A DNA stretch of 64,000 nucleotides. Origin: Methanocella paludicola SANAE (GTDB lineage Archaea; Halobacteriota; Methanocellia; Methanocellales; Methanocellaceae). Position 1 is the stretch's first letter. The number at the start of each line of letters is the position of its first letter. The position numbers and the translations under genes were made by a program. Below the pieces are notes generated by a model. The model did not search any database, was not told where the DNA came from, and worked only from the letters and a program-made list of their open reading frames with translations. The stretch is from contig NC_013665.1 of NCBI RefSeq assembly GCF_000011005.1, forward strand, positions 2,767,501 to 2,831,500, given 5' to 3'. Of this stretch, positions 1 to 64,000 are shown in pieces.

Positions 1-1
1 G

Positions 2-286
2 GAGCTTCAGCGGCTCGGGCGCTCTGCGGCCGAATTAAGGGAGGCCCAGAAGTCCGTGCAGGCGACGATATCCGAAGTTACCGGAATGTGTATCGAGCTC
101 ATCAATCATGTGGCGGCCGACCAGATAGAGGCCGAGATACTCTACCTTCTGGTCAGAGGCCCTACGAGCTACGAGGAACTTGCAGACAAGCTGAACATCC
201 CCGACGTGGAGATGAAGGGCGAGCTGGCGAGGCTCATGAAAAAGGGCCTGGTGACATACAATACAGGATCATGGAGCATCAAATGA
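2..286 (+). CDS. C-terminal part of a winged-helix protein, cut by the window edge
   Basis: The reading frame is open from base 2, with no stop before the GTG at 56, so this is probably the tail of a longer protein and not a 76-aa protein starting at 56. About 94 residues are visible. The first 30 are charged and helix-forming. The last 60 look like a winged helix: a helix around [20 protein letters not shown], a recognition region [20 protein letters not shown] and a short wing ending GSWSIK. This resembles the C-terminal domain of archaeal MarR/ArsR-type regulators, but the family cannot be named from a fragment. It ends 16 nt before the CDC48 gene, whose SD lies in the gap, so the two are probably cotranscribed. 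Confidence 0.65.
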
Positions 287-302
287 CAGAGGTGACCATT
301 TA

Positions 303-2600
303 ATGGCAGATAAGAACGAAGTGACGCTGCGGGTGCAGGAAGCCTACCACAGGGACGTGGGAAGGGGGATCGCCCGCATCGACATGGAGACGATGAAGAA
401 GCTGGGCATGGTAAGCGGCGACATCATCGAGATCGAGGGCAAGGGCGCGACCTCGTACGCGGTCGTGTGGCCCGGCTACCCGAGCGAGGAAGGCAAAGGC
501 GTAATACTTATAGACGGTAACACCCGGGCGAACGCCAGGGTCGGCATCGACGACCGGGTCAAGGTCCGCAAGATCCAGGCGAAGCCGGCCGAGCGGATCA
601 CGCTCGCCCCGACGCAGCCAATCAGGATCACGGGCGGCGAGTACTATCTGCTGAAGCTATTAGAGGGCCGGCCTATTTCAAAGGGGCAGACGATACGCGT
701 GGAAATGCTGGGCAGCCCCATGCAGTTCATCGTGACGTCCACGAGGCCCGCCGGAGCGGTCATCGCCGACAGGCGCACGGAGATCACGATCAGCGAGAAG
801 CCCGCGGCCGAGAAGCTGGAGAAGGTGCCGAGGCTCACGTACGAGGACATCGGCGGCCTGAAGAGGGAGATCGGCCTGGTCAGGGAGATGATCGAGCTTC
901 CGCTCAGGCATCCCGAGCTGTTCCAGAAGCTGGGCATAGACCCGCCGAAGGGCGTTCTGCTGTACGGCCCTCCTGGAACGGGCAAGACCATGATCGCCAA
1001 GGCAGTGGCCAGCGAGACGGACGCGAACTTCATCAGCATCAGCGGCCCCGAGATCATGTCTAAATATTACGGAGAGTCGGAGAAGCAGCTCCGGGACATC
1101 TTCAAGGAGGCGGAGGATAACGCGCCCTCTATCATATTCATCGACGAGATCGATTCGATAGCGCCGAGGCGCGAGGAGGTCACCGGCGAGGTCGAGCGCA
1201 GAGTGGTGGCCCAGCTGCTCGCCCTTATGGACGGCCTCCAGGCCCGCGGCCAGGTCATCGTGGTGGCAGCCACGAACCGGCCCAACGCCGTGGACCCGGC
1301 GCTGCGCCGTGGCGGCAGGTTCGACCGTGAGATCGAGATAGGCGTGCCCGATAAGAACGGGCGCCTGGAGATATTGCACGTCCACACGAGGGGCATGCCT
1401 CTTGCGAGCGACGTGAACCTTGAAAAGCTGGCGAACGTGACCCACGGCTTCGTGGGGGCGGACATCGCCTCCCTGTGCAAGGAGGCGGCGATGCACGCTC
1501 TGAGGACCATCCTACCCGAGATCGATATCGAGAAGGAGATCCCCCAGGAGGTCATGGACATGCTGCAGATCAAGATGGTCGACTTCGAGGACGCCCTGAA
1601 GAACATCGAGCCCTCTGCCATGAGGGAGGTGTTCGTTGAGGTGCCGAACGTCCACTGGTCGGACATCGGCGGCCTGGAAAAGGTGAAGCAGGAGCTGAGG
1701 GAGACCGTGGAGTGGCCCCTGAAGTACAAGGACGTCTTCGACATCACGCACACCGTGGCGCCCAAGGGCATCCTGGTCTTCGGCCCGCCCGGAACGGGCA
1801 AGACCCTCCTGGCCAAGGCCGTGGCCAACGAGTCGGAGGCTAATTTCATCAGCATCAAGGGCCCCGAAGTCCTGTCGAAGTGGGTCGGCGAGTCGGAGAA
1901 GGCCATACGCGAGACGTTCCGCCGTGCGAGGCAGAGCGCCCCGACGATCATCTTCTTCGACGAGATCGACGCCATCGCCCCGACGAGGGGCATGAGCTCC
2001 GATTCCCACGTGACGGAGAGGGTAGTGAGCCAGCTGCTCACCGAGCTGGACGGGCTCGAGGAGCTCCACAGCGTGGTGGTGCTGGCGGCCACGAACCGCC
2101 CGGACATGGTGGACACGGCGCTGCTGAGGCCCGGCCGCCTCGACAGGCTCCTGTATATCCCGCCCCCGGACGAGAAATCCCGGGTCGAGATATTCAGGAT
2201 CCACACGGAGGGCAAGCCCCTGGGCCCGGACATCGACTTCCAGTCGCTGGCGAAGCGGACGCCCGACTACGTGGGCGCCGACATCGAGGCGGTGTGCCGG
2301 GAGGCGGCCATGATGGCCATCCGGGACTACATCAACGGCGCCATGTCGCCGGAGGAGGCGAAGTCCAGGGCCGCGGACATCAAGATCACCATGAAGCACT
2401 TCGACGGCGCGCTGAAGAAGATCAAGCCTTCGGCGTCCAGGGAGAGCATGAAGCAGTACGAGCGCCTCGCGGAGAACTTCGCCCGCCAGGTCACCACCAT
2501 CGAGGAGGAGGCCGGCGAGGAGGCCGCGAAGGCCCCCGCGGAGAAGAAAGAGAAGGAGAAGAAGGAGAAGAAGCCGGCCGAAGCGAGGACGGCTTATTAA
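303..2600 (+). CDS. cdc48: CDC48/VAT-family AAA+ ATPase
   Basis: A 765-aa archaeal p97/VCP homologue, expected to be a cytoplasmic hexameric unfoldase feeding proteins to degradation or refolding. The N-terminal double-psi barrel and CDC48 domain 2 occupy residues 1-185. Two AAA+ modules follow, with Walker A GPPGTGKT at about 222-229 and 493-500 and Walker B IIFIDEID / IIFFDEID at about 277 and 549. The second arginine-finger region is present ([11 protein letters not shown]). The last 40 residues are a Lys/Glu-rich tail ending TAY, not an obvious HbYX proteasome-docking motif. The SD AGAGGTGA (288-295) supports the ATG at 303. Hsp20 follows after 20 nt with its own SD, suggesting a chaperone operon. 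A second CDC48 paralog lies at 4290-6809 on the other strand. Confidence 0.96.
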
Positions 2601-2620
2601 GCTGATAAAGGAGGAACATT

Positions 2621-3109
2621 ATGGCAAGGAGAAGAAACCCGTTCGACATATTCGGCGATTTCGACGAGATGTTCGAGGAGATGCTGAAGGAGTTCGAGAA
2701 CATGGGGCCTGGAGAGCACGAGAGCGGCCCGTTCTTCTACGGGTTCTCGATCAACCAGCGCCCGGGCGAGGAGCCCGAGATCCGGGAGTTCGGTAACATC
2801 CGCCCGGAGTCCGGCAAGATCGAGATCGGCGAGCGCAAGCCCCTGGTCGACGTCTTCGATACGGATAAGACCGTGCAGATCGTCGCCGAGATGCCCGGCA
2901 TCGAGAAGGAGGACGTGGAGCTGAGCGCCGAGGGCCGTGAGCTGGAGATAAAAGCGTCGCACGGCGAGCGGAAGTACCACGAGTTCGTGGATCTCCCGGC
3001 CGACGTGGACATCGACTCCGCGAAGGCGTCCTACAAGAACGGCGTGCTGGACATCACCCTGAATAAGATCCAGAGGCCAAGCCGTAAGAAGAGAATCAAT
3101 GTGGAGTGA
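2621..3109 (+). CDS. hsp20: Hsp20 / alpha-crystallin small heat shock protein
   Basis: A 162-aa ATP-independent holdase. The N-terminal third is acidic and rich in Phe, Met and Gly (DIFGDFDEMFEEMLKEFENM), as in small Hsps. The alpha-crystallin domain starts near residue 70 (PLVDVFDTDKTVQIVAEMPG) and includes the conserved SYKNGVLDITL strand. The protein ends in a basic tail without a clear IXI motif. The SD AAGGAGG lies just upstream of the ATG at 2621. The gene follows cdc48 by 20 nt and ends in a strong intrinsic terminator, so disaggregase and holdase are likely coexpressed. Confidence 0.95.
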   Translation: MARRRNPFDIFGDFDEMFEEMLKEFENMGPGEHESGPFFYGFSINQRPGEEPEIREFGNIRPESGKIEIGERKPLVDVFDTDKTVQIVAEMPGIEKEDVELSAEGRELEIKASHGERKYHEFVDLPADVDIDSAKASYKNGVLDITLNKIQRPSRKKRINVE

Positions 3110-3141
3110 GCCGGCTACCGGCTCCTCTCATATCTTTTTTT
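3108..3141 (+). terminator. Intrinsic terminator after hsp20
   Basis: A perfect 7-bp stem GAGCCGG / CCGGCTC with a 3-nt loop (3108-3124) is followed by a T7 run at 3135-3141. It begins at the hsp20 stop codon and closes the cdc48-hsp20 unit. Confidence 0.8.
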
Positions 3142-3181
3142 ACTTATTTTTACTGTATTGAATTATTATCGTCTAGCCCTT

Positions 3182-3898
3182 TTATAAGCTGGTTATAATG
3201 GCGGCTATAATCGTGCCTATCACGCCCGTGAGCACGATGCCGTCGAAGATGCCCGCGCCGCCGATGCTCACGAAGTCGGAGCCTGCCTTACGGATGCTGC
3301 CCAAATGAAGCACGTCGGCGCCGATGATGGTGCCGAACACGCCCGAGGCGAAAGCCAGGCGGGCAAGGCCAGAGAAGCCGGTGCCCCCGATGTACAGGGC
3401 GATGAGCGACGCGCCCACGGCCAGCAGGGGAGGCACGAGCACGGGCACCATGACCCCCACGCTCCTCACCGGCCGGGCGAAGTAGAACACGCCCAGCGTT
3501 ACTATTATAGTGGTCGCCAGGAGCTGCATGGGCGGCAGGCCGAGCACAAAATAGGCACTAAGGGCCGCGGGTATGATGCAGCCGCCCACGTTGAGGGAGA
3601 CGACGGTCCTGTGGCTGAGCCACTGGGGCATGTGATGCCGTGCGCCCAGATAGGGGACCATCTGAGGCTGTGTGCCTCCCGGGCTCTTGAACTCGTACAC
3701 CGGTATATTGATGAGGCCGCCCGCGAGCATGGCGATATAGATCATCAGCGCCGCGATAGGCGACAGCCCCAGCGTCCTGCCGACGACGTCCGCGGCCGCC
3801 AGGCCCAGCAGCGCGACCGCCGCCAGTAGCACGAGCGGCAGTAACAAGAGCAGGATAAAAAAAGGTATCGCCAGTGGAAAAGTAATAAGTTTTTTCAT
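3182..3898 (-). CDS. DUF1614 family integral membrane protein
   Basis: A 238-aa protein with about seven hydrophobic segments and almost no soluble domain. The C-terminal signature GADVLHLGSIRKAGSDFVS with SIGGAGIFDGIVLTG is characteristic of DUF1614, a widespread archaeal and bacterial membrane family of unknown function. The conserved Asp and Gly residues inside predicted helices hint at transport or an intramembrane active site, but nothing here proves it. It lies 15 nt downstream of the PRC-barrel gene on the same strand, so the two are probably one transcript. Confidence 0.85.
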   Translation of the reverse strand: MKKLITFPLAIPFFILLLLLPLVLLAAVALLGLAAADVVGRTLGLSPIAALMIYIAMLAGGLINIPVYEFKSPGGTQPQMVPYLGARHHMPQWLSHRTVVSLNVGGCIIPAALSAYFVLGLPPMQLLATTIIVTLGVFYFARPVRSVGVMVPVLVPPLLAVGASLIALYIGGTGFSGLARLAFASGVFGTIIGADVLHLGSIRKAGSDFVSIGGAGIFDGIVLTGVIGTIIAAIITSL

Positions 3899-3913
3899 GC
3901 TGGCGTTTTCGAA

Positions 3914-4165
3914 TTACGTTGTAGAGGCTTTCTTGTCCACGACGATGTAGTCCTTGACGGCCCTGACGGCGGAGAACGGTATGAGCACGAAGCCGTCCTC
4001 GGTCCTGTAGTTCTCCACGTTGAGCGTCATGTCCGGGCGGACCATCAGATCGATGAGGTCGCCCGTCCTCATGTCGCACGTAATGTTATATAAGATGCCC
4101 ATATCGGACCCGTCGGTCCCCATGATCTTCTTGTTGGAAAGCTTTTTTGCCATTACTTTAACCAT
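3914..4165 (-). CDS. PRC-barrel domain protein
   Basis: An 83-aa protein from ATG 4165, chosen because GGAGGG lies 7 nt upstream. A longer in-frame start at 4210 has no such SD. The body fits a PRC-barrel: KIMGTDGSDMGILYNITCDM, then DLMVRPDMTLNV, then FVLIPFSAVRAVKDYIVVD. These small beta-barrels occur alone in archaea, often as paralogs, and are linked to RNA processing or photosynthetic reaction centre assembly elsewhere. Its role here is unknown. DUF1614 follows immediately downstream. Confidence 0.85.
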   Translation of the reverse strand: MVKVMAKKLSNKKIMGTDGSDMGILYNITCDMRTGDLIDLMVRPDMTLNVENYRTEDGFVLIPFSAVRAVKDYIVVDKKASTT

Positions 4166-4265
4166 TAGAATCCCTCCATCTCCTACGCAGCCCATAAACG
4201 GGCAGCCCATAAATGGAATATAATAATATAACCGCGGTACTCTTTAATAAAATTTCTTGTCCCCT

Positions 4266-4302
4266 AAAAAGAAAAAGTGGCCAGTACGCTCACACGTACT
4301 GG
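4266..4302 (-). terminator. Intrinsic terminator overlapping the end of the second CDC48 gene
   Basis: On the minus strand a perfect 8-bp stem CCAGTACG / CGTACTGG (4302-4295 with 4288-4281) is followed by TTTTTCTTTTT. The 5' arm encodes the last residues of the protein, and the stop codon lies in the loop. Confidence 0.8.
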
Positions 4303-6809
4303 TCTGTCGCAAAGACTTTCTGGATCTCCTTTGACACGCCGCCCTTGAAGTGGTCCTTGATGCCCTGGTAATAGCTCTTCACCATGTCGTTCATGGTGGG
4401 CTTCACCTTCTTCAGGGCCTCGCGGAAGTGCCTCATCTCGACGACCTTCGCCTCGAAGTTCTCCCTCAGGGCCAGCATGGCCGCCTCGCGGCATACCGAC
4501 TCGATGTCGCTGCCCACGTAGTTTTCCGTCAGGTCGGCCAGCTCCTGGAAGTCCACGTCGACGGACAGGGGCATGACGCCCTCGTAGAACGGGCTCGACT
4601 CGCCAGGGGTGCCGTCGCCCTTTTCCTTCGAGAGGAGCTCGGGCTCGGCCCTGACCTTCTTCAGGGCATCCTTGAAGTGCTTCATGGTGATGATCCCCGA
4701 GTCTTGCTCGCCGGAGGCCAGCTCGGCCGCCACGGCGGAGATGGACCTGACCTGCAGGTTCGTGTAGGGCTTCAGGAGGTCGAACAGCTCCACGAGGTGG
4801 ATCTTCTTATCGAGCTTCGCCTTTGCGGGAAGGCTCTTGACGAGCTTGTCCTCCAGGTTGTTATACCTGGTGTGGATCTTGAAGATGCTCGCCCGGCCCT
4901 CGGCCGTCGGCGGGCCCACGTAGACGAGGCGGTCGAACCGCCCTGGCCTCATGAGCGCGGAGTCGATGATGTCCGGCCTGTTGGTGGCGCCGATGACGAC
5001 GCAGCCTTCCAGCTCCATAAGGCCGTCTAATTCAGTCAACAGCTGATTGACGATGCTCCGCTCCACGTTCTGCAGGCCGCCCTCTCCGGCGCTCCTGGCC
5101 GGCGTAAGCGCGTCCAGCTCGTCGAAGAAGATGATGGCGGGTGCCACCTGCCTGGCCTTGCGGAAGGTCTCCCGCACGGCCTTCTCCGACTCGCCGACCC
5201 ACTTGGACAGCAGCTCCGGGCCCCGGATGCTTATAAAGTTAGCCTCGGACTCGTTCGCCACCGCCCTCGCGAGCAGCGTCTTGCCGGTCCCCGGGGGGCC
5301 GTAGAGCACGATGCCCTTGGGGGGCCTGATGCCCATGTCCACGAACTTCTTCGGGTTCTTGAGAGGCCACTCGATGGTCTCCACGATCTCCTGCTTGGCC
5401 TCGTCGAGGCCGCCCACGTCGCTCCACTTCGTGTGCGTGAGCTCGATGAAGATCTCCCTCATGGCGGAGGGCTGGACCTCTTTCAGGGCCTCGGCGAAGT
5501 CGTTGTTCGTGACGCGCATCTGTTCCAGGAACTCCCTCGGGATCTCCTTGTCCAGGTCGATGTTGGGCAGATAGCGCCTCAGCGCCTTCATGGCGGCTTC
5601 CTTGGCCAGCCCGGACAGGTCCGCCCCGACGAACCCATGCGTCGTTGAGGCGAGCTTCTCCAGGTTCACGTTGTCCAGCGGCATGCCGCGGGTGTGGATC
5701 TGGAGGATCTCGAGCCGGTCGTGCGCGTCCGGGACGCCGATCTCTATTTCTCTGTCGAACCGCCCTCCACGGCGCAGCGCCGGGTCGACTGCGTCTACCC
5801 TGTTGGTGGCCCCAATGACCACGACCTGGCCCCTTTCCTCGAGGCCGTCCATCATGGTCAGGAGCTGCGCGACCACCCTGCGCTCCACTTCGCCCGTGAC
5901 TTCCTCACGGCGGGGGGCGATCGAGTCCAGCTCATCGATGAAGATGATAGAGGGGGCGTTGTCCCTCGCGTTCTCGAATATCTCGCGAAGCCGCTGCTCC
6001 GACTCGCCGTAGTACTTCGACATGATCTCCGGGCCGGCGATGGAGAAGAACTCGGCGCCGCACTCGTTAGCCACGGCCTTGGCCAGGAGCGTCTTGCCGG
6101 TGCCCGGGGGACCGTGCAGGAGCACGCCCTTTGGGGGCTCGATGCCGAGCTGCTGGAACAGCTCCGGGTGCTTCATGGGGAGCTCGATCATCTCCCTCAC
6201 GCGCTGCACTTCATCTTTTAAACCGCCGATGTGCTCGTACGTGATGCCCGTCGACTTGGTCTGCTCGTAGCCCCGGACGGGCTTGTCCCTGAGCTCTATC
6301 TCGGTGTTCTCGCCGATAATGACGGAGCCGGAAGGGTCCACCTTGACGGCGATGAGCGGTATCGCCTGGTTGGACAGCGTCCGGCCCATGAACGGGTTCG
6401 GCATGCTGCTCATCAAAGGCACGACGTCCCCCAGCATGACGGGGCGCTTCAGCAGCTGGTGCTTGATCATCTCGACCGCGTTGCCGCTGAACTGTATGGC
6501 GGTGCCCTCGGGGGGAGCGAGCACCACGTGCACGGCGTCCTTGACCGCGGCCTTCTTGACCTTCACGCGCTCGCCGATGCCCACGTCGGCGTTCTGCCTG
6601 GTGAAGCCGTCAATGCGTATCATCTCCTGGCCCCAGTCCTGCTTCTCGGCGCGCCAGACCTTGGCGACGGTCGCCCGCTTGCCCTCGATCTCGATGATGT
6701 CGCCCGGAGACAGCTTGAGCTCCAGGAGCGTGTTGGGGTCGATACGGGCTATGCCCCGCCCGAAGTCGCTGGGCAGCGCCTTTGCTACCTTCAGATACAA
6801 TTCCTTCAT
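4290..6809 (-). CDS. Second CDC48-family AAA+ ATPase with an insertion in the D2 lid
   Basis: An 839-aa paralog of the 303-2600 gene. It has the N-domain (1-180) and two AAA+ modules with Walker A GPPGTGKT at about 231 and 503 and Walker B IIFIDELD / IIFFDELD at about 285 and 559. It is longer than a standard archaeal CDC48 because of an extra segment of about 95 residues (roughly 647-744), placed between FKIHTR of the D2 core and [20 protein letters not shown] of the C-terminal lid. The insert contains [18 protein letters not shown], which resembles the lid's own [14 protein letters not shown]. The C-terminus reads DQYV: Tyr is penultimate as in HbYX motifs, but the preceding residue is Gln. 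The SD AGAGGAG precedes ATG 6809. Confidence 0.94.
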
Positions 6810-6848
6810 TTAACTCCTCTTATGATATTGATCGTCCCGCTTATCAGA

Positions 6849-6880
6849 ATGCGTCCGCATCGAAGAATGCGTATTTATCC
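6849..6880 (-). promoter_or_regulatory. Promoter of the second CDC48 gene with a dyad at the expected start site
   Basis: On the minus strand GGATAAATACGC (6880-6869) is a good TATA box for the gene starting at 6809. The perfect dyad ATGCG-TC-CGCAT at 6849-6860 falls where transcription should start, and a half-copy GAATGCG lies at 6865-6871. The arrangement suggests a repressor operator. No regulator can be assigned. Confidence 0.4.
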
Positions 6881-6990
6881 CCGACATAATATAAAGCGGG
6901 CTAACATGAAGCTTTATCGGTCCACAAATACAAAAATTTTCTCTTTGCATTAAAAGCCCACTATAAGTTAAAATAAAAGGGAGGATAAAA

Positions 6991-8199
6991 ATGGTGGTTA
7001 GGACCGGTGAAAATTTGAAGTGCTTGATCTTTGACCCGTTCTGCGGGGCCACGGAGGAGATGATCCTCGGGGCCATGCTCGCCTGCGGGGCGGACGAATG
7101 GAGAGTGCGCAGCGCCGTGGAAGGGCTCTGCGACGCGCCCCTGGACATAGAGGATAAGCAGAGCGGGCGCATGGCGGCGAAGGCCGCAACGGTCAACAGG
7201 GCGGCCGCCAGGAAGGGCCATAAGGCCATGAGCCGGGACGAGGCGATGGAGAAGATGAACGTCATGCACGAGAACCAGCCGGTCCGGGTGGACGCCATGG
7301 AGATCGTCCGTTCCGTGTTCGACGCCATCGAGTCCCTGTATGGCCAGGGCTACCGTATGGACGTTTACACGATCGCGCTGATCACCGGCATCTGTGCCGC
7401 TTATGACTCGCTGGGGAGGCCCGGGGTGTTCTCCACGCCCGCGGCCATGGGCGGGGGATTAACGGCGGATAAGAAGATGCCCGTGCCTAGGCCCGAGACG
7501 ATGCGGATCCTGGAAGGCTCGAAGCTCATCGTCCAGGGCGGCCCCTTTGACGGGGAGCTTCTCACGCCGGGCGCCGCGTCGGCGCTGGCCTACTACGTGA
7601 AGGAGTCGGGCCGCTACTATCCGGATAACCGGCCGCTGGCCGTGGGCTATGGCGCCGGGGCGATGAGCCTGCCCATGCCCGACGTTCTGCGCGCCACGCT
7701 TTCTGAGGCGGACGACGCCCTGATCCTGGACCGCATGGAGCTCCTTGAGACGAACGTGGACGACGTGACCGGGGAAGTGCTGGGCGCCCTCATCGAGGAC
7801 CTGATGGCCGCGGGCGCCATGGACGCGAGCATCGTGCCCGTCACCATGAAGAAGGGGCGGAGCGGCCACATCATAAGGGCCATCGTCAAGGCGGAGGACG
7901 GCCCGGCCATCGCCCGGAAGATCATGGTGGAGACCGGCTCCCTGGGCGTGCGCGTGATGCCGGTGAAGCACCGCTTCATCGCCCGGCGGGACGTCGTGGT
8001 CATGCCCATAACAATAGAGGAGAACGTCTACGATATGCGGTTCAAGGTGTCTGCGGACACCGGCGGCCTCATACTCGACGTCTCTGCGGAGTACGATGAC
8101 GCCAGAAAAGTGGCGAAAGAGCTGGCGCTGCCCCTGAAGACGGTGATGCGCAAGGCGGAGGCCGAGGCCTGGAAAAAGTACGACACGGCTAAGCGCTGA
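6991..8199 (+). CDS. larC: LarC-family nickel insertion protein (DUF111)
   Basis: A 402-aa homologue of LarC, the CTP-dependent cyclometallase that inserts nickel into the pincer cofactor of lactate racemase-type enzymes. The N-terminal signature is recognisable (CLIFDPFCGATEEMILGAML), as are the central TPAAMGGG and TPGAASALAYY blocks. The C-terminal part carries ETNVDDVTGEVLGALIEDLM, typical of the family. The SD GGGAGG at 6979-6984 sets the ATG at 6991. No larA, larB or larE lies nearby. Many archaea carry lone larC genes, so the partner may be elsewhere or the substrate may differ. Its 3' end overlaps the convergent glycosyltransferase gene by 11 nt. Confidence 0.88.
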   Translation: MVVRTGENLKCLIFDPFCGATEEMILGAMLACGADEWRVRSAVEGLCDAPLDIEDKQSGRMAAKAATVNRAAARKGHKAMSRDEAMEKMNVMHENQPVRVDAMEIVRSVFDAIESLYGQGYRMDVYTIALITGICAAYDSLGRPGVFSTPAAMGGGLTADKKMPVPRPETMRILEGSKLIVQGGPFDGELLTPGAASALAYYVKESGRYYPDNRPLAVGYGAGAMSLPMPDVLRATLSEADDALILDRMELLETNVDDVTGEVLGALIEDLMAAGAMDASIVPVTMKKGRSGHIIRAIVKAEDGPAIARKIMVETGSLGVRVMPVKHRFIARRDVVVMPITIEENVYDMRFKVSADTGGLILDVSAEYDDARKVAKELALPLKTVMRKAEAEAWKKYDTAKR

Positions 8200-9235
8200 T
8201 CCCCTTTTTTCGGAATTGCCTGGCGCATAGTAACGCGATGAACGGGAGCGCCAGGATCCAGTAGTGCAGGTACTGCCTTATTAAGATCGTGCCGGCGAAG
8301 AGCACGGCGGCCAGGATGAAGTACTCGTCATAGGGCGTCAGCGGCCGGTCCTGGATCACGTTGGCCAGGGCGAACAGGAGCAGGGACGTGAATATCGTCA
8401 CGGCCATGATGAGGTTGGCCGCCAGTATGATGGGGTCCGTCGTCCTGTAGCTCGTTACGTCGCCCATGCTGGACTGGGTCAGGTACGTGTCCGCCACGCC
8501 GTAGCTCCAGTACAGCGATGCCGCCAGCGCGTCCTGCCCGTACGCCAGGAATATGGCGCCGAATACGATGATGAGCGGGATGGCTATCCCGAGGAGTAGT
8601 TCCGTCGCCCTGCGAAGCTCCTTTTTCCTGTACAAGAAGAATAGCAACAGCGGTATGAGCAGGAGGGCGTACTGCTTGAAGCCTATGCCTATGCCGGCGC
8701 ACAGGCCGGCAAGCAGGTACTTCCACCGGCTCTCGCTGAACACGAGCAGGTACGTCGAGAGAAGGATGAACGTGAGGGCGAACGGCTCGGTGATCACGAA
8801 ATAGCCCTGGGCCCAGGCGATGTTCAGGGAGAACAGCAGGCCGGCGAGCATGCCCGAGAACCGGCCGTAGAGCCTCCAGGCCATGGCCATGAGCAGAAGG
8901 GCGCTGACGAAGTTACAAAGGCCCACCAGTATGAGCCCCCCGAGGAGAGGCTGGCCCAGGATGACCGGGAGAGTGAGCGTGAAGTAGATGAGCGGAGGCT
9001 TGGGGTCCTGGTAGTCCAGGTATGGAGTGGCGCCGTTCACGATGGCCTGTGCCATGGCGTAGAAGCGCTGCATGTCGTACGTCGTCCAGTCGCTGCCCAT
9101 GAGGGTGCTCGAGACGAAGGCAAGGGCGAAGATCACGACGGCGAAGAGCACGGCCGAGCCGATGAAGTACGCCCGGTCCGATATGCGCAGGCCATACAGT
9201 CCCTGCTCTTGCTTTTGTTCGCCATGATAAGCCAT
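8189..9235 (-). CDS. GT39/ArnT-like membrane glycosyltransferase (third gene of a triplet)
   Basis: A 348-aa polytopic membrane protein with about nine or ten hydrophobic helices. The first external loop carries TPYLDYQDPKPPLIYF, which fits the acidic-residue loop of dolichyl-phosphate-sugar dependent GT-C glycosyltransferases. The C-terminus shares RQYLHYWILALPFIALLCA with its two upstream neighbours. It probably transfers a lipid-linked sugar outside the membrane to protein or lipid; the acceptor is unknown. It starts 3 nt after the preceding paralog ends, consistent with a three-gene operon transcribed from about 11253. At about 350 aa these proteins are shorter than bacterial ArnT and lack its periplasmic domain. 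Confidence 0.82.
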   Translation of the reverse strand: MAYHGEQKQEQGLYGLRISDRAYFIGSAVLFAVVIFALAFVSSTLMGSDWTTYDMQRFYAMAQAIVNGATPYLDYQDPKPPLIYFTLTLPVILGQPLLGGLILVGLCNFVSALLLMAMAWRLYGRFSGMLAGLLFSLNIAWAQGYFVITEPFALTFILLSTYLLVFSESRWKYLLAGLCAGIGIGFKQYALLLIPLLLFFLYRKKELRRATELLLGIAIPLIIVFGAIFLAYGQDALAASLYWSYGVADTYLTQSSMGDVTSYRTTDPIILAANLIMAVTIFTSLLLFALANVIQDRPLTPYDEYFILAAVLFAGTILIRQYLHYWILALPFIALLCARQFRKKGISA

Positions 9236-9238
9236 AGT

Positions 9239-10246
9239 TCACCTATGCTTAATGACCGGCGCCAAATTATTTAAAGCTTGTTTTTCGGCCGAATTTACCC
9301 TGGCCGGGGCGTTTTCAGGCCCCTTGAAGGCGCTGGCGCACAGCAACGCCAGGAAGGGCAGGGCGATGAACCAGTACTGGAGGTACTGCTTCAATACTAA
9401 TGCCGAGATGAAGCAGAGCCCCACGGCAAGGCAATAAGTCTCAAAGGGCCCGCGGTGCCTCGAAAAGCCGAGCAGGGCCAGGGGCAGCAGCGAGGTCAGC
9501 ATGCAGGCGGAGAGCGCGATCCCGGCGACGGCCATGAGCAGATCGGGCGGGCGGTATCCCTCGTCCGTGAGGAATCCAATGGCCTCGAATCCTCCGCCGG
9601 CGGCGACCGCCGGCGCGCAGTAGCCGTATAGCGCGAGCGCCAGCGCCATCGCGGCGATGAGCGGCAACGCCGCCGCGACGAGGGCGAATGCATGCCTCGC
9701 CTCTCCCCTGCGGTACCTGACGGCGAGGGCCACCGGCAGCAGCACGAGCATCAGGGGCTTGTAGCACGCGGCCAGCCCGATGAGAAGGCCGGACAGAGCG
9801 TACTTATGGCCCCATTCAGTGCAAAACATCGCGTAGGCCGATATCAGGGCAAGCAAGACGGACAGCGCGTCCCCGATGTTAAGGTGGCCCTGCGCCATGG
9901 CCATGCTCAGGGCGAACAGCAGCCCGGCCATAAAGCCCGAGGCGCTCCCGTACGATCTCCGGCCGATCTCCATGACCAGCAGTGCGCCAGCAAGGCATAG
10001 CACGCTCACGATGAATATACGATAGCCGGATAATACGCCGGTGTGGAATAGAAGTACGGGGGACGATGCCCCCTCGCCCAGAATGGCGTATATCGCCGGC
10101 ACTGCCGAGGATGCAAGGCCGTAATATGAGGCGATGTCGAACGGCCTCCACGCCCCGCTGATCAGGATGTCCTCCAGGAACGCGAACGCCAGGAACAGGG
10201 CCCCGTAGGTCCCGGCAGCCAGGGCGTATACCGTCGCCTTGCTCAT
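9239..10246 (-). CDS. GT-C-like membrane protein, divergent middle copy of the triplet
   Basis: A 335-aa polytopic membrane protein from ATG 10246, which overlaps the upstream stop codon as ATGA; a longer in-frame start would run into the upstream gene. The C-terminal KQYLQYWFIALPFLALLCA matches the flanking paralogs. The N-terminal loop has lost their DxxDPKPPLI block and instead reads around GEGASSPVLLFHTGVLSGY, so the presumed catalytic acidic loop is altered or missing. It could be an inactive partner or could use another donor. The hydrophobic profile is intact and no frameshift is visible, so it is not an obvious pseudogene. Confidence 0.78.
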   Translation of the reverse strand: MSKATVYALAAGTYGALFLAFAFLEDILISGAWRPFDIASYYGLASSAVPAIYAILGEGASSPVLLFHTGVLSGYRIFIVSVLCLAGALLVMEIGRRSYGSASGFMAGLLFALSMAMAQGHLNIGDALSVLLALISAYAMFCTEWGHKYALSGLLIGLAACYKPLMLVLLPVALAVRYRRGEARHAFALVAAALPLIAAMALALALYGYCAPAVAAGGGFEAIGFLTDEGYRPPDLLMAVAGIALSACMLTSLLPLALLGFSRHRGPFETYCLAVGLCFISALVLKQYLQYWFIALPFLALLCASAFKGPENAPARVNSAEKQALNNLAPVIKHR

Positions 10247-11253
10247 TCTGGCCTGTCCTCCCTTTTCCGGTAAAGCCTGACGCATAGAAGGATGACGAAG
10301 GGGAGGGCTAGCGCCCAGTAGTGAAGGTATTGCCTCACGGCAAGCGTGGCCAGGAAGGCCGTGGCGGACAGCACGAAGAGCTCGTCGTACGGCGACAGGG
10401 GCCGGTCGAGAAGGACGCCGGCCGCGGCCGCCGCCAGCAGCACGATGAACAAGCCGGCCGAGAGCCCCAGGTTCGCAAGGCCCACCAGCGGGTCTTCCGC
10501 TTTGTAAGCAGGGATGTCCCCCAGGTAGCTGCTGCTTAAATACTCGTCGGCCACGCCGAAGCTCCAGTAGAGCGAGGACGCCCCGGCATCGGGGCCGTAG
10601 GCCAGGAATATGGCACCGTATATGATGAGCAGCGGCATCACGACTCCCGCCAGCAGCTCAGGGGCCCTTCGGAGCTCTTTTTGCCTGAGCATGTAGAACA
10701 GCAGCAGCGGCACCAGCAGGAGGGCGTACTGCTTGAAGCCGATGGCGATGCCGGCGAAGATGCCCGATAACAGCTCGTTCTTCATGAAAAGCAGGGCATA
10801 GACGGATAATAGTATGAACAGAAGGGCGAAAGGCTCGGTCAGGATGAAAAAGCCCTCGGCCAGCGCCAGGTTCGGGAGCAGGAGCAGCCCCGCCACGAGC
10901 CCCGGGAGCCTCCCGTAGAGCTTCCAGCCGATGCGCATGACCACGATGGCGCTCAGGAAGTTGCACAGCCCCACGAGCAACAGGCCTCCGTAAAGCTGCT
11001 GGCCCAGCGCCGCGGGCAGCGTGAGCATGAAGAAGATGAGGGGGGGCTTAGGGTCCCTGAAGTCCACGTAGGGGACGCCGCCGCCCAGGATCACTTCCGC
11101 CATCCTGTAGAAGAGCTTCGTGTCCCCGATCAGCCAGATATTCTGGAGGAACCAGGCCGCGCAGGCGGCCAGCCCGAAAGCGACAACGCCGTAGGCGAAG
11201 GCGGACATGAGAAAGAACGCCCTGTCGGACAGGCGAAGACCTTTATGCTCCAT
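10243..11253 (-). CDS. GT39/ArnT-like membrane glycosyltransferase (first gene of a triplet)
   Basis: A 336-aa polytopic membrane protein closely related to the product of 8189-9235. It has VPYVDFRDPKPPLIFF in the first external loop, the EGFFILTEPFALLFILLS helix shared with that paralog, and RQYLHYWALALPFVILLC near the C-terminus. It is predicted to be a polyprenyl-phosphate-sugar dependent glycosyltransferase acting on the outer face of the membrane. It heads a minus-strand operon with two paralogs and is translationally coupled to the second by an ATGA overlap. The NERD gene diverges from it across a gap of about 70 nt that must hold both promoters. Confidence 0.82.
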   Translation of the reverse strand: MEHKGLRLSDRAFFLMSAFAYGVVAFGLAACAAWFLQNIWLIGDTKLFYRMAEVILGGGVPYVDFRDPKPPLIFFMLTLPAALGQQLYGGLLLVGLCNFLSAIVVMRIGWKLYGRLPGLVAGLLLLPNLALAEGFFILTEPFALLFILLSVYALLFMKNELLSGIFAGIAIGFKQYALLLVPLLLFYMLRQKELRRAPELLAGVVMPLLIIYGAIFLAYGPDAGASSLYWSFGVADEYLSSSYLGDIPAYKAEDPLVGLANLGLSAGLFIVLLAAAAAGVLLDRPLSPYDELFVLSATAFLATLAVRQYLHYWALALPFVILLCVRLYRKREDRPE

Positions 11254-11323
11254 GGGACTCGCCCAAAGGTAGGCCGGGGAATATGATAATGTTTATGCAC
11301 TAAAAGCAATCTTTCCTATTAAT

Positions 11324-12280
11324 ATGGCAACTTTGATCGGTAGCAGCGGGGCCGGCGACGACCTCATCCGCAAGTTGCACGAAATGGGCGTATCGCGGAG
11401 CTGCACCACCATCAAAGAAGTGATGGAACGACGTGATGCCATAGACCAGGTCATAGCGCTGGAGAGGGAAAGGCAGGAGCGCCTCCTCGAGAAGGAGAGG
11501 AGGACGCTCAGGAGCGGCATGAGGAAGCATGCGCTGCTCGACTCGCTGCTGTTCTTCAACAAAAACAAGAAGAGCCGCGAGTACCTGAAGAGGATAGACC
11601 ACCTTGATAAGAACAAGGACGCGATCATCGAGAACAACCTGCTTTACCTTTACCGCGAAAAGGACGTGCTAGACCGGGTGACGAGGGAGTACCGGAGCGA
11701 GCTGAAGGGCTATTACGGTGAGCTACTCGTCATGGACACGCTGGAGCGGCTCGGCGACGAGTACTACGTGCTGAGCGACGTGCGCATTACCCGCGAGTTC
11801 GGCCATAAGTTCGATGGAAAAATGCTGAAATCCGCCAGAGTTGACCATGTGGTTGTGAGCCGTAAGGGCGTCTACTGCATAGAAACAAAGAACTGGAATC
11901 TGCGGTGGAAGAGCGAAGACCGGCCCACCCCCGGCGAGCAGGCCCGGAGGGCCTCTTATTTGCTCTACAGGTACCTGAAATACACGTGCGACATCCCGCG
12001 AATACGGGTGATGAGCATCGTGCTGTACACGAACACTACCGTGAAGGGCAAGGAGGACTTCGTCCGGTTCCTGCGGTACGAGGACTTTCCCGCGTACCTC
12101 GAGGCCCGGCAGGAGATCCTGTCGGACGAGGAGGTATCGAGGGTTCTCGAGTGCCTGGGGAGCAGGGATATCAAGTTCGACGATAAGCTTCCCGAGTCTG
12201 AGAAAGAGGTTAGTAAAGAAGGGGAGGCAACTGTCGAGCTGAGCCTGCTCGAGGAAGTCTCTGGCGGAGAGACGGTGTGA
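11324..12280 (+). CDS. NERD domain protein (nuclease-related)
   Basis: A 318-aa protein. Residues 20-130 are strongly charged and predicted helical or coiled coil (ALERERQERLLEKERR). The NERD domain follows at about 130-230: YYGELLVMDTLERLGDEYYV, then HKFDGKMLKSARVDHVVVS, then KGVYCIETKNWN. The Asp in RVDHVVV and the E-T-K of CIETKNW match the PD-(D/E)xK-like core of this family, which is thought to act on nucleic acid; its biological role is usually unknown. It has its own terminator directly after the stop and convergent RNase H-like gene downstream. Confidence 0.85.
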   Translation: MATLIGSSGAGDDLIRKLHEMGVSRSCTTIKEVMERRDAIDQVIALERERQERLLEKERRTLRSGMRKHALLDSLLFFNKNKKSREYLKRIDHLDKNKDAIIENNLLYLYREKDVLDRVTREYRSELKGYYGELLVMDTLERLGDEYYVLSDVRITREFGHKFDGKMLKSARVDHVVVSRKGVYCIETKNWNLRWKSEDRPTPGEQARRASYLLYRYLKYTCDIPRIRVMSIVLYTNTTVKGKEDFVRFLRYEDFPAYLEARQEILSDEEVSRVLECLGSRDIKFDDKLPESEKEVSKEGEATVELSLLEEVSGGETV

Positions 12281-12306
12281 CGGCGCCTCCGGCGCCGCCC
12301 TTTTTT
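12281..12306 (+). terminator. Intrinsic terminator after the NERD gene
   Basis: A perfect 6-bp stem GGCGCC / GGCGCC with TCC loop at 12282-12296 is followed by T6 at 12301-12306. It starts one base after the stop codon. Confidence 0.8.
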
Positions 12307-12964
12307 ATTTCGTTTCCGGGCTTACCCCGTTTAGATGGCCCTTGTGCATCTCGATGGCCTCGTCGAGCGTTATTTCGCCCCTGGCGACCCTGCGGGCGAG
12401 GTATTTGGGTATGGTGGCCCGGCCCTCGGATTGAGAGCGGCTGGACTCCTGGATGACCCGGATTTCGCCCTTGGAGGGCTCTATTTCCCTTTTACCGACG
12501 GGCTCGCCTTTAATGCGGGCGATGTTGATGGCGGCGATGATATCCCGCACCTGGCTCGTGTGGATGTTCTTCCCGACGTAGGGCGTGGTGCCGGTCTCGT
12601 CCACCAGTTCTACCTTGAAGCCGCCCTCCAGGAGCGTGTTGATGATCTGGGCGGTCATGAGCCTGGCCCCGCTGCCGATGCGGATCGTGGAGATGTTCGC
12701 GTGGTACTCGTGGGCCACCTTCCGGAGCGTGGGCTCCACCTCGGTGACGCCGACCTGGTAGACCGCGATGACCATGTCCCCCGAGAGGACCGCGATGCCC
12801 GGCCTGCGCCCCGGGTCGATGCCGATGACCAGGGGCTCGGAATGGCCGTTGCCCCTGATGATGTTGATGGCACGGTCTATGGTACCCTGGGGGTCGTCGA
12901 AAATGAGCAGGTGCCCGCCGGCCCAGTCGATGGACTGCGCCTCGCCGGCGGTGGTGATGACCAC
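12305..12964 (-). CDS. RNase H-fold (RuvC/YqgF-like) conserved archaeal protein, N-terminus uncertain
   Basis: The GTG at 12964 gives 219 aa. The core VIGIDPGRRPGIAVLSGDMV fits the first strand of an RNase H-like fold with a catalytic-type Asp. A second motif TTPYVGKNIHTSQVRDIIAAI and a third basic segment follow. The C-terminal ARRVARGEITLDEAIEMHKG is helical. The frame stays open and looks coding for another 45 codons upstream, to a TGA at 13102-13100, encoding GIIALITSDFAVYEAAISLL and beyond. That stretch contains no ATG, GTG, TTG or CTG. Either the true start is non-canonical or lost to a base error, or the GTG is right. Function unknown; a Holliday-junction or tRNA/DNA nuclease role is only suggested by the fold. 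Confidence 0.72.
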   Translation of the reverse strand: MVITTAGEAQSIDWAGGHLLIFDDPQGTIDRAINIIRGNGHSEPLVIGIDPGRRPGIAVLSGDMVIAVYQVGVTEVEPTLRKVAHEYHANISTIRIGSGARLMTAQIINTLLEGGFKVELVDETGTTPYVGKNIHTSQVRDIIAAINIARIKGEPVGKREIEPSKGEIRVIQESSRSQSEGRATIPKYLARRVARGEITLDEAIEMHKGHLNGVSPETK

Positions 12965-13230
12965 TTTAACGTTATGGGGGATCGGGTCCGTAAGCCTGAG
13001 GGTGATAAAAGGCGCCTGCCGTTCCTTGAGGAGCGATATGGCGGCCTCGTAGACGGCGAAGTCGGACGTGATGAGCGCGATGATGCCTCGTTCTTTCCTT
13101 CAGGACCCTCCGGATACTGTAGAAATGAGATTATCCATGTTATTTATAATTGCGCATGGCACGTAAATGTTATGGGTGGCAGGGGCAAAATAAGGCCGCC
13201 GTAGATTATTTTCGGGGCCTCCAACAACCA

Positions 13231-13264
13231 TATAAATGAGTAAGTTGCATTGTAGCAGGACGAA
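13231..13264 (+). promoter_or_regulatory. radB promoter (TATA box, near-leaderless)
   Basis: TATAAA at 13231-13236 places transcription start near 13260, only a few bases before the ATG at 13265. There is no SD, so the transcript is probably leaderless or nearly so. Confidence 0.5.
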
Positions 13265-13948
13265 ATGGCGATGAGCGAGACACTAATAAATCGGCTTCCC
13301 ACGGGCTCGAAAGTGCTGGACGGCCTGCTGGGCGGGGGCTTCGAGGCCGGCACGATCTCCCAGTTATTCGGCGAGCCCGCGAGCGGGAAGACCAACATTT
13401 GCCTGCAATTAGCCGTCAATACCCTGAGGGCCGGCAAGCGGGTCGTGTACATCGATACCGAGGGCTTTTCCGTCGAGCGGTTCCAGCAGATCGCCGGCGA
13501 GGACGCCCAGAAGCTGGCCCAAAAACTCATCCACTTCAAGCCGACGAGCTTCGAGGAGCAGTACGTGGCCGTCAAGGAGACCGAGAAGATCGTCGGGCAG
13601 AATGTGGGCCTCATCATCCTTGATTCGGCAACGGCCTTCTACCGGGTGGAGCTGGAGAGCCGGGACAGCATGCTCTTAAAGCGAGAGCTGGCTAACCAGG
13701 CGACCATACTCCTGGGCCTGGCCCGGAAGTACGACATCGCCGTGGTCATCACTAATCAAATTTATATGGACGTCGACAAGGAGGAACTGCGCGCAGTGGG
13801 GGGCAACATGCTGGAGCACATCAGCAAGGTCATCGTCCAGCTGTCCCGCACCGGGATCGGCACCCGGCAGGCCGTGCTGCGGAAGCACCGGTCCATGGCC
13901 GAGGGGCAGAGCGCCGAGTTCAGGATCACGGCGAACGGCGTGGAATAA
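13265..13948 (+). CDS. radB: DNA repair and recombination protein RadB
   Basis: A 227-aa RecA/Rad51-superfamily protein lacking the N-terminal HhH domain of RadA, as expected for RadB, the euryarchaeal recombination mediator that modulates RadA filaments. It starts with LPTGSKVLDGLLGGGFEAG. Walker A is GEPASGKT at residues 36-43, and a Walker B-like strand is VGLIILDSATAFYR. The C-terminus has AVGGNMLEHISKVIVQLSRTG, typical of the family. The length matches known RadB proteins. A second ATG two codons downstream is an alternative start. The convergent gene at 13950 ends 1 nt away. Confidence 0.95.
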   Translation: MAMSETLINRLPTGSKVLDGLLGGGFEAGTISQLFGEPASGKTNICLQLAVNTLRAGKRVVYIDTEGFSVERFQQIAGEDAQKLAQKLIHFKPTSFEEQYVAVKETEKIVGQNVGLIILDSATAFYRVELESRDSMLLKRELANQATILLGLARKYDIAVVITNQIYMDVDKEELRAVGGNMLEHISKVIVQLSRTGIGTRQAVLRKHRSMAEGQSAEFRITANGVE

Positions 13949-13949
13949 G

Positions 13950-14678
13950 TCACATCGTTTTAAAATATTTCCAGCCCGTCTTGGCGAGCCTCATGCGCTC
14001 CCCGGGCCTTTCCTCGATCCACCTTATAATGCTTTTAAAGGGGTTTTTAGGGTCGTGGGTCTCCTTGGGGTCCACGTAGCCTTCATACCCCAGGTCCTTC
14101 ACGTAGGCGGCGAACCGATTTTCCAGCTTGTCCTGCAGGAGGCCTTTGATCTCGGTCACCTTCACCTCGTACCCGGCCTTCCGCAGCGCCTCCTTCGAGC
14201 CGACGTTCACGTAGCCCGTGCATATCTCGACAAGGGTATCGCCCGGGCGGGCATCGAACCGCTTAAGGAGTTCCAGCGTGACCGTGGCGGCATAGCCCAG
14301 GTACTCGTGGCGCCCGAACCGCTCGCCCTGGAAGTAGTCCACGGGCACCAGGCCGGTCTCTACCCGGCGCCCGTCGCTGGCGCCGATCATGACGCCGCCC
14401 AGGGGGAAGCCCCACCCGGCGTCGTCCACGCTGATGGTATGCCGCTTTACGGAGGGTTTGCGCCCCTCGAGCATATCAGTAAGCGCCTTCAGGTCTACGG
14501 TCACGAGCTTCAGCCGCCCGCCCTTATCCTTATATACGCGGGCGTTCCACTTCTCCGGGGCCCGGGCGCCATCGCCCCGGACGCTCAGCACTACGTAGGG
14601 GTTGCTATCCCTGGCGCCCGGCAGGCCAAGCCCCCGGATACGCTCCAGGCAGGCCTCGTCTATCAATCGCACGTCCAT
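13950..14678 (-). CDS. Conserved archaeal protein, possible RNase H-like fold, function unknown
   Basis: A 242-aa soluble protein. The central stretch HTISVDDAGWGFPLGGVMIGA and ETGLVPVDYFQ suggests an alternating strand pattern with paired acidic residues, reminiscent of RNase H folds. VEICTGYVNVGSKEALRKAG and VTEIKGLLQDKLENRFAAYV follow. It ends with a basic helix (ERMRLAKTGWKYFKTM). I cannot name the family. The TATA-like AATTATAATATAC sits about 20 nt before ATG 14678, suggesting a leaderless transcript. It is convergent with radB with a 1-nt gap. Confidence 0.7.
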   Translation of the reverse strand: MDVRLIDEACLERIRGLGLPGARDSNPYVVLSVRGDGARAPEKWNARVYKDKGGRLKLVTVDLKALTDMLEGRKPSVKRHTISVDDAGWGFPLGGVMIGASDGRRVETGLVPVDYFQGERFGRHEYLGYAATVTLELLKRFDARPGDTLVEICTGYVNVGSKEALRKAGYEVKVTEIKGLLQDKLENRFAAYVKDLGYEGYVDPKETHDPKNPFKSIIRWIEERPGERMRLAKTGWKYFKTM

Positions 14679-14767
14679 GGCCGTGACCGTATATTATAAT
14701 TGATTTTTTGTAAAAATATTTGCCCCAAATATTTTATGCTAGTTACCATAATATAATTATTAATTTA

Positions 14768-14875
14768 GCCTCGGGCGGGGTAATCTAAGGAGGTAACTAT
14801 CGGAGGCCTGCGACAGGGTTACGTGTATTTGGCGGACCAGGGGATTATCGGGCCGTCACTTCCATACCGCCAACT
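14768..14875 (+). other. GC-rich structured island in the nrdD upstream region (possible small RNA or leader)
   Basis: The 346-nt gap 14679-15024 is AT-rich except for about 108 GC-rich bases. The island can form GCCTC/GAGGC (14768-14772 with 14803-14807) or, alternatively, GTAAC/GTTAC (14793-14797 with 14818-14822), plus a 7-bp TTGGCGG/CCGCCAA stem (14829-14835 with 14867-14873). A TATA-like ATAATTATTAAT lies just upstream. No ORF is convincing. No known RNA family is recognised, and the strand is a guess. Confidence 0.3.
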
Positions 14876-14989
14876 ACAAAACGAGATATGACGATAATTA
14901 TAAATGTCCACACATACACTACGAACGAGAAGCCTTATAATCTATCAAGCATTAACAAGTAGTCATCAGGTGGAAAAAACGATCATCGG

Positions 14990-15008
14990 GTCACATATCC
15001 CATGTGAC
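14990..15008 (+). promoter_or_regulatory. Hairpin/dyad directly upstream of nrdD
   Basis: A perfect 7-bp inverted repeat GTCACAT-ATCCC-ATGTGAC ends 16 nt before the nrdD start. TATA boxes at 14893-14905 and 14934-14942 would place it in the 5' leader or at the start site. It does not match the bacterial NrdR box. It could be an operator or an RNA hairpin affecting translation, since no strong SD precedes the ATG. Confidence 0.45.
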
Positions 15009-15024
15009 AAAAAGGGATGGTTGA

Positions 15025-17400
15025 ATGGCTTATTATACAAGATCCGACAGCACGAGTGCTCCACCTGCGCCCTACGGGGGCAAGGCGCGAGAGGGGAGCA
15101 TATACATCATCAAGTCCGACAGCAGGATAGAGCTGTACGACCCCAACAAGGTGGTCGTTAGCCTCATACGTTCCGGCGTCCCATACAAGGCGGCCGCCGA
15201 TATAGCGGACGAGCTCCAGTATAAGATATACGACGGCATGTCCACCCGAACATTGCGTACGATTTTGATCAACCTGGTCGACCAGAAGAACCCGGAGGCC
15301 GCGCTCAAGTACAAGCAGGCCCACGAGATGTTCGTGCGTACCTCCAAGGGCACGCTCGAGCGGTTCGACCCGAAATTCATCGAGGACTCCCTCATCAAGG
15401 AAGCGGACCTGTCAAGGGAAGTGGCGGGCCACGTCTCCAAGGAGGTCGAGGGCAAGCTTCGAAAGCTCAAGGTGAATTACCTCACCGCGCCTCTTATCCG
15501 TGAGATCGTCACCGTGCAGCTGCTCGAGGAGGGCCTGGAGGACGCGCGCTCCCAGTATACGAGGCTGGGCATGCCCGTCTACGACGTGACCCAGCTGATC
15601 GAGCACGGGAGCAGGGAGAACGCGAACCTGCACCACAACCCGGAGACGATCCACAAGTTCGCGGGCGACCAGATCCTGAGAGAGTACTTACTGGTCAAGA
15701 TCCTTCCGCGCCACATCACGGACGCCCACCTGAGGGGCGACATCCACTTACACGACGCGGACTACTTCGCGATACGCCCTAATTGTTTGCAGCACGACCT
15801 GTCCTGGTTCTTCCAGAACGGCCTGCGCGTCGACGGCACGGGCAACCACACCTCCGTGGCGGCGCCTCCAAAGCACGCCATGGTCGCGGCGCTCCACGCC
15901 GCCAAGATCCTGGCCTCTTCGCAGACCAACATGGCCGGCGGGCAGTCGCTGGATAATTTCAACGTGTTCATGGCCCCGTTCTTCACGGGGATGAGCTACG
16001 ACGAGGTCAAGCAGGTCGCTCAGGCGTTCGTCTACGAGATGAACATGCAGTACGTGGCCAGGGGCGGCCAGGTGGTCTTCTCGAACGTCAACATCGAATT
16101 GACCGTGCCTCCCTTCCTGAGGGACGAGCCGGCCATCGGCCCGAAGGGCAAGGTCGTCGGCACGTACGGCGACTTCGAGGACGAGCTCCAGGTCTTCACC
16201 GAGGCGCTCCTCGACGTGTTCCTGGACGGCGACGCCCGGGGCAAGCCGCACCTGTTCCCCAACACCATCGTGAAGGTCAGGGACTCGGCGTTCAAGGACC
16301 CGAAGCAGCAGGAGATGCTGCTCAAGGTGCACTACCTCTTCTCCAAGTACGGCACCCCGTACATCCTCAACATGCTGCCGAAGTGGCAGCACGGGGCGGT
16401 CAACAGCATGGGCTGCCGCACCCGCCTCAGCGGGGACTGGGCCGACAGGCAGGGCTACACGAACCCTCGCTATAGCACCATGAGGACGGGCAATATCCAC
16501 TATAACACCCTCAACCTGCCCAGGATCGCCATCGAGGCGAACGGCGACGACAACAAGGTCTTCGAGATACTCGACCAGAGGCTCGACCTCATCAGAGAGT
16601 CGCTCGAGATCAAGCACGAGCTCATCGAGAGGCGACTCTACGATAACAAGCTACTGCCGTTCCTCACCCAGAAGGGCCAGAGCGGCGAGGACTACTACCA
16701 GTTCAAGGACCTGACGCACACGGTCGGCTTCGTGGGCTTAAATGAGTTCACGAAGATCCACATCGGCAAGGGCCTTCACGAGTCAAGGGACGCCTACGAC
16801 TTCGGCATGGACCTGATAAAGTACATGCGCGACTGGGCCGAGTTCAGGACCGAGATGACGGACTGGCGCTGGACGCTCACGCAGTCCCCGGCCGAGTCCA
16901 CTTCCGGAAGGTTCGCGAAGCTCGACCTCCGCGAGTTCGGCGACCGCGCCATCGTCAAGGGCGACAAAGAGAAGGGCAACGTCTACTATACGAACAGCTC
17001 CCACCTCGAGGTGGACGCGGACGTGCCGATGTTCGAGAGGGCGAGGCTCGAGGGCGAGTTCCACCCTGTCTGCAACGGCGGCCACATCACGCACCTCTTC
17101 CTGGGCGAGGGCACGCCGAACCCCGAAGGCCTCATGAGCCTGACGGAGAAGCTGTGCCGGAACACCAGCATGGGCCTGTTCGACTTTACGCGTGACCTGA
17201 CGACCTGTAAGGCGTGCGCCACCGTGTCCGGCGGTTTACAAAAATCCTGCCCGAACTGCGGCGCCACGGGCGCTGCGCTCGAGTACTACTCGAGGATCAC
17301 CGGCTACTGCCAGCGCATCGGGAGCGGCGAGTCGACCACGGGCGGCTGGAACGACGCCAAGGTCGCCGAGCTCCGCGACAGGCGCAGGTACTGCATATAG
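15025..17400 (+). CDS. nrdD: Anaerobic (class III) ribonucleoside-triphosphate reductase
   Basis: A 791-aa oxygen-sensitive glycyl radical enzyme reducing NTPs to dNTPs. An ATP-cone spans about 25-103, and a second cone-like unit about 103-188 (GTLERFDPKFIEDSLIKEAD to ARSQYTRLGMPVYDV), suggesting two allosteric nucleotide sites. The catalytic barrel follows, with ANLHHNPETIHKFAGDQ and HLHDADYFAIRPNCLQHDL. A C-terminal zinc site has Cys 728, 731, 742 and 745. The probable glycyl radical is Gly 760 in SRITGY, about 30 residues from the end as in other archaeal-type NrdD. The activase nrdG follows at 17471, after a terminator. Confidence 0.96.
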   Translation: MAYYTRSDSTSAPPAPYGGKAREGSIYIIKSDSRIELYDPNKVVVSLIRSGVPYKAAADIADELQYKIYDGMSTRTLRTILINLVDQKNPEAALKYKQAHEMFVRTSKGTLERFDPKFIEDSLIKEADLSREVAGHVSKEVEGKLRKLKVNYLTAPLIREIVTVQLLEEGLEDARSQYTRLGMPVYDVTQLIEHGSRENANLHHNPETIHKFAGDQILREYLLVKILPRHITDAHLRGDIHLHDADYFAIRPNCLQHDLSWFFQNGLRVDGTGNHTSVAAPPKHAMVAALHAAKILASSQTNMAGGQSLDNFNVFMAPFFTGMSYDEVKQVAQAFVYEMNMQYVARGGQVVFSNVNIELTVPPFLRDEPAIGPKGKVVGTYGDFEDELQVFTEALLDVFLDGDARGKPHLFPNTIVKVRDSAFKDPKQQEMLLKVHYLFSKYGTPYILNMLPKWQHGAVNSMGCRTRLSGDWADRQGYTNPRYSTMRTGNIHYNTLNLPRIAIEANGDDNKVFEILDQRLDLIRESLEIKHELIERRLYDNKLLPFLTQKGQSGEDYYQFKDLTHTVGFVGLNEFTKIHIGKGLHESRDAYDFGMDLIKYMRDWAEFRTEMTDWRWTLTQSPAESTSGRFAKLDLREFGDRAIVKGDKEKGNVYYTNSSHLEVDADVPMFERARLEGEFHPVCNGGHITHLFLGEGTPNPEGLMSLTEKLCRNTSMGLFDFTRDLTTCKACATVSGGLQKSCPNCGATGAALEYYSRITGYCQRIGSGESTTGGWNDAKVAELRDRRRYCI

Positions 17401-17401
17401 A

Positions 17402-17429
17402 GGGGCCCCGATGGCCCCGGCTATTTTTT
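17402..17429 (+). terminator. Intrinsic terminator after nrdD
   Basis: A 6-bp stem GGGGCC/GGCCCC with loop CCGAT (17402-17418) is followed by T6 at 17424-17429. It separates nrdD from nrdG, so the two may be transcribed independently. Confidence 0.75.
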
Positions 17430-17470
17430 AAAGTAATGTTTATCGTATTATAGCTCCAAGTTATTCACTC

Positions 17471-18238
17471 ATGAAGCTCAACCTCGGGGACGTCATTCCC
17501 ACCTCGACGCTGGACTGGCCCGGCAAGGTCGTGCTGGTCGTGTTCATGTGGGGATGCCCGCTGAAGTGCCCTTATTGCTCCAACTCCCGCTTCATCGAGG
17601 TGCCCGAGGACATCCAGGCTTCGGACACCGAGACCGTCAACGCCAGGGTGCTTGAAGCGTCCCGCTTCGTCGACGGCGTGATCTTTTCTGGCGGCGAGCC
17701 GTTCATGCAGCCCGCCGCTCTCAGGGAGATGGCCGAATATGTAAAGGGGCTTGGCCTGCTCGTGGGCGTGCACACCAACGGCGCCTACCCGGACCGTATC
17801 GAGGAGATGGCGAATGCAGATCTGCTCGATGCAGTGTTCATGGACGTTAAGGCTCCTCTGGAGTATGAGCCTTACAGGGCGGCGTGCGGAGACATGGACA
17901 GGAGCCTCTTCGAGGCGATCAGGCGCTCGCTGGCGCTGTGCTGCGAGCTCCGCAGGAAAGGGAAGATACAGCTCATGGAGGCCCGGACCACCGTGTTCCA
18001 GGGCATCAGCGACAGGCCCGACGATATAGCGAAGATCGCCCTGGAGGCCGAGTGCGCGGACGCCTACGTGGTCCAGCAGGGCAGGCCAGAGGTCGCCATG
18101 GACGACAGGCTCAAGTCCTCCGAGGCAGTCCACCGGAATAAGCTGGTGGAGCTGGCCAGGGCAGCCAGAGAAAAAAGCAGTGTGAAAGTGGTAAAAGTAA
18201 GGACGCACCTGTACGGCGACGAAATAATAAAAGCTTAG
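17471..18238 (+). CDS. nrdG: Anaerobic ribonucleoside-triphosphate reductase activating protein
   Basis: A 255-aa radical SAM activase that installs the glycyl radical on NrdD. The CX3CX2C motif (Cys 29, 33, 36 in WGCPLKCPYCSN) binds the 4Fe-4S cluster. The SAM-binding GG motif is FSGGEPFMQP. The domain architecture and length fit the archaeal/thermophilic NrdG class. A TATA box near 17445-17452 sits about 26 nt before ATG 17471, so the transcript is likely leaderless and driven from its own promoter after the nrdD terminator. The 3' end overlaps the convergent membrane gene by 4 nt. Confidence 0.94.
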   Translation: MKLNLGDVIPTSTLDWPGKVVLVVFMWGCPLKCPYCSNSRFIEVPEDIQASDTETVNARVLEASRFVDGVIFSGGEPFMQPAALREMAEYVKGLGLLVGVHTNGAYPDRIEEMANADLLDAVFMDVKAPLEYEPYRAACGDMDRSLFEAIRRSLALCCELRRKGKIQLMEARTTVFQGISDRPDDIAKIALEAECADAYVVQQGRPEVAMDDRLKSSEAVHRNKLVELARAAREKSSVKVVKVRTHLYGDEIIKA

Positions 18239-18828
18239 GTAAGCGGCTCGTGCGTCTTGATGGCGCCACTCTTTTTAAGCCGGCGGACAGCCTCCTCGTG
18301 CATGGCATTCCACACGGCCTTCTCGATAAGCTCGCGCCGGTAGGCCTCGTCATAGCCCAGGTACGCGAACAGGATTATCGAGGCGACGACGGCTACGACC
18401 ACGAGCACGATGGCGACTGCCAGGTAGGGCATCTGCGACAGGACGCCGATATAGTACATGTACGCCTCCGCGAGGATCGCGAGCAGCAGCGGGGCCACCA
18501 GCCCGGCGTAGGAAAGCCAGACGTTCGACGGCTTTTGCGCCGGCACGCTCGCCTTGAAGCCGGTGATCTGCTCGATGAGGGTGAGCGACTCGCCCGTGGT
18601 ACAGGTCGCGGTGACGAACGCCGTCGCGTCCTTGTACTGGCTCTTCGACAGGGACGGGCTCGACAGCATCGTGGCCAGGTCGCCCAGCAGCGGCACGTTC
18701 CTGAACCGGTTCTCCTCGGCCCGCTCCTCGACCTCGGAGCGGATGGCGTAGACCTTCAGGATGGTGGAAAGGATAAGCTCCTTCCTGTTCACCCGGCTCG
18801 CCGGCACTATGGAGTCTTTTCTGATCAT
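18235..18828 (-). CDS. Small membrane protein of unknown function, two transmembrane helices
   Basis: A 197-aa protein from ATG 18828; an upstream in-frame ATG at 18921 would add 31 residues but runs through the divergent promoter. A soluble N-terminal half (about 1-110) is charged and contains VYAIRSEVEERAEENRFRNV. Two hydrophobic helices follow near 115-165, then a charged cytoplasmic tail (ELIEKAVWNAMHEEAVRRLKK). I do not recognise the family. It lies divergent from the UPF0200/0201 gene and tail-to-tail with nrdG. Confidence 0.6.
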   Translation of the reverse strand: MIRKDSIVPASRVNRKELILSTILKVYAIRSEVEERAEENRFRNVPLLGDLATMLSSPSLSKSQYKDATAFVTATCTTGESLTLIEQITGFKASVPAQKPSNVWLSYAGLVAPLLLAILAEAYMYYIGVLSQMPYLAVAIVLVVVAVVASIILFAYLGYDEAYRRELIEKAVWNAMHEEAVRRLKKSGAIKTHEPLT

Positions 18829-18973
18829 GGTCTTTTGCCTTGAAGAATAGTTTAAACGCTCAATGGTGAAAAATGTTGTCGTGCTCTCCAATTGCCTGCA
18901 ATTGCCTGAACGGTTTTGCACAAGTATTAATACGAGCCGGCGTGTTATGGATTTTCATCGAGGTTTACGCTTT

Positions 18974-19927
18974 ATGAAGGTCATCGCTTTCGTCGGCATG
19001 CCGGGCGCCGGTAAGACCGAGGCCTCCAATGTGGCCCGGGACCTGGGCATTCCGGTCGTCATCATGGGCGACGTGCTCCGGGAGGAGGTAAAGAACAGGG
19101 GCCTTGCCCCCACGGACGCGAACATCGGGGGCACCGCAAATCAGCTCAGGAAGGAAGAGGGAATGGACGCGATAGCGAAGCGGTGTATCCCTAAGATCGA
19201 GGCATATGAAGGTAAGGCGAATGCGGTGGTCGTGGACGGCATCAGGGGCATCGCCGAGGTGGAGACATTCAAGAAGGCTTTTGACGATAATTTTACCCTG
19301 GTGAAGATCGACGCCCCTTTTGAGCTGAGGCTTGAGAGGCTGTCCCGCCGCGGGCGCTCCGACGATATGGCGAGCGCCGAGGGCCTGAGGCAGCGGGACG
19401 AGAGGGAGCTGTCCTGGGGAATGGGGAAGGCGATCGAGGCGGCCGATAAGGAGGTCACGAACCTGGACCCCATCGAGCGGTTCCGGGATGAGATCCGCTC
19501 CATCCTCGTTAAGGAGGGCATTGAGACCACCGTCTCCGCTCTCGTGTTCCCGACGGAGCCAGAGGAGAAGGTCAGGCATGCCATCGGAAACATATTCCCT
19601 GACGCTAAGCTCCATCTTATCCAGCAGAAGGGGTACGTGGACAGGCTGGAGGGCAAGGCAGGCCTCGACCGCCTGCACGAGCTCTTGAGGGAGCAGAAGA
19701 TCCTGGACACCGCCCGGGGCGCCATGTACAAGGGCATGAAGGACGATGAAATATCCTTTGAGCTGAACAAGCAGGCCGCCTACATGGGCGAGCTCAACTT
19801 CCTGGACCACGACGTGGCCCTTGGCGGCATCTACGTGACCATAAGATACAAAGACCCGATGCTCATCACAGACTGGCTTGCCCCCGAGACCCGGGAGGGG
19901 AAGCCCCTGGAGGAGATCGAGCTTTGA
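18974..19927 (+). CDS. UPF0200/UPF0201 fusion: P-loop nucleotide kinase-like + RNA-binding-like domain
   Basis: A 317-aa protein from ATG 18974 (MKVIAFVGMPGAGKTEASNV). Residues 1-180 are the UPF0200 P-loop kinase-like domain, with Walker A GMPGAGKT, the LRQRDERELSWGMGKAI lid region and VVVDGIRG as Walker B-like strand. Residues 185-317 are UPF0201 (DUF54), a small fold proposed to bind RNA, starting at IETTVSALVFPTEPEEKV. In many archaea these are separate adjacent genes; here they are one chain. It heads an operon: the isomerase start overlaps its stop as TTGA. Confidence 0.9.
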   Translation: MKVIAFVGMPGAGKTEASNVARDLGIPVVIMGDVLREEVKNRGLAPTDANIGGTANQLRKEEGMDAIAKRCIPKIEAYEGKANAVVVDGIRGIAEVETFKKAFDDNFTLVKIDAPFELRLERLSRRGRSDDMASAEGLRQRDERELSWGMGKAIEAADKEVTNLDPIERFRDEIRSILVKEGIETTVSALVFPTEPEEKVRHAIGNIFPDAKLHLIQQKGYVDRLEGKAGLDRLHELLREQKILDTARGAMYKGMKDDEISFELNKQAAYMGELNFLDHDVALGGIYVTIRYKDPMLITDWLAPETREGKPLEEIEL

Positions 19928-20694
19928 AGGTGGGCTTTTCGGCCTACAAGCTGGTCACGAAGCCCTTCGACTGGGCGGCGGGCCTCGAGGACATGGGGTT
20001 CGACGGCTGGGAGATCGTGAGCGAGGGCCAGCAGAAAATTACCAAAGAGAGCCTGCCCGGTTTCATGGATATCATCAACAGCATGGACATCGAGATCACG
20101 GTCCACGGGCCGTTCTCCGACCTGAACCCGGCGTCCGTGAATGACGCTATAAGGGACGAGACCATACGGCAGATCAGGCAGTGCGTGGAGCTTTCCGCCG
20201 ACTTTTCAAGAATTGTCGTCGTTCACCCGGGCATCCTGTCGCCCCTCGGGAGCCAGATGCCCGACGAGGCGTGGACGAGGAACGTGGACGCCCTCAGGGA
20301 ACTCTGCAAACACGCTGGAGAGCATGGCGTTACTTTGTGCCTGGAGAACATGCCGAACATTGAAAAGCTGTTATGCAGGACGCCCTATGAGATCTTCGGC
20401 ATGGCCGAGTCCGTGGGCGACGGCATCGGCATGACGTTCGACGTTGGCCACTCCAACACCATGAGGAACACGGCCGAATTCTTAAAGGAGAAAGCGAAGT
20501 TCGCCCACGTCCACATCCACGATAATCACGGCATAAAGGACGAGCACCTGGAGCTGGGCAAGGGCACCGTCGACTGGGGCCGTGTGCTCCCGGAGCTGAA
20601 GGATTTCAAGGGCATGGCGGTCGTCGAGGCCCGGAGCCTGGAAGAAGGAAGGAGAAGCCTTGAGTTCATTAGAAAACGCGAGCACCACCCTTAA
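19924..20694 (+). CDS. Xylose isomerase-like TIM barrel protein (sugar phosphate isomerase/epimerase family)
   Basis: A 256-aa TIM barrel of the AP endonuclease 2/xylose isomerase-like superfamily. Metal-ligand motifs are visible: HGPFSDLNPAS, VVVHPGI, LCLENMPN with a Glu, MTFDVGHSNT with Asp and His, and HVHIHDNHG. This supports a divalent-metal isomerase, epimerase or endonuclease IV-like enzyme; the substrate cannot be read from sequence. Translation starts at TTG 19924, overlapping the upstream stop. Its end overlaps the MFS start by 35 nt. The neighbourhood with two transporters suggests small-molecule metabolism over DNA repair. Confidence 0.86.
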   Translation: MKVGFSAYKLVTKPFDWAAGLEDMGFDGWEIVSEGQQKITKESLPGFMDIINSMDIEITVHGPFSDLNPASVNDAIRDETIRQIRQCVELSADFSRIVVVHPGILSPLGSQMPDEAWTRNVDALRELCKHAGEHGVTLCLENMPNIEKLLCRTPYEIFGMAESVGDGIGMTFDVGHSNTMRNTAEFLKEKAKFAHVHIHDNHGIKDEHLELGKGTVDWGRVLPELKDFKGMAVVEARSLEEGRRSLEFIRKREHHP

Positions 20695-21904
20695 GCAGGT
20701 CGTCGTCGAAAAAGAGAAGCCTAAGGGCGCCTTCGATACCTTTCGGATCTTGATTTTAGCGATGGGGCACCTGGTCAACGACAGCTACTCCAACATCGTC
20801 CCGCCGCTGCTCCCGATGCTGAAGGCGGCCTACGGCCTTTCTTATGCTGCGTCGGGCATGCTCACGACCGTCTATACCATCACGTCGAGCATTGTACAGC
20901 CCCTGTTCGGCTACTACGCCGATAAGCATGGCCGGCGGTGGCTCGTGGCGCTGAGCACGGCCTGGGTGGCCTTCTTCATGTCGCTCATCGGCGTGGTCTC
21001 TTATCTGGGCCTGGACAGCTCGGGCTCTTATATCGTTTTGTTAACTCTCATTGCCCTGGCCGGGTTCGGCAACGCCGCCTACCACCCGCAGGGCGCATCC
21101 ATGGTCCCCCGGGTGAGCGGCGACCATAAGGGCCTGGGCGTGTCCATCTTCTCCGCGGGCGGGAATTTGGGGTACGCCATAACGCCGCTTCTGGTCGTGC
21201 CGGCCACGGCCCTGTGGGGCCTCAAGGGGACCCTCGTATTCCTCATCCCCGGCTTCCTCATGTCGCTGCTGCTGTACAGGTACGCGCCGGAGGCGCCTCA
21301 GACCGGGGCGCACCTCAAGGTAGGAGAACTAATCAGGGACATCACTTCGGTCATCAAGCCCCTCCTGGTGGTCACGGGCATCGTGGTCATGCGGGCCTGG
21401 GTCTTCTTCGGGCTCATCACGTTCTTACCCCTATACTTCGCCTTACGGAATGAGGCGCCGGTGACGGCGAGCGTGCACCTGTTCGTTCTCCTGCTCTTCG
21501 GCGCCATCGGCGGGCTCATCGGGGGCGCCGCGTCGGACAGGTACGGCCGCAAGTTCGTGATCGTGACGAGCCTCGTCATCACCGGGCCTCTGCTATATCT
21601 GGCCCTGTCCACGAGCGGCCTGGTCGAGTGGGCGCTCACGGCCATGGCCGGGGCGGCGCTCCTCGCGTCCTTCTCCCCGGCGGTGCTCATCGCCCAGGAC
21701 CTGATACCCAATAACCAGGGCATTGCCTCGGGCCTCATCCTGGGCCTGGCCATCGGCATCGGCGGCCTGGGCGTCTCTGTCACCGGCGCCTTCGCGGACG
21801 CCTTCGGCCTCACGGCGGCGGTGTACTCGCTGGTCTTATTGCCCGTGATGGCCATGCTCTTTGCCCTGGCCCTTCCCGGCAGTATCAGGCCCAGGCTTGG
21901 CTAA
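20660..21904 (+). CDS. MFS transporter, fosmidomycin-resistance-like
   Basis: A 414-aa, 12-helix major facilitator protein. It has MGHLVNDSYSNIVPPLLPML in helix 1, the loop GYYADKHGRRWLV, and helix motifs GFGNAAYHPQGASMVPRVSGDHKG that are diagnostic of the fosmidomycin resistance (Fsr) group. The TTG at 20660 follows GGAAGGAG. The adjacent gene is a paralog with the same signatures, so this is a tandem duplication. Substrate unknown; archaeal members are usually annotated as drug efflux by similarity only. Confidence 0.88.
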   Translation: MSSLENASTTLKQVVVEKEKPKGAFDTFRILILAMGHLVNDSYSNIVPPLLPMLKAAYGLSYAASGMLTTVYTITSSIVQPLFGYYADKHGRRWLVALSTAWVAFFMSLIGVVSYLGLDSSGSYIVLLTLIALAGFGNAAYHPQGASMVPRVSGDHKGLGVSIFSAGGNLGYAITPLLVVPATALWGLKGTLVFLIPGFLMSLLLYRYAPEAPQTGAHLKVGELIRDITSVIKPLLVVTGIVVMRAWVFFGLITFLPLYFALRNEAPVTASVHLFVLLLFGAIGGLIGGAASDRYGRKFVIVTSLVITGPLLYLALSTSGLVEWALTAMAGAALLASFSPAVLIAQDLIPNNQGIASGLILGLAIGIGGLGVSVTGAFADAFGLTAAVYSLVLLPVMAMLFALALPGSIRPRLG

Positions 21905-23198
21905 GCCGGCAAACTTTTTTATATCATCTGCCCATTATGGGGGATTCAAAGTACCACGAAGGGATGTTAAAACGGCGGATAATGGGTTCGACAAGTTCAG
22001 GGTATTTCTTCTGGGCCTGGGGCACTTTACGGTGGACGTCTACGCGAACCTGCTTCCGCCCCTCCTGCCCATGTTCAAGCAGATGTACAACCTGTCCTAC
22101 GCCGCCACGGCAGGCCTGACCTCGGTCTTCGCCGTCACCTCCACGCTCATCCAGCCCATCTTCGGATATCTGGCAGATAGGTACGGCAAGAAGTGGATAG
22201 CCGCGCTGGGCGTGGCCTGGATATCCGTCCTGATGTGCCTGCTGGGCATCGCCCCCGGCTACGCGGCCATCGTGGCGATCGTCGCCTTCGCGGGCGTGGG
22301 CTCGGCCATGTTCCACCCACAGGGAGCGGCCATGGTGCCCAGGGTCAGCGGGGACCACAAGGGCGTGGGCGTGTCCATCTTCTCGGCGGGCGGAAGCATC
22401 GGGTACTCGGTCATGCCGTTAATCGCGGTGATGATCGTGGGCTGGTTCGGCTTGAACTCGTTACCGCTGCTCATCTTCCCCGGCCTCATCGTCTCGTACA
22501 TGCTCTACAAATACTCCCCCGACATGGAGGAGGAATGCAGGAAGAACCACATCGACCTCCGCCAGATGCTGCACGACATGGGCCAGGTGAAGGCGCCCCT
22601 GGCGACGCTAGTGACCGTCGTGTCCCTGCGGGCCTGGGTGTGCTCGGGCATGATCACCTTCATACCGCTGTACTATGCATTGCATTTCAAGGGCTGGACC
22701 TTCATGGGCTATGACCTCTCGCTCATCGCCCCGGGCATCACGCTCTTTATATTTTTAATCGCCAACGCCATCGGCGGCATCATCGGCGGCTGGGCCTCGG
22801 ATAAGTATGGCAAAAAGCAGGTGCTGGTCGCCGCGTTCTTCGCCTCGCTCCCGTTCTTCTACCTGGCCTTCACCAGCCCCGACTTCCTGGTCTGGCCGTT
22901 CATCGCCATCGCCGGCGGCTTCATCTATGCGGCCTACCCTGGCACGGTGCTCCAGGCGCAGGAAATGCTCCCCCGGACCCAGGGCATGGCCGGCGGCCTC
23001 ATTTTAGGTTTCGCCAACGGCGTCGGGGGCCTCCTCGTGTTATTGACGGGCGTCATCTCGGACCACTTCGGGATATTTAACGGGGTACTATCGCTCATCG
23101 CCATCGCGGTTGTCATGTCGTTCCTCTCGCTGGCGGTGCCGGGGGATAAGGCGTTAAAAGCTCAGGTAGAGGCTATTGAAGTCCCTCAGGCTCACTGA
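21861..23198 (+). CDS. MFS transporter, fosmidomycin-resistance-like, second copy (start uncertain)
   Basis: A 12-helix MFS paralog of the preceding gene, with LGHFTVDVYANLLPPLLPMF, GYLADRYGKKWIA and FHPQGAAMVPRVSGDHKG. The only standard in-frame start before the conserved N-terminus is the TTG at 21861, inside the previous gene; the translation from there up to about 21936 does not look like transporter. An ATG at 21937 is followed by a G5 run (21939-21943) but is one base out of frame. With one more G it would read MGGFKVPRRDVKTADNGF and join the correct frame. The conserved body from about 21945 on is certain. Confidence 0.85.
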   Translation: MPWPFPAVSGPGLAKPANFFISSAHYGGFKVPRRDVKTADNGFDKFRVFLLGLGHFTVDVYANLLPPLLPMFKQMYNLSYAATAGLTSVFAVTSTLIQPIFGYLADRYGKKWIAALGVAWISVLMCLLGIAPGYAAIVAIVAFAGVGSAMFHPQGAAMVPRVSGDHKGVGVSIFSAGGSIGYSVMPLIAVMIVGWFGLNSLPLLIFPGLIVSYMLYKYSPDMEEECRKNHIDLRQMLHDMGQVKAPLATLVTVVSLRAWVCSGMITFIPLYYALHFKGWTFMGYDLSLIAPGITLFIFLIANAIGGIIGGWASDKYGKKQVLVAAFFASLPFFYLAFTSPDFLVWPFIAIAGGFIYAAYPGTVLQAQEMLPRTQGMAGGLILGFANGVGGLLVLLTGVISDHFGIFNGVLSLIAIAVVMSFLSLAVPGDKALKAQVEAIEVPQAH

Positions 23199-23673
23199 CC
23201 TGGTTGAGCTTTTCGGTTATGCGGCGCAGCGTCTCGGCCATCATCTGCTGCACCTCGAGGCTCACGTCGCCCGACACGTCGGCGCCCTCGATCTTCTTGA
23301 GAGCCTCGATATTTTTTATGACTACCTGGATGGTGTCCAGCATCTCGTCCAGCGAGATGAGGCCTGCATAATATGCGTAGAAAAACGTGGTGCCGGACCG
23401 TGCCACTTTGCGCTTGAAGGCAGCTTCTGCCGAGGAAACGTCCTGCCGTTCGTACTGGGCGTCCATAAATGGCACTAATTCTGGCAGATGCTCGCCGATC
23501 CAGGTCATCGGCACCTTGCCGTCCTCCGCCTTGAAGTCTGCACACAGGCGGGCGATGACCCATTCCCGCGCCGTCAGGTGGGTACGCTGCTTCAGCGTAT
23601 CGTTCACCTGCTCGTACGTCTGCTTGTTGAACTTCTGGAACCGGGCGTACTTGTTAGGGTCCTCGGCGGTCAT
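23173..23673 (-). CDS. Conserved archaeal helical protein (DUF5806-like)
   Basis: A 166-aa soluble, mostly helical protein. The block QVNDTLKQRTHLTAREWVIA, then RLCADFK and IGEHLPELVPFM, resembles a family I remember from halophilic archaea as DUF5806; I could not check this. No catalytic motif is evident. The acidic C-terminus is helical (VQQMMAETLRRITEKLNQ). It overlaps the 3' end of the second MFS gene by 26 nt on the opposite strand. Upstream lies repeat element A, then rnz. Confidence 0.65.
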   Translation of the reverse strand: MTAEDPNKYARFQKFNKQTYEQVNDTLKQRTHLTAREWVIARLCADFKAEDGKVPMTWIGEHLPELVPFMDAQYERQDVSSAEAAFKRKVARSGTTFFYAYYAGLISLDEMLDTIQVVIKNIEALKKIEGADVSGDVSLEVQQMMAETLRRITEKLNQVSEPEGLQ

Positions 23674-23737
23674 AATTCAAAGACGGGCATGGAAGTTGAT
23701 AAACGTTGTCCTGAAGCCTAAGCCCCTCTAAGCTATT

Positions 23738-23892
23738 ATAAGAATGCACGAAGGCTGTTTCAGCCTCGAAGCGACTCGAAGAGGGCCTGAAGTGACACGA
23801 AGAAATTATAAAATATTTTAATAAAGTCTTAGAGTGTCTTCGAGCCAGCTTGGAGGGGCTTTGTGGCTGAAACAGCCTTCGTGCATTCTTAT
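23738..23892. repeat. Long inverted-repeat element A (family 1)
   Basis: Outer arms of 28 nt are perfectly complementary (23738-23765 with 23865-23892, beginning ATAAGAATGCACGAAGG). The inner arms are imperfect and built from CGAAG words, closing on an AT-rich centre. It lies downstream of rnz and upstream of the DUF5806-like gene, with no ORF. Element B at 36734 has nearly the same arms and length. Confidence 0.85.
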
Positions 23893-23919
23893 CATTTTTT
23901 TGAGCCGCTTAAACAGGCT

Positions 23920-24834
23920 TTACTCCCTGAGAGGCACGTCGACTTCCATGAAGTCCTCGGCCACGACGACGCCCGGGAAGTACTTCCTCGCATCCTCTAA
24001 CAGTGGGGTGATGTCCTCGGAGTACCGGCTGCTGATGTGGGTCAGTATCAGGCGCTGCACGCCCGCCGTGGCCGCGAGCCTCGCCACGTCCCCGGAGGAC
24101 GAGTGGAGCGTCTCGGCCGCCTTATCGGAGGCCTCGTCGGCGAATGTGGCCTCGGAAATCCATAAATCGGCGCCCTTCAGCACAGGTAAGAATGCCTGCG
24201 AGGGCGCGGTGTCGCCCGTGTAGACGATCCGCCTTCCGGGCCTGGGCTCGCCGACAACGTCAGAGCTTTTAATTATACTGCCTTTGACCTCGACGTCCTC
24301 GCCCCGGTGGAGCCTTCCGAACAGCGGCCCCTCGGGCACGCCAAGCTCCAGCGCCCTCTGCCTGTCGAACCGGCCAAGCCGGGCGTCCTCCATCAGCGCG
24401 TAGCCCAGGCCGGGGACGCTGTGGAACGTGCGGAACGCCTCGACCTTATACCCGTTACGCTCCACGACGTCGCCGTGCCTGAGCTCGTGCGCCACCACAT
24501 CGAATGCCGGCTTCAAATAGCCTAACGAGTTTAAAATATCGCAGTACTCCCGCACGAACTTCGGGCCGTAAATGTGCAGAGGCTCAGTCCTCCCCTGGAA
24601 GCCCATGGTCTGGATGAGCCCGGGGATGCCCAGCGTGTGGTCCGCGTGGAAGTGCGTCAAGAAGATCGAGCCCACGTCCATGAACCCGGAGCGGCAGCAC
24701 ATCATCTGGCGCTGGGTGCCCTCGCCGCAGTCGAAGAGCATGCGCTCGCCCTCTCGTACGACCATTAGCGACGGCATGCCTCTGCAGGGGCTCGGGACGG
24801 ACCCGCCCGTGCCGAGGAAGATGACCTTGAGCAT
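23920..24834 (-). CDS. rnz: Ribonuclease Z (tRNA 3' endonuclease)
   Basis: A 304-aa metallo-beta-lactamase fold nuclease that removes tRNA 3' trailers. The zinc motif HFHADH has His 61, His 63, Asp 65 and His 66. Other family marks are FLGTGGSVPSPCRGMPS at the N-terminus, FDCGEGTQRQMM, YTGDTAPS, SEATF and LTHISSRY near the C-terminus. The length and an exosite region around 150-180 fit the short RNase Z (ELAC1) form. Upstream is inverted-repeat element E; downstream is element A. Confidence 0.95.
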   Translation of the reverse strand: MLKVIFLGTGGSVPSPCRGMPSLMVVREGERMLFDCGEGTQRQMMCCRSGFMDVGSIFLTHFHADHTLGIPGLIQTMGFQGRTEPLHIYGPKFVREYCDILNSLGYLKPAFDVVAHELRHGDVVERNGYKVEAFRTFHSVPGLGYALMEDARLGRFDRQRALELGVPEGPLFGRLHRGEDVEVKGSIIKSSDVVGEPRPGRRIVYTGDTAPSQAFLPVLKGADLWISEATFADEASDKAAETLHSSSGDVARLAATAGVQRLILTHISSRYSEDITPLLEDARKYFPGVVVAEDFMEVDVPLRE

Positions 24835-24933
24835 AAGACTGGATTATAATATGTATTAGAGATATTAAAATGTGGTTCTCGTATGCCGCGTTCCTTTTAC
24901 AGCTAGAATGCTAAAGTACAATTTGTCGTTTAA

Positions 24934-25281
24934 CGTTATGCCGTCCAGGAGTGGTCCAACCACAGGGGCACCGAGCGCACGGGAGTTTCACAGAGTTTTT
25001 CTTAATAATTTGAGGCACGGAGGCCACGGAGCCCGGTTTATTGGTTTATCAGGGGCACAGAGTTAATCAAGGCACTGTTGACCAATAAACAATTAATGAG
25101 TAATTTTGAATATTATAAGCGTGTAGTGGTTTATCGTCAACTATGCCTCTTTAAACTCTGTGCCCCAGGTTAAATATAAACCCGTCCTCTGTGCGCTCTG
25201 TGTCTCTATTTTAAAAAAATCTCCGTGAAATTCTGCGCTCTCCGTGCCCCTGTGGTTGGACCACTCCGGGATTGCATAACG
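24934..25281. repeat. Long inverted-repeat element E (family 2)
   Basis: This fills most of the 449-nt gap between rnz and the PGF-CTERM gene. The ends are CGTTATGC and GCATAACG. The outer 66 nt of each arm are complementary with few mismatches (shared GGTCCAACCACAGGGGCAC). Inner arms carry CACGGAG/CACAGAG words. It ends 2 nt beyond the stop codon of the 25284 gene. Element D at 50020 is a diverged copy along its whole length. No ORF or transposase is inside. Confidence 0.88.
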
Positions 25282-25283
25282 GG

Positions 25284-25826
25284 TTACTTCGACCGTTTGA
25301 GAAGCAATACAGCCACTAGTAATGATAGTAATGCGAGTAACGTCCCAAACCCGGGGCTCCTGGCGGCGGTGGCCTGGGGCAGGGGCGACGACACGCGCAC
25401 CGGCACGTAGGTATAGTACGTCTTAGGCGTAGGAACGGGCGTGGGCTCCTTGATAGCGAGAACGTCCACGTACTCGGGGATGACGATGTTGGCGGTGGCG
25501 GTGCCCCCGGTGAGGTTCACCTGCGCGTAGAACCAGCTCTCGCCCCACTGCGCCGTCACGTTATAAAGGCCCGGCTGGACGCCGGTGAACACGTAAGCGC
25601 CCGGCAGCGAGCTGGAAAAGTTCGAGGTATACTGGGGGTTGTTCGGAACGACGGCCAGGACAGGCACCCCGTCCACGATGGCCCACAGCGTGACGGTCGC
25701 TCCCGGTATGGCGGCATTATTGGCCGAGGTCACGATGCCCGTGACCGAGCCGTACTCCTGGGCCATGGCGGGAGCCGATGCTAAGACGAATAACAGGATC
25801 ACAGCGGCCGCCGGTAATCTCATCAA
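25284..25826 (-). CDS. Secreted surface protein with Ig-like (CarboxypepD_reg) domain and PGF-CTERM anchor
   Basis: A 180-aa protein. The N-terminal signal peptide is RLPAAAVILLFVLASAPAMA, followed by a carboxypeptidase-regulatory-like beta-sandwich (GSVTGIVTSANNAAIPGATV, AYVFTGVQPGLYNVTAQW). A Pro/Thr linker precedes SPGFGTLLALLSLLVAVLLL and a basic end. The PGF motif, hydrophobic helix and basic tail are the PGF-CTERM signal processed by archaeosortase A, which attaches proteins to the cell surface lipid. The ligand or function is unknown. The stop codon abuts inverted-repeat element E. Confidence 0.85.
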   Translation of the reverse strand: MMRLPAAAVILLFVLASAPAMAQEYGSVTGIVTSANNAAIPGATVTLWAIVDGVPVLAVVPNNPQYTSNFSSSLPGAYVFTGVQPGLYNVTAQWGESWFYAQVNLTGGTATANIVIPEYVDVLAIKEPTPVPTPKTYYTYVPVRVSSPLPQATAARSPGFGTLLALLSLLVAVLLLKRSK

Positions 25827-25868
25827 ATATTAATATAAAAATAATAAATATATAAATGTCCGCTAAGC

Positions 25869-27845
25869 TTATTTAAGCCTGGTGAAGTACATCCGGGCGC
25901 AGTTCGTGGCGATGGCCACGAGGCTCGCCGCCACCATGAGCAGCACGAGCTCGACGTCCGCGAGGGTCGTGGAGGCGGCGATGACGGCGAAGGTATTAAA
26001 GTAGAAGCCGAACGACATGCCCTCGCTGGCCCGCTTCACTTCATTCTTAGAGAGGGATATCAGCCCCGCCACGTCCGAGGGCGAGGCGCATATGGCGTCC
26101 TCCAGGCCCTCGAAGCCCAGCGCCTGCTCTTTTATTGTCACGGCGGCCGCATTGGCGGCGAACCTGGAGATCTCACAGCCCCTTCCCGCGGCGACCACGT
26201 TCTTCCCGTCGGCGCCCACTTTCCTGATGAACTCCAGGCGCTCGTCGTCCTCCATCCGGGACTTCACGATGGGTATGCCGGCCTTCTTTGCGACCGCCTC
26301 CGATATGGCCGGCGGCTCTGCGGACAGGAGCATCACGTTATTGATGCCCAGCTTGTTCATCCGCTCAACCGAGGCCTTCATGTCGTCCTCCACGGACAGG
26401 TGGAAGGCCGCAACGCCCAGGAGCGTGGAGCCCTTGAACGCGTAACGGGCCAGCTTTCCCTGGCTCTCGAAGGCACGCGCCTTCGCGAGAAGGTCTTCCG
26501 GCACCTGGCCTGCCCTCGAGGCATCGCTCAGGGCGAGGAGAGAATAGCCGTCAGTATCCCGGGCGTCCATGAACGTGGGGTCATCTCCCACGTAGGCGTC
26601 CACGGCGGCCTTCACCTCGTCGGCGGAGTGCCCCGCAGCCGGAGCCGAATCTACGAGCGACGCCTTATCGGCGACCGAGCCCAGGCCGTCGAACGCGACG
26701 GCATCCGCCGTGCTCATGCGCTCGATGGAGCCGTGGCTCGTGAAGCCGGCGCCCTGGCGGGACGCGGCGAGGTAACAGGAGATGAGGGACAGCGGCCTGG
26801 CGAGGAGCGCCGCGGCCGGGGCCGACGCGATCAGGATGGCGACGGCGGCGGCGTAGTTGAACATGAACACTACGACGAAGCTTATGCCCATGATGGTCAC
26901 GAGCAGCAGCGCCCGCTCGATAGACTTCGGGTAGCTGAGCAGCACTTCGATCGGCTTCCGGGCCGCGACCAGCGCCGCGGCGGCCCTCCGAAGCCTGGGC
27001 TCGCCCTTCTCTTTTGGCTTGACGAGTATCCCACCCTCCATCATGAGGGAGCCGCCGGTGACCTGCGAGCCTTCCCGGACGCGGGAGCCGATGCATGACC
27101 CCGCGGGCACGGCCAGGCCTTCGCCCTCCGTCACAGTGCCGTCCAGGGGAACATGGAACCCCGGCTTCACCTTCAGTAGTGTTGCCTCTACCGTCTCGAC
27201 CCACTCGCCCTTATCGTTCATGGCCGTCGACGGAAGGAAGAAGCCCAGGCCCCTGAACCGGGGCTCGATGAAGCGGTTCAGGATGTTCGCCGCCTGGCTG
27301 ATGAGCACGACGATGCCTGACGCATAATATAAGGGCTGTGCCGCCTGGTACGAGTACGGCAGGGGCGCCAGGATGGCCATCCCCAGGAGCAGCTCGAGGC
27401 CGAACCTGCCCGCGAACACGGCAGTGATGGCGTTCCTGAGTATCGGGTAGCCGCAGATGAAAACGATGAAAGCCCCGACGAGCAGGGCGTAGTCGCCGGT
27501 GATGACGTTATAGTAGGTGCCGAGGAACGACAGGGCGGTGGCGATGACCGTCAGTGCGAGCAATATGATCTCCAGCCTGCCTTCGCCCGAGTCAAGCGGC
27601 GCCTTGGACTCGGCTATGGGAAAGCCCGCCGAGAGAGCGGCATCCTCCACTTCCCACTCGTCGGACCCGGGCATGACGGACGCGATCAGCTTATGGTCCT
27701 GCTCGTTGACCCTGGCATCGCCGACCTCGTCCCGTTCATCGAGGTACTCTTCGAGCGCCTTCGCCCGGCGCTCGCCAAACGCCAGGATGTTGAATATGCG
27801 CCATCGAGGCCTTGAGAGGGGAGTAGTATTAGCCATATAACCCAT
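25869..27845 (-). CDS. Degenerate P1B-type ATPase homologue lacking catalytic motifs
   Basis: A 658-aa membrane protein aligned by eye with heavy-metal P-type ATPases. The actuator region has KVKPGFHVPLDGTVTEGEG and TGGS at 263-266 in place of TGES. The membrane motif CPC is SAP (341-343). The phosphorylation loop DKTGT reads DGLGS (386-390), keeping the Asp but losing Lys and Thr. The hinge GDGxNDxP is replaced near 553 by AGRGCEIS. Hydrophobic helices remain at about 92-135, 150-190, 310-360 and 610-650. It cannot be a normal ion pump. It may be a regulatory or scaffold pseudoenzyme. The reading frame is intact, so it is probably expressed. An N-terminal cytoplasmic extension of 90 residues has no CxxC metal site. 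Confidence 0.75.
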   Translation of the reverse strand: MGYMANTTPLSRPRWRIFNILAFGERRAKALEEYLDERDEVGDARVNEQDHKLIASVMPGSDEWEVEDAALSAGFPIAESKAPLDSGEGRLEIILLALTVIATALSFLGTYYNVITGDYALLVGAFIVFICGYPILRNAITAVFAGRFGLELLLGMAILAPLPYSYQAAQPLYYASGIVVLISQAANILNRFIEPRFRGLGFFLPSTAMNDKGEWVETVEATLLKVKPGFHVPLDGTVTEGEGLAVPAGSCIGSRVREGSQVTGGSLMMEGGILVKPKEKGEPRLRRAAAALVAARKPIEVLLSYPKSIERALLLVTIMGISFVVVFMFNYAAAVAILIASAPAAALLARPLSLISCYLAASRQGAGFTSHGSIERMSTADAVAFDGLGSVADKASLVDSAPAAGHSADEVKAAVDAYVGDDPTFMDARDTDGYSLLALSDASRAGQVPEDLLAKARAFESQGKLARYAFKGSTLLGVAAFHLSVEDDMKASVERMNKLGINNVMLLSAEPPAISEAVAKKAGIPIVKSRMEDDERLEFIRKVGADGKNVVAAGRGCEISRFAANAAAVTIKEQALGFEGLEDAICASPSDVAGLISLSKNEVKRASEGMSFGFYFNTFAVIAASTTLADVELVLLMVAASLVAIATNCARMYFTRLK

Positions 27846-27913
27846 TTAATGGACGTGAGCTTATTTGAAGCTTTTGAATAACGTTATTAGGCCGCGCGGC
27901 CATCTATAGTTCG

Positions 27914-29575
27914 ATGCGAACGGTCATCCTTGACGGCTATGTGGACGAGCCTGCCTGCCTGGGCGTCCCTCCTTATATGGCGCCCTATTCCCGTTATGTA
28001 GCGGGCGCCCTGCCGGGCGATGTTCTGTACTTCACGATAGACCAGCTTAGAAAAGACCCGTCGATCGTCGCCGCCATGAACAAGTCGGACCTCGTAGTGG
28101 CCATCGCAGGCGTGACCGTCCCTGGCAAGTACGTCGGCGGGACGCCCGCGACGCTTCCCGAGCTTGAGCGGTACATGGCGGGCGTGAAGGCGAAGAAGAT
28201 ACTGGGAGGGCCCATATCCATGTTCGGCCCGGGCACCGAGGGCGGGAAGATGGCCAGGCACATGGGCGCCAGCGCGGCGTTCGACATCGTCGCCACGGGA
28301 GATGTCGAGGCGGTCGTCCACGGATACGTGACGGAAGGCCTTTCAGTGGACCCCTCGGTGCGCCGCCGAGCGCCGGACATCGCGGAATGGGCCGTGAGGG
28401 GCGCCCGGATCCTGCCCCAGCACCCTGACTTTCCGTACACGATGCTGGAGATGGAGACGTACAGGGGATGCTTCCGGGGGACGTGCTCGTTCTGCACGGA
28501 GCGTTTTTATGGCCGGCCCGACTTCCGCCCCGTCGAGGACATCGCCCGGGAGGCCGGCGCTCTTTATTCCCTGGGCGCACGGTATTTCCGCCTGGGCCGC
28601 CAGCCGGACCTGCTCACGTACATGTCGAAGGGCGACGGCGAGTTCCCTCCGCCTAACATCGAGGCAATCGAGCGCCTCTACAGCGGCATCCGCAGGGCTG
28701 CCCCCGATCTCAAGGTCTTACACCTCGATAACATGAATCCCGGCACGATCGCCCGATATCCCGAAGCGTCGAGGGAGGCCCTCAAGGTGGTGGTCAAGTA
28801 CCACACGTCGGGGGACGTGGCGGCGTTCGGGATGGAGAGCGCCGACCCGCACGTGATAAAGCTGAACGACCTGAAGGCGCTGCCCGAAGAAGTGCTGGAG
28901 GCCATTCGCATCGTGAACGAGGTCGGCGGGGCCATGGGCCCGTCGGGGCTTCCTGAACTATTGCCAGGCCTGAACTTCGTGCACGGCCTCCTGGGGGAGA
29001 CGAAGGAGACCTTCCGGCTCAACTATGAATTCCTGAAGCGCCTCCTGGACGAGGGCCTTCTCGTGAGGCGCATCAACATCAGGCAGGTCATGCCCTTCGA
29101 GGGCACCTGCATGGGCGAAGTGGGAGATAAGATCGCCAGGAAGCACAAGGGCGTGTTCCACGCCTACAAGGAAAAGATCAGGAAGGAGATTGACATGGAG
29201 ATGCTGCGGCGGGTGGTGCCGGTGGGCACGGTCATGCCGGGCGTCCGGATGGAGTTGCACGACGCCGGCCTCACCTTCGGGAGGCAGATCGCCACGTATC
29301 CCATCCTCGTCGGGGTGCCGGCCGTGCTACCGCTAAAAGAGGTATACGACGTAAAGGTAGTGGGCCACGGGTTCCGTTCCATCACGGCTGTCCCGTGCCC
29401 GCTGGACGTCAACGCGGCCCCTGCGAAGATCCTGGAAAGCCTCCCCGGGGTGGGGAAGAAGCGCGCCATGGCCATCCTCAGGTGGCGGCCTTACAGGGAT
29501 GGCTGTGAGCTCGAGGAAAAGATGGACGACCCCGTTCTTGCCCGGAAGCTCTCCGAATATTTCGTCTACCGCTAG
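27914..29575 (+). CDS. Radical SAM protein with N-terminal B12-binding-like and C-terminal HhH domains
   Basis: A 553-aa protein. Residues 1-165 resemble a cobalamin-binding-like Rossmann fold (MRTVILDGYVDEPACLGVPP, LVVAIAGVTVP). The radical SAM motif is C186-FRGT-C191-SF-C194, so CX4CX2C, one residue longer than canonical CX3CX2C. A TIM-barrel core follows to about 430. The C-terminus is a helix-hairpin-helix unit, NAAPAKILESLPGVGKKRAM, often seen in nucleic-acid binding. The substrate is unknown; methylthiotransferase or methyltransferase chemistry on RNA or protein is possible. It is divergent from the degenerate P-type ATPase gene. Confidence 0.86.
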   Translation: MRTVILDGYVDEPACLGVPPYMAPYSRYVAGALPGDVLYFTIDQLRKDPSIVAAMNKSDLVVAIAGVTVPGKYVGGTPATLPELERYMAGVKAKKILGGPISMFGPGTEGGKMARHMGASAAFDIVATGDVEAVVHGYVTEGLSVDPSVRRRAPDIAEWAVRGARILPQHPDFPYTMLEMETYRGCFRGTCSFCTERFYGRPDFRPVEDIAREAGALYSLGARYFRLGRQPDLLTYMSKGDGEFPPPNIEAIERLYSGIRRAAPDLKVLHLDNMNPGTIARYPEASREALKVVVKYHTSGDVAAFGMESADPHVIKLNDLKALPEEVLEAIRIVNEVGGAMGPSGLPELLPGLNFVHGLLGETKETFRLNYEFLKRLLDEGLLVRRINIRQVMPFEGTCMGEVGDKIARKHKGVFHAYKEKIRKEIDMEMLRRVVPVGTVMPGVRMELHDAGLTFGRQIATYPILVGVPAVLPLKEVYDVKVVGHGFRSITAVPCPLDVNAAPAKILESLPGVGKKRAMAILRWRPYRDGCELEEKMDDPVLARKLSEYFVYR

Positions 29576-29643
29576 CGGTCCCGGCGTGGAATGCTTCGTT
29601 TAACGTTATTTCTCTGCGTGCAGACCGGGTACTCGGTGGTATC

Positions 29644-29955
29644 ATGAAGCTCTTATGCATGGCGATCTTAGCCGCGGTGCTCGTCTTCTTCTCGTGCCCG
29701 GCCCTGGCGGCTTCTACGGCGCAGGTACAGATCAAGGACATGAAGTTCCAGCCGTCGGAGGTCACGATCCAGAGCGGAGGGACGGTCGCCTGGACCAACG
29801 AGGACCCGATGTTACATGACGTCAAGTTCAAGGACTCGGAATCGCCCAACCTTAAGAAGGGAGAGCAATACTCGAAGACTTTTGATAAGCCCGGCACTTA
29901 CGACTATTTATGCGAGATCCATCCCGGCATGAAAGGGAAAGTGATCGTAACATAG
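29644..29955 (+). CDS. Secreted blue copper protein (cupredoxin, plastocyanin-like)
   Basis: A 103-aa protein with a signal peptide (MKLLCMAILAAVLVFFSCPALA) and one cupredoxin domain. The likely type 1 copper ligands are His 58 (LHDV), Cys 90 and His 93 (YLCEIH) and Met 96 (PGM). It should be an electron carrier outside the membrane. The next gene is a lipoprotein version of the same domain, and both have the DVKFKDSESP/TIKFQDSESP strand, so they arose by duplication. Other roles such as copper storage remain possible. Confidence 0.9.
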   Translation: MKLLCMAILAAVLVFFSCPALAASTAQVQIKDMKFQPSEVTIQSGGTVAWTNEDPMLHDVKFKDSESPNLKKGEQYSKTFDKPGTYDYLCEIHPGMKGKVIVT

Positions 29956-30005
29956 GCTCTTGAAAGACTATTAATATATAACAATGAGATAAATTTAATG
30001 AGAGA

Positions 30006-30431
30006 ATGAAAATCGATTGGATACACGTGATCATATTGGTCCTGGCCATAACAGCCATATCTGGCTGCTCGACGCCAGGCCCGGTAGTAACGCCCACGGC
30101 AGTCCCGGCAACGCCTACGCCGTTCCCGCCCACGCCAACGGCGACGTCGACGGTAGTACCGACGCCATCGCCGACCTCCACCACCCCTTCGTCCGCTTCG
30201 GTCACGATCTCCGGCTTCTCATTCCAGCCGGGCGAGGTCACCATCGCGAGAGGCGGCACCGTCACCTGGACCAATAACGACGGCACGGCGCACACGATCA
30301 AGTTCCAGGACAGCGAGTCCCCGGCGTTGCAGAATGGTAAGACCTACAGTAAAACGTTTAACGTGACGGGCACGTTCGATTACATCTGCGGCATACACAC
30401 GTACATGAATGGTAAAGTGATCGTCGTATGA
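30006..30431 (+). CDS. Cupredoxin lipoprotein
   Basis: A 141-aa protein. A lipobox (AISGC, Cys 21) ends the signal peptide, so it should be lipid-anchored on the outer face of the membrane. A Thr/Pro linker (about 22-63) tethers a cupredoxin domain with likely ligands His 96, Cys 128, His 131 and Met 134. It follows the soluble cupredoxin by 50 nt, and the next gene starts at an ATGA overlap with its stop codon, so it is translationally coupled to a small membrane protein. Confidence 0.9.
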   Translation: MKIDWIHVIILVLAITAISGCSTPGPVVTPTAVPATPTPFPPTPTATSTVVPTPSPTSTTPSSASVTISGFSFQPGEVTIARGGTVTWTNNDGTAHTIKFQDSESPALQNGKTYSKTFNVTGTFDYICGIHTYMNGKVIVV

Positions 30432-30646
30432 GCATCCGGGACATTGCGGTCACGATGATCTGGTTCCAGCCGCTCTTCGCCTGGCTGGGGCTGTTGACCT
30501 TTTTAATGCTGATCATTACGGCGAGCTACGGGTATATGCTCTTCAAGGGCAGGGTCCGGTCCTTTAAAACTCACATGTGGCTGGCGGCCATGACGATCGT
30601 GAGCGGCGTATTGCACGCCGTGCTTGCCCTGACCATTCTGATCTGA
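30428..30646 (+). CDS. Small two-helix membrane protein coupled to the cupredoxins
   Basis: A 72-aa protein with helices at about 8-36 and 48-71 joined by a basic loop (KGRVRSFKTH). It starts at ATG 30428, overlapping the cupredoxin stop. His 49 (KTHMWL) and His 62 (GVLHAVL) lie in or next to the second helix, so heme or copper coordination is conceivable but unproven. Operon position suggests it is the membrane partner of the lipoprotein cupredoxin. I do not recognise a named family. Confidence 0.6.
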   Translation: MSIRDIAVTMIWFQPLFAWLGLLTFLMLIITASYGYMLFKGRVRSFKTHMWLAAMTIVSGVLHAVLALTILI

Positions 30647-30685
30647 ACAAAATGAATATAATGAGTAAGATATAAACCGTAATAT

Positions 30686-31207
30686 ATGCTCAGCAGGCAG
30701 GAATTCTTCTCCCGGGCCCGCCGGGGCCCATACTCCGCGGAGGACCTGTATTCGGCGTACGAAGCCTACGCCACCTGCCCGGCGTTCCCCCGGGAGGGGG
30801 AGTTCCGGTGCGAGCGGTGTGGAAGCTGCTGCCGGAGGTCGTGGCGCGTCGAGGTGTCAGTGTACGACGTGCAGCGGTGGATCGCGGAGAAGAGGCTGGA
30901 CATCATCAAGCGGCTGGAGTACCGGCCGAGACGGGGGCCCCCTGCCGGGCTGACTCCCTGCGAGGCACGGTCGCTGGAGATGATGTGCGCCGGCATCCTG
31001 GAGATGGAAGAGCGCCTCGCTGCCGGCCTGGCCTTCGTGTTCGGCGCTTCCAGGGACGGCGCGATGGTCATCCCTAAAAATATGAACGGATGCGTCTATC
31101 ACGACGGGGATGGCTGTACGATATATGAGACAAGGCCCGGGGTGTGTGGCCTTTTTCCCGACGCCCGGCTATTTAAGGGCCTTGCGGCACTCCTCAAGCA
31201 GCGTTAG
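30686..31207 (+). CDS. YkgJ-type cysteine cluster protein
   Basis: A 173-aa protein with the CxxCGxCC signature (Cys 42, 45, 48, 49) and a second cluster around GCVYHDGDGCTIYETRPGVCGLFP. This matches the YkgJ family, thought to bind zinc or an iron-sulfur cluster; the reaction is unknown. The 3' end overlaps the convergent peroxiredoxin gene by 39 nt. A second, only distantly similar YkgJ protein lies just beyond it (31730-32356). Confidence 0.85.
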   Translation: MLSRQEFFSRARRGPYSAEDLYSAYEAYATCPAFPREGEFRCERCGSCCRRSWRVEVSVYDVQRWIAEKRLDIIKRLEYRPRRGPPAGLTPCEARSLEMMCAGILEMEERLAAGLAFVFGASRDGAMVIPKNMNGCVYHDGDGCTIYETRPGVCGLFPDARLFKGLAALLKQR

Positions 31208-31672
31208 GTTATCCGGCCCTCCGGACGCGCCCACGGCCTGCTTGTAGCGGATGATGCCGCTCGTGTCGATGACCAGCATGGCGGGGAACTCGACGTCGTG
31301 TATGACCTCGAAGCAGACGTGGCCCGGCGTGTCGCTGCACTGCCCCATCTTATAGTCCCGGACCACGGAGTGGTCGTCGTCGCACAGGATGCCAAAAGGC
31401 AGCCCTAGCTTTTGTACGAGCGTCTTCCCCTCGTCCACCTTCAATATGCTTACGGGAAAGACCGCAACGCCCGCGTCCTTGAACTTGCCATAGTCCTCTG
31501 CCAGGGTTTTCAGGCGCTCCAGGCACCCGGGCTTATCATGGTTGAAAAAGAATAGCAGGACCGTCTTTTTGTTCTTGCAGTCGTAGAGCCTGACGTCCCG
31601 GCCCGCAGCGCTCTTCAATCGGAAGTCGGGGGCCATCTCGCCGACCTCGATCCGGTACTCCATGTTGTACAT
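31169..31672 (-). CDS. Peroxiredoxin (AhpC/TSA, BCP-like)
   Basis: A 167-aa thiol peroxidase. It begins with VGEMAPDFRLKSAAGRDVRL. The peroxidatic Cys is probably Cys 50 in HDKPGC; the surrounding PGC is as in BCP. A second Cys lies around 100 (MGQCSDTPGHVCFEV), possibly resolving. VEFPAMLVIDTSGIIRY is the usual late strand. It should detoxify peroxides in this anaerobe. The two flanking YkgJ-type cysteine proteins suggest an oxidative-stress or redox context. No clear SD is visible; an alternative ATG lies 3 codons later. Confidence 0.88.
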   Translation of the reverse strand: MYNMEYRIEVGEMAPDFRLKSAAGRDVRLYDCKNKKTVLLFFFNHDKPGCLERLKTLAEDYGKFKDAGVAVFPVSILKVDEGKTLVQKLGLPFGILCDDDHSVVRDYKMGQCSDTPGHVCFEVIHDVEFPAMLVIDTSGIIRYKQAVGASGGPDNLTLLEECRKALK

Positions 31673-31729
31673 AGCATTAAAATGAATACCGAATTTTGAA
31701 ATAAAAATAACCCGTTTTTAAAGCGCGTT

Positions 31730-32356
31730 TCACGCGAAGCGAAAGCTCCCGTCCTCGCGCTCTTCCACAATATGAGACCCCTCGCTGTCGTGTACCACGT
31801 ACGTTTTTCCCGATGGAGTATGCGGGGAGCCGGCCTCGAACTTTTCCAGAAGCGCAATGGACTCGGAGGCCTCGGAGACTTGTCGTTCCAGCAATGCCAC
31901 AGCCATCCCGTACGCATCGTCCGTAACGCCCATGCCAAGGCCGTCGCACTCGTAAAGCTCCAGTTCTCCGGCCTCGAGCCTCATGGGATAGGTCCGGCAG
32001 ATGTGGGGCCGGTGCTCATAGACGACGCACTTCCCGCCCTCGAGGAAGGCGCAGTCGCCGTTCTCCTTCCTTCGCAGGGCCCACTCGAACGTGTGAATGA
32101 CTCCCTTCCCATCCACCTCGTCGCTCTCGTAGGGCCGGGCCACGTCAAACCATCCCAGGCCGGCGGCCGCCATGATCGCCCGTATCTCTGAAGGAAAGAC
32201 GGTAACGGTGTTATCTCCGAAGCGGCCCATGCAGCACTTCCCACAACGCTTGCACTGGAAGCTCGCCGCTACGACCTTATCCACTACCGGGCCTGGGACT
32301 GTCGCCTTGAACGTCTCCAGGTCTCGCCGGAGCCGGGCAATCTCGTCGCTCTTCAC
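31730..32356 (-). CDS. YkgJ-type cysteine cluster protein, second copy
   Basis: A 208-aa protein from GTG 32356. That start overlaps the guaAA stop as GTGA; a longer in-frame ORF up to 32464 only shadows guaAA. It carries [20 protein letters not shown] near residue 30 and the second cluster [20 protein letters not shown] with CRTYP. These are the metal-binding marks of the family. It is translationally coupled to GMP synthase subunit A. Confidence 0.85.
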
Positions 32357-32919
32357 TGGCGGGAGCACACCTCTAAAAAGTTCTTGAGCAGGTCGATGCC
32401 CTTCTCCGTGTGGGACACCTCGGGGTGCCACTGCACGCCGTAAAGGGGCTTCTTGACGTGGCACATGGCCTCGATGTCGCAGATGCCTGAGCGGGCTAAA
32501 AGCTTGAAGTCAGGGGGCAGCTTCGAGACCTCGTCCTGGTGGGACGCCCAGACCTTCGTGGCCGGCCCGATGCCCTTCAGAATATCGTCCTCGTCCACGA
32601 CCTCGATGTCAACTCGCGCGAACCCCCCGTACTTGCCGGTACGGAGCTCGCCGCCGTAGGCCAGCGCCATGAGCTGGTGGCCCAGGCAGATGCCGAGTAT
32701 GGGCAGGTCTAGCTTGATGAGGTTAGCGCCGTTCCCCGCCCTCTCCATGGTCGGCCCGCCGCTGAACACAAGGCCGTCGGGCTCCAGGCGCAGGATGTCC
32801 TCCGCCGACGACGTGTTGGGTACGAGCTTCGCGTCCATGCCCAGGTCCCTTAAAGACCTATGGATAAGGTGGCAGGTCTGCCCGTAATTGTTGATGACGA
32901 GGATCTTCTGCTTGTCCAT
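32353..32919 (-). CDS. guaAA: GMP synthase subunit A (glutamine amidotransferase)
   Basis: A 188-aa class I glutamine amidotransferase of the split archaeal GMP synthase. It supplies ammonia to the separate ATP-pyrophosphatase subunit in purine synthesis. The catalytic triad is Cys 78 (LGICLGHQ), His 165 and Glu 167 (WHPEVSH). FSGGPTMER is the conserved early loop. The partner subunit guaAB is not in this window. The gene lies downstream of inverted-repeat element G and heads a two-gene unit with the YkgJ protein. Confidence 0.94.
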
Positions 32920-33003
32920 TGAGAAAGGATTCCGGCGGGAATTATATAAGCTTTTTGCGGCTTATCCAGTGTTTAATAGTTAGATCTCCAGCTTGTCTCA
33001 ATC

Positions 33004-33225
33004 TAAGCCCACGAAGAGGCGTAAGTCCGCGAAGACTGTTCGAGCCCTAAGATCGCGAAGCTTACGCGAAGACCGCGAAGACTATCTTAAAGAATTAATT
33101 ATTGATTTAAGCATTATTCATTTGAGCGTTAAATTAACTTTAATGAATCTTCGCGGTCTTCGCGTAAGCTTCGCGGCCTTAGGGCTCGAACAGTCTTCGC
33201 GGACTTAACCAGCTTTGCGGGCTTA
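33004..33225. repeat. Long inverted-repeat element G (family 3)
   Basis: Arms of about 85 nt built from GCGAAG words. The segment TAAGTCCGCGAAGACTGTTC and the next 40 nt recur on the opposite strand almost without mismatch (33024-33084 against 33150-33207). The AT-rich centre is near 33090-33145. It fills the 354-nt gap between guaAA and the AbiEi-like gene. Its arms differ in sequence from families 1 and 2 but share the word pattern. Confidence 0.85.
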
Positions 33226-33273
33226 AGCCGGGGGAATGCATGAGATACAAGATTAATTCAATACAGCAGCGGC

Positions 33274-34242
33274 TTAGCCCGCCGACCGGTACTTTTTGAC
33301 GAGCACCCGCGCGGCGTCCGCCCCCGCGGAGCCCAGGCCGGCAAGGTCGAGGATCGCCTGCTCCATGGAGACGACCCTGATGTCGTCGATGGTGCCGGCC
33401 TCCATCTCTCGGTCCGGATTGTATATCTGGAAGCTCACGCCGTTCCCCTCGCCCATGAGGCTCCTCACCACGCGGGCGGCGTTCTCGTCCGCGTATAATT
33501 GTATGCACCCGCCGGAGGCCCTGCCCTCGAGGTACAGGTCCGCCGCGGTGAAAAGCGTGCAGGCGGACTTCGGGACGATGCCCTCGATGTTGGCGTAAAG
33601 CTCCCGCAGCGCCTCGCCCTCGTCGTCGAAGGCGCTCCTGAAGCCGAGGCCCTTCAGGCTATTGACGGGGCGCTCCCAGGCCACCGCCCTGAACAGCGCG
33701 TCCAGGTCGGCCGCGGCCACCCTGCGGCCCCTGTTCTCAAGGGCGCCCAGATCCTCGAGCTTCTTCACCACTGAGCGGGTCCACGGGTACGACACTCCCG
33801 TGCTCACCGACGCCTGGTTCACGGTGGCCTCGTTCTTTAAGAAATAACAGGCCACCTTCCACGAGCCCGGCGACGTGATCTTCACCGGGTCGGAGGCGCC
33901 CCGCCGGCCCGGGGCCAGCCTCTGGAACGAGCCTCCGGCCTTGAAGAACGCCGCCTTCGCGTCCGCGGCGATGGAGGGTGCGTATATCTTCATGTGCACC
34001 TTCTGGCCGGCATAGCGCTGGGCCACCATCTTCCCGTAGAGGACGAGCTTAAATACCGTTTGCATTGTGGCCCTGCTGAGCTTGATGCCGATGATGTAGA
34101 CGGCCCTGTCGTGCTCCAGTATGAGGTCGTAGGAGTCGAAGTCGTAGCTGAGCGTCTCGATGGCCGAGCCGGGATGCTCTCTCTTCAGGGCGTCGATGAC
34201 CGCCTGTACCCGGGCGTTCGTCGGCTGGTATTTTGGGCTCAT
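33274..34242 (-). CDS. Three-part protein: nuclease-like N-terminus, wHTH and AbiEi-like C-terminus
   Basis: A 322-aa protein from ATG 34242, chosen because a TATA box at 34266-34278 would start transcription at about this codon; the longer ORF from 34290 begins upstream of the promoter. Residues 1-110 have an alternating strand/helix pattern (DFDSYDLILEHDRAVYIIGI) that could be PD-(D/E)xK-like, though no full motif is clear. A winged helix is at about 125-180 (NEATVNQASVSTGVSYPWTR). The last 110 residues resemble AbiEi-type antitoxin or transcription factor C-termini (IRVVSMEQAILDLAGLGSAG). No toxin gene is adjacent. Function unknown. Confidence 0.65.
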   Translation of the reverse strand: MSPKYQPTNARVQAVIDALKREHPGSAIETLSYDFDSYDLILEHDRAVYIIGIKLSRATMQTVFKLVLYGKMVAQRYAGQKVHMKIYAPSIAADAKAAFFKAGGSFQRLAPGRRGASDPVKITSPGSWKVACYFLKNEATVNQASVSTGVSYPWTRSVVKKLEDLGALENRGRRVAAADLDALFRAVAWERPVNSLKGLGFRSAFDDEGEALRELYANIEGIVPKSACTLFTAADLYLEGRASGGCIQLYADENAARVVRSLMGEGNGVSFQIYNPDREMEAGTIDDIRVVSMEQAILDLAGLGSAGADAARVLVKKYRSAG

Positions 34243-34265
34243 TGCGAGGGTAAATTTCACTGAAT

Positions 34266-34278
34266 GGATATAAATATC
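34266..34278 (-). promoter_or_regulatory. TATA box of the AbiEi-like gene
   Basis: On the minus strand GATATTTATATCC is centred 30 nt before ATG 34242, the spacing expected for a leaderless archaeal transcript. Confidence 0.55.
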
Positions 34279-34311
34279 TTTAGATTTCAAAAAAAAAGAA
34301 GGGCGTGGCCT

Positions 34312-34824
34312 TTAGTACACGCCGCAGACCTGCGAGCAGTACGCTGGGCCGTAGCCGAGGTTCACGCAGTTCCAGTAGGGACAGATGCTAACGCCGGTAC
34401 CCCACCACGGGTAGGAGCCGCCCCACCAGCCGCCCCAGCCCCAGTTGTTCGACCAGGGCCTGTGGCCCCAGCCGCCGCCTTGCCATCTGTCGCCGTGGCC
34501 GCCCCATCTGCCGCCTTGCCAGCTTCCGCCGTGGCCGCCCCAGCTGCCGCCGCCATGTATGCCGCTTCCGCCCTGCCAGCTGCCGCCGCTTTGTATGCCT
34601 CCCATGCTGCCGCCACCGTGCATTCCGCCGAAGCTGCCGCCTCCGAAGCTGCCGCCTCCCATGCTGCCTCCGTGGCTGCCTCCCATGCCGCCTCCCATGC
34701 CGCCGCCACCGCTACCGCCGCCACCGCCGGCGCCCCTCGCGAGCGCGGCCGGCGTGAGCACCAGCGCGGATGCCAGGATGACCAGCACTGTGGCCATAAC
34801 TATACGATACCAATCCATCTTCAT
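34312..34824 (-). CDS. Secreted Gly-rich low-complexity protein with Cys/aromatic C-terminus
   Basis: A 170-aa protein from ATG 34824 (MKMDWYR). A signal peptide (about 1-32, ending TPAALA) is followed by roughly 95 residues of Gly/Ser/His/Trp repeats such as GGSFGGMHGGG and GGSWGGHGG. The C-terminus is different: a Trp-rich WGWGGWWGG segment, then CPYWNC and CSQVCGVY, suggesting two disulfides or a metal site. It could be a surface adhesive, matrix or metal-binding protein. The many GCC/GGC codons create long spurious antisense ORFs. Family unknown. Confidence 0.7.
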   Translation of the reverse strand: MKMDWYRIVMATVLVILASALVLTPAALARGAGGGGGSGGGGMGGGMGGSHGGSMGGGSFGGGSFGGMHGGGSMGGIQSGGSWQGGSGIHGGGSWGGHGGSWQGGRWGGHGDRWQGGGWGHRPWSNNWGWGGWWGGSYPWWGTGVSICPYWNCVNLGYGPAYCSQVCGVY

Positions 34825-35090
34825 TTTTTCAGCACCCAAAGAATAGACGGCCACGCACGCTAAAACGTCATGTGCCGGAAAGTCGATGCCATGCGTGCCG
34901 CGGGTGGCTTAAGGCCGAATTATTGCGCGAAAAGGGCCGGATTCTTACAATACGCGCCAAAGGGTGGCCGGAAATAAAAGCCGCCCGCGCTTGGCGATTA
35001 TAGGGTAATTTTAATGGCCGGGTGGCTGCCAGGGCACGGATACCGGGCGGCTGGCATTTTCGAAATACTTTCAATGAGCTTTAAATTTGT

Positions 35091-35152
35091 TTATATAGTA
35101 CGGAAGGCCATCTACAATTGTCTCCCATCCATGTAAAACAGGAGACTTGAGG
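35091..35152 (+). promoter_or_regulatory. RPA operon promoter and leader hairpin
   Basis: TTTATATAG at 35091-35099 is the TATA box. The leader carries a perfect 6-bp inverted repeat GTCTCC/GGAGAC (35120-35125 with 35141-35146) just before the SD GAGGT at 35149-35153. The rest of the 335-nt gap 34825-35159 shows nothing recognisable. Confidence 0.5.
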
Positions 35153-35159
35153 TATAGTG

Positions 35160-36077
35160 ATGGTAAAGGAACTAGCCAAGGAAATGAGAAAAAAATTCTC
35201 CGAGCTGGGCGCCGACGTGCCCCAGAAGGAGATAGAGTCGAAGCTCGACCTCCTCGTGAACCAGTACAGGGTGCCCGAGGAAGAGGCGAGAAGGACCGTT
35301 TTTAACCAGTACGTCAGGGACCTGAAGCTCCAGCGCGGGCCCCAGGGCAGCGAGTCGCCGCTCACGAAGATCAAGGACATTACCAGCGACGGCAGGTGGA
35401 TCTCCCTTAAGGCGAAGGTCATTCAGCTATGGGAGAACGAGAAGGCGTCGATCTCCCAGATAGGGCTGCTCGGCGACGACACCGGGACCATCAAGTTCGT
35501 CTGCTTCGCCAAATCTGACCTTCCGCTCGTGGAGGAAGGCAAGAGCTACATTTTCAAGAACCTGGTCACCGACTCCTGGCAGGGACGGTTCTCGGTCAAG
35601 ATGAACAAGACCACGACGGTCGTGCCCACGGAGGACGTCGAGGTCGCCAATAACGATACTACGGTCACCGGCGCGGTGGTGGACGTGCAGTCCGGCAGCG
35701 GCCTGGTGAAGCGGTGCCCGGAGTGCAACCGCATCCTGGTCAAGGGCGCCTGCGTCGACCACGGCAAGCAGGACGGCGAGTACGACCTCCGCGTGAAGGC
35801 GGTCATCGACGACGGCAGGGCCGCGCAGGACATCATCCTGAACCAGGAGATGACCTACAAGGTCACGGGCATAGACGTGAAGGTGGCCAAGAAGATGGCC
35901 ATGGACGCCGTGGACCCCGCGGTCGTTTACGACGAGATCAAGCGCATCCTGCTCGGGAAGTACTTCACCGTGAAGGGCCCCGTGCTGGGGAGCCGCTACC
36001 TGCTCGTCAAGGACATGCAGCCGGCCAGAGTGCAGCTCGACCTGAACGCGATCGTCAAGAAAGTGGAGGGGATATAA
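35160..36077 (+). CDS. rpa: Replication protein A, single-stranded DNA-binding subunit
   Basis: A 305-aa OB-fold protein from ATG 35160; GAGGT sits 6 nt upstream, better than the GTG at 35157. An N-terminal helical segment (KELAKEMRKKFSELG) precedes an OB-fold at about 65-170 (DGRWISLKAKVIQLWENEKA). A zinc finger follows: CPECNRILVKGACVDHG, giving Cys-x2-Cys-x8-Cys-x2-His. A second OB-like part runs to the end (YFTVKGPVLGSRYLLVKDMQ). It coats ssDNA in replication and repair. The next gene starts immediately after the stop and encodes its usual partner. Confidence 0.93.
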   Translation: MVKELAKEMRKKFSELGADVPQKEIESKLDLLVNQYRVPEEEARRTVFNQYVRDLKLQRGPQGSESPLTKIKDITSDGRWISLKAKVIQLWENEKASISQIGLLGDDTGTIKFVCFAKSDLPLVEEGKSYIFKNLVTDSWQGRFSVKMNKTTTVVPTEDVEVANNDTTVTGAVVDVQSGSGLVKRCPECNRILVKGACVDHGKQDGEYDLRVKAVIDDGRAAQDIILNQEMTYKVTGIDVKVAKKMAMDAVDPAVVYDEIKRILLGKYFTVKGPVLGSRYLLVKDMQPARVQLDLNAIVKKVEGI

Positions 36078-36665
36078 ATGCCCATGGCAAGAGAGGTCGC
36101 GAAGAGGGTCTTCGCGAAGGAGTTCAACGCGTCCACACTTTCCTTCAAGGAGAGCGAGGACCAGTTCGCCCCCGCCTACGTGATGACGCCGACCGGCGCG
36201 AAGTGTAACCGCGTGTTCATCGTGGGCACGCTCACGGAGAAGGAGAACTACGGGGACGAGCAAGACTCGTGGAGGGCCAGGGTCACGGACCCGACGGGCG
36301 CTTTCACGGTCTACGCGAGCCAGTTCAGCCCCGACGCCGCCCAGGCGCTCTCCGACATCGACGCGCCGTCGTTCGTCGCGGTCATCGGCAAGCCCCGCGT
36401 CTATAAGACCCAGGACGGCGAAGTCATCGTGTCCGTGAGGCCTGAAGCGGTATTGCCCGTGGATGCCGAGACCCGGGACCAGTGGGTGCTTGACGCCATC
36501 AACGCGACGGCGGACAGGCTCATCGCCCTCAAGGCCGGCACCGACCCGGACGCGAAGAAGGCGGAGGAGTACTACCACCCCGACATTAACGAGTATAAGG
36601 AGATGCTGCTTACCGCTGCCAAATCCTTGAAGCAGATGGAAGTCAGTGTCGTGAGCGCCAAGTAA
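36078..36665 (+). CDS. RPA-associated OB-fold protein (RPA small subunit, COG3390)
   Basis: A 195-aa protein starting at ATG 36078, directly after the rpa stop codon. It has REVAKRVFAKEFNAST at the N-terminus, the OB-fold strand CNRVFIVGTLTEKEN, then WRARVTDPTGAFTVYASQF and VAVIGKPRVYKTQDGEVIVS. The C-terminal part is helical. This matches the protein always found with euryarchaeal RPA. It should form the ssDNA-binding complex with it. A short GC hairpin and T6 run follow the stop (36665-36685), then element B. Confidence 0.92.
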   Translation: MPMAREVAKRVFAKEFNASTLSFKESEDQFAPAYVMTPTGAKCNRVFIVGTLTEKENYGDEQDSWRARVTDPTGAFTVYASQFSPDAAQALSDIDAPSFVAVIGKPRVYKTQDGEVIVSVRPEAVLPVDAETRDQWVLDAINATADRLIALKAGTDPDAKKAEEYYHPDINEYKEMLLTAAKSLKQMEVSVVSAK

Positions 36666-36733
36666 GGGCGCCCACCCCTTTTTTATTTTTTAGCCGGTTT
36701 CTAGAACGGATCAGCCAGGGGCCCTCGAAAAAT

Positions 36734-36889
36734 AATAAGAATGCTCGAAGACGTTTTCAGCCACGAAGTAGCTCGAAGCGGGCCTGAAGCGACACGAAGG
36801 ATTTTTTAATAATTTTTTATTAGTCTTAGAGGACTTAGAGATAACTTCGAGCCACTTTGAGGCTGAAAAAGTCTTAGAGCATTCTTATT
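36734..36889. repeat. Long inverted-repeat element B (family 1)
   Basis: Outer arms of 29 nt pair with 2 mismatches (left starts AATAAGAATGCTCGAAGAC, right ends at 36889). Total length 156 bp, against 155 for element A, and the arms are near-identical to A. It lies between convergent genes. Confidence 0.85.
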
Positions 36890-36910
36890 TGGTTTAGAGG
36901 GGCTTACGCT

Positions 36911-38230
36911 TCAAAGCCATCTTCGCAGAGCGTAGCCCGTGCCCGCCATGCACAGGGCGCCCAGGGCCAGGGCGATGGCGAGAGGCACGTACTGCACTTC
37001 AGGGGGGCCGACCACCAGGACGGTGGGGTTGACGGCCAGGGCCGACCACACGGCCTCCACCTGGATGGTACGCGTCTCGGAGACCAGGCGCTGCCCGCCG
37101 TCCTCGTGCACCGCGTAGATCTCGTAGGTGCCGGGGGACAGGGCGAAGGAGAACTGGCCGCTATTCACAGAGGGCGAGACCTCCTGGCTGAGGCCATTAT
37201 TCAGGTAGACAGTTCCCGATATCGGGACGGGGTTGGAGCGGTTCTCGGTGAGGGCGATGATGCCGTAGATGTAGCCATAAGCCGGCTTCGGGTAGTCGAG
37301 GACCTTCACTTCGAGGCCCGCCGTGTCCTCCGCCGGGTAGAACTGCGTGTACGTGGTGAACGTCGAGCCGTTATCCGGTATGTTTATTTTGAGCCTCAGG
37401 AAGTCCGTGCTCACGTTCAGGAGGCCAAAGTCGAACGTGCCGTTAGCGTCTGAGGAAGCGTGGCCCCGGTCCTGGACCAGGTAGTCCTGGGCCGTAATGG
37501 TGGCGCCCTGTACGGGAGCGCCGCTGGCATCCAGGATCCTGCCTGAGAAGCTGAACGTGCCCCCACCGGCCGTGGTGTGGAATATCCGGTCGTAGACGTC
37601 CAACGGCAGTATCGAGGCGTTATCGCTGTAGGGGCTGAGCTCCAGCACGACGGGGACGGCGGCCTCGGACACGTTAATGGCCGTATCGGCGGAGCGGTAT
37701 ACGGTCCCGTTCGAATAGCCGACGGCGTAGAGCGTGTGGGGCCCGGTCGTGGTCGCGAGCGAGAAACGGTTCGCGGTGAACACGTAGACGCCCGAGCCGT
37801 TCTGCCTGGACACATCGTATGGCGTCGAGTCATATATGGTGTCGTTGTCCAGCACGACAAGCGGGTTGCCGGAGCCCATGCCGTCCATCCTGATGGTCCC
37901 AGTCACCTCCCCGACGCGACGCAGCTTTACCTCGATGGTGGAGTTCAACGCCTCGTGCCACACGGAGACGACGTCATAGTCGTCCACCAGCGCCCTTATG
38001 GCGGCGGAGCCGGGGCTGACGTTAAAAATACACGTGCCCGAAATGCCGGTCGTTTCGTTTCCCAGCACGGCGTAGTTGCCGTTCTGGAGGGCGACCTGGA
38101 CGCCAGCGGCGGGGGAGCCGTCCGGGTTGAACACCTTTACTGTAACGGAGATATCCGCGGGGTATGCGGTTGCCGTCGCGGGCGAAAGACAAAGGGCAAG
38201 TAATATCAGTACCGGGGTCAGGCGGCGCAT
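36911..38230 (-). CDS. Secreted, C-terminally anchored multi-Ig-like surface protein
   Basis: A 439-aa protein. Signal peptide (RRLTPVLILLALCLSPATATA), then at least three carboxypeptidase-regulatory/CNA-B-like beta-sandwich units (about 28-105, 108-200 and 225-330), for example VTVKVFNPDGSPAAGVQVAL and GRILDASGAPVQGATITAQD. One C-terminal transmembrane helix (VQYVPLAIALALGALCMAG) and a short basic end anchor it. No enzymatic motif is visible. The start overlaps the end of the upstream membrane regulator gene by 13 nt, so the two are one transcript. The same pairing (membrane regulator then Ig-like surface protein) recurs at 44608-41779. Confidence 0.82.
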   Translation of the reverse strand: MRRLTPVLILLALCLSPATATAYPADISVTVKVFNPDGSPAAGVQVALQNGNYAVLGNETTGISGTCIFNVSPGSAAIRALVDDYDVVSVWHEALNSTIEVKLRRVGEVTGTIRMDGMGSGNPLVVLDNDTIYDSTPYDVSRQNGSGVYVFTANRFSLATTTGPHTLYAVGYSNGTVYRSADTAINVSEAAVPVVLELSPYSDNASILPLDVYDRIFHTTAGGGTFSFSGRILDASGAPVQGATITAQDYLVQDRGHASSDANGTFDFGLLNVSTDFLRLKINIPDNGSTFTTYTQFYPAEDTAGLEVKVLDYPKPAYGYIYGIIALTENRSNPVPISGTVYLNNGLSQEVSPSVNSGQFSFALSPGTYEIYAVHEDGGQRLVSETRTIQVEAVWSALAVNPTVLVVGPPEVQYVPLAIALALGALCMAGTGYALRRWL

Positions 38231-40404
38231 TTCAAGCTCTCCAGCGCCATGGCGACGCGCTCGACGTACTCCTTACGGATGGAGTAGGCGAACCTGCCGC
38301 CGGGCATCGGCTCCTTCATGATGATTTCCTTGGAGGAGAGCTCCTTTATATACTTGCTGATGGTGGACTCGGCGATGTTCAGCTCCCTGGAAAGGTCCAC
38401 GTTGGTGCGCCCGGGCTTCTCGAGCAGCATGCCCAGCACCTTCCGGGTGGGCTCCCGCTTGATGAACGATAGCAGGACCTGCTCTTCCTTGCTGAACGTG
38501 TTGGAGTTCAGGAAGAACCGGACGTACTTATTATCGGCCTTCTGGGAGGTGATGCGGTGATTAATTCCTAATATTAGCACGTGGTACCGGGCCGTGCCCA
38601 GGTTCATGTCTATGCCCCGGGCGATCTCGTACAGCGTCGAGCCGGGGTGCTCGGATATGAACTTTAATACGACGTTGCGGTTCTCGTTCTTGTCGAGCCT
38701 CGACCGTGCCCTCGACACGGCGCCGACCGCGATGAACCGGATGAACAGGTAAGCGATGATCGAGATGGTAAGACCCGTCGCGGGGTCGAACTTAGCGGCG
38801 GAGATCGTGCCGTCCATGGTGCTGTAGAACAGGTTGCCGTTGCCATCGGCCATGGCCGTCACGGGCGAGTCCGTGGAGTACTGCCACTCCTCGCGGCCGC
38901 CGTTAACCGCCGCTACGCCCATGGCGTAGACGCACTGCGACTGTCCTACTACGATGGGATACTCGTAGTTATAATCGGCATAGCTAAGGTAGACCCGGCC
39001 CTCCGAGGGCAGGACGATAACGTCCGACTGCCCGTAGACCCTGGAGGAGAGGCTGCCGTATGGATAGCGCTGCTGGCTGCCGTCCAGGATGTCGCCGGAT
39101 GTGTACGGGCCGAAGATATTCCGGACGCTCGTCTCGTCCAGCGTGATAGTGCTCTTCTTGTAGGTCGGTATGGTGTACGACCATAACGTGGAGGCGTTCC
39201 TCACGTCGTACGCCGTTAGCTTGAGGGAGGCGAGGGCGTCCAGGCTGCTATTGTTCGAGGGCTCGGATGCCACGTAGTAGAGCACGCCGTCCTTTCCGGC
39301 CTTGTATCCCGATGAGTGATATTCGTCGTATGGCACGGGCTCCGACACGGCGGACCCGTCGCCCGACAGGACGTACAGGCTCGAGGCCGACAGGTTGGCG
39401 GAGTTCACGTGCTCCAGGTAGAAGTTACCGTCCGAATCCATCGGCATCAGCTCTAAAAGCTGTGTCGACTCGTTGAGCCTCTTCACCCAGATTACGTTGC
39501 CGCCGGTGTCCATGGCCAGTATGCCGTCCTTCAGGGGCAGGTAGAGGCTGCCGTATTTATAAAGAGGAAGCGAGTCGAACTGTTCCCTGATGTCCTCTCT
39601 CAGGTACTGCCGGATGACCGGCTCGCCGATGTCCCGGGTCCAGAGTAATTTACCGGAAGAGTCGTATGCGTTCACGATGCTTGAGGGCACGCGGTAATCG
39701 TAGGCGCCTCCCTCGAGCACCGGGTCGCTGCTGACCGGCTCGACGGCGTAGATGTTGCCCTTCTCGTCGACCGTGGCCGGGTCCGATACGTTAGAAATGG
39801 TAAAGAGCACGTGCCCGGAGCTGTCTATGACCGTCTCCTGGTAGTCGTGGAACACGTAGACGCGACCGCCCGAGGCGTGTATTGACACGGTATCCAGAGA
39901 AGAGCTTCCGTAAAGGATGAGCTTGCTTTCGAGGGGCACGCTCCATAAGATGATCCCGTCCTTCGAGATGGCGAAGACCTGGGTGAAGTTATTCACCGTG
40001 GCGATCTCGGCCGAAGTAACGGTTATGTTGGGCCGGGCAAGGACGTAGAGCACGCCGTCCGAAGAGGCCACCGTGGGGCTGACCTCCGTATTGCCGGTGA
40101 ACCCGCCCACCAGGATGTCGCCCGTATCCTTGAGCCGGAGCCACTCGCTCGAGATGCTCCAGTTGTCGGGTATGGTCAGGTTCCAGGCGGCGTTGCCATC
40201 GCTGTCGAAGGCGTAGATGCTGTTGCCCGTAAAAGAGTAAAGTATGTCGCCCGAAGCGTACATGTAGCCCGGCTGGTCGTAGGTGGGTGTCGTCCATTTT
40301 ACGGCCGCCGCGGTGGTGCTGGTGCTGATCATGGCGTATATGGCGAACGCCAGGAAAACGATTACCAGCGCTATCACTGCTTCGAAGAGTATACCCTTTT
40401 TCAT
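38218..40404 (-). CDS. Transmembrane one-component regulator: external PQQ-type beta-propeller, two cytoplasmic wHTHs
   Basis: About 728 aa from ATG 40404 (a GTG at 40410 is an alternative). TM1 at about 8-30. Residues 35-540 form repeats like YASGDILYSFTGNSIYAFDS and GNIYAVEP, typical of PQQ/quinoprotein-type beta-propeller blades with Gly-Asn/Ser-Leu-Tyr strands. TM2 at about 546-565 (LTISIIAYLFIRFIAVGAV). The cytoplasmic part has one winged helix at about 575-635 (GSTLYEIARGIDMNLGTARY) and a second at about 650-725 (RTNVDLSRELNIAESTISKY). The topology implies direct signalling from an external ligand to DNA. A paralog is at 42398. No PQQ-enzyme active site is evident. Confidence 0.85.
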   Translation of the reverse strand: MKKGILFEAVIALVIVFLAFAIYAMISTSTTAAAVKWTTPTYDQPGYMYASGDILYSFTGNSIYAFDSDGNAAWNLTIPDNWSISSEWLRLKDTGDILVGGFTGNTEVSPTVASSDGVLYVLARPNITVTSAEIATVNNFTQVFAISKDGIILWSVPLESKLILYGSSSLDTVSIHASGGRVYVFHDYQETVIDSSGHVLFTISNVSDPATVDEKGNIYAVEPVSSDPVLEGGAYDYRVPSSIVNAYDSSGKLLWTRDIGEPVIRQYLREDIREQFDSLPLYKYGSLYLPLKDGILAMDTGGNVIWVKRLNESTQLLELMPMDSDGNFYLEHVNSANLSASSLYVLSGDGSAVSEPVPYDEYHSSGYKAGKDGVLYYVASEPSNNSSLDALASLKLTAYDVRNASTLWSYTIPTYKKSTITLDETSVRNIFGPYTSGDILDGSQQRYPYGSLSSRVYGQSDVIVLPSEGRVYLSYADYNYEYPIVVGQSQCVYAMGVAAVNGGREEWQYSTDSPVTAMADGNGNLFYSTMDGTISAAKFDPATGLTISIIAYLFIRFIAVGAVSRARSRLDKNENRNVVLKFISEHPGSTLYEIARGIDMNLGTARYHVLILGINHRITSQKADNKYVRFFLNSNTFSKEEQVLLSFIKREPTRKVLGMLLEKPGRTNVDLSRELNIAESTISKYIKELSSKEIIMKEPMPGGRFAYSIRKEYVERVAMALESLKCAA

Positions 40405-40427
40405 TGACACACGTTATACTTCTTGGG

Positions 40428-40462
40428 TAGCTTAAATATACTTTCTGTCATAATCGCTAAAG
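40428..40462 (-). promoter_or_regulatory. Promoter of regulator 1 with shared upstream motif (site P1)
   Basis: On the minus strand CTTTAGCGATTATGACAGA (40462-40444) lies directly before the TATA box GTATATTTAAG (about 40442-40432). ATG 40404 and GTG 40410 fall near the expected start site. The motif recurs at P2, P3 and P4. Confidence 0.65.
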
Positions 40463-40567
40463 AAGGCGATAAAAGGCATGCTTCGGGAGTTTATTCTACT
40501 TTTACCTGTCGGTTGGCGCATATCCGCCCTGCGAGTAATTGTATGACCGGCGCACGCGGATTTGCGT

Positions 40568-40600
40568 CTTTAGCGATTATGAGAGAGAGCTTATATGCTC
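40568..40600 (+). promoter_or_regulatory. Promoter of the candidate ncRNA with shared upstream motif (site P2)
   Basis: CTTTAGCGATTATGAGAGA (40568-40586) faces away from P1; the first 15 nt are identical to P1 and inverted. TTATATG at 40591-40597 is the TATA box and predicts a start near 40620. Confidence 0.65.
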
Positions 40601-40619
40601 TACGGCCATAGAGTTGATT

Positions 40620-40722
40620 GTAGCAGGGCCTCGTGCCCTGGAGTTTCGATGGAAACTAGCCCCGTGGCGATACGTGCCGAGTGCAAGGGCACACATCTGA
40701 TCGCCGCAGCCATTTTTTGGGG
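40620..40722 (+). ncRNA. Candidate structured small RNA
   Basis: Downstream of P2 and without a convincing gene. Three perfect stems follow in order: CAGGGC/GCCCTG with a CTCGT loop (40624-40640); AGTTTC/GAAACT with a GATG loop (40642-40657); and GGCGAT/ATCGCC (40666-40671 with 40700-40705) enclosing GTGCC/GGCAC (40674-40678 with 40688-40692). A T6 run at 40713-40718 could end transcription. A 28-codon TTG-started ORF overlaps it but lacks an SD. I recognise no known RNA family. Confidence 0.5.
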
Positions 40723-40762
40723 CTAATTCATCGGAAAATTCGACCACAAGCTGCCTATTAAG

Positions 40763-40800
40763 GGAGGGGCGCGGTCTCCCATGCCTGCGCCCCGCCTCCC
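40763..40800. terminator. GC-rich hairpin between the ncRNA candidate and the 40822 gene
   Basis: GGGAGG-GGCGC pairs with GCGCC-CCGCCTCCC across a short loop, with a small bulge. It lies downstream of the minus-strand gene ending at 40822. No strong T-run follows on either strand, so terminator function is uncertain. Confidence 0.35.
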
Positions 40801-40821
40801 ATGTACTTTTTATTAAAGGGA

Positions 40822-41295
40822 TCATGCCTTTTTTATGCCCATGGCCACGATGAATAGCGCCAGTATGACAGTGGCCAGCGCAGGTGCCGGAGTGCTCGCG
40901 GGAGAGCTGCGGGCGGTAGACGAGGCGGGCCGGCGGTAGTTCTCGAGGCGAGTGTCGGCTAGTGGGATGACCACGTTGCCGCTCGCCTGGTACTGCGTGG
41001 TGAAGTATCCGGCGTTCGTGTAGGTCTGGTGACCGTCGTTATAGAAGGCCCTGATGGTGAAGTAGCTCGTATCGAGGCCCACGTCCGTGAAGGCGAAGCT
41101 GCCCGTGGAGCTGGTCTTTACTGACGATATTTCCGTGCGGTAGCCGTCGAAGAGAGTGACGTCGGCGCCCGGCACGGGGCGGCCGTCGGTGTCGGTCACC
41201 GTGCCCCGGATCGTGCAGGTGCTCGCCGCCGCAGGGACGGCTAACGCTATGGTCAGAAGGAGCACCGCTGACAAAATAAAATAAACCCTACCCAC
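40822..41295 (-). CDS. Secreted single Ig-like domain protein with C-terminal helix
   Basis: A 157-aa protein. Signal peptide (FILSAVLLLTIALAVPAAA), one carboxypeptidase-regulatory-like domain (CTIRGTVTDTDGRPVPGADV, then FAFTDVGLDTSYFTIRAFY), a Ser/Thr/Pro linker, and a C-terminal hydrophobic helix with a KK end (ALATVILALFIVAMG). The end resembles a PGF-CTERM signal in layout but has PAPAL instead of PGF, so it may simply be a membrane anchor. It is related to the 41779 protein (TYFT/NLRVIY strand, VTDxxxxPxPGAxxTL). Between them lies inverted-repeat element F. Confidence 0.78.
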   Translation of the reverse strand: MGRVYFILSAVLLLTIALAVPAAASTCTIRGTVTDTDGRPVPGADVTLFDGYRTEISSVKTSSTGSFAFTDVGLDTSYFTIRAFYNDGHQTYTNAGYFTTQYQASGNVVIPLADTRLENYRRPASSTARSSPASTPAPALATVILALFIVAMGIKKA

Positions 41296-41394
41296 TCGCT
41301 CACCATAAATTCTAATTGTTGTGGAATATATTAAATGCTTCTACTACTAGCTTCTGTAGTTCAGTATTAGTAACATAATCGCTTGCTTTATTTG

Positions 41395-41707
41395 AGGCAC
41401 TAAGCTTACAGAGGCACTATTTCCACCACAATGGCACGGAGTTCACGAAGGCCCACTAAGATTTTTTATAATTTGATGCACAGAGGCCACAAAGCCCGGT
41501 TCATTGTCGTCAAGGCACAAAGGATACAATGGCACAACGAATGAACAAGAGCACTTTTTGCCATCGTGTCATTGTCCCCTTCGTGACTCTTAACCAAAAA
41601 AGCCTTCTCAGTGACCTTAGTGACTCATAATTAAAAGAAAGCTTTGTGAAACTCAGTGAGCTTAGTGCCATTGTGGTTGAAATAGTGCCTCTGTATGCTC
41701 AGTGCCT
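41395..41707. repeat. Long inverted-repeat element F (family 2-like)
   Basis: Arms of about 65 nt pair with roughly 85% identity, starting AGGCACT at 41395 and ending AGTGCCT at 41707; both contain GAGGCACTATTTC and ACCACAATGGCAC. Inner parts share CACAGAGGCCAC and CCCGGTT with elements D and E. The element takes most of the 483-nt gap 41296-41778. No ORF. Confidence 0.82.
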
Positions 41708-41778
41708 TAAAAAATAGGCTATTTGACATAAGGCAATGATCGTGCAAACAAATCAAGAGTAAGCACGGAACTGCTGCG

Positions 41779-42348
41779 CTAGGGCTTCTGCGTCCGCATG
41801 ACGATGAAGCAGGCGAGAGTGGCCACGGCGGCGCCTGCGATGGCGCCTCCGACGAACAGGAGCATGTACACGACGGTGTTGTCGGTCGACTGGGCGGGCT
41901 GCGGGGTCGCCGCCGGCGCCTGGGTGGGGGCCGGCACCGGGGTGGCTGTCGCTCTGGGCTCGGAGCCCGGCATGGTGTAGTCGTCGTAGTGCGTCTTAGC
42001 AGCGTCCAGCCTGATATCTCCCTTCGCGGTCATCGCGGGGATGTAGTATCCCGGAAGCTCGTGCGCCCCGCTCTCGTCGGTATATATGACCCGGAGGTTA
42101 AATACGTTGGACGTCACGCTCACGCCCTCGAACGAGAAGTAGCCCTGGCTGTTCGTGTTCTGGGTGGTTATACGGTTAAAATCGAAGTCGTACAGCGTAA
42201 TGAGGGCCCCTGGAATGGGGTTCCAGTTGGCGTCAGTCACGGTGCCGGAGACGGAGAAGTACTCCCCCTCCACGGCGGAGGCGGGGAGCGCCGCGGAGAG
42301 CAGCATGGCGGCGAAGGCGAGGAGCAAGAGCGTTTTAGCGGAGCGCAT
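41779..42348 (-). CDS. Secreted Ig-like domain protein with C-terminal transmembrane anchor
   Basis: A 189-aa protein. Signal peptide (LLLLAFAAMLLSAALPASA), one carboxypeptidase-regulatory-like domain (YFSVSGTVTDANWNPIPGAL, ITLYDFDFNRITTQNTNSQG), a Pro/Thr/Ala linker (about 130-155), a transmembrane helix (VVYMLLFVGGAIAGAAVATL) and a short basic tail. It lies 49 nt downstream of membrane regulator 2 on the same strand, repeating the arrangement seen with regulator 1. Confidence 0.8.
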   Translation of the reverse strand: MRSAKTLLLLAFAAMLLSAALPASAVEGEYFSVSGTVTDANWNPIPGALITLYDFDFNRITTQNTNSQGYFSFEGVSVTSNVFNLRVIYTDESGAHELPGYYIPAMTAKGDIRLDAAKTHYDDYTMPGSEPRATATPVPAPTQAPAATPQPAQSTDNTVVYMLLFVGGAIAGAAVATLACFIVMRTQKP

Positions 42349-42397
42349 GGGATATCAACGGCCCTCTGATGGCTTACGTCCTATAAATCTTTTTTTA

Positions 42398-44608
42398 TCA
42401 GGCCGTCCGCTCGAGCGCCTTAACGACCAGGCACCTCACGTCGTCCCGGATACGGTAGGACACGCCCCCTGCCTGCCGCCGCTTATCCACGATGCCCCTC
42501 GTGTAAAGCTCCTTCATGTGCTTGCTCATGGCGCTCTCGGGCACTTTTAGCTCCTCGGACAGCTGGACGTTCGACAGCCCGGGCTTTCTCAATAGCGCCT
42601 CCATTACTCTGCGAATGGTGTCCCTCCTCAGGAGAGACATGAGCTGCTGCTCGTCCTTGCTGTAGGAGCCGGCGTTGGGGAAATAGCGGACGAACTTATT
42701 ATCCGCCTTATGGGAGGCGATACGGTGGTTGACGCTTAGGATGAATAAATGATAACGCACGGTGCCTTTGTTGAGCCCCAGGCTGCGGGCGATCTCGTAC
42801 ATCGTGGAGCCGGGGTTAGCGGCGATGTGCTTGAGCACGGCGTTCCGGTTATCGTTCTTGCTGATGGCGCCCCTGGCCCTTGAGACGGCGCCCGCGGCGA
42901 AGAACCGGATGAATACGTATAATACCGCCGCCATGGCAAGGCCTGTGACAACGTCAACGCTGGCCGCGGACATCCGGCCGCTTGCGGTGCTGTAATAGAC
43001 GGTGCCGTTCTTCTCGCACATGGAGCCGATCAGGGAGTCGACCGGCCTCCACCAGAGAAGGTCTCCGCCCGGGCCGAAGGCGTACAGCCCCCCGGCGAAT
43101 GCGGCACGGGATACATTGTAAATGGCCGGCGCCTCGTAGTTGTACGACCAGAACCCCGCGTAGGTCATGTCCCCCACCCGGGCGACCCTGAGCCCGCAGT
43201 CGCCGCACACGCACCGGGGCATAAAGCTGGAATTCAGGGCATTGAATATCTGCGCGTTCCTCGCGTCGTCCCCGGCCAGCAGGCCTTCCACGTTTGAGGC
43301 ATTGAGCGTTACTATGGCCGGCTCCCCGGGCGTGATGCTCTGGCTCCAGATTGTCCTATTACTTTTAAGGTCGATGGCCGTGAGCACGGCGGACTCGAGA
43401 ACTCCGAGCTTCCGCTCGCTTTCCGGATACAGCACGTCCGCTGTGTACGCGATCCCGTCGATCACGCTGGCGTAATCCCGGGAGCCGTCCACGCTGGAGA
43501 TCTCGGCCCCGTCCGGGCTGAGGATGGAGATGCGGGAGCCCTGTATGGGGTACTGGCCCACGAACGAGTAATAGGTCTCGCCCATGAAGGTGTATTCGCT
43601 GAGCGCCGTGCCGGAGTCGAACGTCCTCAGGTAGACGTTCCCGGCGGAATCGAACGGCTGCTGCTCGAATATTGTGGTGGCGACCTCATAGTGCTTGATC
43701 CACCTGACGGTGCCATTCCTATCCAGGGCGGCGATGCCGTTGCCGAGGGGCAGGTAGACCGTGCCATGGTCGTAAAGCGGCACGGTGCCCTTCAGCGTGG
43801 AGGCCGGCTCGCCGACGTCCTCCCGCCAGAATACGGTGCCGTTCGGGTAGATGGCGCTGACGATGCCCGACAGTACCCGCCTGTTAGGGTCAAGCTCGCC
43901 GCTGCGGATGGGCGCAACCGTGTAGACGTATCCCTGTTCGTCCACTGCCGGGGCAGCGCCCGTGTCCCCGATGGTCCACAGCACCCGGCCGTCGCCGTTT
44001 ATAGCTGTCACGTCGCTGCCATGGTACACGTAGACGGTGCCGTTCCTGAAGACGATGTCCGCGTCGTACAGCCCGGTGGAGAGGAGGATGTTCCAAAGGA
44101 TATCGCCATTGGTGGATATCGCGAGCACCCTTTCGTCGAGCGAGCGGGCGAACTCGGTGCCCGCATAGGCATCCATCAGCCGTTTGTTATGGTCGTCCAT
44201 GTCCAGGGTGGAGTCGCCGGCGTACGTGTATGGCAGGCCCCGCTCCATGGCGGCCCGGGTGACGTTGGCCCTCAGGTAGACGTACAGCGTGCCTTCGGGC
44301 GAGATGTCCACGGCCGGCTCGTAGTACTTGCTGCCGGCCCACCACTTATCCGGTATGTCCACGCTCCAGAGCGGCGAGCCGTCGCTCCCGATGGCGCTGA
44401 CGTGGCCGTCCGTGAGCGTCCTGAGCGTGCCGTCCTCGCACGCCGTTAGATAGTAAATGGTGCCGTTGCCCGCCGAGTCCCACTTGACCGTGGCACGGGT
44501 CTCGGTGGTCGTGAAGGCGTAGCCCGTGATCATGAGGTAGAACGAGAATATCAGCAATATGGCCGTCATGGCCAGTACTGACTCGAATAAGGCTCTCTTT
44601 CGTCTCAT
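42398..44608 (-). CDS. Transmembrane one-component regulator 2: external beta-propeller, two cytoplasmic wHTHs
   Basis: A 736-aa paralog of the 38218-40404 protein. ATG 44608 is chosen because GGGAG precedes it; a further 17 in-frame residues upstream overlap the promoter. TM1 about 10-32. Propeller-like blades run to about 540 (GTVYVYHGSDVTAINGDGRV, GTVYLPLGNGIAALDRNGTV). TM2 (VTGLAMAAVLYVFIRFFAAG) is followed by AVSRARGAISKNDNRNAVLK, near-identical in layout to regulator 1, then the two winged helices GSTMYEIARSLGLNKGTVRY and LSNVQLSEELKVPESAMSKH. A CxCxxC motif (CVCGDC) near residue 470 sits in the external domain. Confidence 0.85.
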   Translation of the reverse strand: MRRKRALFESVLAMTAILLIFSFYLMITGYAFTTTETRATVKWDSAGNGTIYYLTACEDGTLRTLTDGHVSAIGSDGSPLWSVDIPDKWWAGSKYYEPAVDISPEGTLYVYLRANVTRAAMERGLPYTYAGDSTLDMDDHNKRLMDAYAGTEFARSLDERVLAISTNGDILWNILLSTGLYDADIVFRNGTVYVYHGSDVTAINGDGRVLWTIGDTGAAPAVDEQGYVYTVAPIRSGELDPNRRVLSGIVSAIYPNGTVFWREDVGEPASTLKGTVPLYDHGTVYLPLGNGIAALDRNGTVRWIKHYEVATTIFEQQPFDSAGNVYLRTFDSGTALSEYTFMGETYYSFVGQYPIQGSRISILSPDGAEISSVDGSRDYASVIDGIAYTADVLYPESERKLGVLESAVLTAIDLKSNRTIWSQSITPGEPAIVTLNASNVEGLLAGDDARNAQIFNALNSSFMPRCVCGDCGLRVARVGDMTYAGFWSYNYEAPAIYNVSRAAFAGGLYAFGPGGDLLWWRPVDSLIGSMCEKNGTVYYSTASGRMSAASVDVVTGLAMAAVLYVFIRFFAAGAVSRARGAISKNDNRNAVLKHIAANPGSTMYEIARSLGLNKGTVRYHLFILSVNHRIASHKADNKFVRYFPNAGSYSKDEQQLMSLLRRDTIRRVMEALLRKPGLSNVQLSEELKVPESAMSKHMKELYTRGIVDKRRQAGGVSYRIRDDVRCLVVKALERTA

Positions 44609-44631
44609 GGGCTCCCACTTATGAAAAAATA

Positions 44632-44665
44632 ATTGGCCCTGTATTATAGCTTCTGTCATAATCTG
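44632..44665 (-). promoter_or_regulatory. Promoter of regulator 2 with shared upstream motif (site P3)
   Basis: On the minus strand CAGATTATGACAGAA (44665-44651) is followed after 2 nt by a TATA box (TATAATAC, about 44648-44641). This copies the P1 arrangement at the paralogous gene. Confidence 0.65.
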
Positions 44666-44686
44666 TTAACCTTGCTTAAGGTTCGT

Positions 44687-44711
44687 CGATCATGAGAGAA
44701 TGGATTTATAA
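44687..44711 (+). promoter_or_regulatory. Promoter of the metalloprotease with shared upstream motif (site P4)
   Basis: CGATCATGAGAGAA (44687-44700) precedes the TATA box ATTTATAAG (44703-44711). It diverges from P3 across 21 nt, so one bound regulator could control both directions. Confidence 0.6.
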
Positions 44712-44740
44712 GTGCGGGGGCTTTTTCTTATGGCGATAGG

Positions 44741-45994
44741 TTGAATGCCGGTCGAAAAATTATCATTGTTTTGATGTTGTGTTCGCTACTGCCTCTCCAG
44801 GCCATGGCGAACGGCGTCGACTATTCTGCGGGATTCGTCCCGGAGGCGCCGAAGGGATTTCAGGCCATATCCGGCCAGGACTTCGAAATCTGCTATGGCC
44901 CGGGGAGCGAGGGCGACATCGACGAGGTGGCGGACGCGGCGAGCGCCGCTTACGCCAGCGTCCATGCCTTCTTCCGGGGAGCGCCCTTCCACCCGACCAT
45001 CATCGTCGCCTCCGCCCACGAGGAGTACGAGGAGATACTGAACGCCGGGAGCCTGCCCGAATACAGCGTGAGCAGCGGGTGGGGGGATGGGAGCAGGAGC
45101 GCCATCGTCATCAAGCGCCCCGATGCGGTGCCTAACTTTCGGGTGGCCATGGCGCACGAGATGGCCCACATCGCCACGAGGAGCTATATCCGGGGATACA
45201 AGTACGCCCTGCCCGAATGGTTCAGCGAGGGCCTGGCCGTCTACGTGTCGGGCGACCTTCCCGGGGCCAAGATGGGCATGGTCGAGGATAACTGTGTGAA
45301 CGGCACGCTGATGTCCATCGACGAGCTCGAGCGGGTCCACCGGCTCTCGGCCACGGATAACGTGACGGCCGACCGGGTGAGCCTGGCCTACATGCAGTCC
45401 GGGCTGCTGGTGAAGTACATCGCCGATAAGTACGGCAACGAGTCGCTGCTTCAAGTCATGGACCATTTCGGGCCGATCGGGGACCTGGACTCGGTCTTCT
45501 CGTCGGTCATCGGGGACACGCCGAACGAAGTTAATTTCCAGTGGCAAAAGGAGCTTAAAAGGGAACTGGACGCCCGGGACGGGCGAATTCTCGAGCAGTC
45601 CGTCCACGGCTATGTGGTCGACCACCATGGCCGCCCCATGGCTAACGAGACAGTATCCTTCACGGCGCTGCGGAACGACTCGCCCGTCCAGGGGACGGTG
45701 TATACGGCCGTGACTGGCGAGGCGGGACAATACTCGGCCAACGTCACGTACGGCCCGCTGAAGGTTGTATCGGAAAAGCCCGAATATGCCGGGTTCAACG
45801 ATACGATAACGGTGGACAGGGGCCGGTCGATGTTCCTGAACGTGACGCTGAACGGGACAGCACTGGAAGAGAGACTGGCCAGGGAGAAGGCGGAGCGGGA
45901 CCGCAGGAACATGATCCTCGGAGGATCCGGGATTGCCATTGTTTGCATAATGGCTGCAGGTTTCGTGTATATCAGACGTAGACGATCCGAATGA
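44741..45994 (+). CDS. Secreted, membrane-anchored zinc metalloprotease (peptidase MA-like) with Ig-like domain
   Basis: A 417-aa protein from TTG 44741, the start that gives a complete signal peptide (KIIIVLMLCSLLPLQAMA). The catalytic HEMAH has His 139, Glu 140 and His 143, with a third ligand likely Glu 163 in EWFSEGLAVY, the gluzincin pattern of the peptidase MA family. A carboxypeptidase-regulatory-like domain follows (about 287-365, VHGYVVDHHGRPMANETVSF), then a transmembrane helix (NMILGGSGIAIVCIMAAGFV) and basic end. It should cut proteins outside the membrane. It is divergent from regulator 2 and shares its promoter motif. Confidence 0.84.
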   Translation: MNAGRKIIIVLMLCSLLPLQAMANGVDYSAGFVPEAPKGFQAISGQDFEICYGPGSEGDIDEVADAASAAYASVHAFFRGAPFHPTIIVASAHEEYEEILNAGSLPEYSVSSGWGDGSRSAIVIKRPDAVPNFRVAMAHEMAHIATRSYIRGYKYALPEWFSEGLAVYVSGDLPGAKMGMVEDNCVNGTLMSIDELERVHRLSATDNVTADRVSLAYMQSGLLVKYIADKYGNESLLQVMDHFGPIGDLDSVFSSVIGDTPNEVNFQWQKELKRELDARDGRILEQSVHGYVVDHHGRPMANETVSFTALRNDSPVQGTVYTAVTGEAGQYSANVTYGPLKVVSEKPEYAGFNDTITVDRGRSMFLNVTLNGTALEERLAREKAERDRRNMILGGSGIAIVCIMAAGFVYIRRRRSE

Positions 45995-46474
45995 TCATTC
46001 GCTTTCGGGGGCCATCTCCTTGCCCTTGACCCCGTACCGGACGCTCACTGCGGTGCCCTTTTTGAACGCCTTCATCTCGGCGGCGCAGAGCAGCGCCTGC
46101 CCTGTTGCCAGCAGGTTATCGTCCTTGTCGACCAGGAGCACCTCTTCCAGGGCCCTGATCTCCGGATCACAATCTAAAACGAACTTGCAAAAAGCAGTTT
46201 TTCCTTTGGCCACGAAGGGGGCGGCATCGTCGTTCATGATGACCCGCTTCTGGGGAAAAGGCAGCGCCTCCTTGAGCTTCTGGCCGCCGTAGGCGCTCAG
46301 AATGAGAAAGCCATCGTTGGCCCGCAGCGTCGCTATGCGCTTATCCCCTTCGAGGACTTGCCGCAGGCGGCCAGTGCGGCCCATGATAAAACGTACGCCG
46401 TTGGGAAACAGCGCGGCCCCGGCGCCCCTCCCGAACTGGTAATCGGCGATGACCCTGACCCTTTCAAGCATCAT
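45995..46474 (-). CDS. PUA domain RNA-binding protein
   Basis: A 159-aa protein. The N-terminal half (RVRVIADYQFGRGAGAALFP, then RFIMGRTGRLRQVLEGDKRI) precedes a PUA domain: KRVIMNDDAAPFVAKGKTAF, EVLLVDKDDNLLATGQALL and FKKGTAVSVRYGVKG. This is the arrangement of archaeal pre-PUA/PUA proteins related to archaeosine transglycosylase. It probably binds tRNA or rRNA; no catalytic domain is present. The 3' end abuts the metalloprotease stop, tail to tail. Confidence 0.82.
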   Translation of the reverse strand: MMLERVRVIADYQFGRGAGAALFPNGVRFIMGRTGRLRQVLEGDKRIATLRANDGFLILSAYGGQKLKEALPFPQKRVIMNDDAAPFVAKGKTAFCKFVLDCDPEIRALEEVLLVDKDDNLLATGQALLCAAEMKAFKKGTAVSVRYGVKGKEMAPESE

Positions 46475-46570
46475 GTGCTAATGCATGTTCCTGGTAAATC
46501 TACTTAACGCCATTATCGGGCCGGAATTAGAATATTTAAGTAGACATACGTGGTAGTGTTACATCGAGCT

Positions 46571-47152
46571 ATGGAGCCTGAGGATTTGAAGAGCTGGTAT
46601 GTGGATGCGGCCCGGTACTTCAGGGCCATGGGCTTCTTTTCGAAGTATTCCGGGTTATCTGATGAGGATATGGCGGCCCGCCTGATGGACGACGTGTGCA
46701 GGGAGTGGGACGAGCCCTGTCCATCCGGGGCGGAGAAAGACCCTCAGCTCGCCGACGTTTACCTTCTCACGACCGACAGGGAACGAGTGTGGCACGGCGA
46801 CCTGGAGTTCGTGTACCCGGGCGAGAACGCCTACGTGCAGTTCCTCAACGAGCTCGCTGCCATCTCCCGGGGAGCGTTCAGGCCCCTCGACGTCTCGGAA
46901 AAATGGAAGGGCGAGAGGGGGCCGGTCGATGTAGAATTCACGGCCGGCGGCCGGAGATTTAAGTTCGTGCACGGGGGAGGGGACATGCTCGACCCGGCCA
47001 TCGTCCGCACGGTCAACGAGGCGATAAAGGAGAGTGGCGTTCGGTTCGAGGTCTGCGATAACCTGGGCATGCCGAACTTCATCGTGGCGCTCACCAGCGA
47101 CGAGAGGGCGAGGCTTGCCGCGCGGGGATGGAAGTTCTGGCCCGGAACGTAA
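46571..47152 (+). CDS. Conserved hypothetical protein
   Basis: A 193-aa soluble protein from ATG 46571 (MEPEDLKSWYVDAARYFRAM). That start is favoured because a TATA box (AATATTTAAG, 46531-46540) predicts transcription from about 46562; GTG codons at 46550 and 46556 would lie upstream. Visible features are an acidic helical N-terminal half (DEDMAARLMDDVCREWDEP) and a beta-rich C-terminal half (FEVCDNLGMPNFIVALTSDE). I do not recognise the family. It precedes the Trm-G10 gene by 37 nt. Confidence 0.6.
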   Translation: MEPEDLKSWYVDAARYFRAMGFFSKYSGLSDEDMAARLMDDVCREWDEPCPSGAEKDPQLADVYLLTTDRERVWHGDLEFVYPGENAYVQFLNELAAISRGAFRPLDVSEKWKGERGPVDVEFTAGGRRFKFVHGGGDMLDPAIVRTVNEAIKESGVRFEVCDNLGMPNFIVALTSDERARLAARGWKFWPGT

Positions 47153-47189
47153 AAAGTATATACCACCGGCGCGTTCGGGTACCTGTCAC

Positions 47190-48221
47190 ATGAGGCGCCT
47201 TGTTTTCGAGCTGTCAGGCGAGCACGATACGCTCCCGAAGAGCGAGGTCATCGGCTGTATCGAGGCTTACGGGTGGAATTACTCTGTTATAGGTAGTTAT
47301 GACCAGGCGCTGATCGTGGACACTGACGCTGACGTTCCCATTCTGGCGCACCGCCTGGCGCTGACCCACCACATCCTGGAGCTCATTTTCGAGTGTAAGG
47401 CTGACAGAGAGGACATTAAGAGAGAGGCGGAAAATGCCGACATCGGCCTCGGCGCAGGCGAGACGTTCGTGGTGAGGGTCAAGAAGGTCCGGGAGTACGG
47501 GGACATCGACGGGGCGTTCGAGAGGGAGCTGGGCGCGGTCCTGTGGCGCCGGGGATACAAGGTGGACCTCGACCGCCCGGACGCTGAATACCGTGCTATT
47601 CTTACGGAAGGCGTATGCATCTTCGGGAGGCTCATCGCGAGCCCCGACAGGTCCCAGTACGAAGAGCGGGCGCCGCTGAAGAAGCCGTTCTTCCTCCCCG
47701 GCGTGCTCATGCCCCGGATAAGCAGGGCCATAGTAAATATGTCCCGGATAAAGAATGGCTATATGCTCGACCCCATGTCGGGCACTGGCGGCATCCTGGT
47801 GGAGGCCGAGCTCATCAGCGACGACATCCACGTCGTGGGCTGTGACATCCAGAAGAAGATGGCCTACGGCACGAGGTGGAACCTGAGGCACTACGGCAAG
47901 AACTACGACGTCGTGCGGCAGGACTCACTTGGCATGGCTATCAAGGACGACTCCATCGACGCCATGGTCACGGACTTCCCGTACGGCCAGTCGACTCCCA
48001 TAAAGGGCGTTACGCCCATCATGGGCGCCTCCGTGGAGGAGTTCCATAAGGGCGCTTTAAGGGAGATGCACAGGGTGCTCAAGTCCGGCCATTACGCGGT
48101 CATCGTCTACCGGGAGCCCATAGAAAAGCTATTAAAAGAAGCGGGGTTTAAAGTAATCGAAACGCACGAGCAGTACATCCACAGGAGCCTGACCAGGCAC
48201 ATCACGCTTGTGCGGAAATAA
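47190..48221 (+). CDS. tRNA (guanine-10-N2)-dimethyltransferase, Trm-G10 family
   Basis: A 343-aa protein from ATG 47190; the longer ORF upstream shadows the previous gene. A THUMP-like RNA-binding N-terminus (about 1-165) is followed by a Rossmann methyltransferase. The SAM motif is LDPMSGTGGILVEAELI, and the catalytic motif is TDFPYGQS, a D-[FP]-P-Y variant of the N6/N2 amino methyltransferase DPPY. The length and both motifs fit archaeal Trm-G10, which makes m2G/m22G at position 10 of tRNA. An ACT protein gene follows after 22 nt. Confidence 0.92.
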   Translation: MRRLVFELSGEHDTLPKSEVIGCIEAYGWNYSVIGSYDQALIVDTDADVPILAHRLALTHHILELIFECKADREDIKREAENADIGLGAGETFVVRVKKVREYGDIDGAFERELGAVLWRRGYKVDLDRPDAEYRAILTEGVCIFGRLIASPDRSQYEERAPLKKPFFLPGVLMPRISRAIVNMSRIKNGYMLDPMSGTGGILVEAELISDDIHVVGCDIQKKMAYGTRWNLRHYGKNYDVVRQDSLGMAIKDDSIDAMVTDFPYGQSTPIKGVTPIMGASVEEFHKGALREMHRVLKSGHYAVIVYREPIEKLLKEAGFKVIETHEQYIHRSLTRHITLVRK

Positions 48222-48243
48222 CGCTCATCAGAGGTTTTTCATT

Positions 48244-48516
48244 ATGGCAAAGGAACGCGCAGTAATAACGGTCACCGGGATCGACCATCCCGGCATCATC
48301 GCCTCCATCACGAAGGCGCTGGCGGATCAGGACGTGAACATCGAGGACTTGAGCCAGACCATCGTGCAGGGCCTCTTCACCATGATCTTGATAGCGGACG
48401 TGACCGGCCGGGACCTTTCCAAGCTGCAGCAGACCATGGCCCGGATCGGCAAAAAGCAGGGCGTCCAGATCACCGTACAGCACGAGAACATCTTCAAGTA
48501 CATGCACCGGGTCTGA
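48244..48516 (+). CDS. ACT domain protein (UPF0237)
   Basis: A 90-aa stand-alone ACT domain. It has [20 protein letters not shown], then [22 protein letters not shown] 48244 gives the standard length of this family. It lies 2 nt before the UPF0210 gene. This ACT-UPF0210 pair is conserved across archaea and bacteria and is thought to act together, probably with an amino acid ligand, but the reaction is unknown. Confidence 0.93.
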
Positions 48517-48518
48517 AA

Positions 48519-49880
48519 ATGATCTATTCCATCGAAGAGATCCTCGAGACCGTCCGCATGATCCAGGCGGAGCACCTCGATATCCGCACGGTCACCATGG
48601 GCATCAACCTCCGGGGATGCATCTCCGACGATATCAGGGAGATGAACAAGAACATCTACGAGACCATCACGTCGAGGGCCGGGAAGCTCGTGAGCGAGGC
48701 TAAGGCCGTCGAGGAGATGCTCGGCATTCCCATCGTGAATAAGCGCATCTCCGTTACCCCTATCGCGAGCCTGCTGGACACGCCTCTCGCCGGCAAAAAG
48801 AATGCCATCGAGGGGGCCGTCTCGGTGGCGAAGACCCTGGACCGGGCGGCGAAGGACCTCAACATCGACTTCATCGGGGGATACTCGGCTTTAGTCCATA
48901 AGGGCTTCACCACCGGCGATTCCATTTTGATCAACTCTATTCCCGAGGCGTTAACGTCCACGGACAGGGTGTGCAGCTCCGTGAACGTGGCCACCACGAA
49001 GAGCGGCATCAACATGGATGCCGTCCTGCTCATGGGGCAGGTCATGAAGAAGACGGCCGCCATAAACCCGATCGGCTGCGCCAAGCTTGTGGTTTTCGCG
49101 AACGCCCCCCAGGATAACCCGTTCATGGCAGGCGCCTTCCACGGCGAGGGCGAGCCCGAGACTGTCATCAACGTCGGCATCTCCGGGCCGGGCGTCGTGA
49201 GGGCCGTGCTCTCGCAGATGGACAACTCCGATCTCGGCGAGCTTTCGGAGACCATCAAGCGCACGTCGTTCAAGATCACCCGCATGGGCGAGCTGGTAGG
49301 CCGGGAGATGGCCGGGCGGCTGGGCGTGGAGTTCGGCATCGTGGATCTGTCGCTGGCTCCCACCCCGGCGGAGGGCGACTCCGTCGCCAACATCTTAGAG
49401 ATCATGGGCCTGGAGAAGTGCGGCACCCACGGCACGACCGCCGCGCTTGCGTTATTGACGGACGCCGTGAAGAAGGGCGGCGCCATGGCCACGTCGTACA
49501 CGGGCGGCCTGTCGGGCGCCTTCATCCCGGTGAGCGAGGACTCGGGCATGGTAGATGCGGTCAAGTCCGGCGCCATAGGCATCGACAAGCTCGAGGCCAT
49601 GACCAGCGTATGCTCCGTGGGCCTGGACATGCTCGTGGTGCCGGGCGACACGTCCCCCGAGACGCTGTCCGCCATCATCGCGGACGAGTGCGCCATCGGA
49701 ATGGTTAACGGCAAGACCACGGGAGTGCGGCTCATTCCCGCGGGCAAGGAGGGAGAGTACGTGGAGTTCGGCGGGCTGCTGGGCGGAAGCTACGTGATGC
49801 CCCTGAACAAGTTCTCCTCTGCGGGGTTCGTCAGGCGTGGCGGCCGGATACCGGCGCCCATCCAGAGCTTCAGGAATTAA
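48519..49880 (+). CDS. UPF0210 protein (DUF711)
   Basis: A 453-aa protein beginning [20 protein letters not shown] and [12 protein letters not shown], diagnostic of UPF0210. It contains [35 protein letters not shown] and the ending [13 protein letters not shown]. The length is normal. It is related to glycyl-radical-independent barrel folds of unknown activity. Coupled to the ACT gene upstream. A convergent gap with repeat elements C and D follows. Confidence 0.92.
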
Positions 49881-49894
49881 ACCCCTCTAAAATT

Positions 49895-50495
49895 ATAAGA
49901 ATGCTCAAAGACGTTTTCAGCACAAAGTTCTCAAAGCTGGCTGGAAGAGGCTCGAAGCCTTTTTCAATAATTTTGACTCTTCCGCAGTTTTGGGATGAAT
50001 ATTTTTTTATCCTTTTCTAGTTATGCCGTCGTTGAGTTGTCCAACCACAGGGGCACGGAGCGCACGGGAGTTTCACAGAGTTATTTTTTAATAATTTAAG
50101 ACTCAGAGAGCTCAGAGGCCGGTTTATTAGTTTGCCTGGGGCACAGAGTTTATTGAGGCTCGGTTGACCAATAAACAATAATGCGGTTTATCCTCGCCAG
50201 TGCCTCTTTCAACTCCGTGCCCCGGGAATGTTATAAACCCGTCCCCTGTGCCCTCTGGGTCTCCCTTTATAAGAAAACTCCGTGAAACTCAGCGCTCTCC
50301 GTGCCCCTGTGGTTGGACCACTCAACGACGGCATAACATAAAAACGAGCGAAGGCATCAGCCAAAGCAATATATCATCCAAAAAACGCACAAGAACCAAA
50401 ACTTTTTTTAGTTATCTATTGTTTAACTAAAAGTTCTTAGAGTCCCTCAAGTCATATTCAAGAACTTTGTGCTTGAACCGTCTTCGAGAATGTTT
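49895..50495. repeat. Long inverted-repeat element C (family 1-like), interrupted by element D
   Basis: Left part 49895-50019 starts ATAAGAATGCTCAAAGACG as in elements A and B. Its partner lies at about 50455-50495: read on the minus strand it contains CTCGAAGACG and then AGCACAAAGTTCT, which matches the left arm at 49917-49930. The two halves are separated by the complete element D (50020-50337). Confidence 0.7.
50020..50337. repeat. Long inverted-repeat element D (family 2), nested in element C
   Basis: Ends are GTTATGCCGTCGTTGAGT and its complement. Outer arms of about 62 nt pair with few mismatches and include GTCCAACCACAGGGGCAC as in element E. The interior matches E along most of its length (CCGGTTTATT, GGGGCACAGAGTT, TTGACCAATAAACAA). 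Total 318 bp, no ORF. Confidence 0.88.
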
Positions 50496-50502
50496 AAAGA
50501 GC

Positions 50503-50985
50503 CTAGAGCGGCTTATTTTTCTCATTCTTCTTGCCGCAGACCTCATCTATGGTGATCTCGACGACGCAAGTCCTGCCCACAGAGTCGGAGGGCATTTCCG
50601 CAACGGGGCCATGGGCGAACTTCTCTGCGAGCAGCCGAAGCGGCCTCAGCTTCTCGTCGCCGCCCAGGATACGAGCCCTGCCCGATGCAACAACGCTCCG
50701 GTAGTAGGCCCAGCTATTGCACGGCCGGTCGGCGCCCACGCCCATGCCCAGCACTTCGAATACCGAAAAAGAAACGCCCGGGTTAGCTCTTATGTTGTCA
50801 AGCTTTTTACCATTCAGGGCACAGTGGATGTAGATCCGGCCGTCCTCGTAAAAGAAGCAGACCGGGATAACGTAGGGCTTACAATCGGGGCCCGCGGTGG
50901 CGAGCTGGCCGACTTCGGCCCTCGAAAGCAAGTCGAGGATGCCGGCCTCATCCATGTTACGCTTCCTCGCGCGAACGACCTTCAC
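50503..50985 (-). CDS. Pyridoxamine 5'-phosphate oxidase-like flavin-binding protein
   Basis: A 160-aa split-barrel protein of the PPOX-like family. It starts with LDLLSRAEVGQLATAGPDCK and PYVIPVCFFYEDGRIYIHCA, then GKKLDNIRANPGVSFSVFE, which is the FMN-binding core. WAYYRSVVASGRARIL follows. The short form resembles archaeal nitroimidazole-resistance (NimA)-like reductases more than true PNPOx. Its exact substrate is unknown. The lipoprotein gene upstream ends 4 nt before its start. Confidence 0.85.
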   Translation of the reverse strand: MKVVRARKRNMDEAGILDLLSRAEVGQLATAGPDCKPYVIPVCFFYEDGRIYIHCALNGKKLDNIRANPGVSFSVFEVLGMGVGADRPCNSWAYYRSVVASGRARILGGDEKLRPLRLLAEKFAHGPVAEMPSDSVGRTCVVEITIDEVCGKKNEKNKPL

Positions 50986-50989
50986 AAGA

Positions 50990-51514
50990 TCACCCGCTAA
51001 GGTGGTCCAGGTCCACGGGGGCCAGCGTGTAGGCCTTCTTGAACTTATTATGGAACTCCAGGTTATCGCCCCAGAAATATTCCGTCTCCACCAGCACCGA
51101 GAAGCCGAAGTCGTGCCGGTCCGTGGTCAGGTTCACCTGCCTGGTGGAGCGGGGGGGAATGTTGCCCAGGTCGATCTGGGGGCTGTTATAGTAAAACTCG
51201 TCGGTCTGGGCGTCGGTCACCCTCAGCGTCAGGAACGTGTTATTGGCCCATGTGCGGCCGGTGTTTTCCATGACGATGGTGAAGTTCTCCGACTGCATCG
51301 AGTCCTCGTTCCGGTTATAGGACACTTCGAGGTCCTTGACGCTCACCTGGCTGCTGGTGATGGTGCCGATGGTGGCGGGCGGCCAGACGGTAGGAGGCAC
51401 TGGGGTGACGGTCGCCTGGGGCGATGGAGACGGCTGGGCTGTCTGGGTGAGCACACAGCCTGAGGCGGCTACGGCCAGCAGGGCGATCAAGATGGCGAAG
51501 ATCCTGGAACGCAT
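50990..51514 (-). CDS. Predicted lipoprotein with one Ig-like/DUF4352-like domain
   Basis: A 174-aa protein. The lipobox is AASGC (Cys about 20) after a signal peptide (RIFAILIALLAVA). A Pro/Ser/Thr linker (21-50) leads to a beta-sandwich domain: VSVKDLEVSYNRNEDSMQSE, NFTIVMENTGRTWANNTFLT and PPRSTRQVNLTTDRHDFGFS. The pattern resembles archaeal FxLYD/DUF4352 type extracellular domains. Function unknown. It and the PPOX-like gene are close on the same strand and probably cotranscribed. Confidence 0.72.
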   Translation of the reverse strand: MRSRIFAILIALLAVAASGCVLTQTAQPSPSPQATVTPVPPTVWPPATIGTITSSQVSVKDLEVSYNRNEDSMQSENFTIVMENTGRTWANNTFLTLRVTDAQTDEFYYNSPQIDLGNIPPRSTRQVNLTTDRHDFGFSVLVETEYFWGDNLEFHNKFKKAYTLAPVDLDHLSG

Positions 51515-51608
51515 ATCTAGTCCTCTGATGATGGGCTAAGCTATGCTATTTAGGCACATAACCGATTTATATTTTGTTCTCCCGCAAAAAAAACCAAATT
51601 TATTCTTT

Positions 51609-52925
51609 TTACTGGCTGCCCCGGGTGACGTGGACGTCCTTTACCCTGACGGTCGGCACCACGAATGCCCCCAGTTTCCTGTCGTCCCTGCCCATGGCGG
51701 CGATCTTGCTCATGAACTCGAATGCGTTGCCGCTCATCATCATGGACTTTATAGGCTTCGTCTTCTGGCCGTCCTCCACGATGAACGAGTTCCTGCACTC
51801 CACGGAGAAGTCCCCTGTGATGGGGTTGGCCGTGTGGGCGCCGATGATGGAGTTAACGTAGATGCCCTTCTTCGTCTCGCCTATGACATCGCACCTCGGG
51901 TACTCGAACCGGACGTTATGCGGCCCGACCTTGGGGCTGAGCTGGTAGGTGCCACGGACGGCGTTGCCCGTCGACTCCCGGCCCGCCTTGCCCGCGGTGT
52001 AGCTGTCGTAGATGAACGTCTCCAGCACGCCATCGCCTATAATTTTAGTGATCTGCGTGGGCACGCCCTCGTCGTCGAAGGCGGAGGTCCCCAGGCCTTC
52101 GGGTATGAGCCCGTCGTCTACCATGGTCAGCCCGTCGACCGAGACTGCCTTGCCGATCTTGTCGGCCAGGCTGGACCGGCCCTTCTGCACGTTCTCGGAG
52201 TTGATGGCGAATAAAAGCGTGCCTTCCATGACGTCGGCGAACGCCTGCGGGCCGAGGAGCACGTCGCAGGTCTTGCTCTCGATAGACACGGCGTTCAGCG
52301 AGCTGACGGCGAGCCGGGCCGCGCTGGAGCCGATGGCCGGGAAGTTCACGTCCAGCGCCCTGGAAACGTCGTAGTCGTAGGCCGTGGAGACCTGGTCCGC
52401 TTTCTTCAATATGACGTCGATGTACCCGTATGCGGCGGTCTCCTTCTCGTGGGCCTCGATGCCGTTGGAATTGATTATCGTCGCCTCGGAGACCTGGCTG
52501 GAGAACTTGCCGAACGTGACGGAGACGCCCTCCTCCTTCGTGGCCTCGGAGACCATCTGTGCCGTCGTGTCGATGCAGGCGTCGAGCTTCATCTCGTCGA
52601 TGCGCGGGTCGTAGATGCCCGAGACGCTCTTATACGGCTTCGGGCCGGGCAGCCCTTTCAGAGAGGGGTCTCGCCCCCGGGCCCTGGCGCACTTCACCGC
52701 CGTCCGGACGGCGTCCTCGTATTTCCGGGGATCGTTCACCGACGAGTATCCGAACGCCCCGCCGGCGATGACCCTGATGCCGATGCCGTCGGACACGCTC
52801 TCCTCGGCGAAGCCGACCGAGCCCTTCTGCGTCTCGACGTTGACCACGCGGCCCTTCGAGTAGAAGATCTCCGCCTCGGTGGCGCCCTCTTTCAGGGCCA
52901 GGTCGATGAGCCTCTTGAAGTTCAT
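51609..52925 (-). CDS. pmbA: TldD/PmbA family protein, PmbA (TldE)-like subunit
   Basis: A 438-aa protein of the peptidase U62 family. It has EGATEAEIFYSKGRVVNVET, DGIGIRVIAGGAFGYSSVND and the C-terminal ECRNSFIVEDGQKTKPIKSM. It lacks the HEXXXH metal motif found in its neighbour, which is expected for the PmbA/TldE partner. In bacteria the TldD-PmbA heterodimer degrades unstructured peptides. It starts overlapping the tldD stop by 4 nt, so the subunits are translationally coupled. Confidence 0.92.
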   Translation of the reverse strand: MNFKRLIDLALKEGATEAEIFYSKGRVVNVETQKGSVGFAEESVSDGIGIRVIAGGAFGYSSVNDPRKYEDAVRTAVKCARARGRDPSLKGLPGPKPYKSVSGIYDPRIDEMKLDACIDTTAQMVSEATKEEGVSVTFGKFSSQVSEATIINSNGIEAHEKETAAYGYIDVILKKADQVSTAYDYDVSRALDVNFPAIGSSAARLAVSSLNAVSIESKTCDVLLGPQAFADVMEGTLLFAINSENVQKGRSSLADKIGKAVSVDGLTMVDDGLIPEGLGTSAFDDEGVPTQITKIIGDGVLETFIYDSYTAGKAGRESTGNAVRGTYQLSPKVGPHNVRFEYPRCDVIGETKKGIYVNSIIGAHTANPITGDFSVECRNSFIVEDGQKTKPIKSMMMSGNAFEFMSKIAAMGRDDRKLGAFVVPTVRVKDVHVTRGSQ

Positions 52926-54241
52926 GCCGAGCCCCCCACGACCGCGTCCTTCACCAGGACGTGCGGCGAGCCGTCTCCCACGGGTACGCCCTGCCCGGCC
53001 TTACCGCAACGGCCCGAGCTGAACTTCAGGTCGTTCCCCACCCGGACGATGTTCTTCAGGGTCTTCAGCGTGCTGTCGGAAATAGATACGTCCCGTATGG
53101 GCTCCTTTATTTCGCCGTCCTTCACGATGTACCCCATGATGGCGTTGAACTGGAATATGCCCTCGCCGGTGTTCACCTGTCCGCCCCTGGAGCCTTTTAG
53201 ATATATGCCGTTCACGCCCTCGAACACCTCGTCCCGGGTCATCTCCCCGTTGTCGATGAACGTGTTGCTCATCCTCACCACGGGGCGCATGAGGCCTCCC
53301 GACCGGGCGTTGCCCGGATGGCCGTTGAACCGGAGCGCTGTCTCCCGGGAGTTGAGATAATTCCTGAGCACGCCCTTCTCGATGATCGCGGTGGCCTGGG
53401 AGGGCACGCCCTCGCTGTCATAGGGATAATAGCCATACTGGAGCCGGGTGGGGTCGTCCCTCACGGTGACCAGCTCGCTTCCGATGAGCTTTCCCATCTG
53501 GCCCTCGAGGCAGGAGTCTCCCTCTAAAACGGTATCGGCCTCGGAGGCGTGGCCCACGGCCTCGTGGATGAACACGCCCGCAAGCTCCTGGTCGAGCACC
53601 ACGTCGAAGTGGCCTCCGGGCGGGCTGCCCGCCCTTAATAATGCTAAAGCCTCCTCCTTCGCCTCCTTTGCGAGCTTGACGGGGTCGCACTGGTCGAACA
53701 CCTCGTACCCGCCCACGTTGAAGTAACTCCTCCGGCCCATCTGCATGTTGGGGCCGTCCTTCGCCACGGCGATGCAGCTGAACCCGGTCCGGTAGGCGTC
53801 GTACTCGAGCTCATCGCCCTGGGAGGACCGGAAAGTGTTGTGCGAGTACGATTCGGAATAGGATACTTTCGTGCTGGTGATGCCGTCCCCTTTGAGCGCC
53901 TCCTCGATGTCCCTGACGAGGCGCTGCTTTTCCTCGAGCGATATGTCGGACGGCTTCTTCTTGACGCGGTACACGTCCTTCTTTACCTTCGGTATGGGGG
54001 CGAGCTCGATCTTCGGGCGGGGGTTCAGCCTGTCAAGCTGCCTGGCGATGGCGATGGCGTCCCTGACGGCAGTATTCATCTGCTTCACGTCGTCCACGCT
54101 GGTGAAGCCGAACGACCCTCCGACGAGGGCACGCACCGCTCCCCCGGTGACAAAATGCTCGGAGATCTCGTCGACCTCCCCGTTATCGTAAGCGATCGCG
54201 GCGGTATAGCCGTCGATCTCCCTGACATCGTAGAATTCCAT
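52922..54241 (-). CDS. tldD: Metalloprotease TldD
   Basis: A 439-aa protein from ATG 54241 (MEFYDVREIDGYTAAIAYDN). The longer ORF to 54292 runs through a hairpin terminator. The zinc motif HEAVGH is at His 226-His 231 (HEXXXH). Other family marks are GGSFGFTSVDD, GNARSGGLMRPVVRMSNTF and FSSGRCGKAGQGVPVGDGSP. With the adjacent PmbA it should form the TldD/E protease. TTTTAAAA at about 54265-54275 is a likely TATA box, which would make a leaderless transcript. Confidence 0.93.
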   Translation of the reverse strand: MEFYDVREIDGYTAAIAYDNGEVDEISEHFVTGGAVRALVGGSFGFTSVDDVKQMNTAVRDAIAIARQLDRLNPRPKIELAPIPKVKKDVYRVKKKPSDISLEEKQRLVRDIEEALKGDGITSTKVSYSESYSHNTFRSSQGDELEYDAYRTGFSCIAVAKDGPNMQMGRRSYFNVGGYEVFDQCDPVKLAKEAKEEALALLRAGSPPGGHFDVVLDQELAGVFIHEAVGHASEADTVLEGDSCLEGQMGKLIGSELVTVRDDPTRLQYGYYPYDSEGVPSQATAIIEKGVLRNYLNSRETALRFNGHPGNARSGGLMRPVVRMSNTFIDNGEMTRDEVFEGVNGIYLKGSRGGQVNTGEGIFQFNAIMGYIVKDGEIKEPIRDVSISDSTLKTLKNIVRVGNDLKFSSGRCGKAGQGVPVGDGSPHVLVKDAVVGGSA

Positions 54242-54263
54242 TTTCTCACGTCTATATGCTAAA

Positions 54264-54304
54264 GAGTTTTTAAAAGGATAAGGGCGCCCCACATAAAGGG
54301 GCGC
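54264..54304 (-). terminator. Intrinsic terminator after lonB
   Basis: On the minus strand a 7-bp stem GCGCCCC/GGGGCGC with a 7-nt loop (54304-54284) is followed by CCCTTATCCTTTT. It lies between lonB and tldD. Confidence 0.65.
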
Positions 54305-54350
54305 GGGCGCCCATTAAAGACGGCGCCACATCGAAGATATTAAATTTAGT

Positions 54351-56261
54351 TTAGTGGGGCAGGGCCTTATCAAAGATGCCGATGCCCATCTTGTCCATGC
54401 TGAAGTTCCGGATCTTATCGAGGAAGGACTCCTTCATCTTGCCCACGAGCGCATACTCCAGCACCTCGCTGATGTTCGTGACCGGGATGATCTTGACCTT
54501 GTCCTTGTATACTTCCTCGATGAGCACGTCGCCCACGTTGGACTTCGGGATGAGCACGGTCTTTATGCCCGCCAGCGCGGCCGCCTCGATCTTGTAGGTG
54601 ACGCCGCCGATGGGGAGCACTTCGCCCCGGACGGACAGCGAGCCCGTCATGGCCACCGTCTGGTCGATGGGTATCTGGGATAGCGCCGATATGACCGCCG
54701 TCGCGATGGACACGGAGGCGCTGTCGCCCTCGACGCCCTCGTAGGCGCCGACGAACTGGATGTGCACGTCCATGCTCGAGATGTCGTATCCCGTGAACTT
54801 CTTGATGATGGCGCTCACGTTCTGGACCGACTCCTTGGCGATGGACTTGAGCTTGCCCGTGGCGTACACGTGGCCCTCCGCCTTCGATAGGGCGGGGGTG
54901 ACCTCCGCAACGATGGGGAGCACGATGCCCGAGTCGCCGCCGATGACGGCCAGGCCGTTCACGCGGCCGACCTCTTCCCCGGCCGCCTTGAACAGCCGGT
55001 AGTCCCGCCTCTGGTCGAGGTAGGTGTCGGCGAGCTGCTGCTCCACCGAGCGGGATATCTTCTTCGCCTTGAGCACGTGGTCGGCGGTCGTCAGCGCGGC
55101 CCCTTCGGACCTCGCGATGTCGCCCGACACTCGCACGAGGCCGCCCAGGTCACGCAGCTTGAGCGTGAGGTGGCCCTTGCGGCCGGCCCTGCGCCTCGCC
55201 TCGCGGATGATCTCGTCTACGGCGCTGTGGTCGAAGTGCGGGATCTTGCCGTCCCTCATGACCTCCTGGGCGACGAAGCGCACGAGCTTGCGCCGGTTCT
55301 CCGGGTTATCCTCCATGGAGTCGGTCATGTACAGCTCGTAGCCGTACCCCTTGATACGGCTCCTCAGCGCCGGGTGCATGCCCTCTTTCGCGTCGAGGTT
55401 GCCCGCCAGCACCATGATGAAGTCGCAGGGCACCGGGTCGGTCTTGACCATTGCGCCCGAGGACCTCTCGGACTGGCCCGTGATGTGGAACTTCTTCTCC
55501 TGGAGAGCAGTCAGTAAATGCTGCTGGCTCTCCATGCGGAGCGTGTTGATCTCGTCGATGAACAGTACGCCCTTGTGGGCTTTGTGAATGGCGCCGGCCT
55601 CGACTCGGTCGTGCGCCGGGGTCTCAAGCCCGCCGGACTGGAACGGGTCGTGCCTCACGTCGCCCAGGAGCGCGCCCGCGTGGGCGCCCGTGGCGTCGAT
55701 GAACGGCGCCGTGGTCTTGCCCTGGTTAGTGACTAACAGCTTCGGCGTTATGACCGTCTCTTTCGGGGTAACGTACCTCAGCAGTAACAGTAATAGTAAT
55801 ACGGCGATGATCGCCCACATGAACTGCTCGCGCAGGTAAACGAAGGCGAAGACCAGTATGCCCAGCATGGCGAACACGATGATGAGGTTGCGCATCTGGG
55901 AGCTCTTCTGGGCCTCCATCTTGTGGGCGTTTACGATCTGCTTGCCCTTGCCCGCGGGGACCACCCTGACTTTCGGGTTGTTGCCATCTTCGGGGTTATG
56001 GTAGATGAGAACGTCCTGAAGCTCCTCCTTGGGGAGCAGCTCGGCCATGGCCTTGGCGAGCATTGACTTGCCCGTGCCCGGCGTGCCGATCATCATGACG
56101 TGGCGGCGCTGGTTCGCGGCCTTCTTGATGACCTCCACCGCGTGCTCCTGGCCGATCACCTGGTCGATCAGCTTGGTGGGCACCTCGATATCGCTGGTCG
56201 AGTTGAACTCGAGGCCTCCGCACAGGTCGTCCTGTTTTTCTATTTTTACTTCTTCACTCAA
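54351..56261 (-). CDS. lonB: Archaeal membrane-anchored Lon protease (LonB)
   Basis: A 636-aa ATP-dependent protease. Walker A is GTPGTGKS (59-66). Two adjacent transmembrane helices lie at about 120-160 (RNLIIVFAMLGILVFAFVYL and MWAIIAVLLLLLLLRYV), inserted in the AAA+ domain as in other archaeal LonB. The Walker B region is KGVLFIDEINTL. The C-terminal protease domain has the Ser 514-Lys 557 dyad (EGDSASVS, VTYKIEAA). The active sites face the cytoplasm. The short form without the large Lon N-domain is normal for archaea. It is preceded by a distinctive operator-like region. Confidence 0.95.
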   Translation of the reverse strand: MSEEVKIEKQDDLCGGLEFNSTSDIEVPTKLIDQVIGQEHAVEVIKKAANQRRHVMMIGTPGTGKSMLAKAMAELLPKEELQDVLIYHNPEDGNNPKVRVVPAGKGKQIVNAHKMEAQKSSQMRNLIIVFAMLGILVFAFVYLREQFMWAIIAVLLLLLLLRYVTPKETVITPKLLVTNQGKTTAPFIDATGAHAGALLGDVRHDPFQSGGLETPAHDRVEAGAIHKAHKGVLFIDEINTLRMESQQHLLTALQEKKFHITGQSERSSGAMVKTDPVPCDFIMVLAGNLDAKEGMHPALRSRIKGYGYELYMTDSMEDNPENRRKLVRFVAQEVMRDGKIPHFDHSAVDEIIREARRRAGRKGHLTLKLRDLGGLVRVSGDIARSEGAALTTADHVLKAKKISRSVEQQLADTYLDQRRDYRLFKAAGEEVGRVNGLAVIGGDSGIVLPIVAEVTPALSKAEGHVYATGKLKSIAKESVQNVSAIIKKFTGYDISSMDVHIQFVGAYEGVEGDSASVSIATAVISALSQIPIDQTVAMTGSLSVRGEVLPIGGVTYKIEAAALAGIKTVLIPKSNVGDVLIEEVYKDKVKIIPVTNISEVLEYALVGKMKESFLDKIRNFSMDKMGIGIFDKALPH

Positions 56262-56286
56262 TTGCCATCACCGTTCGTTCTCACCG

Positions 56287-56345
56287 ATTAGATTCGGATG
56301 AATCCAATTCGTACGAATTAGATTCGTACATAGGATAAATACTTT
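56287..56345 (-). promoter_or_regulatory. lonB promoter with palindrome and direct repeats
   Basis: AAGTATTTATCC on the minus strand (about 56345-56334) is the TATA box. ATTAGATTCG occurs at 56287-56296 and again at 56317-56326, exactly 30 nt apart. Between them is the perfect 14-bp palindrome AATTCGTACGAATT (56306-56319), which lies at the predicted start site. The rest of the 56346-56553 gap holds nothing I recognise. Confidence 0.55.
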
Positions 56346-56553
56346 TAGCGATTTAGTTTTTCACGGGCGTCGGCTTATCTCTATGCCCGGTTATTGTGGA
56401 TGGAAGGGCCATCGCGGAATGGAGCGCGGAAAATAAGTCCTTCGACCATTTACTCTGTAACGGCAAAATAAAATCTTTGTGGTTATATACTAAATGCCGT
56501 CCCCCCGCTTGACAAAGCTGTTATCATAGAAATATATAAATAAATTATAATAT

Positions 56554-58215
56554 TTATTCCTTTTTCTCCTGTATGGTGGGCGGCTTTTGCATTGGCGGCC
56601 TTCGGCCGGGCCTTTTTAGGACGCTCCGGGCGGCGTATAATATTCCTATCAGCGCCAGTATGGCCACGCCCGCCACGAGCGGCCAGTTCTCCGCGACCTT
56701 GTCCATGAGCGTGGGAGGGGGGGAGACCACGATGGCCTTGCGGATTATCTTAGTGACATGGGGGTCGTCCTGGTCATCGTAGTACTTGACCTCCATCGTC
56801 ACGTAGTACGTCGTGGGCACGGCATCGGGCTTTACTTTGATGCCGAAGGTCGTATTGACCGTGTCTCCCGGCTCCACGTCGCCTAAATAGGCGGTGTCGT
56901 AGCTGACCACGAAGGGGTCGAGGGCGTTGACCCGGACCACGGCATCGTGAGCGGTCTCCCCGCCGATGTTCGTCAAATTCATCATCGCCTCGCAGGACTG
57001 GCCGCACTTGATGGCGATGGGCACCTCGTCCACGTCGAACTTCATCTCCTTCTGCACGGGCACCCCGAAGGTGTCAACGTTCGAGGACTTCTGCTTGCCC
57101 CAGGCGTCCGTATACGAGACGAGCGCGCTCAAAGGGTACGTGCCCGCCTCTGCGTCGGGCGATACGGCCACCTTGAAGCTGACGGGCCTCTCGTCGCCCG
57201 GGTCCATGCGGCCCACGTACTGGGAGCTCTGCACGGGCAGCACCAGGCTCGGTGAGACGATGATCGACGCGGACGGGTCGCCATCCTGGGGCGCGCCGGG
57301 GTACGACGGTATCAGGTACACGACGCACTCCTCGGCGCACACCCCGCCGATATTGCTCACCTTAAGGGTGACCATGCCGTCCGACCCGGGGATCATGTTG
57401 CCGTAGTCCAGGGGCGTCACGACGAGGTCGAACGCCTCCCGTATGACCACGTAAACGTAGAGCGTCACCGTCTCCTGCACGTAGTTATTATATGTGAGGT
57501 AGCTGCCGAAGGCGGAGGTGAAATCGTACTCGCCAATCAGGTGTTTGTAGGTGACGGTGAGCGGCAGGGCGTATACCCCGGGCATCGCGCCCCGGTCGAC
57601 CCGGACGATGTAGGTGAACTGGGGGCTGACGCTGCCCGCCGGGAGGGAGCCGCCGACCACGCAGTCCCCGGACACGAGCTGGAGGGGGGCGCCCGTCGTG
57701 GACAGCTTCGCCGTGACGCCGAGCGCCGTGGTAGCCGCGATGGCAGTGTTGGGGTTGGCGTTCACGCTGAAGTCATCGAAGTACGGGATGCCCGACTCTG
57801 TAATGCTGTACGAGCCCACCCCCGTCAGCGCTGATATGCCATATCCTGACGGGTACCCGCCGTCCCCCATGTATTGGGCCGTGGCCTCGGTGGTCGTGGC
57901 ACTTTCATCTTCGACGTCCTCGCCGTCGGAGCCGTTCGTGATGGGGACAGTGAGCGTGATGGAAATGGGGTAGGGCGAGGGCGTGTCATAGCCCTCGACC
58001 CTCTGGATCACACCGCTGTTCTGGATGACCACCTGGATGGGGGTCGTCTGGCCCGGGTAGAGCTCCCGGTTGCCGAAGATGGACGCGTCGATGATCGGGC
58101 CGCCCTGGATGGTCTGGGGCAGGTATGGCCCGTCGAGTGCCTCTGCCCGGGGGAGCGTCGCCGCAAGCAGGAGCGCGCAGAGCAGCAGCGTGCGGAGCTT
58201 TGTCTCGAAGCTCAT
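56554..58215 (-). CDS. Secreted, C-terminally anchored protein of the COG1361/NEW3 type
   Basis: A 553-aa protein from ATG 58215, which overlaps the RND stop as ATGA; ORF sequence further upstream is a shadow of the RND gene. A signal peptide (RTLLLCALLLAATLPRAEA) leads to several beta-sandwich domains with VTLKVSNIGGVCAEECVVYL and SFKVAVSPDAEAGTYPLSAL, typical of NEW3/COG1361 (S-layer-like) domains. A C-terminal transmembrane helix (NWPLVAGVAILALIGILYAA) and a basic tail anchor it. Coupling to the RND transporter suggests the two act as a complex, the Ig-like part standing where bacteria have a periplasmic adaptor. Confidence 0.83.
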   Translation of the reverse strand: MSFETKLRTLLLCALLLAATLPRAEALDGPYLPQTIQGGPIIDASIFGNRELYPGQTTPIQVVIQNSGVIQRVEGYDTPSPYPISITLTVPITNGSDGEDVEDESATTTEATAQYMGDGGYPSGYGISALTGVGSYSITESGIPYFDDFSVNANPNTAIAATTALGVTAKLSTTGAPLQLVSGDCVVGGSLPAGSVSPQFTYIVRVDRGAMPGVYALPLTVTYKHLIGEYDFTSAFGSYLTYNNYVQETVTLYVYVVIREAFDLVVTPLDYGNMIPGSDGMVTLKVSNIGGVCAEECVVYLIPSYPGAPQDGDPSASIIVSPSLVLPVQSSQYVGRMDPGDERPVSFKVAVSPDAEAGTYPLSALVSYTDAWGKQKSSNVDTFGVPVQKEMKFDVDEVPIAIKCGQSCEAMMNLTNIGGETAHDAVVRVNALDPFVVSYDTAYLGDVEPGDTVNTTFGIKVKPDAVPTTYYVTMEVKYYDDQDDPHVTKIIRKAIVVSPPPTLMDKVAENWPLVAGVAILALIGILYAARSVLKRPGRRPPMQKPPTIQEKKE

Positions 58216-60506
58216 GCGGCCGCCTCCCGCCTGCGTGCTATACGATTGGAGTTCCACGTGTCTAAAGTGACCAGCAGCGGGGGCATGATCATGAAGGCGC
58301 TGCCCAGGGCCAGCAGGAAGTCGATGATGGTGATCAGGCCGAAGTTGCTCAGGATGGGAAAGCTGGACATGGCCAGCGCCCCGAAGCCGGCGGTGACGGT
58401 GCTTGCCGACGAGAATATCGCGTTGCCGATCTTGCCCGTCGCTATCCGCATCGCTTCCGCGGGCGGCAGGCCCTTGGCCTTTTCCTCGTAGTAGCGCTCC
58501 ATGTGCAGGATGGAGAAGTCGATGCCTATGCCTATGGTGAGGGCTCCCAGCGTTACCAAAAGAGGCGTGTACGTCATGTGGAGCAGGAACATGACCATGC
58601 ACGAGAGCCCCGTCACGATGATCACGGCGATGACAGGGACCACGGCCTTGACCCAGTCGCCCCTGTAGACCAGCAGCAGGCATATTAGCACGCAGAGGCC
58701 GCTGTATGCGGTCATCTTCAGGCGGTCGCTGGTCATGGAGTTGAACATCATGAGGGTGACCTGCGACTCGCCGCCCAGCGAGGCCGACGTCCCTGCGTGA
58801 GGCGGGTAGAACTCCAGGTCCCTCTGGATGCGCTCCAGGTTATCGATGAGCATATTTGTCGTGTGGTCCTTGAGCGTCATCCTCACGACGCCCGTCGTGT
58901 AGAAATCGTCCACGTACAGCTTCATCCGCTCCTCGGGTATTCGCTCTGCGACCCCTATGATCGCGGCGCTGGTGTCCGGCAGGGTGCCGTTATTGTGTTG
59001 TTTCAGGAGGGAGGCGATGCTGCTTACGGAGAGCACGTCCTGGTTATTCTGCCTCTCGTACGTCTCGAGATCGTCGATCCACCTGATCGTGTCGGCGCTC
59101 ATGATGTCGGGGCCCTTGATCTGGACTGCCATGTCGTTCGTTTTATAGCCCACGATGGCGTTGAGCGTGCGGAACAGCACTACCGAGGGCAGGTCCTGGG
59201 GGACATAAGTGGAGGAATCGACCTCCACGCCCACGAGCGGGTCGAGCGAATAGCCCACGACCATGGCGAGGAGCGCGATGACCACCACGGCCGGCCTCTT
59301 CGTGGTGCCCTCGGCGATGAGCCCGATGGCCCTCTCAAGGCCCCGAGGGCCGGAACCCTGGCGCTTTTTCACCCGGCCCGCCCTGGCCATGGTATACAGG
59401 ACGGACGTCAGCAGGAACAGCGCCGTAAGGAAGCACACGACGATGCCGATGATGCACATCCTGCCGAAGTCGTAGATCATGGGTATCGGCGACTGGAGTA
59501 TGGACGTGAACCCCAGGCACGTGGTCATCATGGAGTAGAACACGGGCGGCGCGATGTTCCTGACAGTAGATACGACTGCATCGCCGGGGTCCTTCCCCGA
59601 GTTGAGCTCTTCCATCATGCGGTTATGGAACTGGATGGCGTACTCCACGCCCAGGCCGATCATGATGGGGAACACGGCCATGGAGACCATGGTGAGGGGG
59701 ATGCCGGTGAGGCCCATGGTGCCGGCGGTATATATGATGCCCACGAGCACGATGGGCAGAGGCAATAGCCGCCATCCCGCGTGGCCGAAGGTGAGCCAGA
59801 GGGCGAGCACCATGAAAATGACGGCCGAGGCCATCATGACCGTCGTGCTGCTCATCATCTGCTTCTGTATCTCGAGCATCATGGCCGTCTTGCCCGTGAC
59901 CACGGCGGACGTGCCGGGTGGCATGGGAGACCACTGGATGGCCCGCTTGATGTCGTCCAGGATCGCGGGCTCGTCCTTTTCCTCCACGGTCCCCAGCAAT
60001 TCCACGGTCATGATGGCGTGGTGCTCGTTGGGCATGATAAAGGAAAACGCTTCGGCGTATGGGGCCACGAGCCTGCCTATGTCCGCCCGGTTCGACGGTA
60101 TGTCGTCAGTACCGTTGGCCTTCAGATACGCCTGCTGTACCAGCGTGTGCAGGCCCGTCACGTTGGCCACTTTAGGATTGGCCCGGATTTGCCGGTCCAT
60201 ATCGTCCATGGCCTCGAGCACGAGGGGGTCGAGCACGTCGTCCGAGGTTATCAGTATTAAAAAAGTGGTGGACTGGAAATGCTCGTTGTAGTAATCGATG
60301 TCCTTGTAGATCTGGGTGTCCTTGAAGACCAGGGTCTCGGTGCCCGTCGCCATGTATATCTTTCCGGCGTAGGCCGCGCCCAGGACGATGAGGACGAGGG
60401 CGGCGAGCAGGATGAAGTACGTGTTCGATTTGATGAGCCTGCCTATCGCTTCCCATATGCCCGACAAAAGAACCACCACCTCTACCGCAGCGTAATCCCA
60501 CCTCAC
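58212..60506 (-). CDS. RND/MMPL-family transporter (HAE3-like)
   Basis: A 764-aa, 12-helix transporter. It has two copies of the RND unit, each with a first helix, a large external domain (about 60-220 and 430-570) and five helices. GVEYAIQFHNRMMEELNSGK and GIDFSILHMERYYEEKAKGL are the matching helix 4-loop motifs of the two halves. This resembles HAE3/hopanoid or lipid exporters. The substrate is unknown. Several start codons are possible at 60506-60467; the downstream GTG/TTG options follow GAGGTGG. The coupled COG1361 gene lies downstream. Confidence 0.88.
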   Translation of the reverse strand: MRWDYAAVEVVVLLSGIWEAIGRLIKSNTYFILLAALVLIVLGAAYAGKIYMATGTETLVFKDTQIYKDIDYYNEHFQSTTFLILITSDDVLDPLVLEAMDDMDRQIRANPKVANVTGLHTLVQQAYLKANGTDDIPSNRADIGRLVAPYAEAFSFIMPNEHHAIMTVELLGTVEEKDEPAILDDIKRAIQWSPMPPGTSAVVTGKTAMMLEIQKQMMSSTTVMMASAVIFMVLALWLTFGHAGWRLLPLPIVLVGIIYTAGTMGLTGIPLTMVSMAVFPIMIGLGVEYAIQFHNRMMEELNSGKDPGDAVVSTVRNIAPPVFYSMMTTCLGFTSILQSPIPMIYDFGRMCIIGIVVCFLTALFLLTSVLYTMARAGRVKKRQGSGPRGLERAIGLIAEGTTKRPAVVVIALLAMVVGYSLDPLVGVEVDSSTYVPQDLPSVVLFRTLNAIVGYKTNDMAVQIKGPDIMSADTIRWIDDLETYERQNNQDVLSVSSIASLLKQHNNGTLPDTSAAIIGVAERIPEERMKLYVDDFYTTGVVRMTLKDHTTNMLIDNLERIQRDLEFYPPHAGTSASLGGESQVTLMMFNSMTSDRLKMTAYSGLCVLICLLLVYRGDWVKAVVPVIAVIIVTGLSCMVMFLLHMTYTPLLVTLGALTIGIGIDFSILHMERYYEEKAKGLPPAEAMRIATGKIGNAIFSSASTVTAGFGALAMSSFPILSNFGLITIIDFLLALGSAFMIMPPLLVTLDTWNSNRIARRREAAA

Positions 60507-60614
60507 ATGAGCACTGCTGCGCTAATAGAACGAATCGGATGTCTATGTTATGTAAATTAATGCTTTAATATAAATATTGTTAATATAAAAGTGCTTATAG
60601 GGGAGAAAAAATAG

Positions 60615-61505
60615 CTATTTTTTAGCCTCCAGCCGGTGGCCGTTGATGACCAGCTTGTGCACGATCCGCAGGTCGGCCAGAGGCTCGTCCGGGCTGGCTA
60701 TTGCCACGGCCTGCACGTAGTCCTGGAGGGGGCCCGGGCTGATCTTCTTGCCGAGGGTCTCCTGGATCTGGAAGACGCCCGCGCTGTTGTTCATGTAGAT
60801 GTGGATCTCCACGGGCACCTCGGTGCCCTGCTGTATGTCGACCCGGTCGATGCTCAGCGCCGACACGGTGTGTATGTTGACGTTCCCCTTGTCGAAGGCG
60901 ATGCGCCCCCGGCCCTTGGTCATGTCCGTGCCGTCGGCGATGCCCACCAGGGCCGCCTCCACGGTGAGGTCGGGCACCTCGAACTCGTGGGAGTAGATGC
61001 AGTGGAGGATGTGGCCGCGCACCTCGTACATGGCCTCAGGGTCGTCGTATACCTCGGGCAGCAGGCGGTTCAGGAGCGGTATGGCCAGGTAGACGCCCGA
61101 TATGTGGTGGTTCTCCCGGTGCACCTGGTTGCCGATATCGTGGAGCAGGCCCGCCGCCATGACTATTAAGAACGCGTCGTCCTCTGTGCCGGCCTTATCT
61201 TTCATGATGCTGGCGGTGACGCCGTTGTCCAGGAGGAGCCGGAGCATCCTGAGCCCGCTGGCCGCGACGATCTTCGCGTGCGTCTCCCCGTGGTCGTTGA
61301 AGTTCAGCTTCGATACGGCGATGTAGTTGGACATGTCCCAGTCGGCGTTCATTTCCGCGTCGCCGTTGAGCAGCCCCCACAGCTTCTTCGTCTTCGGGTA
61401 CGGTTCCACGAGCTGCGTTATCGCGGCCTCTGCCGCGTCCTTGAGGGACATGTAGTTCGAGGGCATCTCGAGCTCATAGCCCTTGCCTGTTGCCACTCCT
61501 GCCAT
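60615..61505 (-). CDS. HD domain metal-dependent phosphohydrolase
   Basis: A 296-aa protein with the HD superfamily motif: His 76 (GETHAKIV), then His 122-Asp 123 in AAGLLHDIGNQVHRE, then HHISGVYLAIPLLNRLLPEV. A later Asp (GIADGTDMTKGRGRI) completes the metal site. The C-terminal part is beta-rich (TEVPVEIHIYMNNSAGVFQI). Archaeal members are usually uncharacterised; nucleotide or cyclic-dinucleotide hydrolysis is plausible. The gene stands alone on the minus strand. Confidence 0.86.
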   Translation of the reverse strand: MAGVATGKGYELEMPSNYMSLKDAAEAAITQLVEPYPKTKKLWGLLNGDAEMNADWDMSNYIAVSKLNFNDHGETHAKIVAASGLRMLRLLLDNGVTASIMKDKAGTEDDAFLIVMAAGLLHDIGNQVHRENHHISGVYLAIPLLNRLLPEVYDDPEAMYEVRGHILHCIYSHEFEVPDLTVEAALVGIADGTDMTKGRGRIAFDKGNVNIHTVSALSIDRVDIQQGTEVPVEIHIYMNNSAGVFQIQETLGKKISPGPLQDYVQAVAIASPDEPLADLRIVHKLVINGHRLEAKK

Positions 61506-61547
61506 AGGCTACTGGTTATTCACTAAAAGCTTATTAATCCTTTCAGG

Positions 61548-62510
61548 CTAGTTGTTGCCGCCCGTCTTCGCGTGCTTCTTCAGCAGCATCGTCAGGAGGT
61601 CGTCGCTGTCGTCCAGCGCCTTGAGGTCCTCGTGGCGCACTAGAACGGTATTCCCTATGTTCCGGGACTTGCTCATCTTCTTCACGATGAACACGGAGTA
61701 GGTGTCGGCGACGTCGGCCAGGCTCGACATGAACCGGGCCCGCTTGATGACGGCCTCGGAGTAGTCGCTCACGCCGGTGAGCACCTTGTTATCGTCGTCC
61801 CTGGAGAGGGCGTTGAAGGGAGCCTTCGCGGTCCGGAAGACGTCGAACCCGATGTCCTTCATCGTGCCCAGCGCCTCCTTCTCCAGGTCGGTCGCGTTGG
61901 CCATGTCGTCCTTCTCCTCCTCGCCGGGCTTCTCGAAGCGGACGAGCATGTTGATGGGCCGGGCCAGGGGAGTGTCCAGGACCGCCTCGAGCTTGAGCGC
62001 GATATCGATAGTAGCGTTCATGCCGTTCTCGTACTTGCTGATGGCCCGCCGGGACACGGCGAGGTGTTTCGCCAATTCGCCCAGAGAAATGTTCTTCGAC
62101 TCGCGGACCGCCTTGAGCGTGTCCCCGTCGATCTCGACGTACAGGCCGCCGGGCGCGGCGTACACTAGGGGCGGCACCTCCTCCAGGAAGTTGTCCTTGA
62201 ACGTCTCGATGTTGACGCAGGGTATGCCGTAGCGCAGGTATACCGCCCCGCCCTCGAGCGGGTGGTCGTTGGTGTGCTCGCCGATCACGATGGGCGTGCC
62301 GTTGAAGAGTACGGCCAGCCTCCGCATCTCCCGCGATGTATCCTCCCCGAGGCCCTCGATGTTGGAGAGCACCTTGATAAGGAGGAACGTTTTTCCCCTC
62401 CGGGCCCCGACGTCGAAGCTCCTGGGCCGGATGTCGCACTTCTCGGAGATGATGAACTCGGCCTTTTGCAGGATACGGATGGCCTGGTCGAGCAGCGTTT
62501 CTCGAGTCAT
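61548..62510 (-). CDS. Archaeal HTH transcriptional regulator (COG1395-like)
   Basis: A 320-aa protein from ATG 62510. The N-terminal domain (about 1-130) has an alternating strand/helix pattern (RGKTFLLIKVLSNIEG, GTPIVIGEHTNDHPLEGG) that recalls a nuclease-like or sensor fold. An XRE-type helix-turn-helix follows at about 138-170 (SLGELAKHLAVSRRAISKYE). The C-terminal part (about 200-320) is helical. This matches the conserved archaeal putative HTH regulator family. Its targets are unknown. It is divergent from tiaS; the TATA box TCATATAATAC lies about 20 nt before the ATG. Confidence 0.86.
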   Translation of the reverse strand: MTRETLLDQAIRILQKAEFIISEKCDIRPRSFDVGARRGKTFLLIKVLSNIEGLGEDTSREMRRLAVLFNGTPIVIGEHTNDHPLEGGAVYLRYGIPCVNIETFKDNFLEEVPPLVYAAPGGLYVEIDGDTLKAVRESKNISLGELAKHLAVSRRAISKYENGMNATIDIALKLEAVLDTPLARPINMLVRFEKPGEEEKDDMANATDLEKEALGTMKDIGFDVFRTAKAPFNALSRDDDNKVLTGVSDYSEAVIKRARFMSSLADVADTYSVFIVKKMSKSRNIGNTVLVRHEDLKALDDSDDLLTMLLKKHAKTGGNN

Positions 62511-62574
62511 AATGGCGAAAGTATTATATGATAACATTCAACTGTCTTTTTTCTAATATTAAAACATTTTCATC

Positions 62575-63831
62575 ATGCTGTACGTGGGAATTGACGATAC
62601 CGACTCGAAATGTGGCATGTGTACGACGTACCTGGCGGCCGTGCTAGCGGGGCGCCTCGAGGCCTTTGGCCTTCACGGCTACCCGAGGCTGATCAGGCTC
62701 AACCCTAACATCAAGTACAAGACCAGGGGTAATGCCGCCCTGTGCCTCGTCCTTGAGCGCGGGCCGGCCGATGAGGTGGAGCGTATCGTGGTCAGGGCCG
62801 TGGAGGAGTACGCCCGGTTCGACGACGAGAACACGAACCCCGGCGTGGTCATCCACGAGGGCGAGATCCCCGAAGACGTGAGGGCGTTCGCCATCCGGGT
62901 CGTCAGGGACGTGGTCGACATTCAGGAAGCGCTACTTTTGGCCAGGCGCCATGGCATGCGCGTGCACCGCTTCAAGAACGGCCGCGGCGTCATCGGCGCC
63001 CTCGCGTCCATCGGGCTCGACCTGTACGACCACACGTACGAGCTGCTCGCTTACCGCATGCCCGGGAACTACGAGAAGCCCCGGTGGCTGGACCGGGAAT
63101 CGGTCTACAGGATGGACGAGGCCACGTACCCGGACACCTGGGATAACGTCGACCTGCGGAACAAGGTCATCGTTTTTTCGCCCCACACCCCCGACCCCGT
63201 CCTCTACGGGATCAGGGGCAACAGCCCCGAAGTGCTCGTGGAAGCCCGGAAAATGCTCGTCACTGAGCCCGCGGAGCGCTCCCAGATATTCATCACCAAC
63301 CAGGGCACCGACATGCACCTCGTCGAGGCGAGAATCGCCGACGTCAGGAACGACCGCTCCTATATCTTAAAGGGCTTCGTCTGCGAGGAGCCCCGCGCCA
63401 TCGAGGGCGGCCACGTGTTCTTTAAGATGGAGCAGGCCGGGGCCTGCATCGAGTGCGCCGCCTTCGAGCCCACCAAGAACTTCCGGGAGATCGTGAAAAA
63501 ATTAATAAGAGGCGACGAAGTCCGCGTCTTCGGAAGCGTGAAGAACGGCACGGTGAACCTGGAAAAGCTCGAGATCGTAAAGCTCGCCGAGCTCGTTAAA
63601 ACCACGCCCCCGAAGTGCCCCGTTTGCGGCAAGAGCATGGAGTCCGTAGGTAAAGATAGGGGTTACCGGTGCCGGAAGTGCGGGGCAAAGCGGGCGCTTC
63701 CTGTTTTCGAAAGGGTAAAAAGGGATCTGGAGACGGGGCTGTACGAGGTGCCGCCGTCGGCGAGAAGGCACCTCGCGAAGCAAATTATAAGGATAAAGGA
63801 GCCCTGGTGCAGGACGCACCCGGGCCGGTAA
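62575..63831 (+). CDS. tiaS: tRNA(Ile2) 2-agmatinylcytidine synthetase
   Basis: A 418-aa archaeal enzyme that attaches agmatine to C34 of tRNA-Ile2 so that it reads AUA. The start YVGIDDTDSKCGMCTTYLAA is diagnostic. The kinase-like and ferredoxin-like parts run to about 260. An OB-fold is at about 265-340 (TDMHLVEARIADVRNDRSYI). The C-terminal zinc ribbon is CPVCGKSMESVGKDRGYRCR with Cys-x2-Cys twice. The length is normal. The HTH gene diverges upstream and a CBS gene converges 5 nt after the stop. Confidence 0.95.
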   Translation: MLYVGIDDTDSKCGMCTTYLAAVLAGRLEAFGLHGYPRLIRLNPNIKYKTRGNAALCLVLERGPADEVERIVVRAVEEYARFDDENTNPGVVIHEGEIPEDVRAFAIRVVRDVVDIQEALLLARRHGMRVHRFKNGRGVIGALASIGLDLYDHTYELLAYRMPGNYEKPRWLDRESVYRMDEATYPDTWDNVDLRNKVIVFSPHTPDPVLYGIRGNSPEVLVEARKMLVTEPAERSQIFITNQGTDMHLVEARIADVRNDRSYILKGFVCEEPRAIEGGHVFFKMEQAGACIECAAFEPTKNFREIVKKLIRGDEVRVFGSVKNGTVNLEKLEIVKLAELVKTTPPKCPVCGKSMESVGKDRGYRCRKCGAKRALPVFERVKRDLETGLYEVPPSARRHLAKQIIRIKEPWCRTHPGR

Positions 63832-63836
63832 AAAAA

Positions 63837-64000
63837 TTATTCCTGGTGCACGAGCACGGTCAGCAGGTCCCTGTCCAGTAAAAGCCCGTCCAGCTTATTG
63901 TCGGCCGTAATGACCGGCACCTGCTCGATGCGGTTCCGGCGCATCTTCTTGGCGCAGTCGGACACGGGCGTCTTGTGGAAGGCGGTGATGACGTCCTTGA
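63837..64000 (-). CDS. CBS domain protein, cut by the window edge
   Basis: The last 53 residues of a protein running off the right end. The sequence KDVITAFHKTPVSDCAKKMR, then NRIEQVPVITADNKLDGLLL, then DRDLLTVLVHQE fits the C-terminal half of a CBS pair, a sensor module for adenosyl ligands. Its stop codon is at 63839-63837. The rest of the domain layout cannot be seen. Confidence 0.75.
   Translation of the reverse strand, partial: KDVITAFHKTPVSDCAKKMRRNRIEQVPVITADNKLDGLLLDRDLLTVLVHQE

Follow-up and report, generated by a model that had tools for sequence, protein, structure and literature searches.

Mp1 and Mp2, two propeller regulators of Methanocella paludicola SANAE, probably function as one-component surface sensors that share one operator, autoregulate, and control surface proteins. 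This reading draws on the domain content and predicted topology of the two proteins and on an 18-nt promoter element found before most regulator genes of the family and before genes for surface proteins. Both regulators are encoded in a 64,000-nt stretch of the M. paludicola genome (the window), together with four surface-protein genes, as listed here.

38218-40404, minus strand: Mp1 (P0001), propeller one-component regulator of 728 aa, in the order TM1, PQQ-type propeller, TM2, wHTH1, wHTH2 (Pfam, AlphaFold2, topology, sequons)
42398-44608, minus strand: Mp2 (P0002), propeller one-component regulator of 736 aa, architecture as in Mp1 (Pfam, promoter spacing)
36911-38230, minus strand: P0003, secreted, C-terminally anchored, CarboxypepD_reg/MG4-like protein, 13-nt overlap with Mp1
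40822-41295, minus strand: P0006, third anchored CarboxypepD_reg protein, between the two regulator units
41779-42348, minus strand: P0004, secreted, anchored CarboxypepD_reg protein, 49 nt downstream of Mp2
44741-45994, plus strand: P0005, secreted peptidase of the Peptidase_MA_2 family (HEXXH) that ends in a CarboxypepD_reg domain and an anchor, divergent from Mp2

The reading frames of Mp1 and Mp2 are intact at the coordinates given in an earlier sequence-only reading, and the start of Mp2 is likely at 44608 because a longer ORF start at 44659 falls inside the promoter element. The PQQ_2 domain (PF13360) scores 39.5 bits in Mp1 and 48.4 bits in Mp2, above the curated Pfam cut-off of 27.6. 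Both proteins also contain tandem HTH domains, with HTH_24 above its cut-off. HTH_HVO_0163_N (PF24266, curated cut-off 31 bits) is matched above the cut-off in Mp2 (38.4 bits) and below it in Mp1 (26.1 bits) and in the regulator Mp4 (P0008, 30.2 bits). A Pfam scan found no kinase or receiver domain in Mp1 or Mp2. In other words, sensor and DNA-binding output domains reside in one polypeptide, and by domain content both proteins are one-component regulators.

How are these domains arranged across the membrane? An AlphaFold2 model of Mp1 (pLDDT 79.7), for which 15 aligned family members served as input, displays a helix (residues 2-29), an all-beta domain (35-538), a second helix (541-571), and two winged helices (574-709). 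In 15 of 15 family proteins, two segments are hydrophobic and TM2 is flanked by basic residues on its C-terminal side. Independent support for a propeller outside and wHTHs inside comes from the bias of N-X-S/T sequons in these 15 members: the ectodomains contain 170, where shuffling predicts 70.9 (sd 7.3), and the C-terminal parts contain 4, where it predicts 20.5 (sd 4.3). Judged from these sequence features, the propeller is very likely extracellular and the tandem wHTHs cytoplasmic. The ectodomain follows an N-terminal signal anchor, spans 470-920 aa across the family, and is glycosylation-rich by sequence; in the longest members, TM1 could instead be a signal peptide that is cleaved off, and the propeller-out, wHTH-in orientation would then be unaffected. 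The sequence-only reading had proposed this very chain of TM1, external propeller, TM2, and two wHTHs without a kinase or response regulator, and had named structure prediction as a check. Pfam, the AlphaFold2 model, and the sequons agree with it, and both the membrane-segment and charge pattern and the sequon bias place the wHTHs on the inside.

The surface-protein genes were also largely described correctly. A secreted anchored protein lies 3' of each regulator at the overlap and spacing listed above, and the secreted protease divergent from Mp2, whose zinc-site motif reads HEMAH...E (Peptidase_MA_2, Pfam), carries a C-terminal domain of its neighbours' type. That domain had been termed Ig-like; more exactly, Pfam assigns it to CarboxypepD_reg, a transthyretin-like beta-sandwich fold. 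The genes that had been listed were confirmed, but P0006 had been overlooked. CarboxypepD_reg (PF13620) scores 48.3 bits in P0003, 37.2 in P0004, 35.5 in P0005, and 44.0 in P0006, all above the cut-off of 32.3, and hydrophobic ends read from the sequence indicate an N-terminal signal and a C-terminal TM on all four. P0003 is likely co-transcribed with Mp1, and P0004, which has no element of its own, is likely co-transcribed with Mp2. These four CarboxypepD_reg genes within 9 kb compare with 46 matches across the whole 2.96-Mb genome (2,957,635 bases, one contig); the local cluster is real but specific to the M. paludicola genome. An 86-nt inverted repeat, 80% complementary, is present between two of the surface genes (window positions 41388-41473 and 41629-41714).

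About 15 propeller regulators were found in four Methanocellaceae genomes (M. paludicola, G001, G002, and G003), and each genome has them. M. paludicola encodes four, along with three propeller-less cousins, and G001 encodes seven plus remnants. Mp1 and Mp2 are not sisters in the family tree. Some members have another N-terminal domain before the PQQ-type propeller; in the orthologs P0007 (L011:5891-9337) and L060:5431-8736, proteins of 1100-1150 aa with a TM and two wHTHs, it is an RCC1 propeller. Truncated or fragmentary propeller regulators occur at L055:10103-10609, L062:38-721, and G002 C206:13219-14382, and two of them keep the promoter element. A direct duplication of ~9.4 kb in L064 (G001 2015000-2034000) contains propeller-less cousins and EarA-like genes.

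No propeller-wHTH fusion was found in 390 further Halobacteriota genomes in which two candidates were scored per genome, or in 116 Halobacteriota genomes in which up to nine were scored. The sole match in a GTDB scan was a Methanocella MAG. Matches outside the Methanocellaceae cover the wHTH part alone and are mostly proteins of ~250 aa with a TM, a short ectodomain, a second TM, and two wHTHs. It thus looks as though a widespread family of archaeal membrane regulators acquired the propeller by insertion into its ectodomain. A Foldseek search with a short propeller-less cousin returned generic wHTH proteins and nothing else. A viral origin was considered and rejected, as no relative was present among viral contigs. 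The layout had been called unusual. The propeller-wHTH fusion was not found outside the Methanocellaceae in these scans, and a partial coverage of the literature yielded no described archaeal family with it. The regulator class, however, is not a new kind, because propeller-less tandem-wHTH membrane regulators are widespread in Halobacteriota.

The proposal that each regulator is paired with a surface Ig-like protein in a repeated operon did not survive comparison of gene neighbourhoods. Only the two window regulators among the ~15 family members have an Ig-like neighbour downstream. In M. paludicola, G001, and G003, regulators occupy an interval bounded by RPA genes on one side and a PUA/TGT_C2 gene on the other, and the G002 regulators adjoin RPA or PUA/TGT_C2 genes on split contigs. 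In G001, G002, and G003, however, the regulators at this syntenic site lack the downstream gene, an outcome that the sequence-only reading had said would count against its proposal. The orthologs Ma1 and G2a have no Ig-like neighbours, and the neighbourhoods of the 15 members led to rejection of a strict regulator/Ig-like operon as a family rule. Other surface genes do occur nearby: an NHL-propeller anchored protein precedes one regulator in G001, and two PEBP-like secreted genes neighbour a regulator in G003. G003 also has a remnant beside RPA (L061:12241-12432), in which the element is followed by MKKGILFE, identical at 8 of 8 positions with the start of Mp1, fused to a 53-aa P0003-like tail. 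Its sequence is most simply read as the product of a deletion that removed the middle of an ancestral pair of regulator and surface gene; it may also encode a functional miniprotein. One such pair was probably ancestral.

What the regulator genes do have in common is a promoter element of 18 nt, TAACCGATTnTGAnAGAA, which abuts the BRE/TATA ~30 nt before the start codon. An unbiased EM run, carried out after the shared element was first suspected from reading upstream regions, recovered TAACCGATTnTGAnAGAAnCTATATTTA de novo from the regulator promoters, with its end about 31 nt before the start (log-likelihood 217 versus 72-86 in twelve Markov resamples). The element was clear in 13 of 15 regulator promoters, and in 14 once a wrong ORF start of G2b was corrected; the promoter of Mp4 has no clear copy. 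None of the 12 promoters of propeller-less cousins has it (14/15 versus 0/12, Fisher p 7e-7). A 36-nt sequence model, R1, was built from 14 regulator promoters, and its E-values are rough. The copies in the window are as follows.

40433-40460, minus strand: Mp1 promoter element, TTAGCGATTATGACAGAA plus TATA, ending 28 nt before the start codon (model R1, 28.2 bits)
44641-44668, minus strand: Mp2 promoter element, ending 32 nt before the start codon (model R1, 22.7 bits)
44683-44710, plus strand: promoter element of the P0005 protease, 30 nt before the start, left out of training
40570-40597, plus strand: second, oppositely oriented copy, intergenic, with no ORF longer than 28 codons within 200 nt downstream

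Scored without the TATA and leaving one out, the 18-nt box reaches 10.7-23.2 for regulators, whereas other window genes stay at or below 3.5, except for the protease P0005 at 14.6. The position of its element makes P0005 a predicted regulon member. No element was found before P0006, despite its position in the cluster. A generic Methanocella promoter was considered and rejected, given these low box scores and only about 4-15 sites per genome (7, 15, 4, and 5 in the four Methanocellaceae genomes at E<=0.01). By these sequence comparisons, the element is very likely a real cis-regulatory signal. Its range is essentially that of the regulators, confined to Methanocellaceae: at E<=0.02, single weak matches appeared in 7 of 96 other Halobacteriota, the best with an E of 0.004 versus 1e-6 inside the family. 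Good copies without an evident gene at the usual distance include the intergenic one at 40570-40597 and one near 2728 of L140, possibly marking small RNAs or unannotated short genes; another good site without an obvious gene is at M. paludicola 2379227.

Beyond the regulators, the model gave 35 further sites that score 13 bits or more; 10 of these stand before genes for secreted proteins of the CarboxypepD_reg/SpaA type, of which three carry PGF-CTERM. This enrichment has a p of ~8e-11 at a 1.5% background, with categories assigned partly by hand and several domain matches below the Pfam cut-off. Three relatives of P0003 are separate genes with an element of their own. Other targets predicted by the model are an OmpL47/Big_13-like surface protein, a large multi-propeller secreted protein, and EarA-like (PF07381) genes in G001 and G002, where in G001 only some EarA-like genes have a listed site; the site of a secreted transglutaminase-like protein falls just under 13 bits. 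All element and regulon evidence comes from one archaeal family and four genomes. The idea of a module that controls cell-envelope proteins keeps its link to surface genes, now through the shared element and the predicted regulon as well as adjacency, and loses the strict pairing.

Which protein binds the element? The recognition helix of wHTH1 is the best-conserved stretch of the 15 proteins (mean conservation 0.80, versus 0.53 for wHTH2 and 0.42 for the propeller), which suggests that the propeller regulators themselves are the more probable binders. They are also favoured because PF07381, which has no match in Mp1 or Mp2, is likewise absent from the M. paludicola and G003 genomes, both of which have the element. 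In the proposed mechanism, the wHTH1 recognition helix would bind the 18-nt element, and a ligand or cell-wall state sensed by the propeller would make the two membrane-tethered wHTHs change their conformation or their oligomeric state. The pair would then recruit TFB/TBP or block this recruitment. Activation is somewhat favoured over repression because the element sits just upstream of the BRE. The receptors would thereby regulate their own and each other's genes, and transthyretin/Ig-like surface proteins would be expressed in concert with a secreted peptidase and, in two of the genomes, with EarA-like regulators of the archaellum type. Paralogs would respond to different external signals through their diverged propellers and act on one shared operator. 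More tentatively, up to seven receptors per genome may form a surface-sensing array in which different cues converge on one asymmetric, autoregulating operator and a dispersed transthyretin/Ig-like (partly PGF-CTERM) regulon, in some species above EarA-type archaellum regulators.

It is rather unlikely that the element is the site of another factor, such as an EarA-like wHTH protein, another soluble regulator, or a special TFB, with the propeller regulators being mere regulon members whose own sites lie elsewhere. Another factor could bind in G001 and G002 because small EarA-like wHTH genes there are also under the element, and the element abuts the BRE, where EarA and ara-box factors act (PMC5512572). 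However, the element is present in all four genomes, including the two that lack EarA, which disfavours an EarA site; the EarA-like genes of G001 have a listed site only in part; and autoregulation is the better fit for an element that nearly all regulator promoters share and for a recognition helix that hardly varies. Coincidence, in which regulators and surface genes merely co-occupy a variable hotspot between the RPA and PUA/TGT_C2 genes, would agree with an interval that differs between genomes and with surface genes being common in the genome. It is most improbable, because unlinked surface genes share the regulators' element far above chance.

Two further alternatives concern the neighbouring proteins. 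In strict receptor-partner pairs of the ToxR-ToxS kind, the downstream surface protein would serve only the preceding regulator, as its co-receptor or its stabiliser. This would fit the close packing of the genes in the window (overlap of 13 nt, gap of 49 nt) and the G003 remnant, in which a regulator start and a P0003 tail meet at the corresponding locus. It would also fit a CarboxypepD_reg match, weak at 17.8 bits and below cut-off, in the ectodomain of one G001 regulator, and two short cousins (L014:6857-8358 and L015:6439-7719) that adjoin small secreted proteins alike at the C terminus. Yet most family members have no such neighbour, and proteins like P0003 are encoded elsewhere by separate genes that have the element themselves, which suits regulated targets better than partners, so that dedicated pairs appear unlikely. 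Regulated proteolysis, in which secreted peptidases of the regulon would cut the ectodomain and free the wHTH part from the membrane, is very unlikely. In its favour, the HEXXH peptidase P0005 is under the element and divergent from Mp2, and P0012 (L012:6568-8025), a secreted 485-aa protein with a clan-CD-like H-G...C pattern, lies upstream of Mp4. However, P0005 homologs also occur away from regulators, and P0012 is present in one genome only, without a family match and with a catalytic motif judged by eye.

Several known systems come close to Mp1 and Mp2. The propeller-less tandem-wHTH membrane proteins of Halobacteriota (HVO_0163_N/HTH_24) share the membrane topology and a homologous tandem wHTH module but lack the propeller and the ...RYHLLILxxNH of the recognition helix, and the promoters of the Methanocellaceae cousins lack the element. 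PQQ/BamB-type and designed PQQ propellers resemble the ectodomain in sequence and fold, whereas in the Mp proteins the propeller forms part of a transcription factor, flanked there by two TMs. The bacterial ToxR, TcpP, and CadC combine an external sensor and a cytoplasmic wHTH in one chain, with an N-terminal OmpR-type wHTH, and ToxR and TcpP have a downstream membrane partner gene. Their domain order is reversed relative to Mp1 and Mp2, whose wHTHs are C-terminal; family scans revealed no homology, and Trans_reg_C (the OmpR-type wHTH) has no Pfam match in Mp1 or Mp2.

Among archaeal systems, ArnR and ArnR1 of Sulfolobus acidocaldarius are likewise membrane-bound one-component regulators of surface structures, but have an N-terminal single HTH, a HAMP domain, a small sensor, two C-terminal TMs, and no extracellular propeller (PMC6396743). 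Mp1 and Mp2 instead follow the order TM, ectodomain, TM, two C-terminal wHTHs, and have no HAMP match in Pfam. EarA, the euryarchaeal archaellum regulator, is an activator that acts immediately upstream of the BRE (PMC5512572), which matches the position of the element, and EarA-like genes are predicted targets; unlike Mp1 and Mp2, EarA is a small single-wHTH protein.

Archaeal membrane-bound one-component regulators are thinly studied, and the 2019 ArnR paper described itself as the first biochemical analysis (PMC6396743). The propeller family supplies a candidate 18-nt operator together with predicted targets, by which surface sensing and remodelling in methanogens, and a possible surface-remodelling circuit in these archaea, become testable.

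Follow-up and report, generated by a model that had tools for sequence, protein, structure and literature searches.

The locus lies in a 64-kb stretch of Methanocella paludicola SANAE DNA (hereafter the window, in whose coordinates the features are given). It holds the genes for two membrane regulators and a secreted metalloprotease, together with a short predicted transcription unit. A first-pass annotation had placed a motif, followed by a TATA box, at four promoters, P1 to P4, and inspection of the sequence finds all four at the positions it gave. The features are the following.

38218..40410, minus strand: membrane regulator 1 (730 aa; Pfam HTH_24 and PQQ_2, AlphaFold2 model, Foldseek BamB matches)
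40433..40440, minus strand: P1 TATA box TATATTTA, from sequence
40443..40464, minus strand: P1 box TTCTTTAGCGATTATGACAGAA, in front of the gene for membrane regulator 1
40456-40444, minus strand: P1 core CGATTATGACAGA
40566..40587, plus strand: P2 box GTCTTTAGCGATTATGAGAGAG
40574-40586, plus strand: P2 core CGATTATGAGAGA
40591..40597, plus strand: P2 TATA box TTATATG, from sequence
40618..40815, plus strand: predicted P2 transcript, a structured RNA of 198 nt (fold z-score -3.47)
40649..40726, plus strand: predicted 25-codon ORF METSPVAIRAECKGTHLIAAAIFWG with GGAG upstream, from translation
42398..44608, minus strand: membrane regulator 2 (736 aa), architecture as regulator 1 (Pfam; alignment A1)
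44642..44648, minus strand: P3 TATA box TATAATA, from sequence
44651..44672, minus strand: P3 box AGGTTAACAGATTATGACAGAA, in front of the gene for membrane regulator 2
44664-44652, minus strand: P3 core AGATTATGACAGA
44679..44700, plus strand: P4 box AGGTTCGTCGATCATGAGAGAA, upstream of the metalloprotease gene
44687-44699, plus strand: P4 core CGATCATGAGAGA
44705..44711, plus strand: P4 TATA box TTTATAA, from sequence
44741..45994, plus strand: secreted Peptidase_MA_2 metalloprotease with a CarboxypepD_reg domain (Pfam, homologue comparison)

At all four sites a TATA-like box starts 3-7 nt downstream of ...SAGA, and P1 and P2 have TCTTTAGCGATTATGA (16 nt) in common. The motif as originally described is present at P1-P4, but the conserved element is longer and begins with TTAAC, 11 nt upstream of TGA. 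Its refined consensus, RTTAACnGATYRTGASAKAA, spans 19-20 bases, carries ~22 bits in total and ends 1-5 nt before the TATA box. Across 57 sites no variation is seen at the T and the A of TGA, nor at two of the A's in ASAKAA, and the terminal AKAA coincides with the expected BRE at promoters with short spacing. Neither a dyad nor a direct repeat was detected in the box (permutation p 0.46 and 0.61), such that it is non-palindromic; a non-palindromic, non-repeated operator is unusual for a dimeric wHTH. At P3 the 753-aa ORF call from 44659 would begin within the box, and the gene probably starts at 44608.

How secure are these four sites? Within the window, the short pattern with two mismatches yields 7 matches against 4.05 expected, which is not above chance, and the case for real sites therefore rests on the longer element and on related promoters. 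A leave-four-out matrix (22 columns) was built from 53 sites, all from outside the window, and its top four matches in the 64 kb are exactly P1-P4 (28.8, 23.0, 21.1 and 18.7, the first being P3 and the second P1), with the next match at 13.6; 100 dinucleotide shuffles gave a mean of 0.02 matches above 18. Another 33 promoter-like upstream regions from the Methanocellales genomes analysed show no TTAAC/GAT/TGA signal, just mild A-richness at the BRE. Several promoters share a conserved element at a near-constant distance upstream of BRE/TATA, as defines a pre-BRE regulatory element, and P1-P4 are confirmed as real sites and as members of a larger promoter class.

The extent of this class was examined in four Methanocellales genomes, namely the genome of the window (G000, a single contig of 2,957,635 bases) and G001, G002 and G003, using profile models of the motif together with the stretches around the matches; all site counts per genome are lower bounds, at most 150 candidates being scored in each. 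The exact core GATYATGASAGA occurs nine times in G000, four of these being P1-P4 and another, at 605396, having a TATA box 5 nt downstream, and allowing one mismatch gives 45 matches versus 9 for the reversed pattern. A sequence-only model of box plus TATA derived from 21 promoters (R1) was run over the four genomes and matches at least 27, 28, 18 and 25 sites in G000, G001, G002 and G003; P1, P2, P3 and P4 score 30.8, 20.4, 23.8 and 19.7 bits with it. Beyond the training set there are at least 42 R1 matches of 14 bits or more, where fewer than one would be expected by chance (the E-values are rough). Thirty-nine of the 42 lie outside any ORF longer than 150 aa, and among the other three, one overlaps its own gene just where the ORF is called too far at the 5' end, and another is genuinely intragenic. 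Nearly all have a TATA box directly downstream, and for most a start codon follows within 20-100 nt.

Since R1 includes the TATA box, a box-only model (R2; 22 columns, 57 sites) was built. Over the four genomes it returns at least 54 matches versus 3 for a column-permuted control model; ~45 of the 54 are training sites, and so the out-of-sample contrast is nine versus three. Five of these nine new sites lie before or between genes and are followed at once by an evident TATA box. One more is weak, and the other three, which score lowest (~10 bits or less), have no TATA box and fall within or at genes. The first-pass annotation had allowed that the motif might prove frequent and unrelated to TATA boxes elsewhere in the genome; model matches with TATA directly downstream, found genome-wide, tie it to them well beyond the locus. 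Outside the order, R2 gives 15 matches at E<=0.3 in 116 other genomes of the phylum versus ~35 expected by chance, and among the matches listed there most are without a TATA box. An additional contig scan added a sole genome, Methanocella sp. PtaU1.Bin125, which is G002. Across the phylum genomes covered, the box is restricted to Methanocellales.

Protein homology, independently of the motif, located counterparts of the P3 regulator in G001, G002 and G003, and their upstream regions carry the same element before a TATA box, as in CCTTAACCGATCTTGAGAGAAGCTATATTTAAA of G003. Across the BamB-propeller/wHTH membrane regulator family the box stands in front of 14 of 15 genes, the exception being L045 (G000:1134194), a paralogue in the window's own genome; its GAT part is degenerate at L038, L049, L053, L087 and L054. 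The box also precedes L088, a wHTH-only derivative, and L086, a deleted remnant. In G003 a regulator and the neighbouring CarboxypepD_reg gene have been joined by a deletion that left the start of the former and the end of the latter, and the box before this remnant is intact. RPA-like genes and a homologue of window gene 45995-46474 flank the regulators in G001 and G003 and adjoin them on G002 contigs, and these shared neighbours support orthology of the locus. The motif is thus conserved before orthologues and paralogues of the regulators in all three other genomes, the opposite of the outcome that would have spoken against its original interpretation. The further proposal of autoregulated divergent pairs stands in one part: self-targeting is supported by the box at 14 of the 15 family genes, but ~16 other promoters in G000 carry it as well, which indicates a regulon instead of two such pairs. 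The divergent arrangement itself is particular to this locus.

The box marks ~20 genes per genome. Its targets include secreted proteins with CarboxypepD_reg, Big or SpaA domains, RCC1, DUF4013 and DUF373 proteins, a radical-SAM AmrS-like gene in the window's own genome, and EarA-like wHTH genes in G001 and G002. The G003 homologue of the P4 metalloprotease (42% identity) is also boxed, and the box is kept in different genera at putative orthologues of the DUF373 gene (68% identity), the protease and a PGF-CTERM surface protein. Hydrophobic N-termini, assigned by a simple hydropathy rule, are enriched among the targets (24/42 vs 44/165, p=0.0004) relative to a background formed by the stretches retrieved around matches. 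The box is probably an on/off site of a regulatory network that seems not to have been described.

The predicted AlphaFold2 model of regulator 1 (pLDDT 78.9) places TM helices at residues 5-30 and 543-560 on either side of a beta-propeller, for which the best solved-structure matches in Foldseek are BamB, and C-terminal wHTHs at 575-634 and 641-711. Pfam domains in the regulators are HTH_24, HTH_HVO_0163_N and PQQ_2. A DNA-binding domain and a TM segment are thereby combined in one polypeptide, the arrangement of a one-component transmembrane transcription regulator. At E<=1e-40 the family is found in just the four Methanocellales among 148 genomes of the phylum, with 4, 7, 5 and 2 matches in G000, G001, G002 and G003. 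Its members are 29-40% identical to regulator 1, and the recognition-helix motif NxGTxRYH is present in the first wHTH (HTH1) of 15/15 proteins; nearly all invariant columns of alignment A1 lie at residues 563-652. This near-invariant helix is in keeping with a single shared target, but a similar one is present in related membrane HTH proteins, most of whose genes have no box.

What, then, reads the box, and with what effect on transcription? The element sits at a set position in the core promoter, marks a defined gene set within a single order and counts the regulators among its members, and we consider it somewhat more probable than an even call that it is a transcription-factor site of a Methanocellales-specific cell-surface regulon. 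The membrane regulators are the best candidate binders because they share the lineage restriction of the box, have a near-invariant recognition helix and are themselves targets, and we would put the chance that this BamB-propeller/tandem-wHTH family of one-component regulators binds it at about one half. In such a model the propeller would sense something extracellular, the first wHTH would bind the box, and the factor bound next to the BRE would help TFB/TBP assembly. That binding activates in this manner is, to our minds, an evenly balanced proposition; if it does, the regulators would act from the membrane on surface-protein genes as well as on their own. In the box, the BRE-like AKAA looks good, not weak, and recruitment of TFB to a weak BRE is therefore not specifically supported. 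We also suggest, with rather less than even confidence, that the propeller receptors, an expanded family with at least seven members in a single genome, all act through one shared non-palindromic 20-bp box that runs into the BRE. By this route the family would govern its own genes, the EarA-like secondary regulators and the cell-surface proteome, an arrangement of many extracellular sensors, one cis code and self-feedback found in Methanocellales only.

Several observations argue against the regulators as binders. Regulator counts (4, 7, 5, 2) do not track R1 site counts (at least 27, 28, 18, 25), L045 is without a box, the NxGTxRYH-like helix occurs in mostly box-less relatives, and the box is non-palindromic. 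An alternative hypothesis is that another, soluble transcription factor of all four genomes binds the box, with the membrane regulators and EarA-like proteins as mere targets in a master-regulator cascade. This would account for a box that is almost constant though the regulators are 29-40% identical to regulator 1, for the similar site numbers of G003, with two regulator matches at most, and G001, with seven, and for the paralogue that is not boxed, and the EarA-like regulators are clearly just targets. However, no candidate for such a factor was found, and the regulator family has both the lineage restriction of the box and a common recognition helix; we regard a soluble binder as possible but leaning towards the doubtful. 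As to the effect of binding, the bound factor could instead be a repressor that blocks TFB/TBP, with the regulators keeping their own genes and the surface genes silent in the absence of a signal. The last four bases of the box lie on the BRE, and the BRE and TATA look good, so TFB could be shut out by a protein bound there; the CsmR site of Haloferax is upstream of BRE/TATA and deletion derepresses motif-bearing genes (PMC13286277). Archaeal factors that bind directly upstream of the BRE are nevertheless usually activators (Ptr2, EarA, TFB-RF1, ara box; PMC5512572, PMC5937170), and repression seems to us unlikely, if still to be reckoned with.

The remaining explanations carry far less weight. 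EarA would bind at the same place relative to the BRE, and EarA-like genes of G001 and G002 are boxed, but its known consensus TACATA differs from the box (PMC10665913). Moreover, EarA-like proteins (PF07381) are limited to G001 and G002 and absent from G000 and G003, both box-rich, so they cannot be the common binder, and an EarA-type operator is refuted for the window's genome and extremely improbable overall. If an alternative TFB (or TBP) read the element as a variant core promoter, the rigid position over the BRE would fit, yet the element, at ~20 bp, is far longer than a BRE. Each of the four genomes has a single TFB gene, its two cyclin repeats belonging to the same protein, by which the idea is largely refuted as regards TFB; as a whole it is very improbable. 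Chance resemblance or general promoter composition could be argued from the short pattern, which with two mismatches is at chance level within the window, but is rejected by the permuted model, the leave-four-out matrix, the 116-genome control and the 33 non-motif promoters, and we give it a negligible probability.

To our knowledge only a small number of activator or repressor sites have been described in archaea, and hardly any that belong to membrane-tethered regulators of methanogens. Our literature search found no paper on the box motif or on these regulators in Methanocella. The systems most alike include the transmembrane transcription regulators (TTRs), among them the Sulfolobus one-component activators ArnR/ArnR1, which unite wHTH and TM in one protein, control surface structures and have operators just upstream of BRE/TATA (PMC10269533, PMC6396743). 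The Methanocella regulators differ in having wHTHs at the C-terminus, preceded by two TM helices and an extracellular BamB-like propeller, whereas ArnR has an N-terminal HTH (PMC13286277); the ArnR inverted repeat TCGAC-N5-GTCGA is unlike the box, and the box at the regulator genes themselves is a further difference from ArnR/ArnR1. EarA of Methanococcus and Pyrococcus has its operator immediately upstream of the BRE with proposed TFB recruitment (PMC5512572, PMC10665913), and EarA-like genes are regulon members in two relatives, but the protein is absent from G000 and its 6-bp operator TACATA is unlike the box (PMC10665913). TFB-RF1/TRBM of Thermococcales shares a conserved box at constant distance to BRE/TATA and a self-targeting operon (PMC5937170); its site is a palindrome, TCTG-N5-CAGA, with a weak BRE and 2 targets (PMC5937170), as opposed to a non-palindromic box, a BRE that is not obviously weak and ~20 targets. 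The UV-responsive A(N)TTTC hexamer of Sulfolobus (PMC5817253) and the ara box are likewise non-palindromic and directly upstream of the BRE, with a large regulon and a binder that was unknown when they were described, but are different and much shorter sequences in another lineage and at other genes. The CsmR motif of Haloferax volcanii is TATA-adjacent and controls motility and surface genes, and differs from the non-palindromic box in being a semi-palindrome, TATCA-N4-TGATA (PMC13286277). With an operator defined this precisely across the order, ~20 targets per genome and a named family of candidate receptors, core-promoter control by a membrane-bound archaeal transcription factor becomes directly testable. 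As the targets are largely surface proteins, the box also offers a route to learning what rice-field methanogens sense outside the cell.

P2 had been read as the promoter of a candidate small RNA. The region has no Rfam family and no phage match, and blastn over the four genomes finds no conserved counterpart of the RNA in the three relatives. A G+C-rich hairpin and then a T run close the predicted transcript, which folds much better than shuffled sequences (z -3.47), and the 25-codon ORF inside it offers a different product. The P2 product may be a small RNA or a small mRNA encoding the 25-aa peptide.

No box, the promoter element that ends 1-5 nt before the TATA box, precedes the third propeller-wHTH membrane regulator of the M. 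paludicola genome (L045, G000:C1:1134194-1136398). The element was found with two relatives of this family in other Methanocellales genomes:

L088:8052-8609 (genome G001): gene driven by the box, whose 168-aa product derives from the membrane regulators and has only the wHTH part, without the propeller
L086:12198-12450 (G003:C12): regulator remnant, box and TATA box both preserved

In the remnant, a deletion joins the initial residues MKKGILFE to the C-terminal tail of the adjacent CarboxypepD_reg gene.

EarA-like wHTH proteins (PF07381) are expanded to 10 copies in G001 and 3 in G002 (loci L246-L258), with none in the other two of the four Methanocellales genomes, and about half of these genes carry the box. 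At about 2018900-2035900 of G001:C1, matches to EarA-like and membrane HTH genes form identical pairs spaced ~9.3 kb apart, which suggests a recent tandem segmental duplication.

The ATG of the longest open reading frame of regulator 2, the gene served by P3 (42398..44608, minus strand), falls within the P3 box at window position 44659. The true start is likely 44608, such that an automatic start call at 44659 may be wrong.

The P2 transcript and the gene at 40822-41295 run towards each other, with one feature in between:

window 40760-40810: strong G+C-rich hairpin, then TTTTTATT

This element could form the end of either transcript. Intergenic degenerate repeat phrases (cacagaggc..., cactgag...) occur in both orientations at window 41390-41710, resembling a dispersed hairpin repeat, and similar text occurs in locus L090 near 2160-2260.
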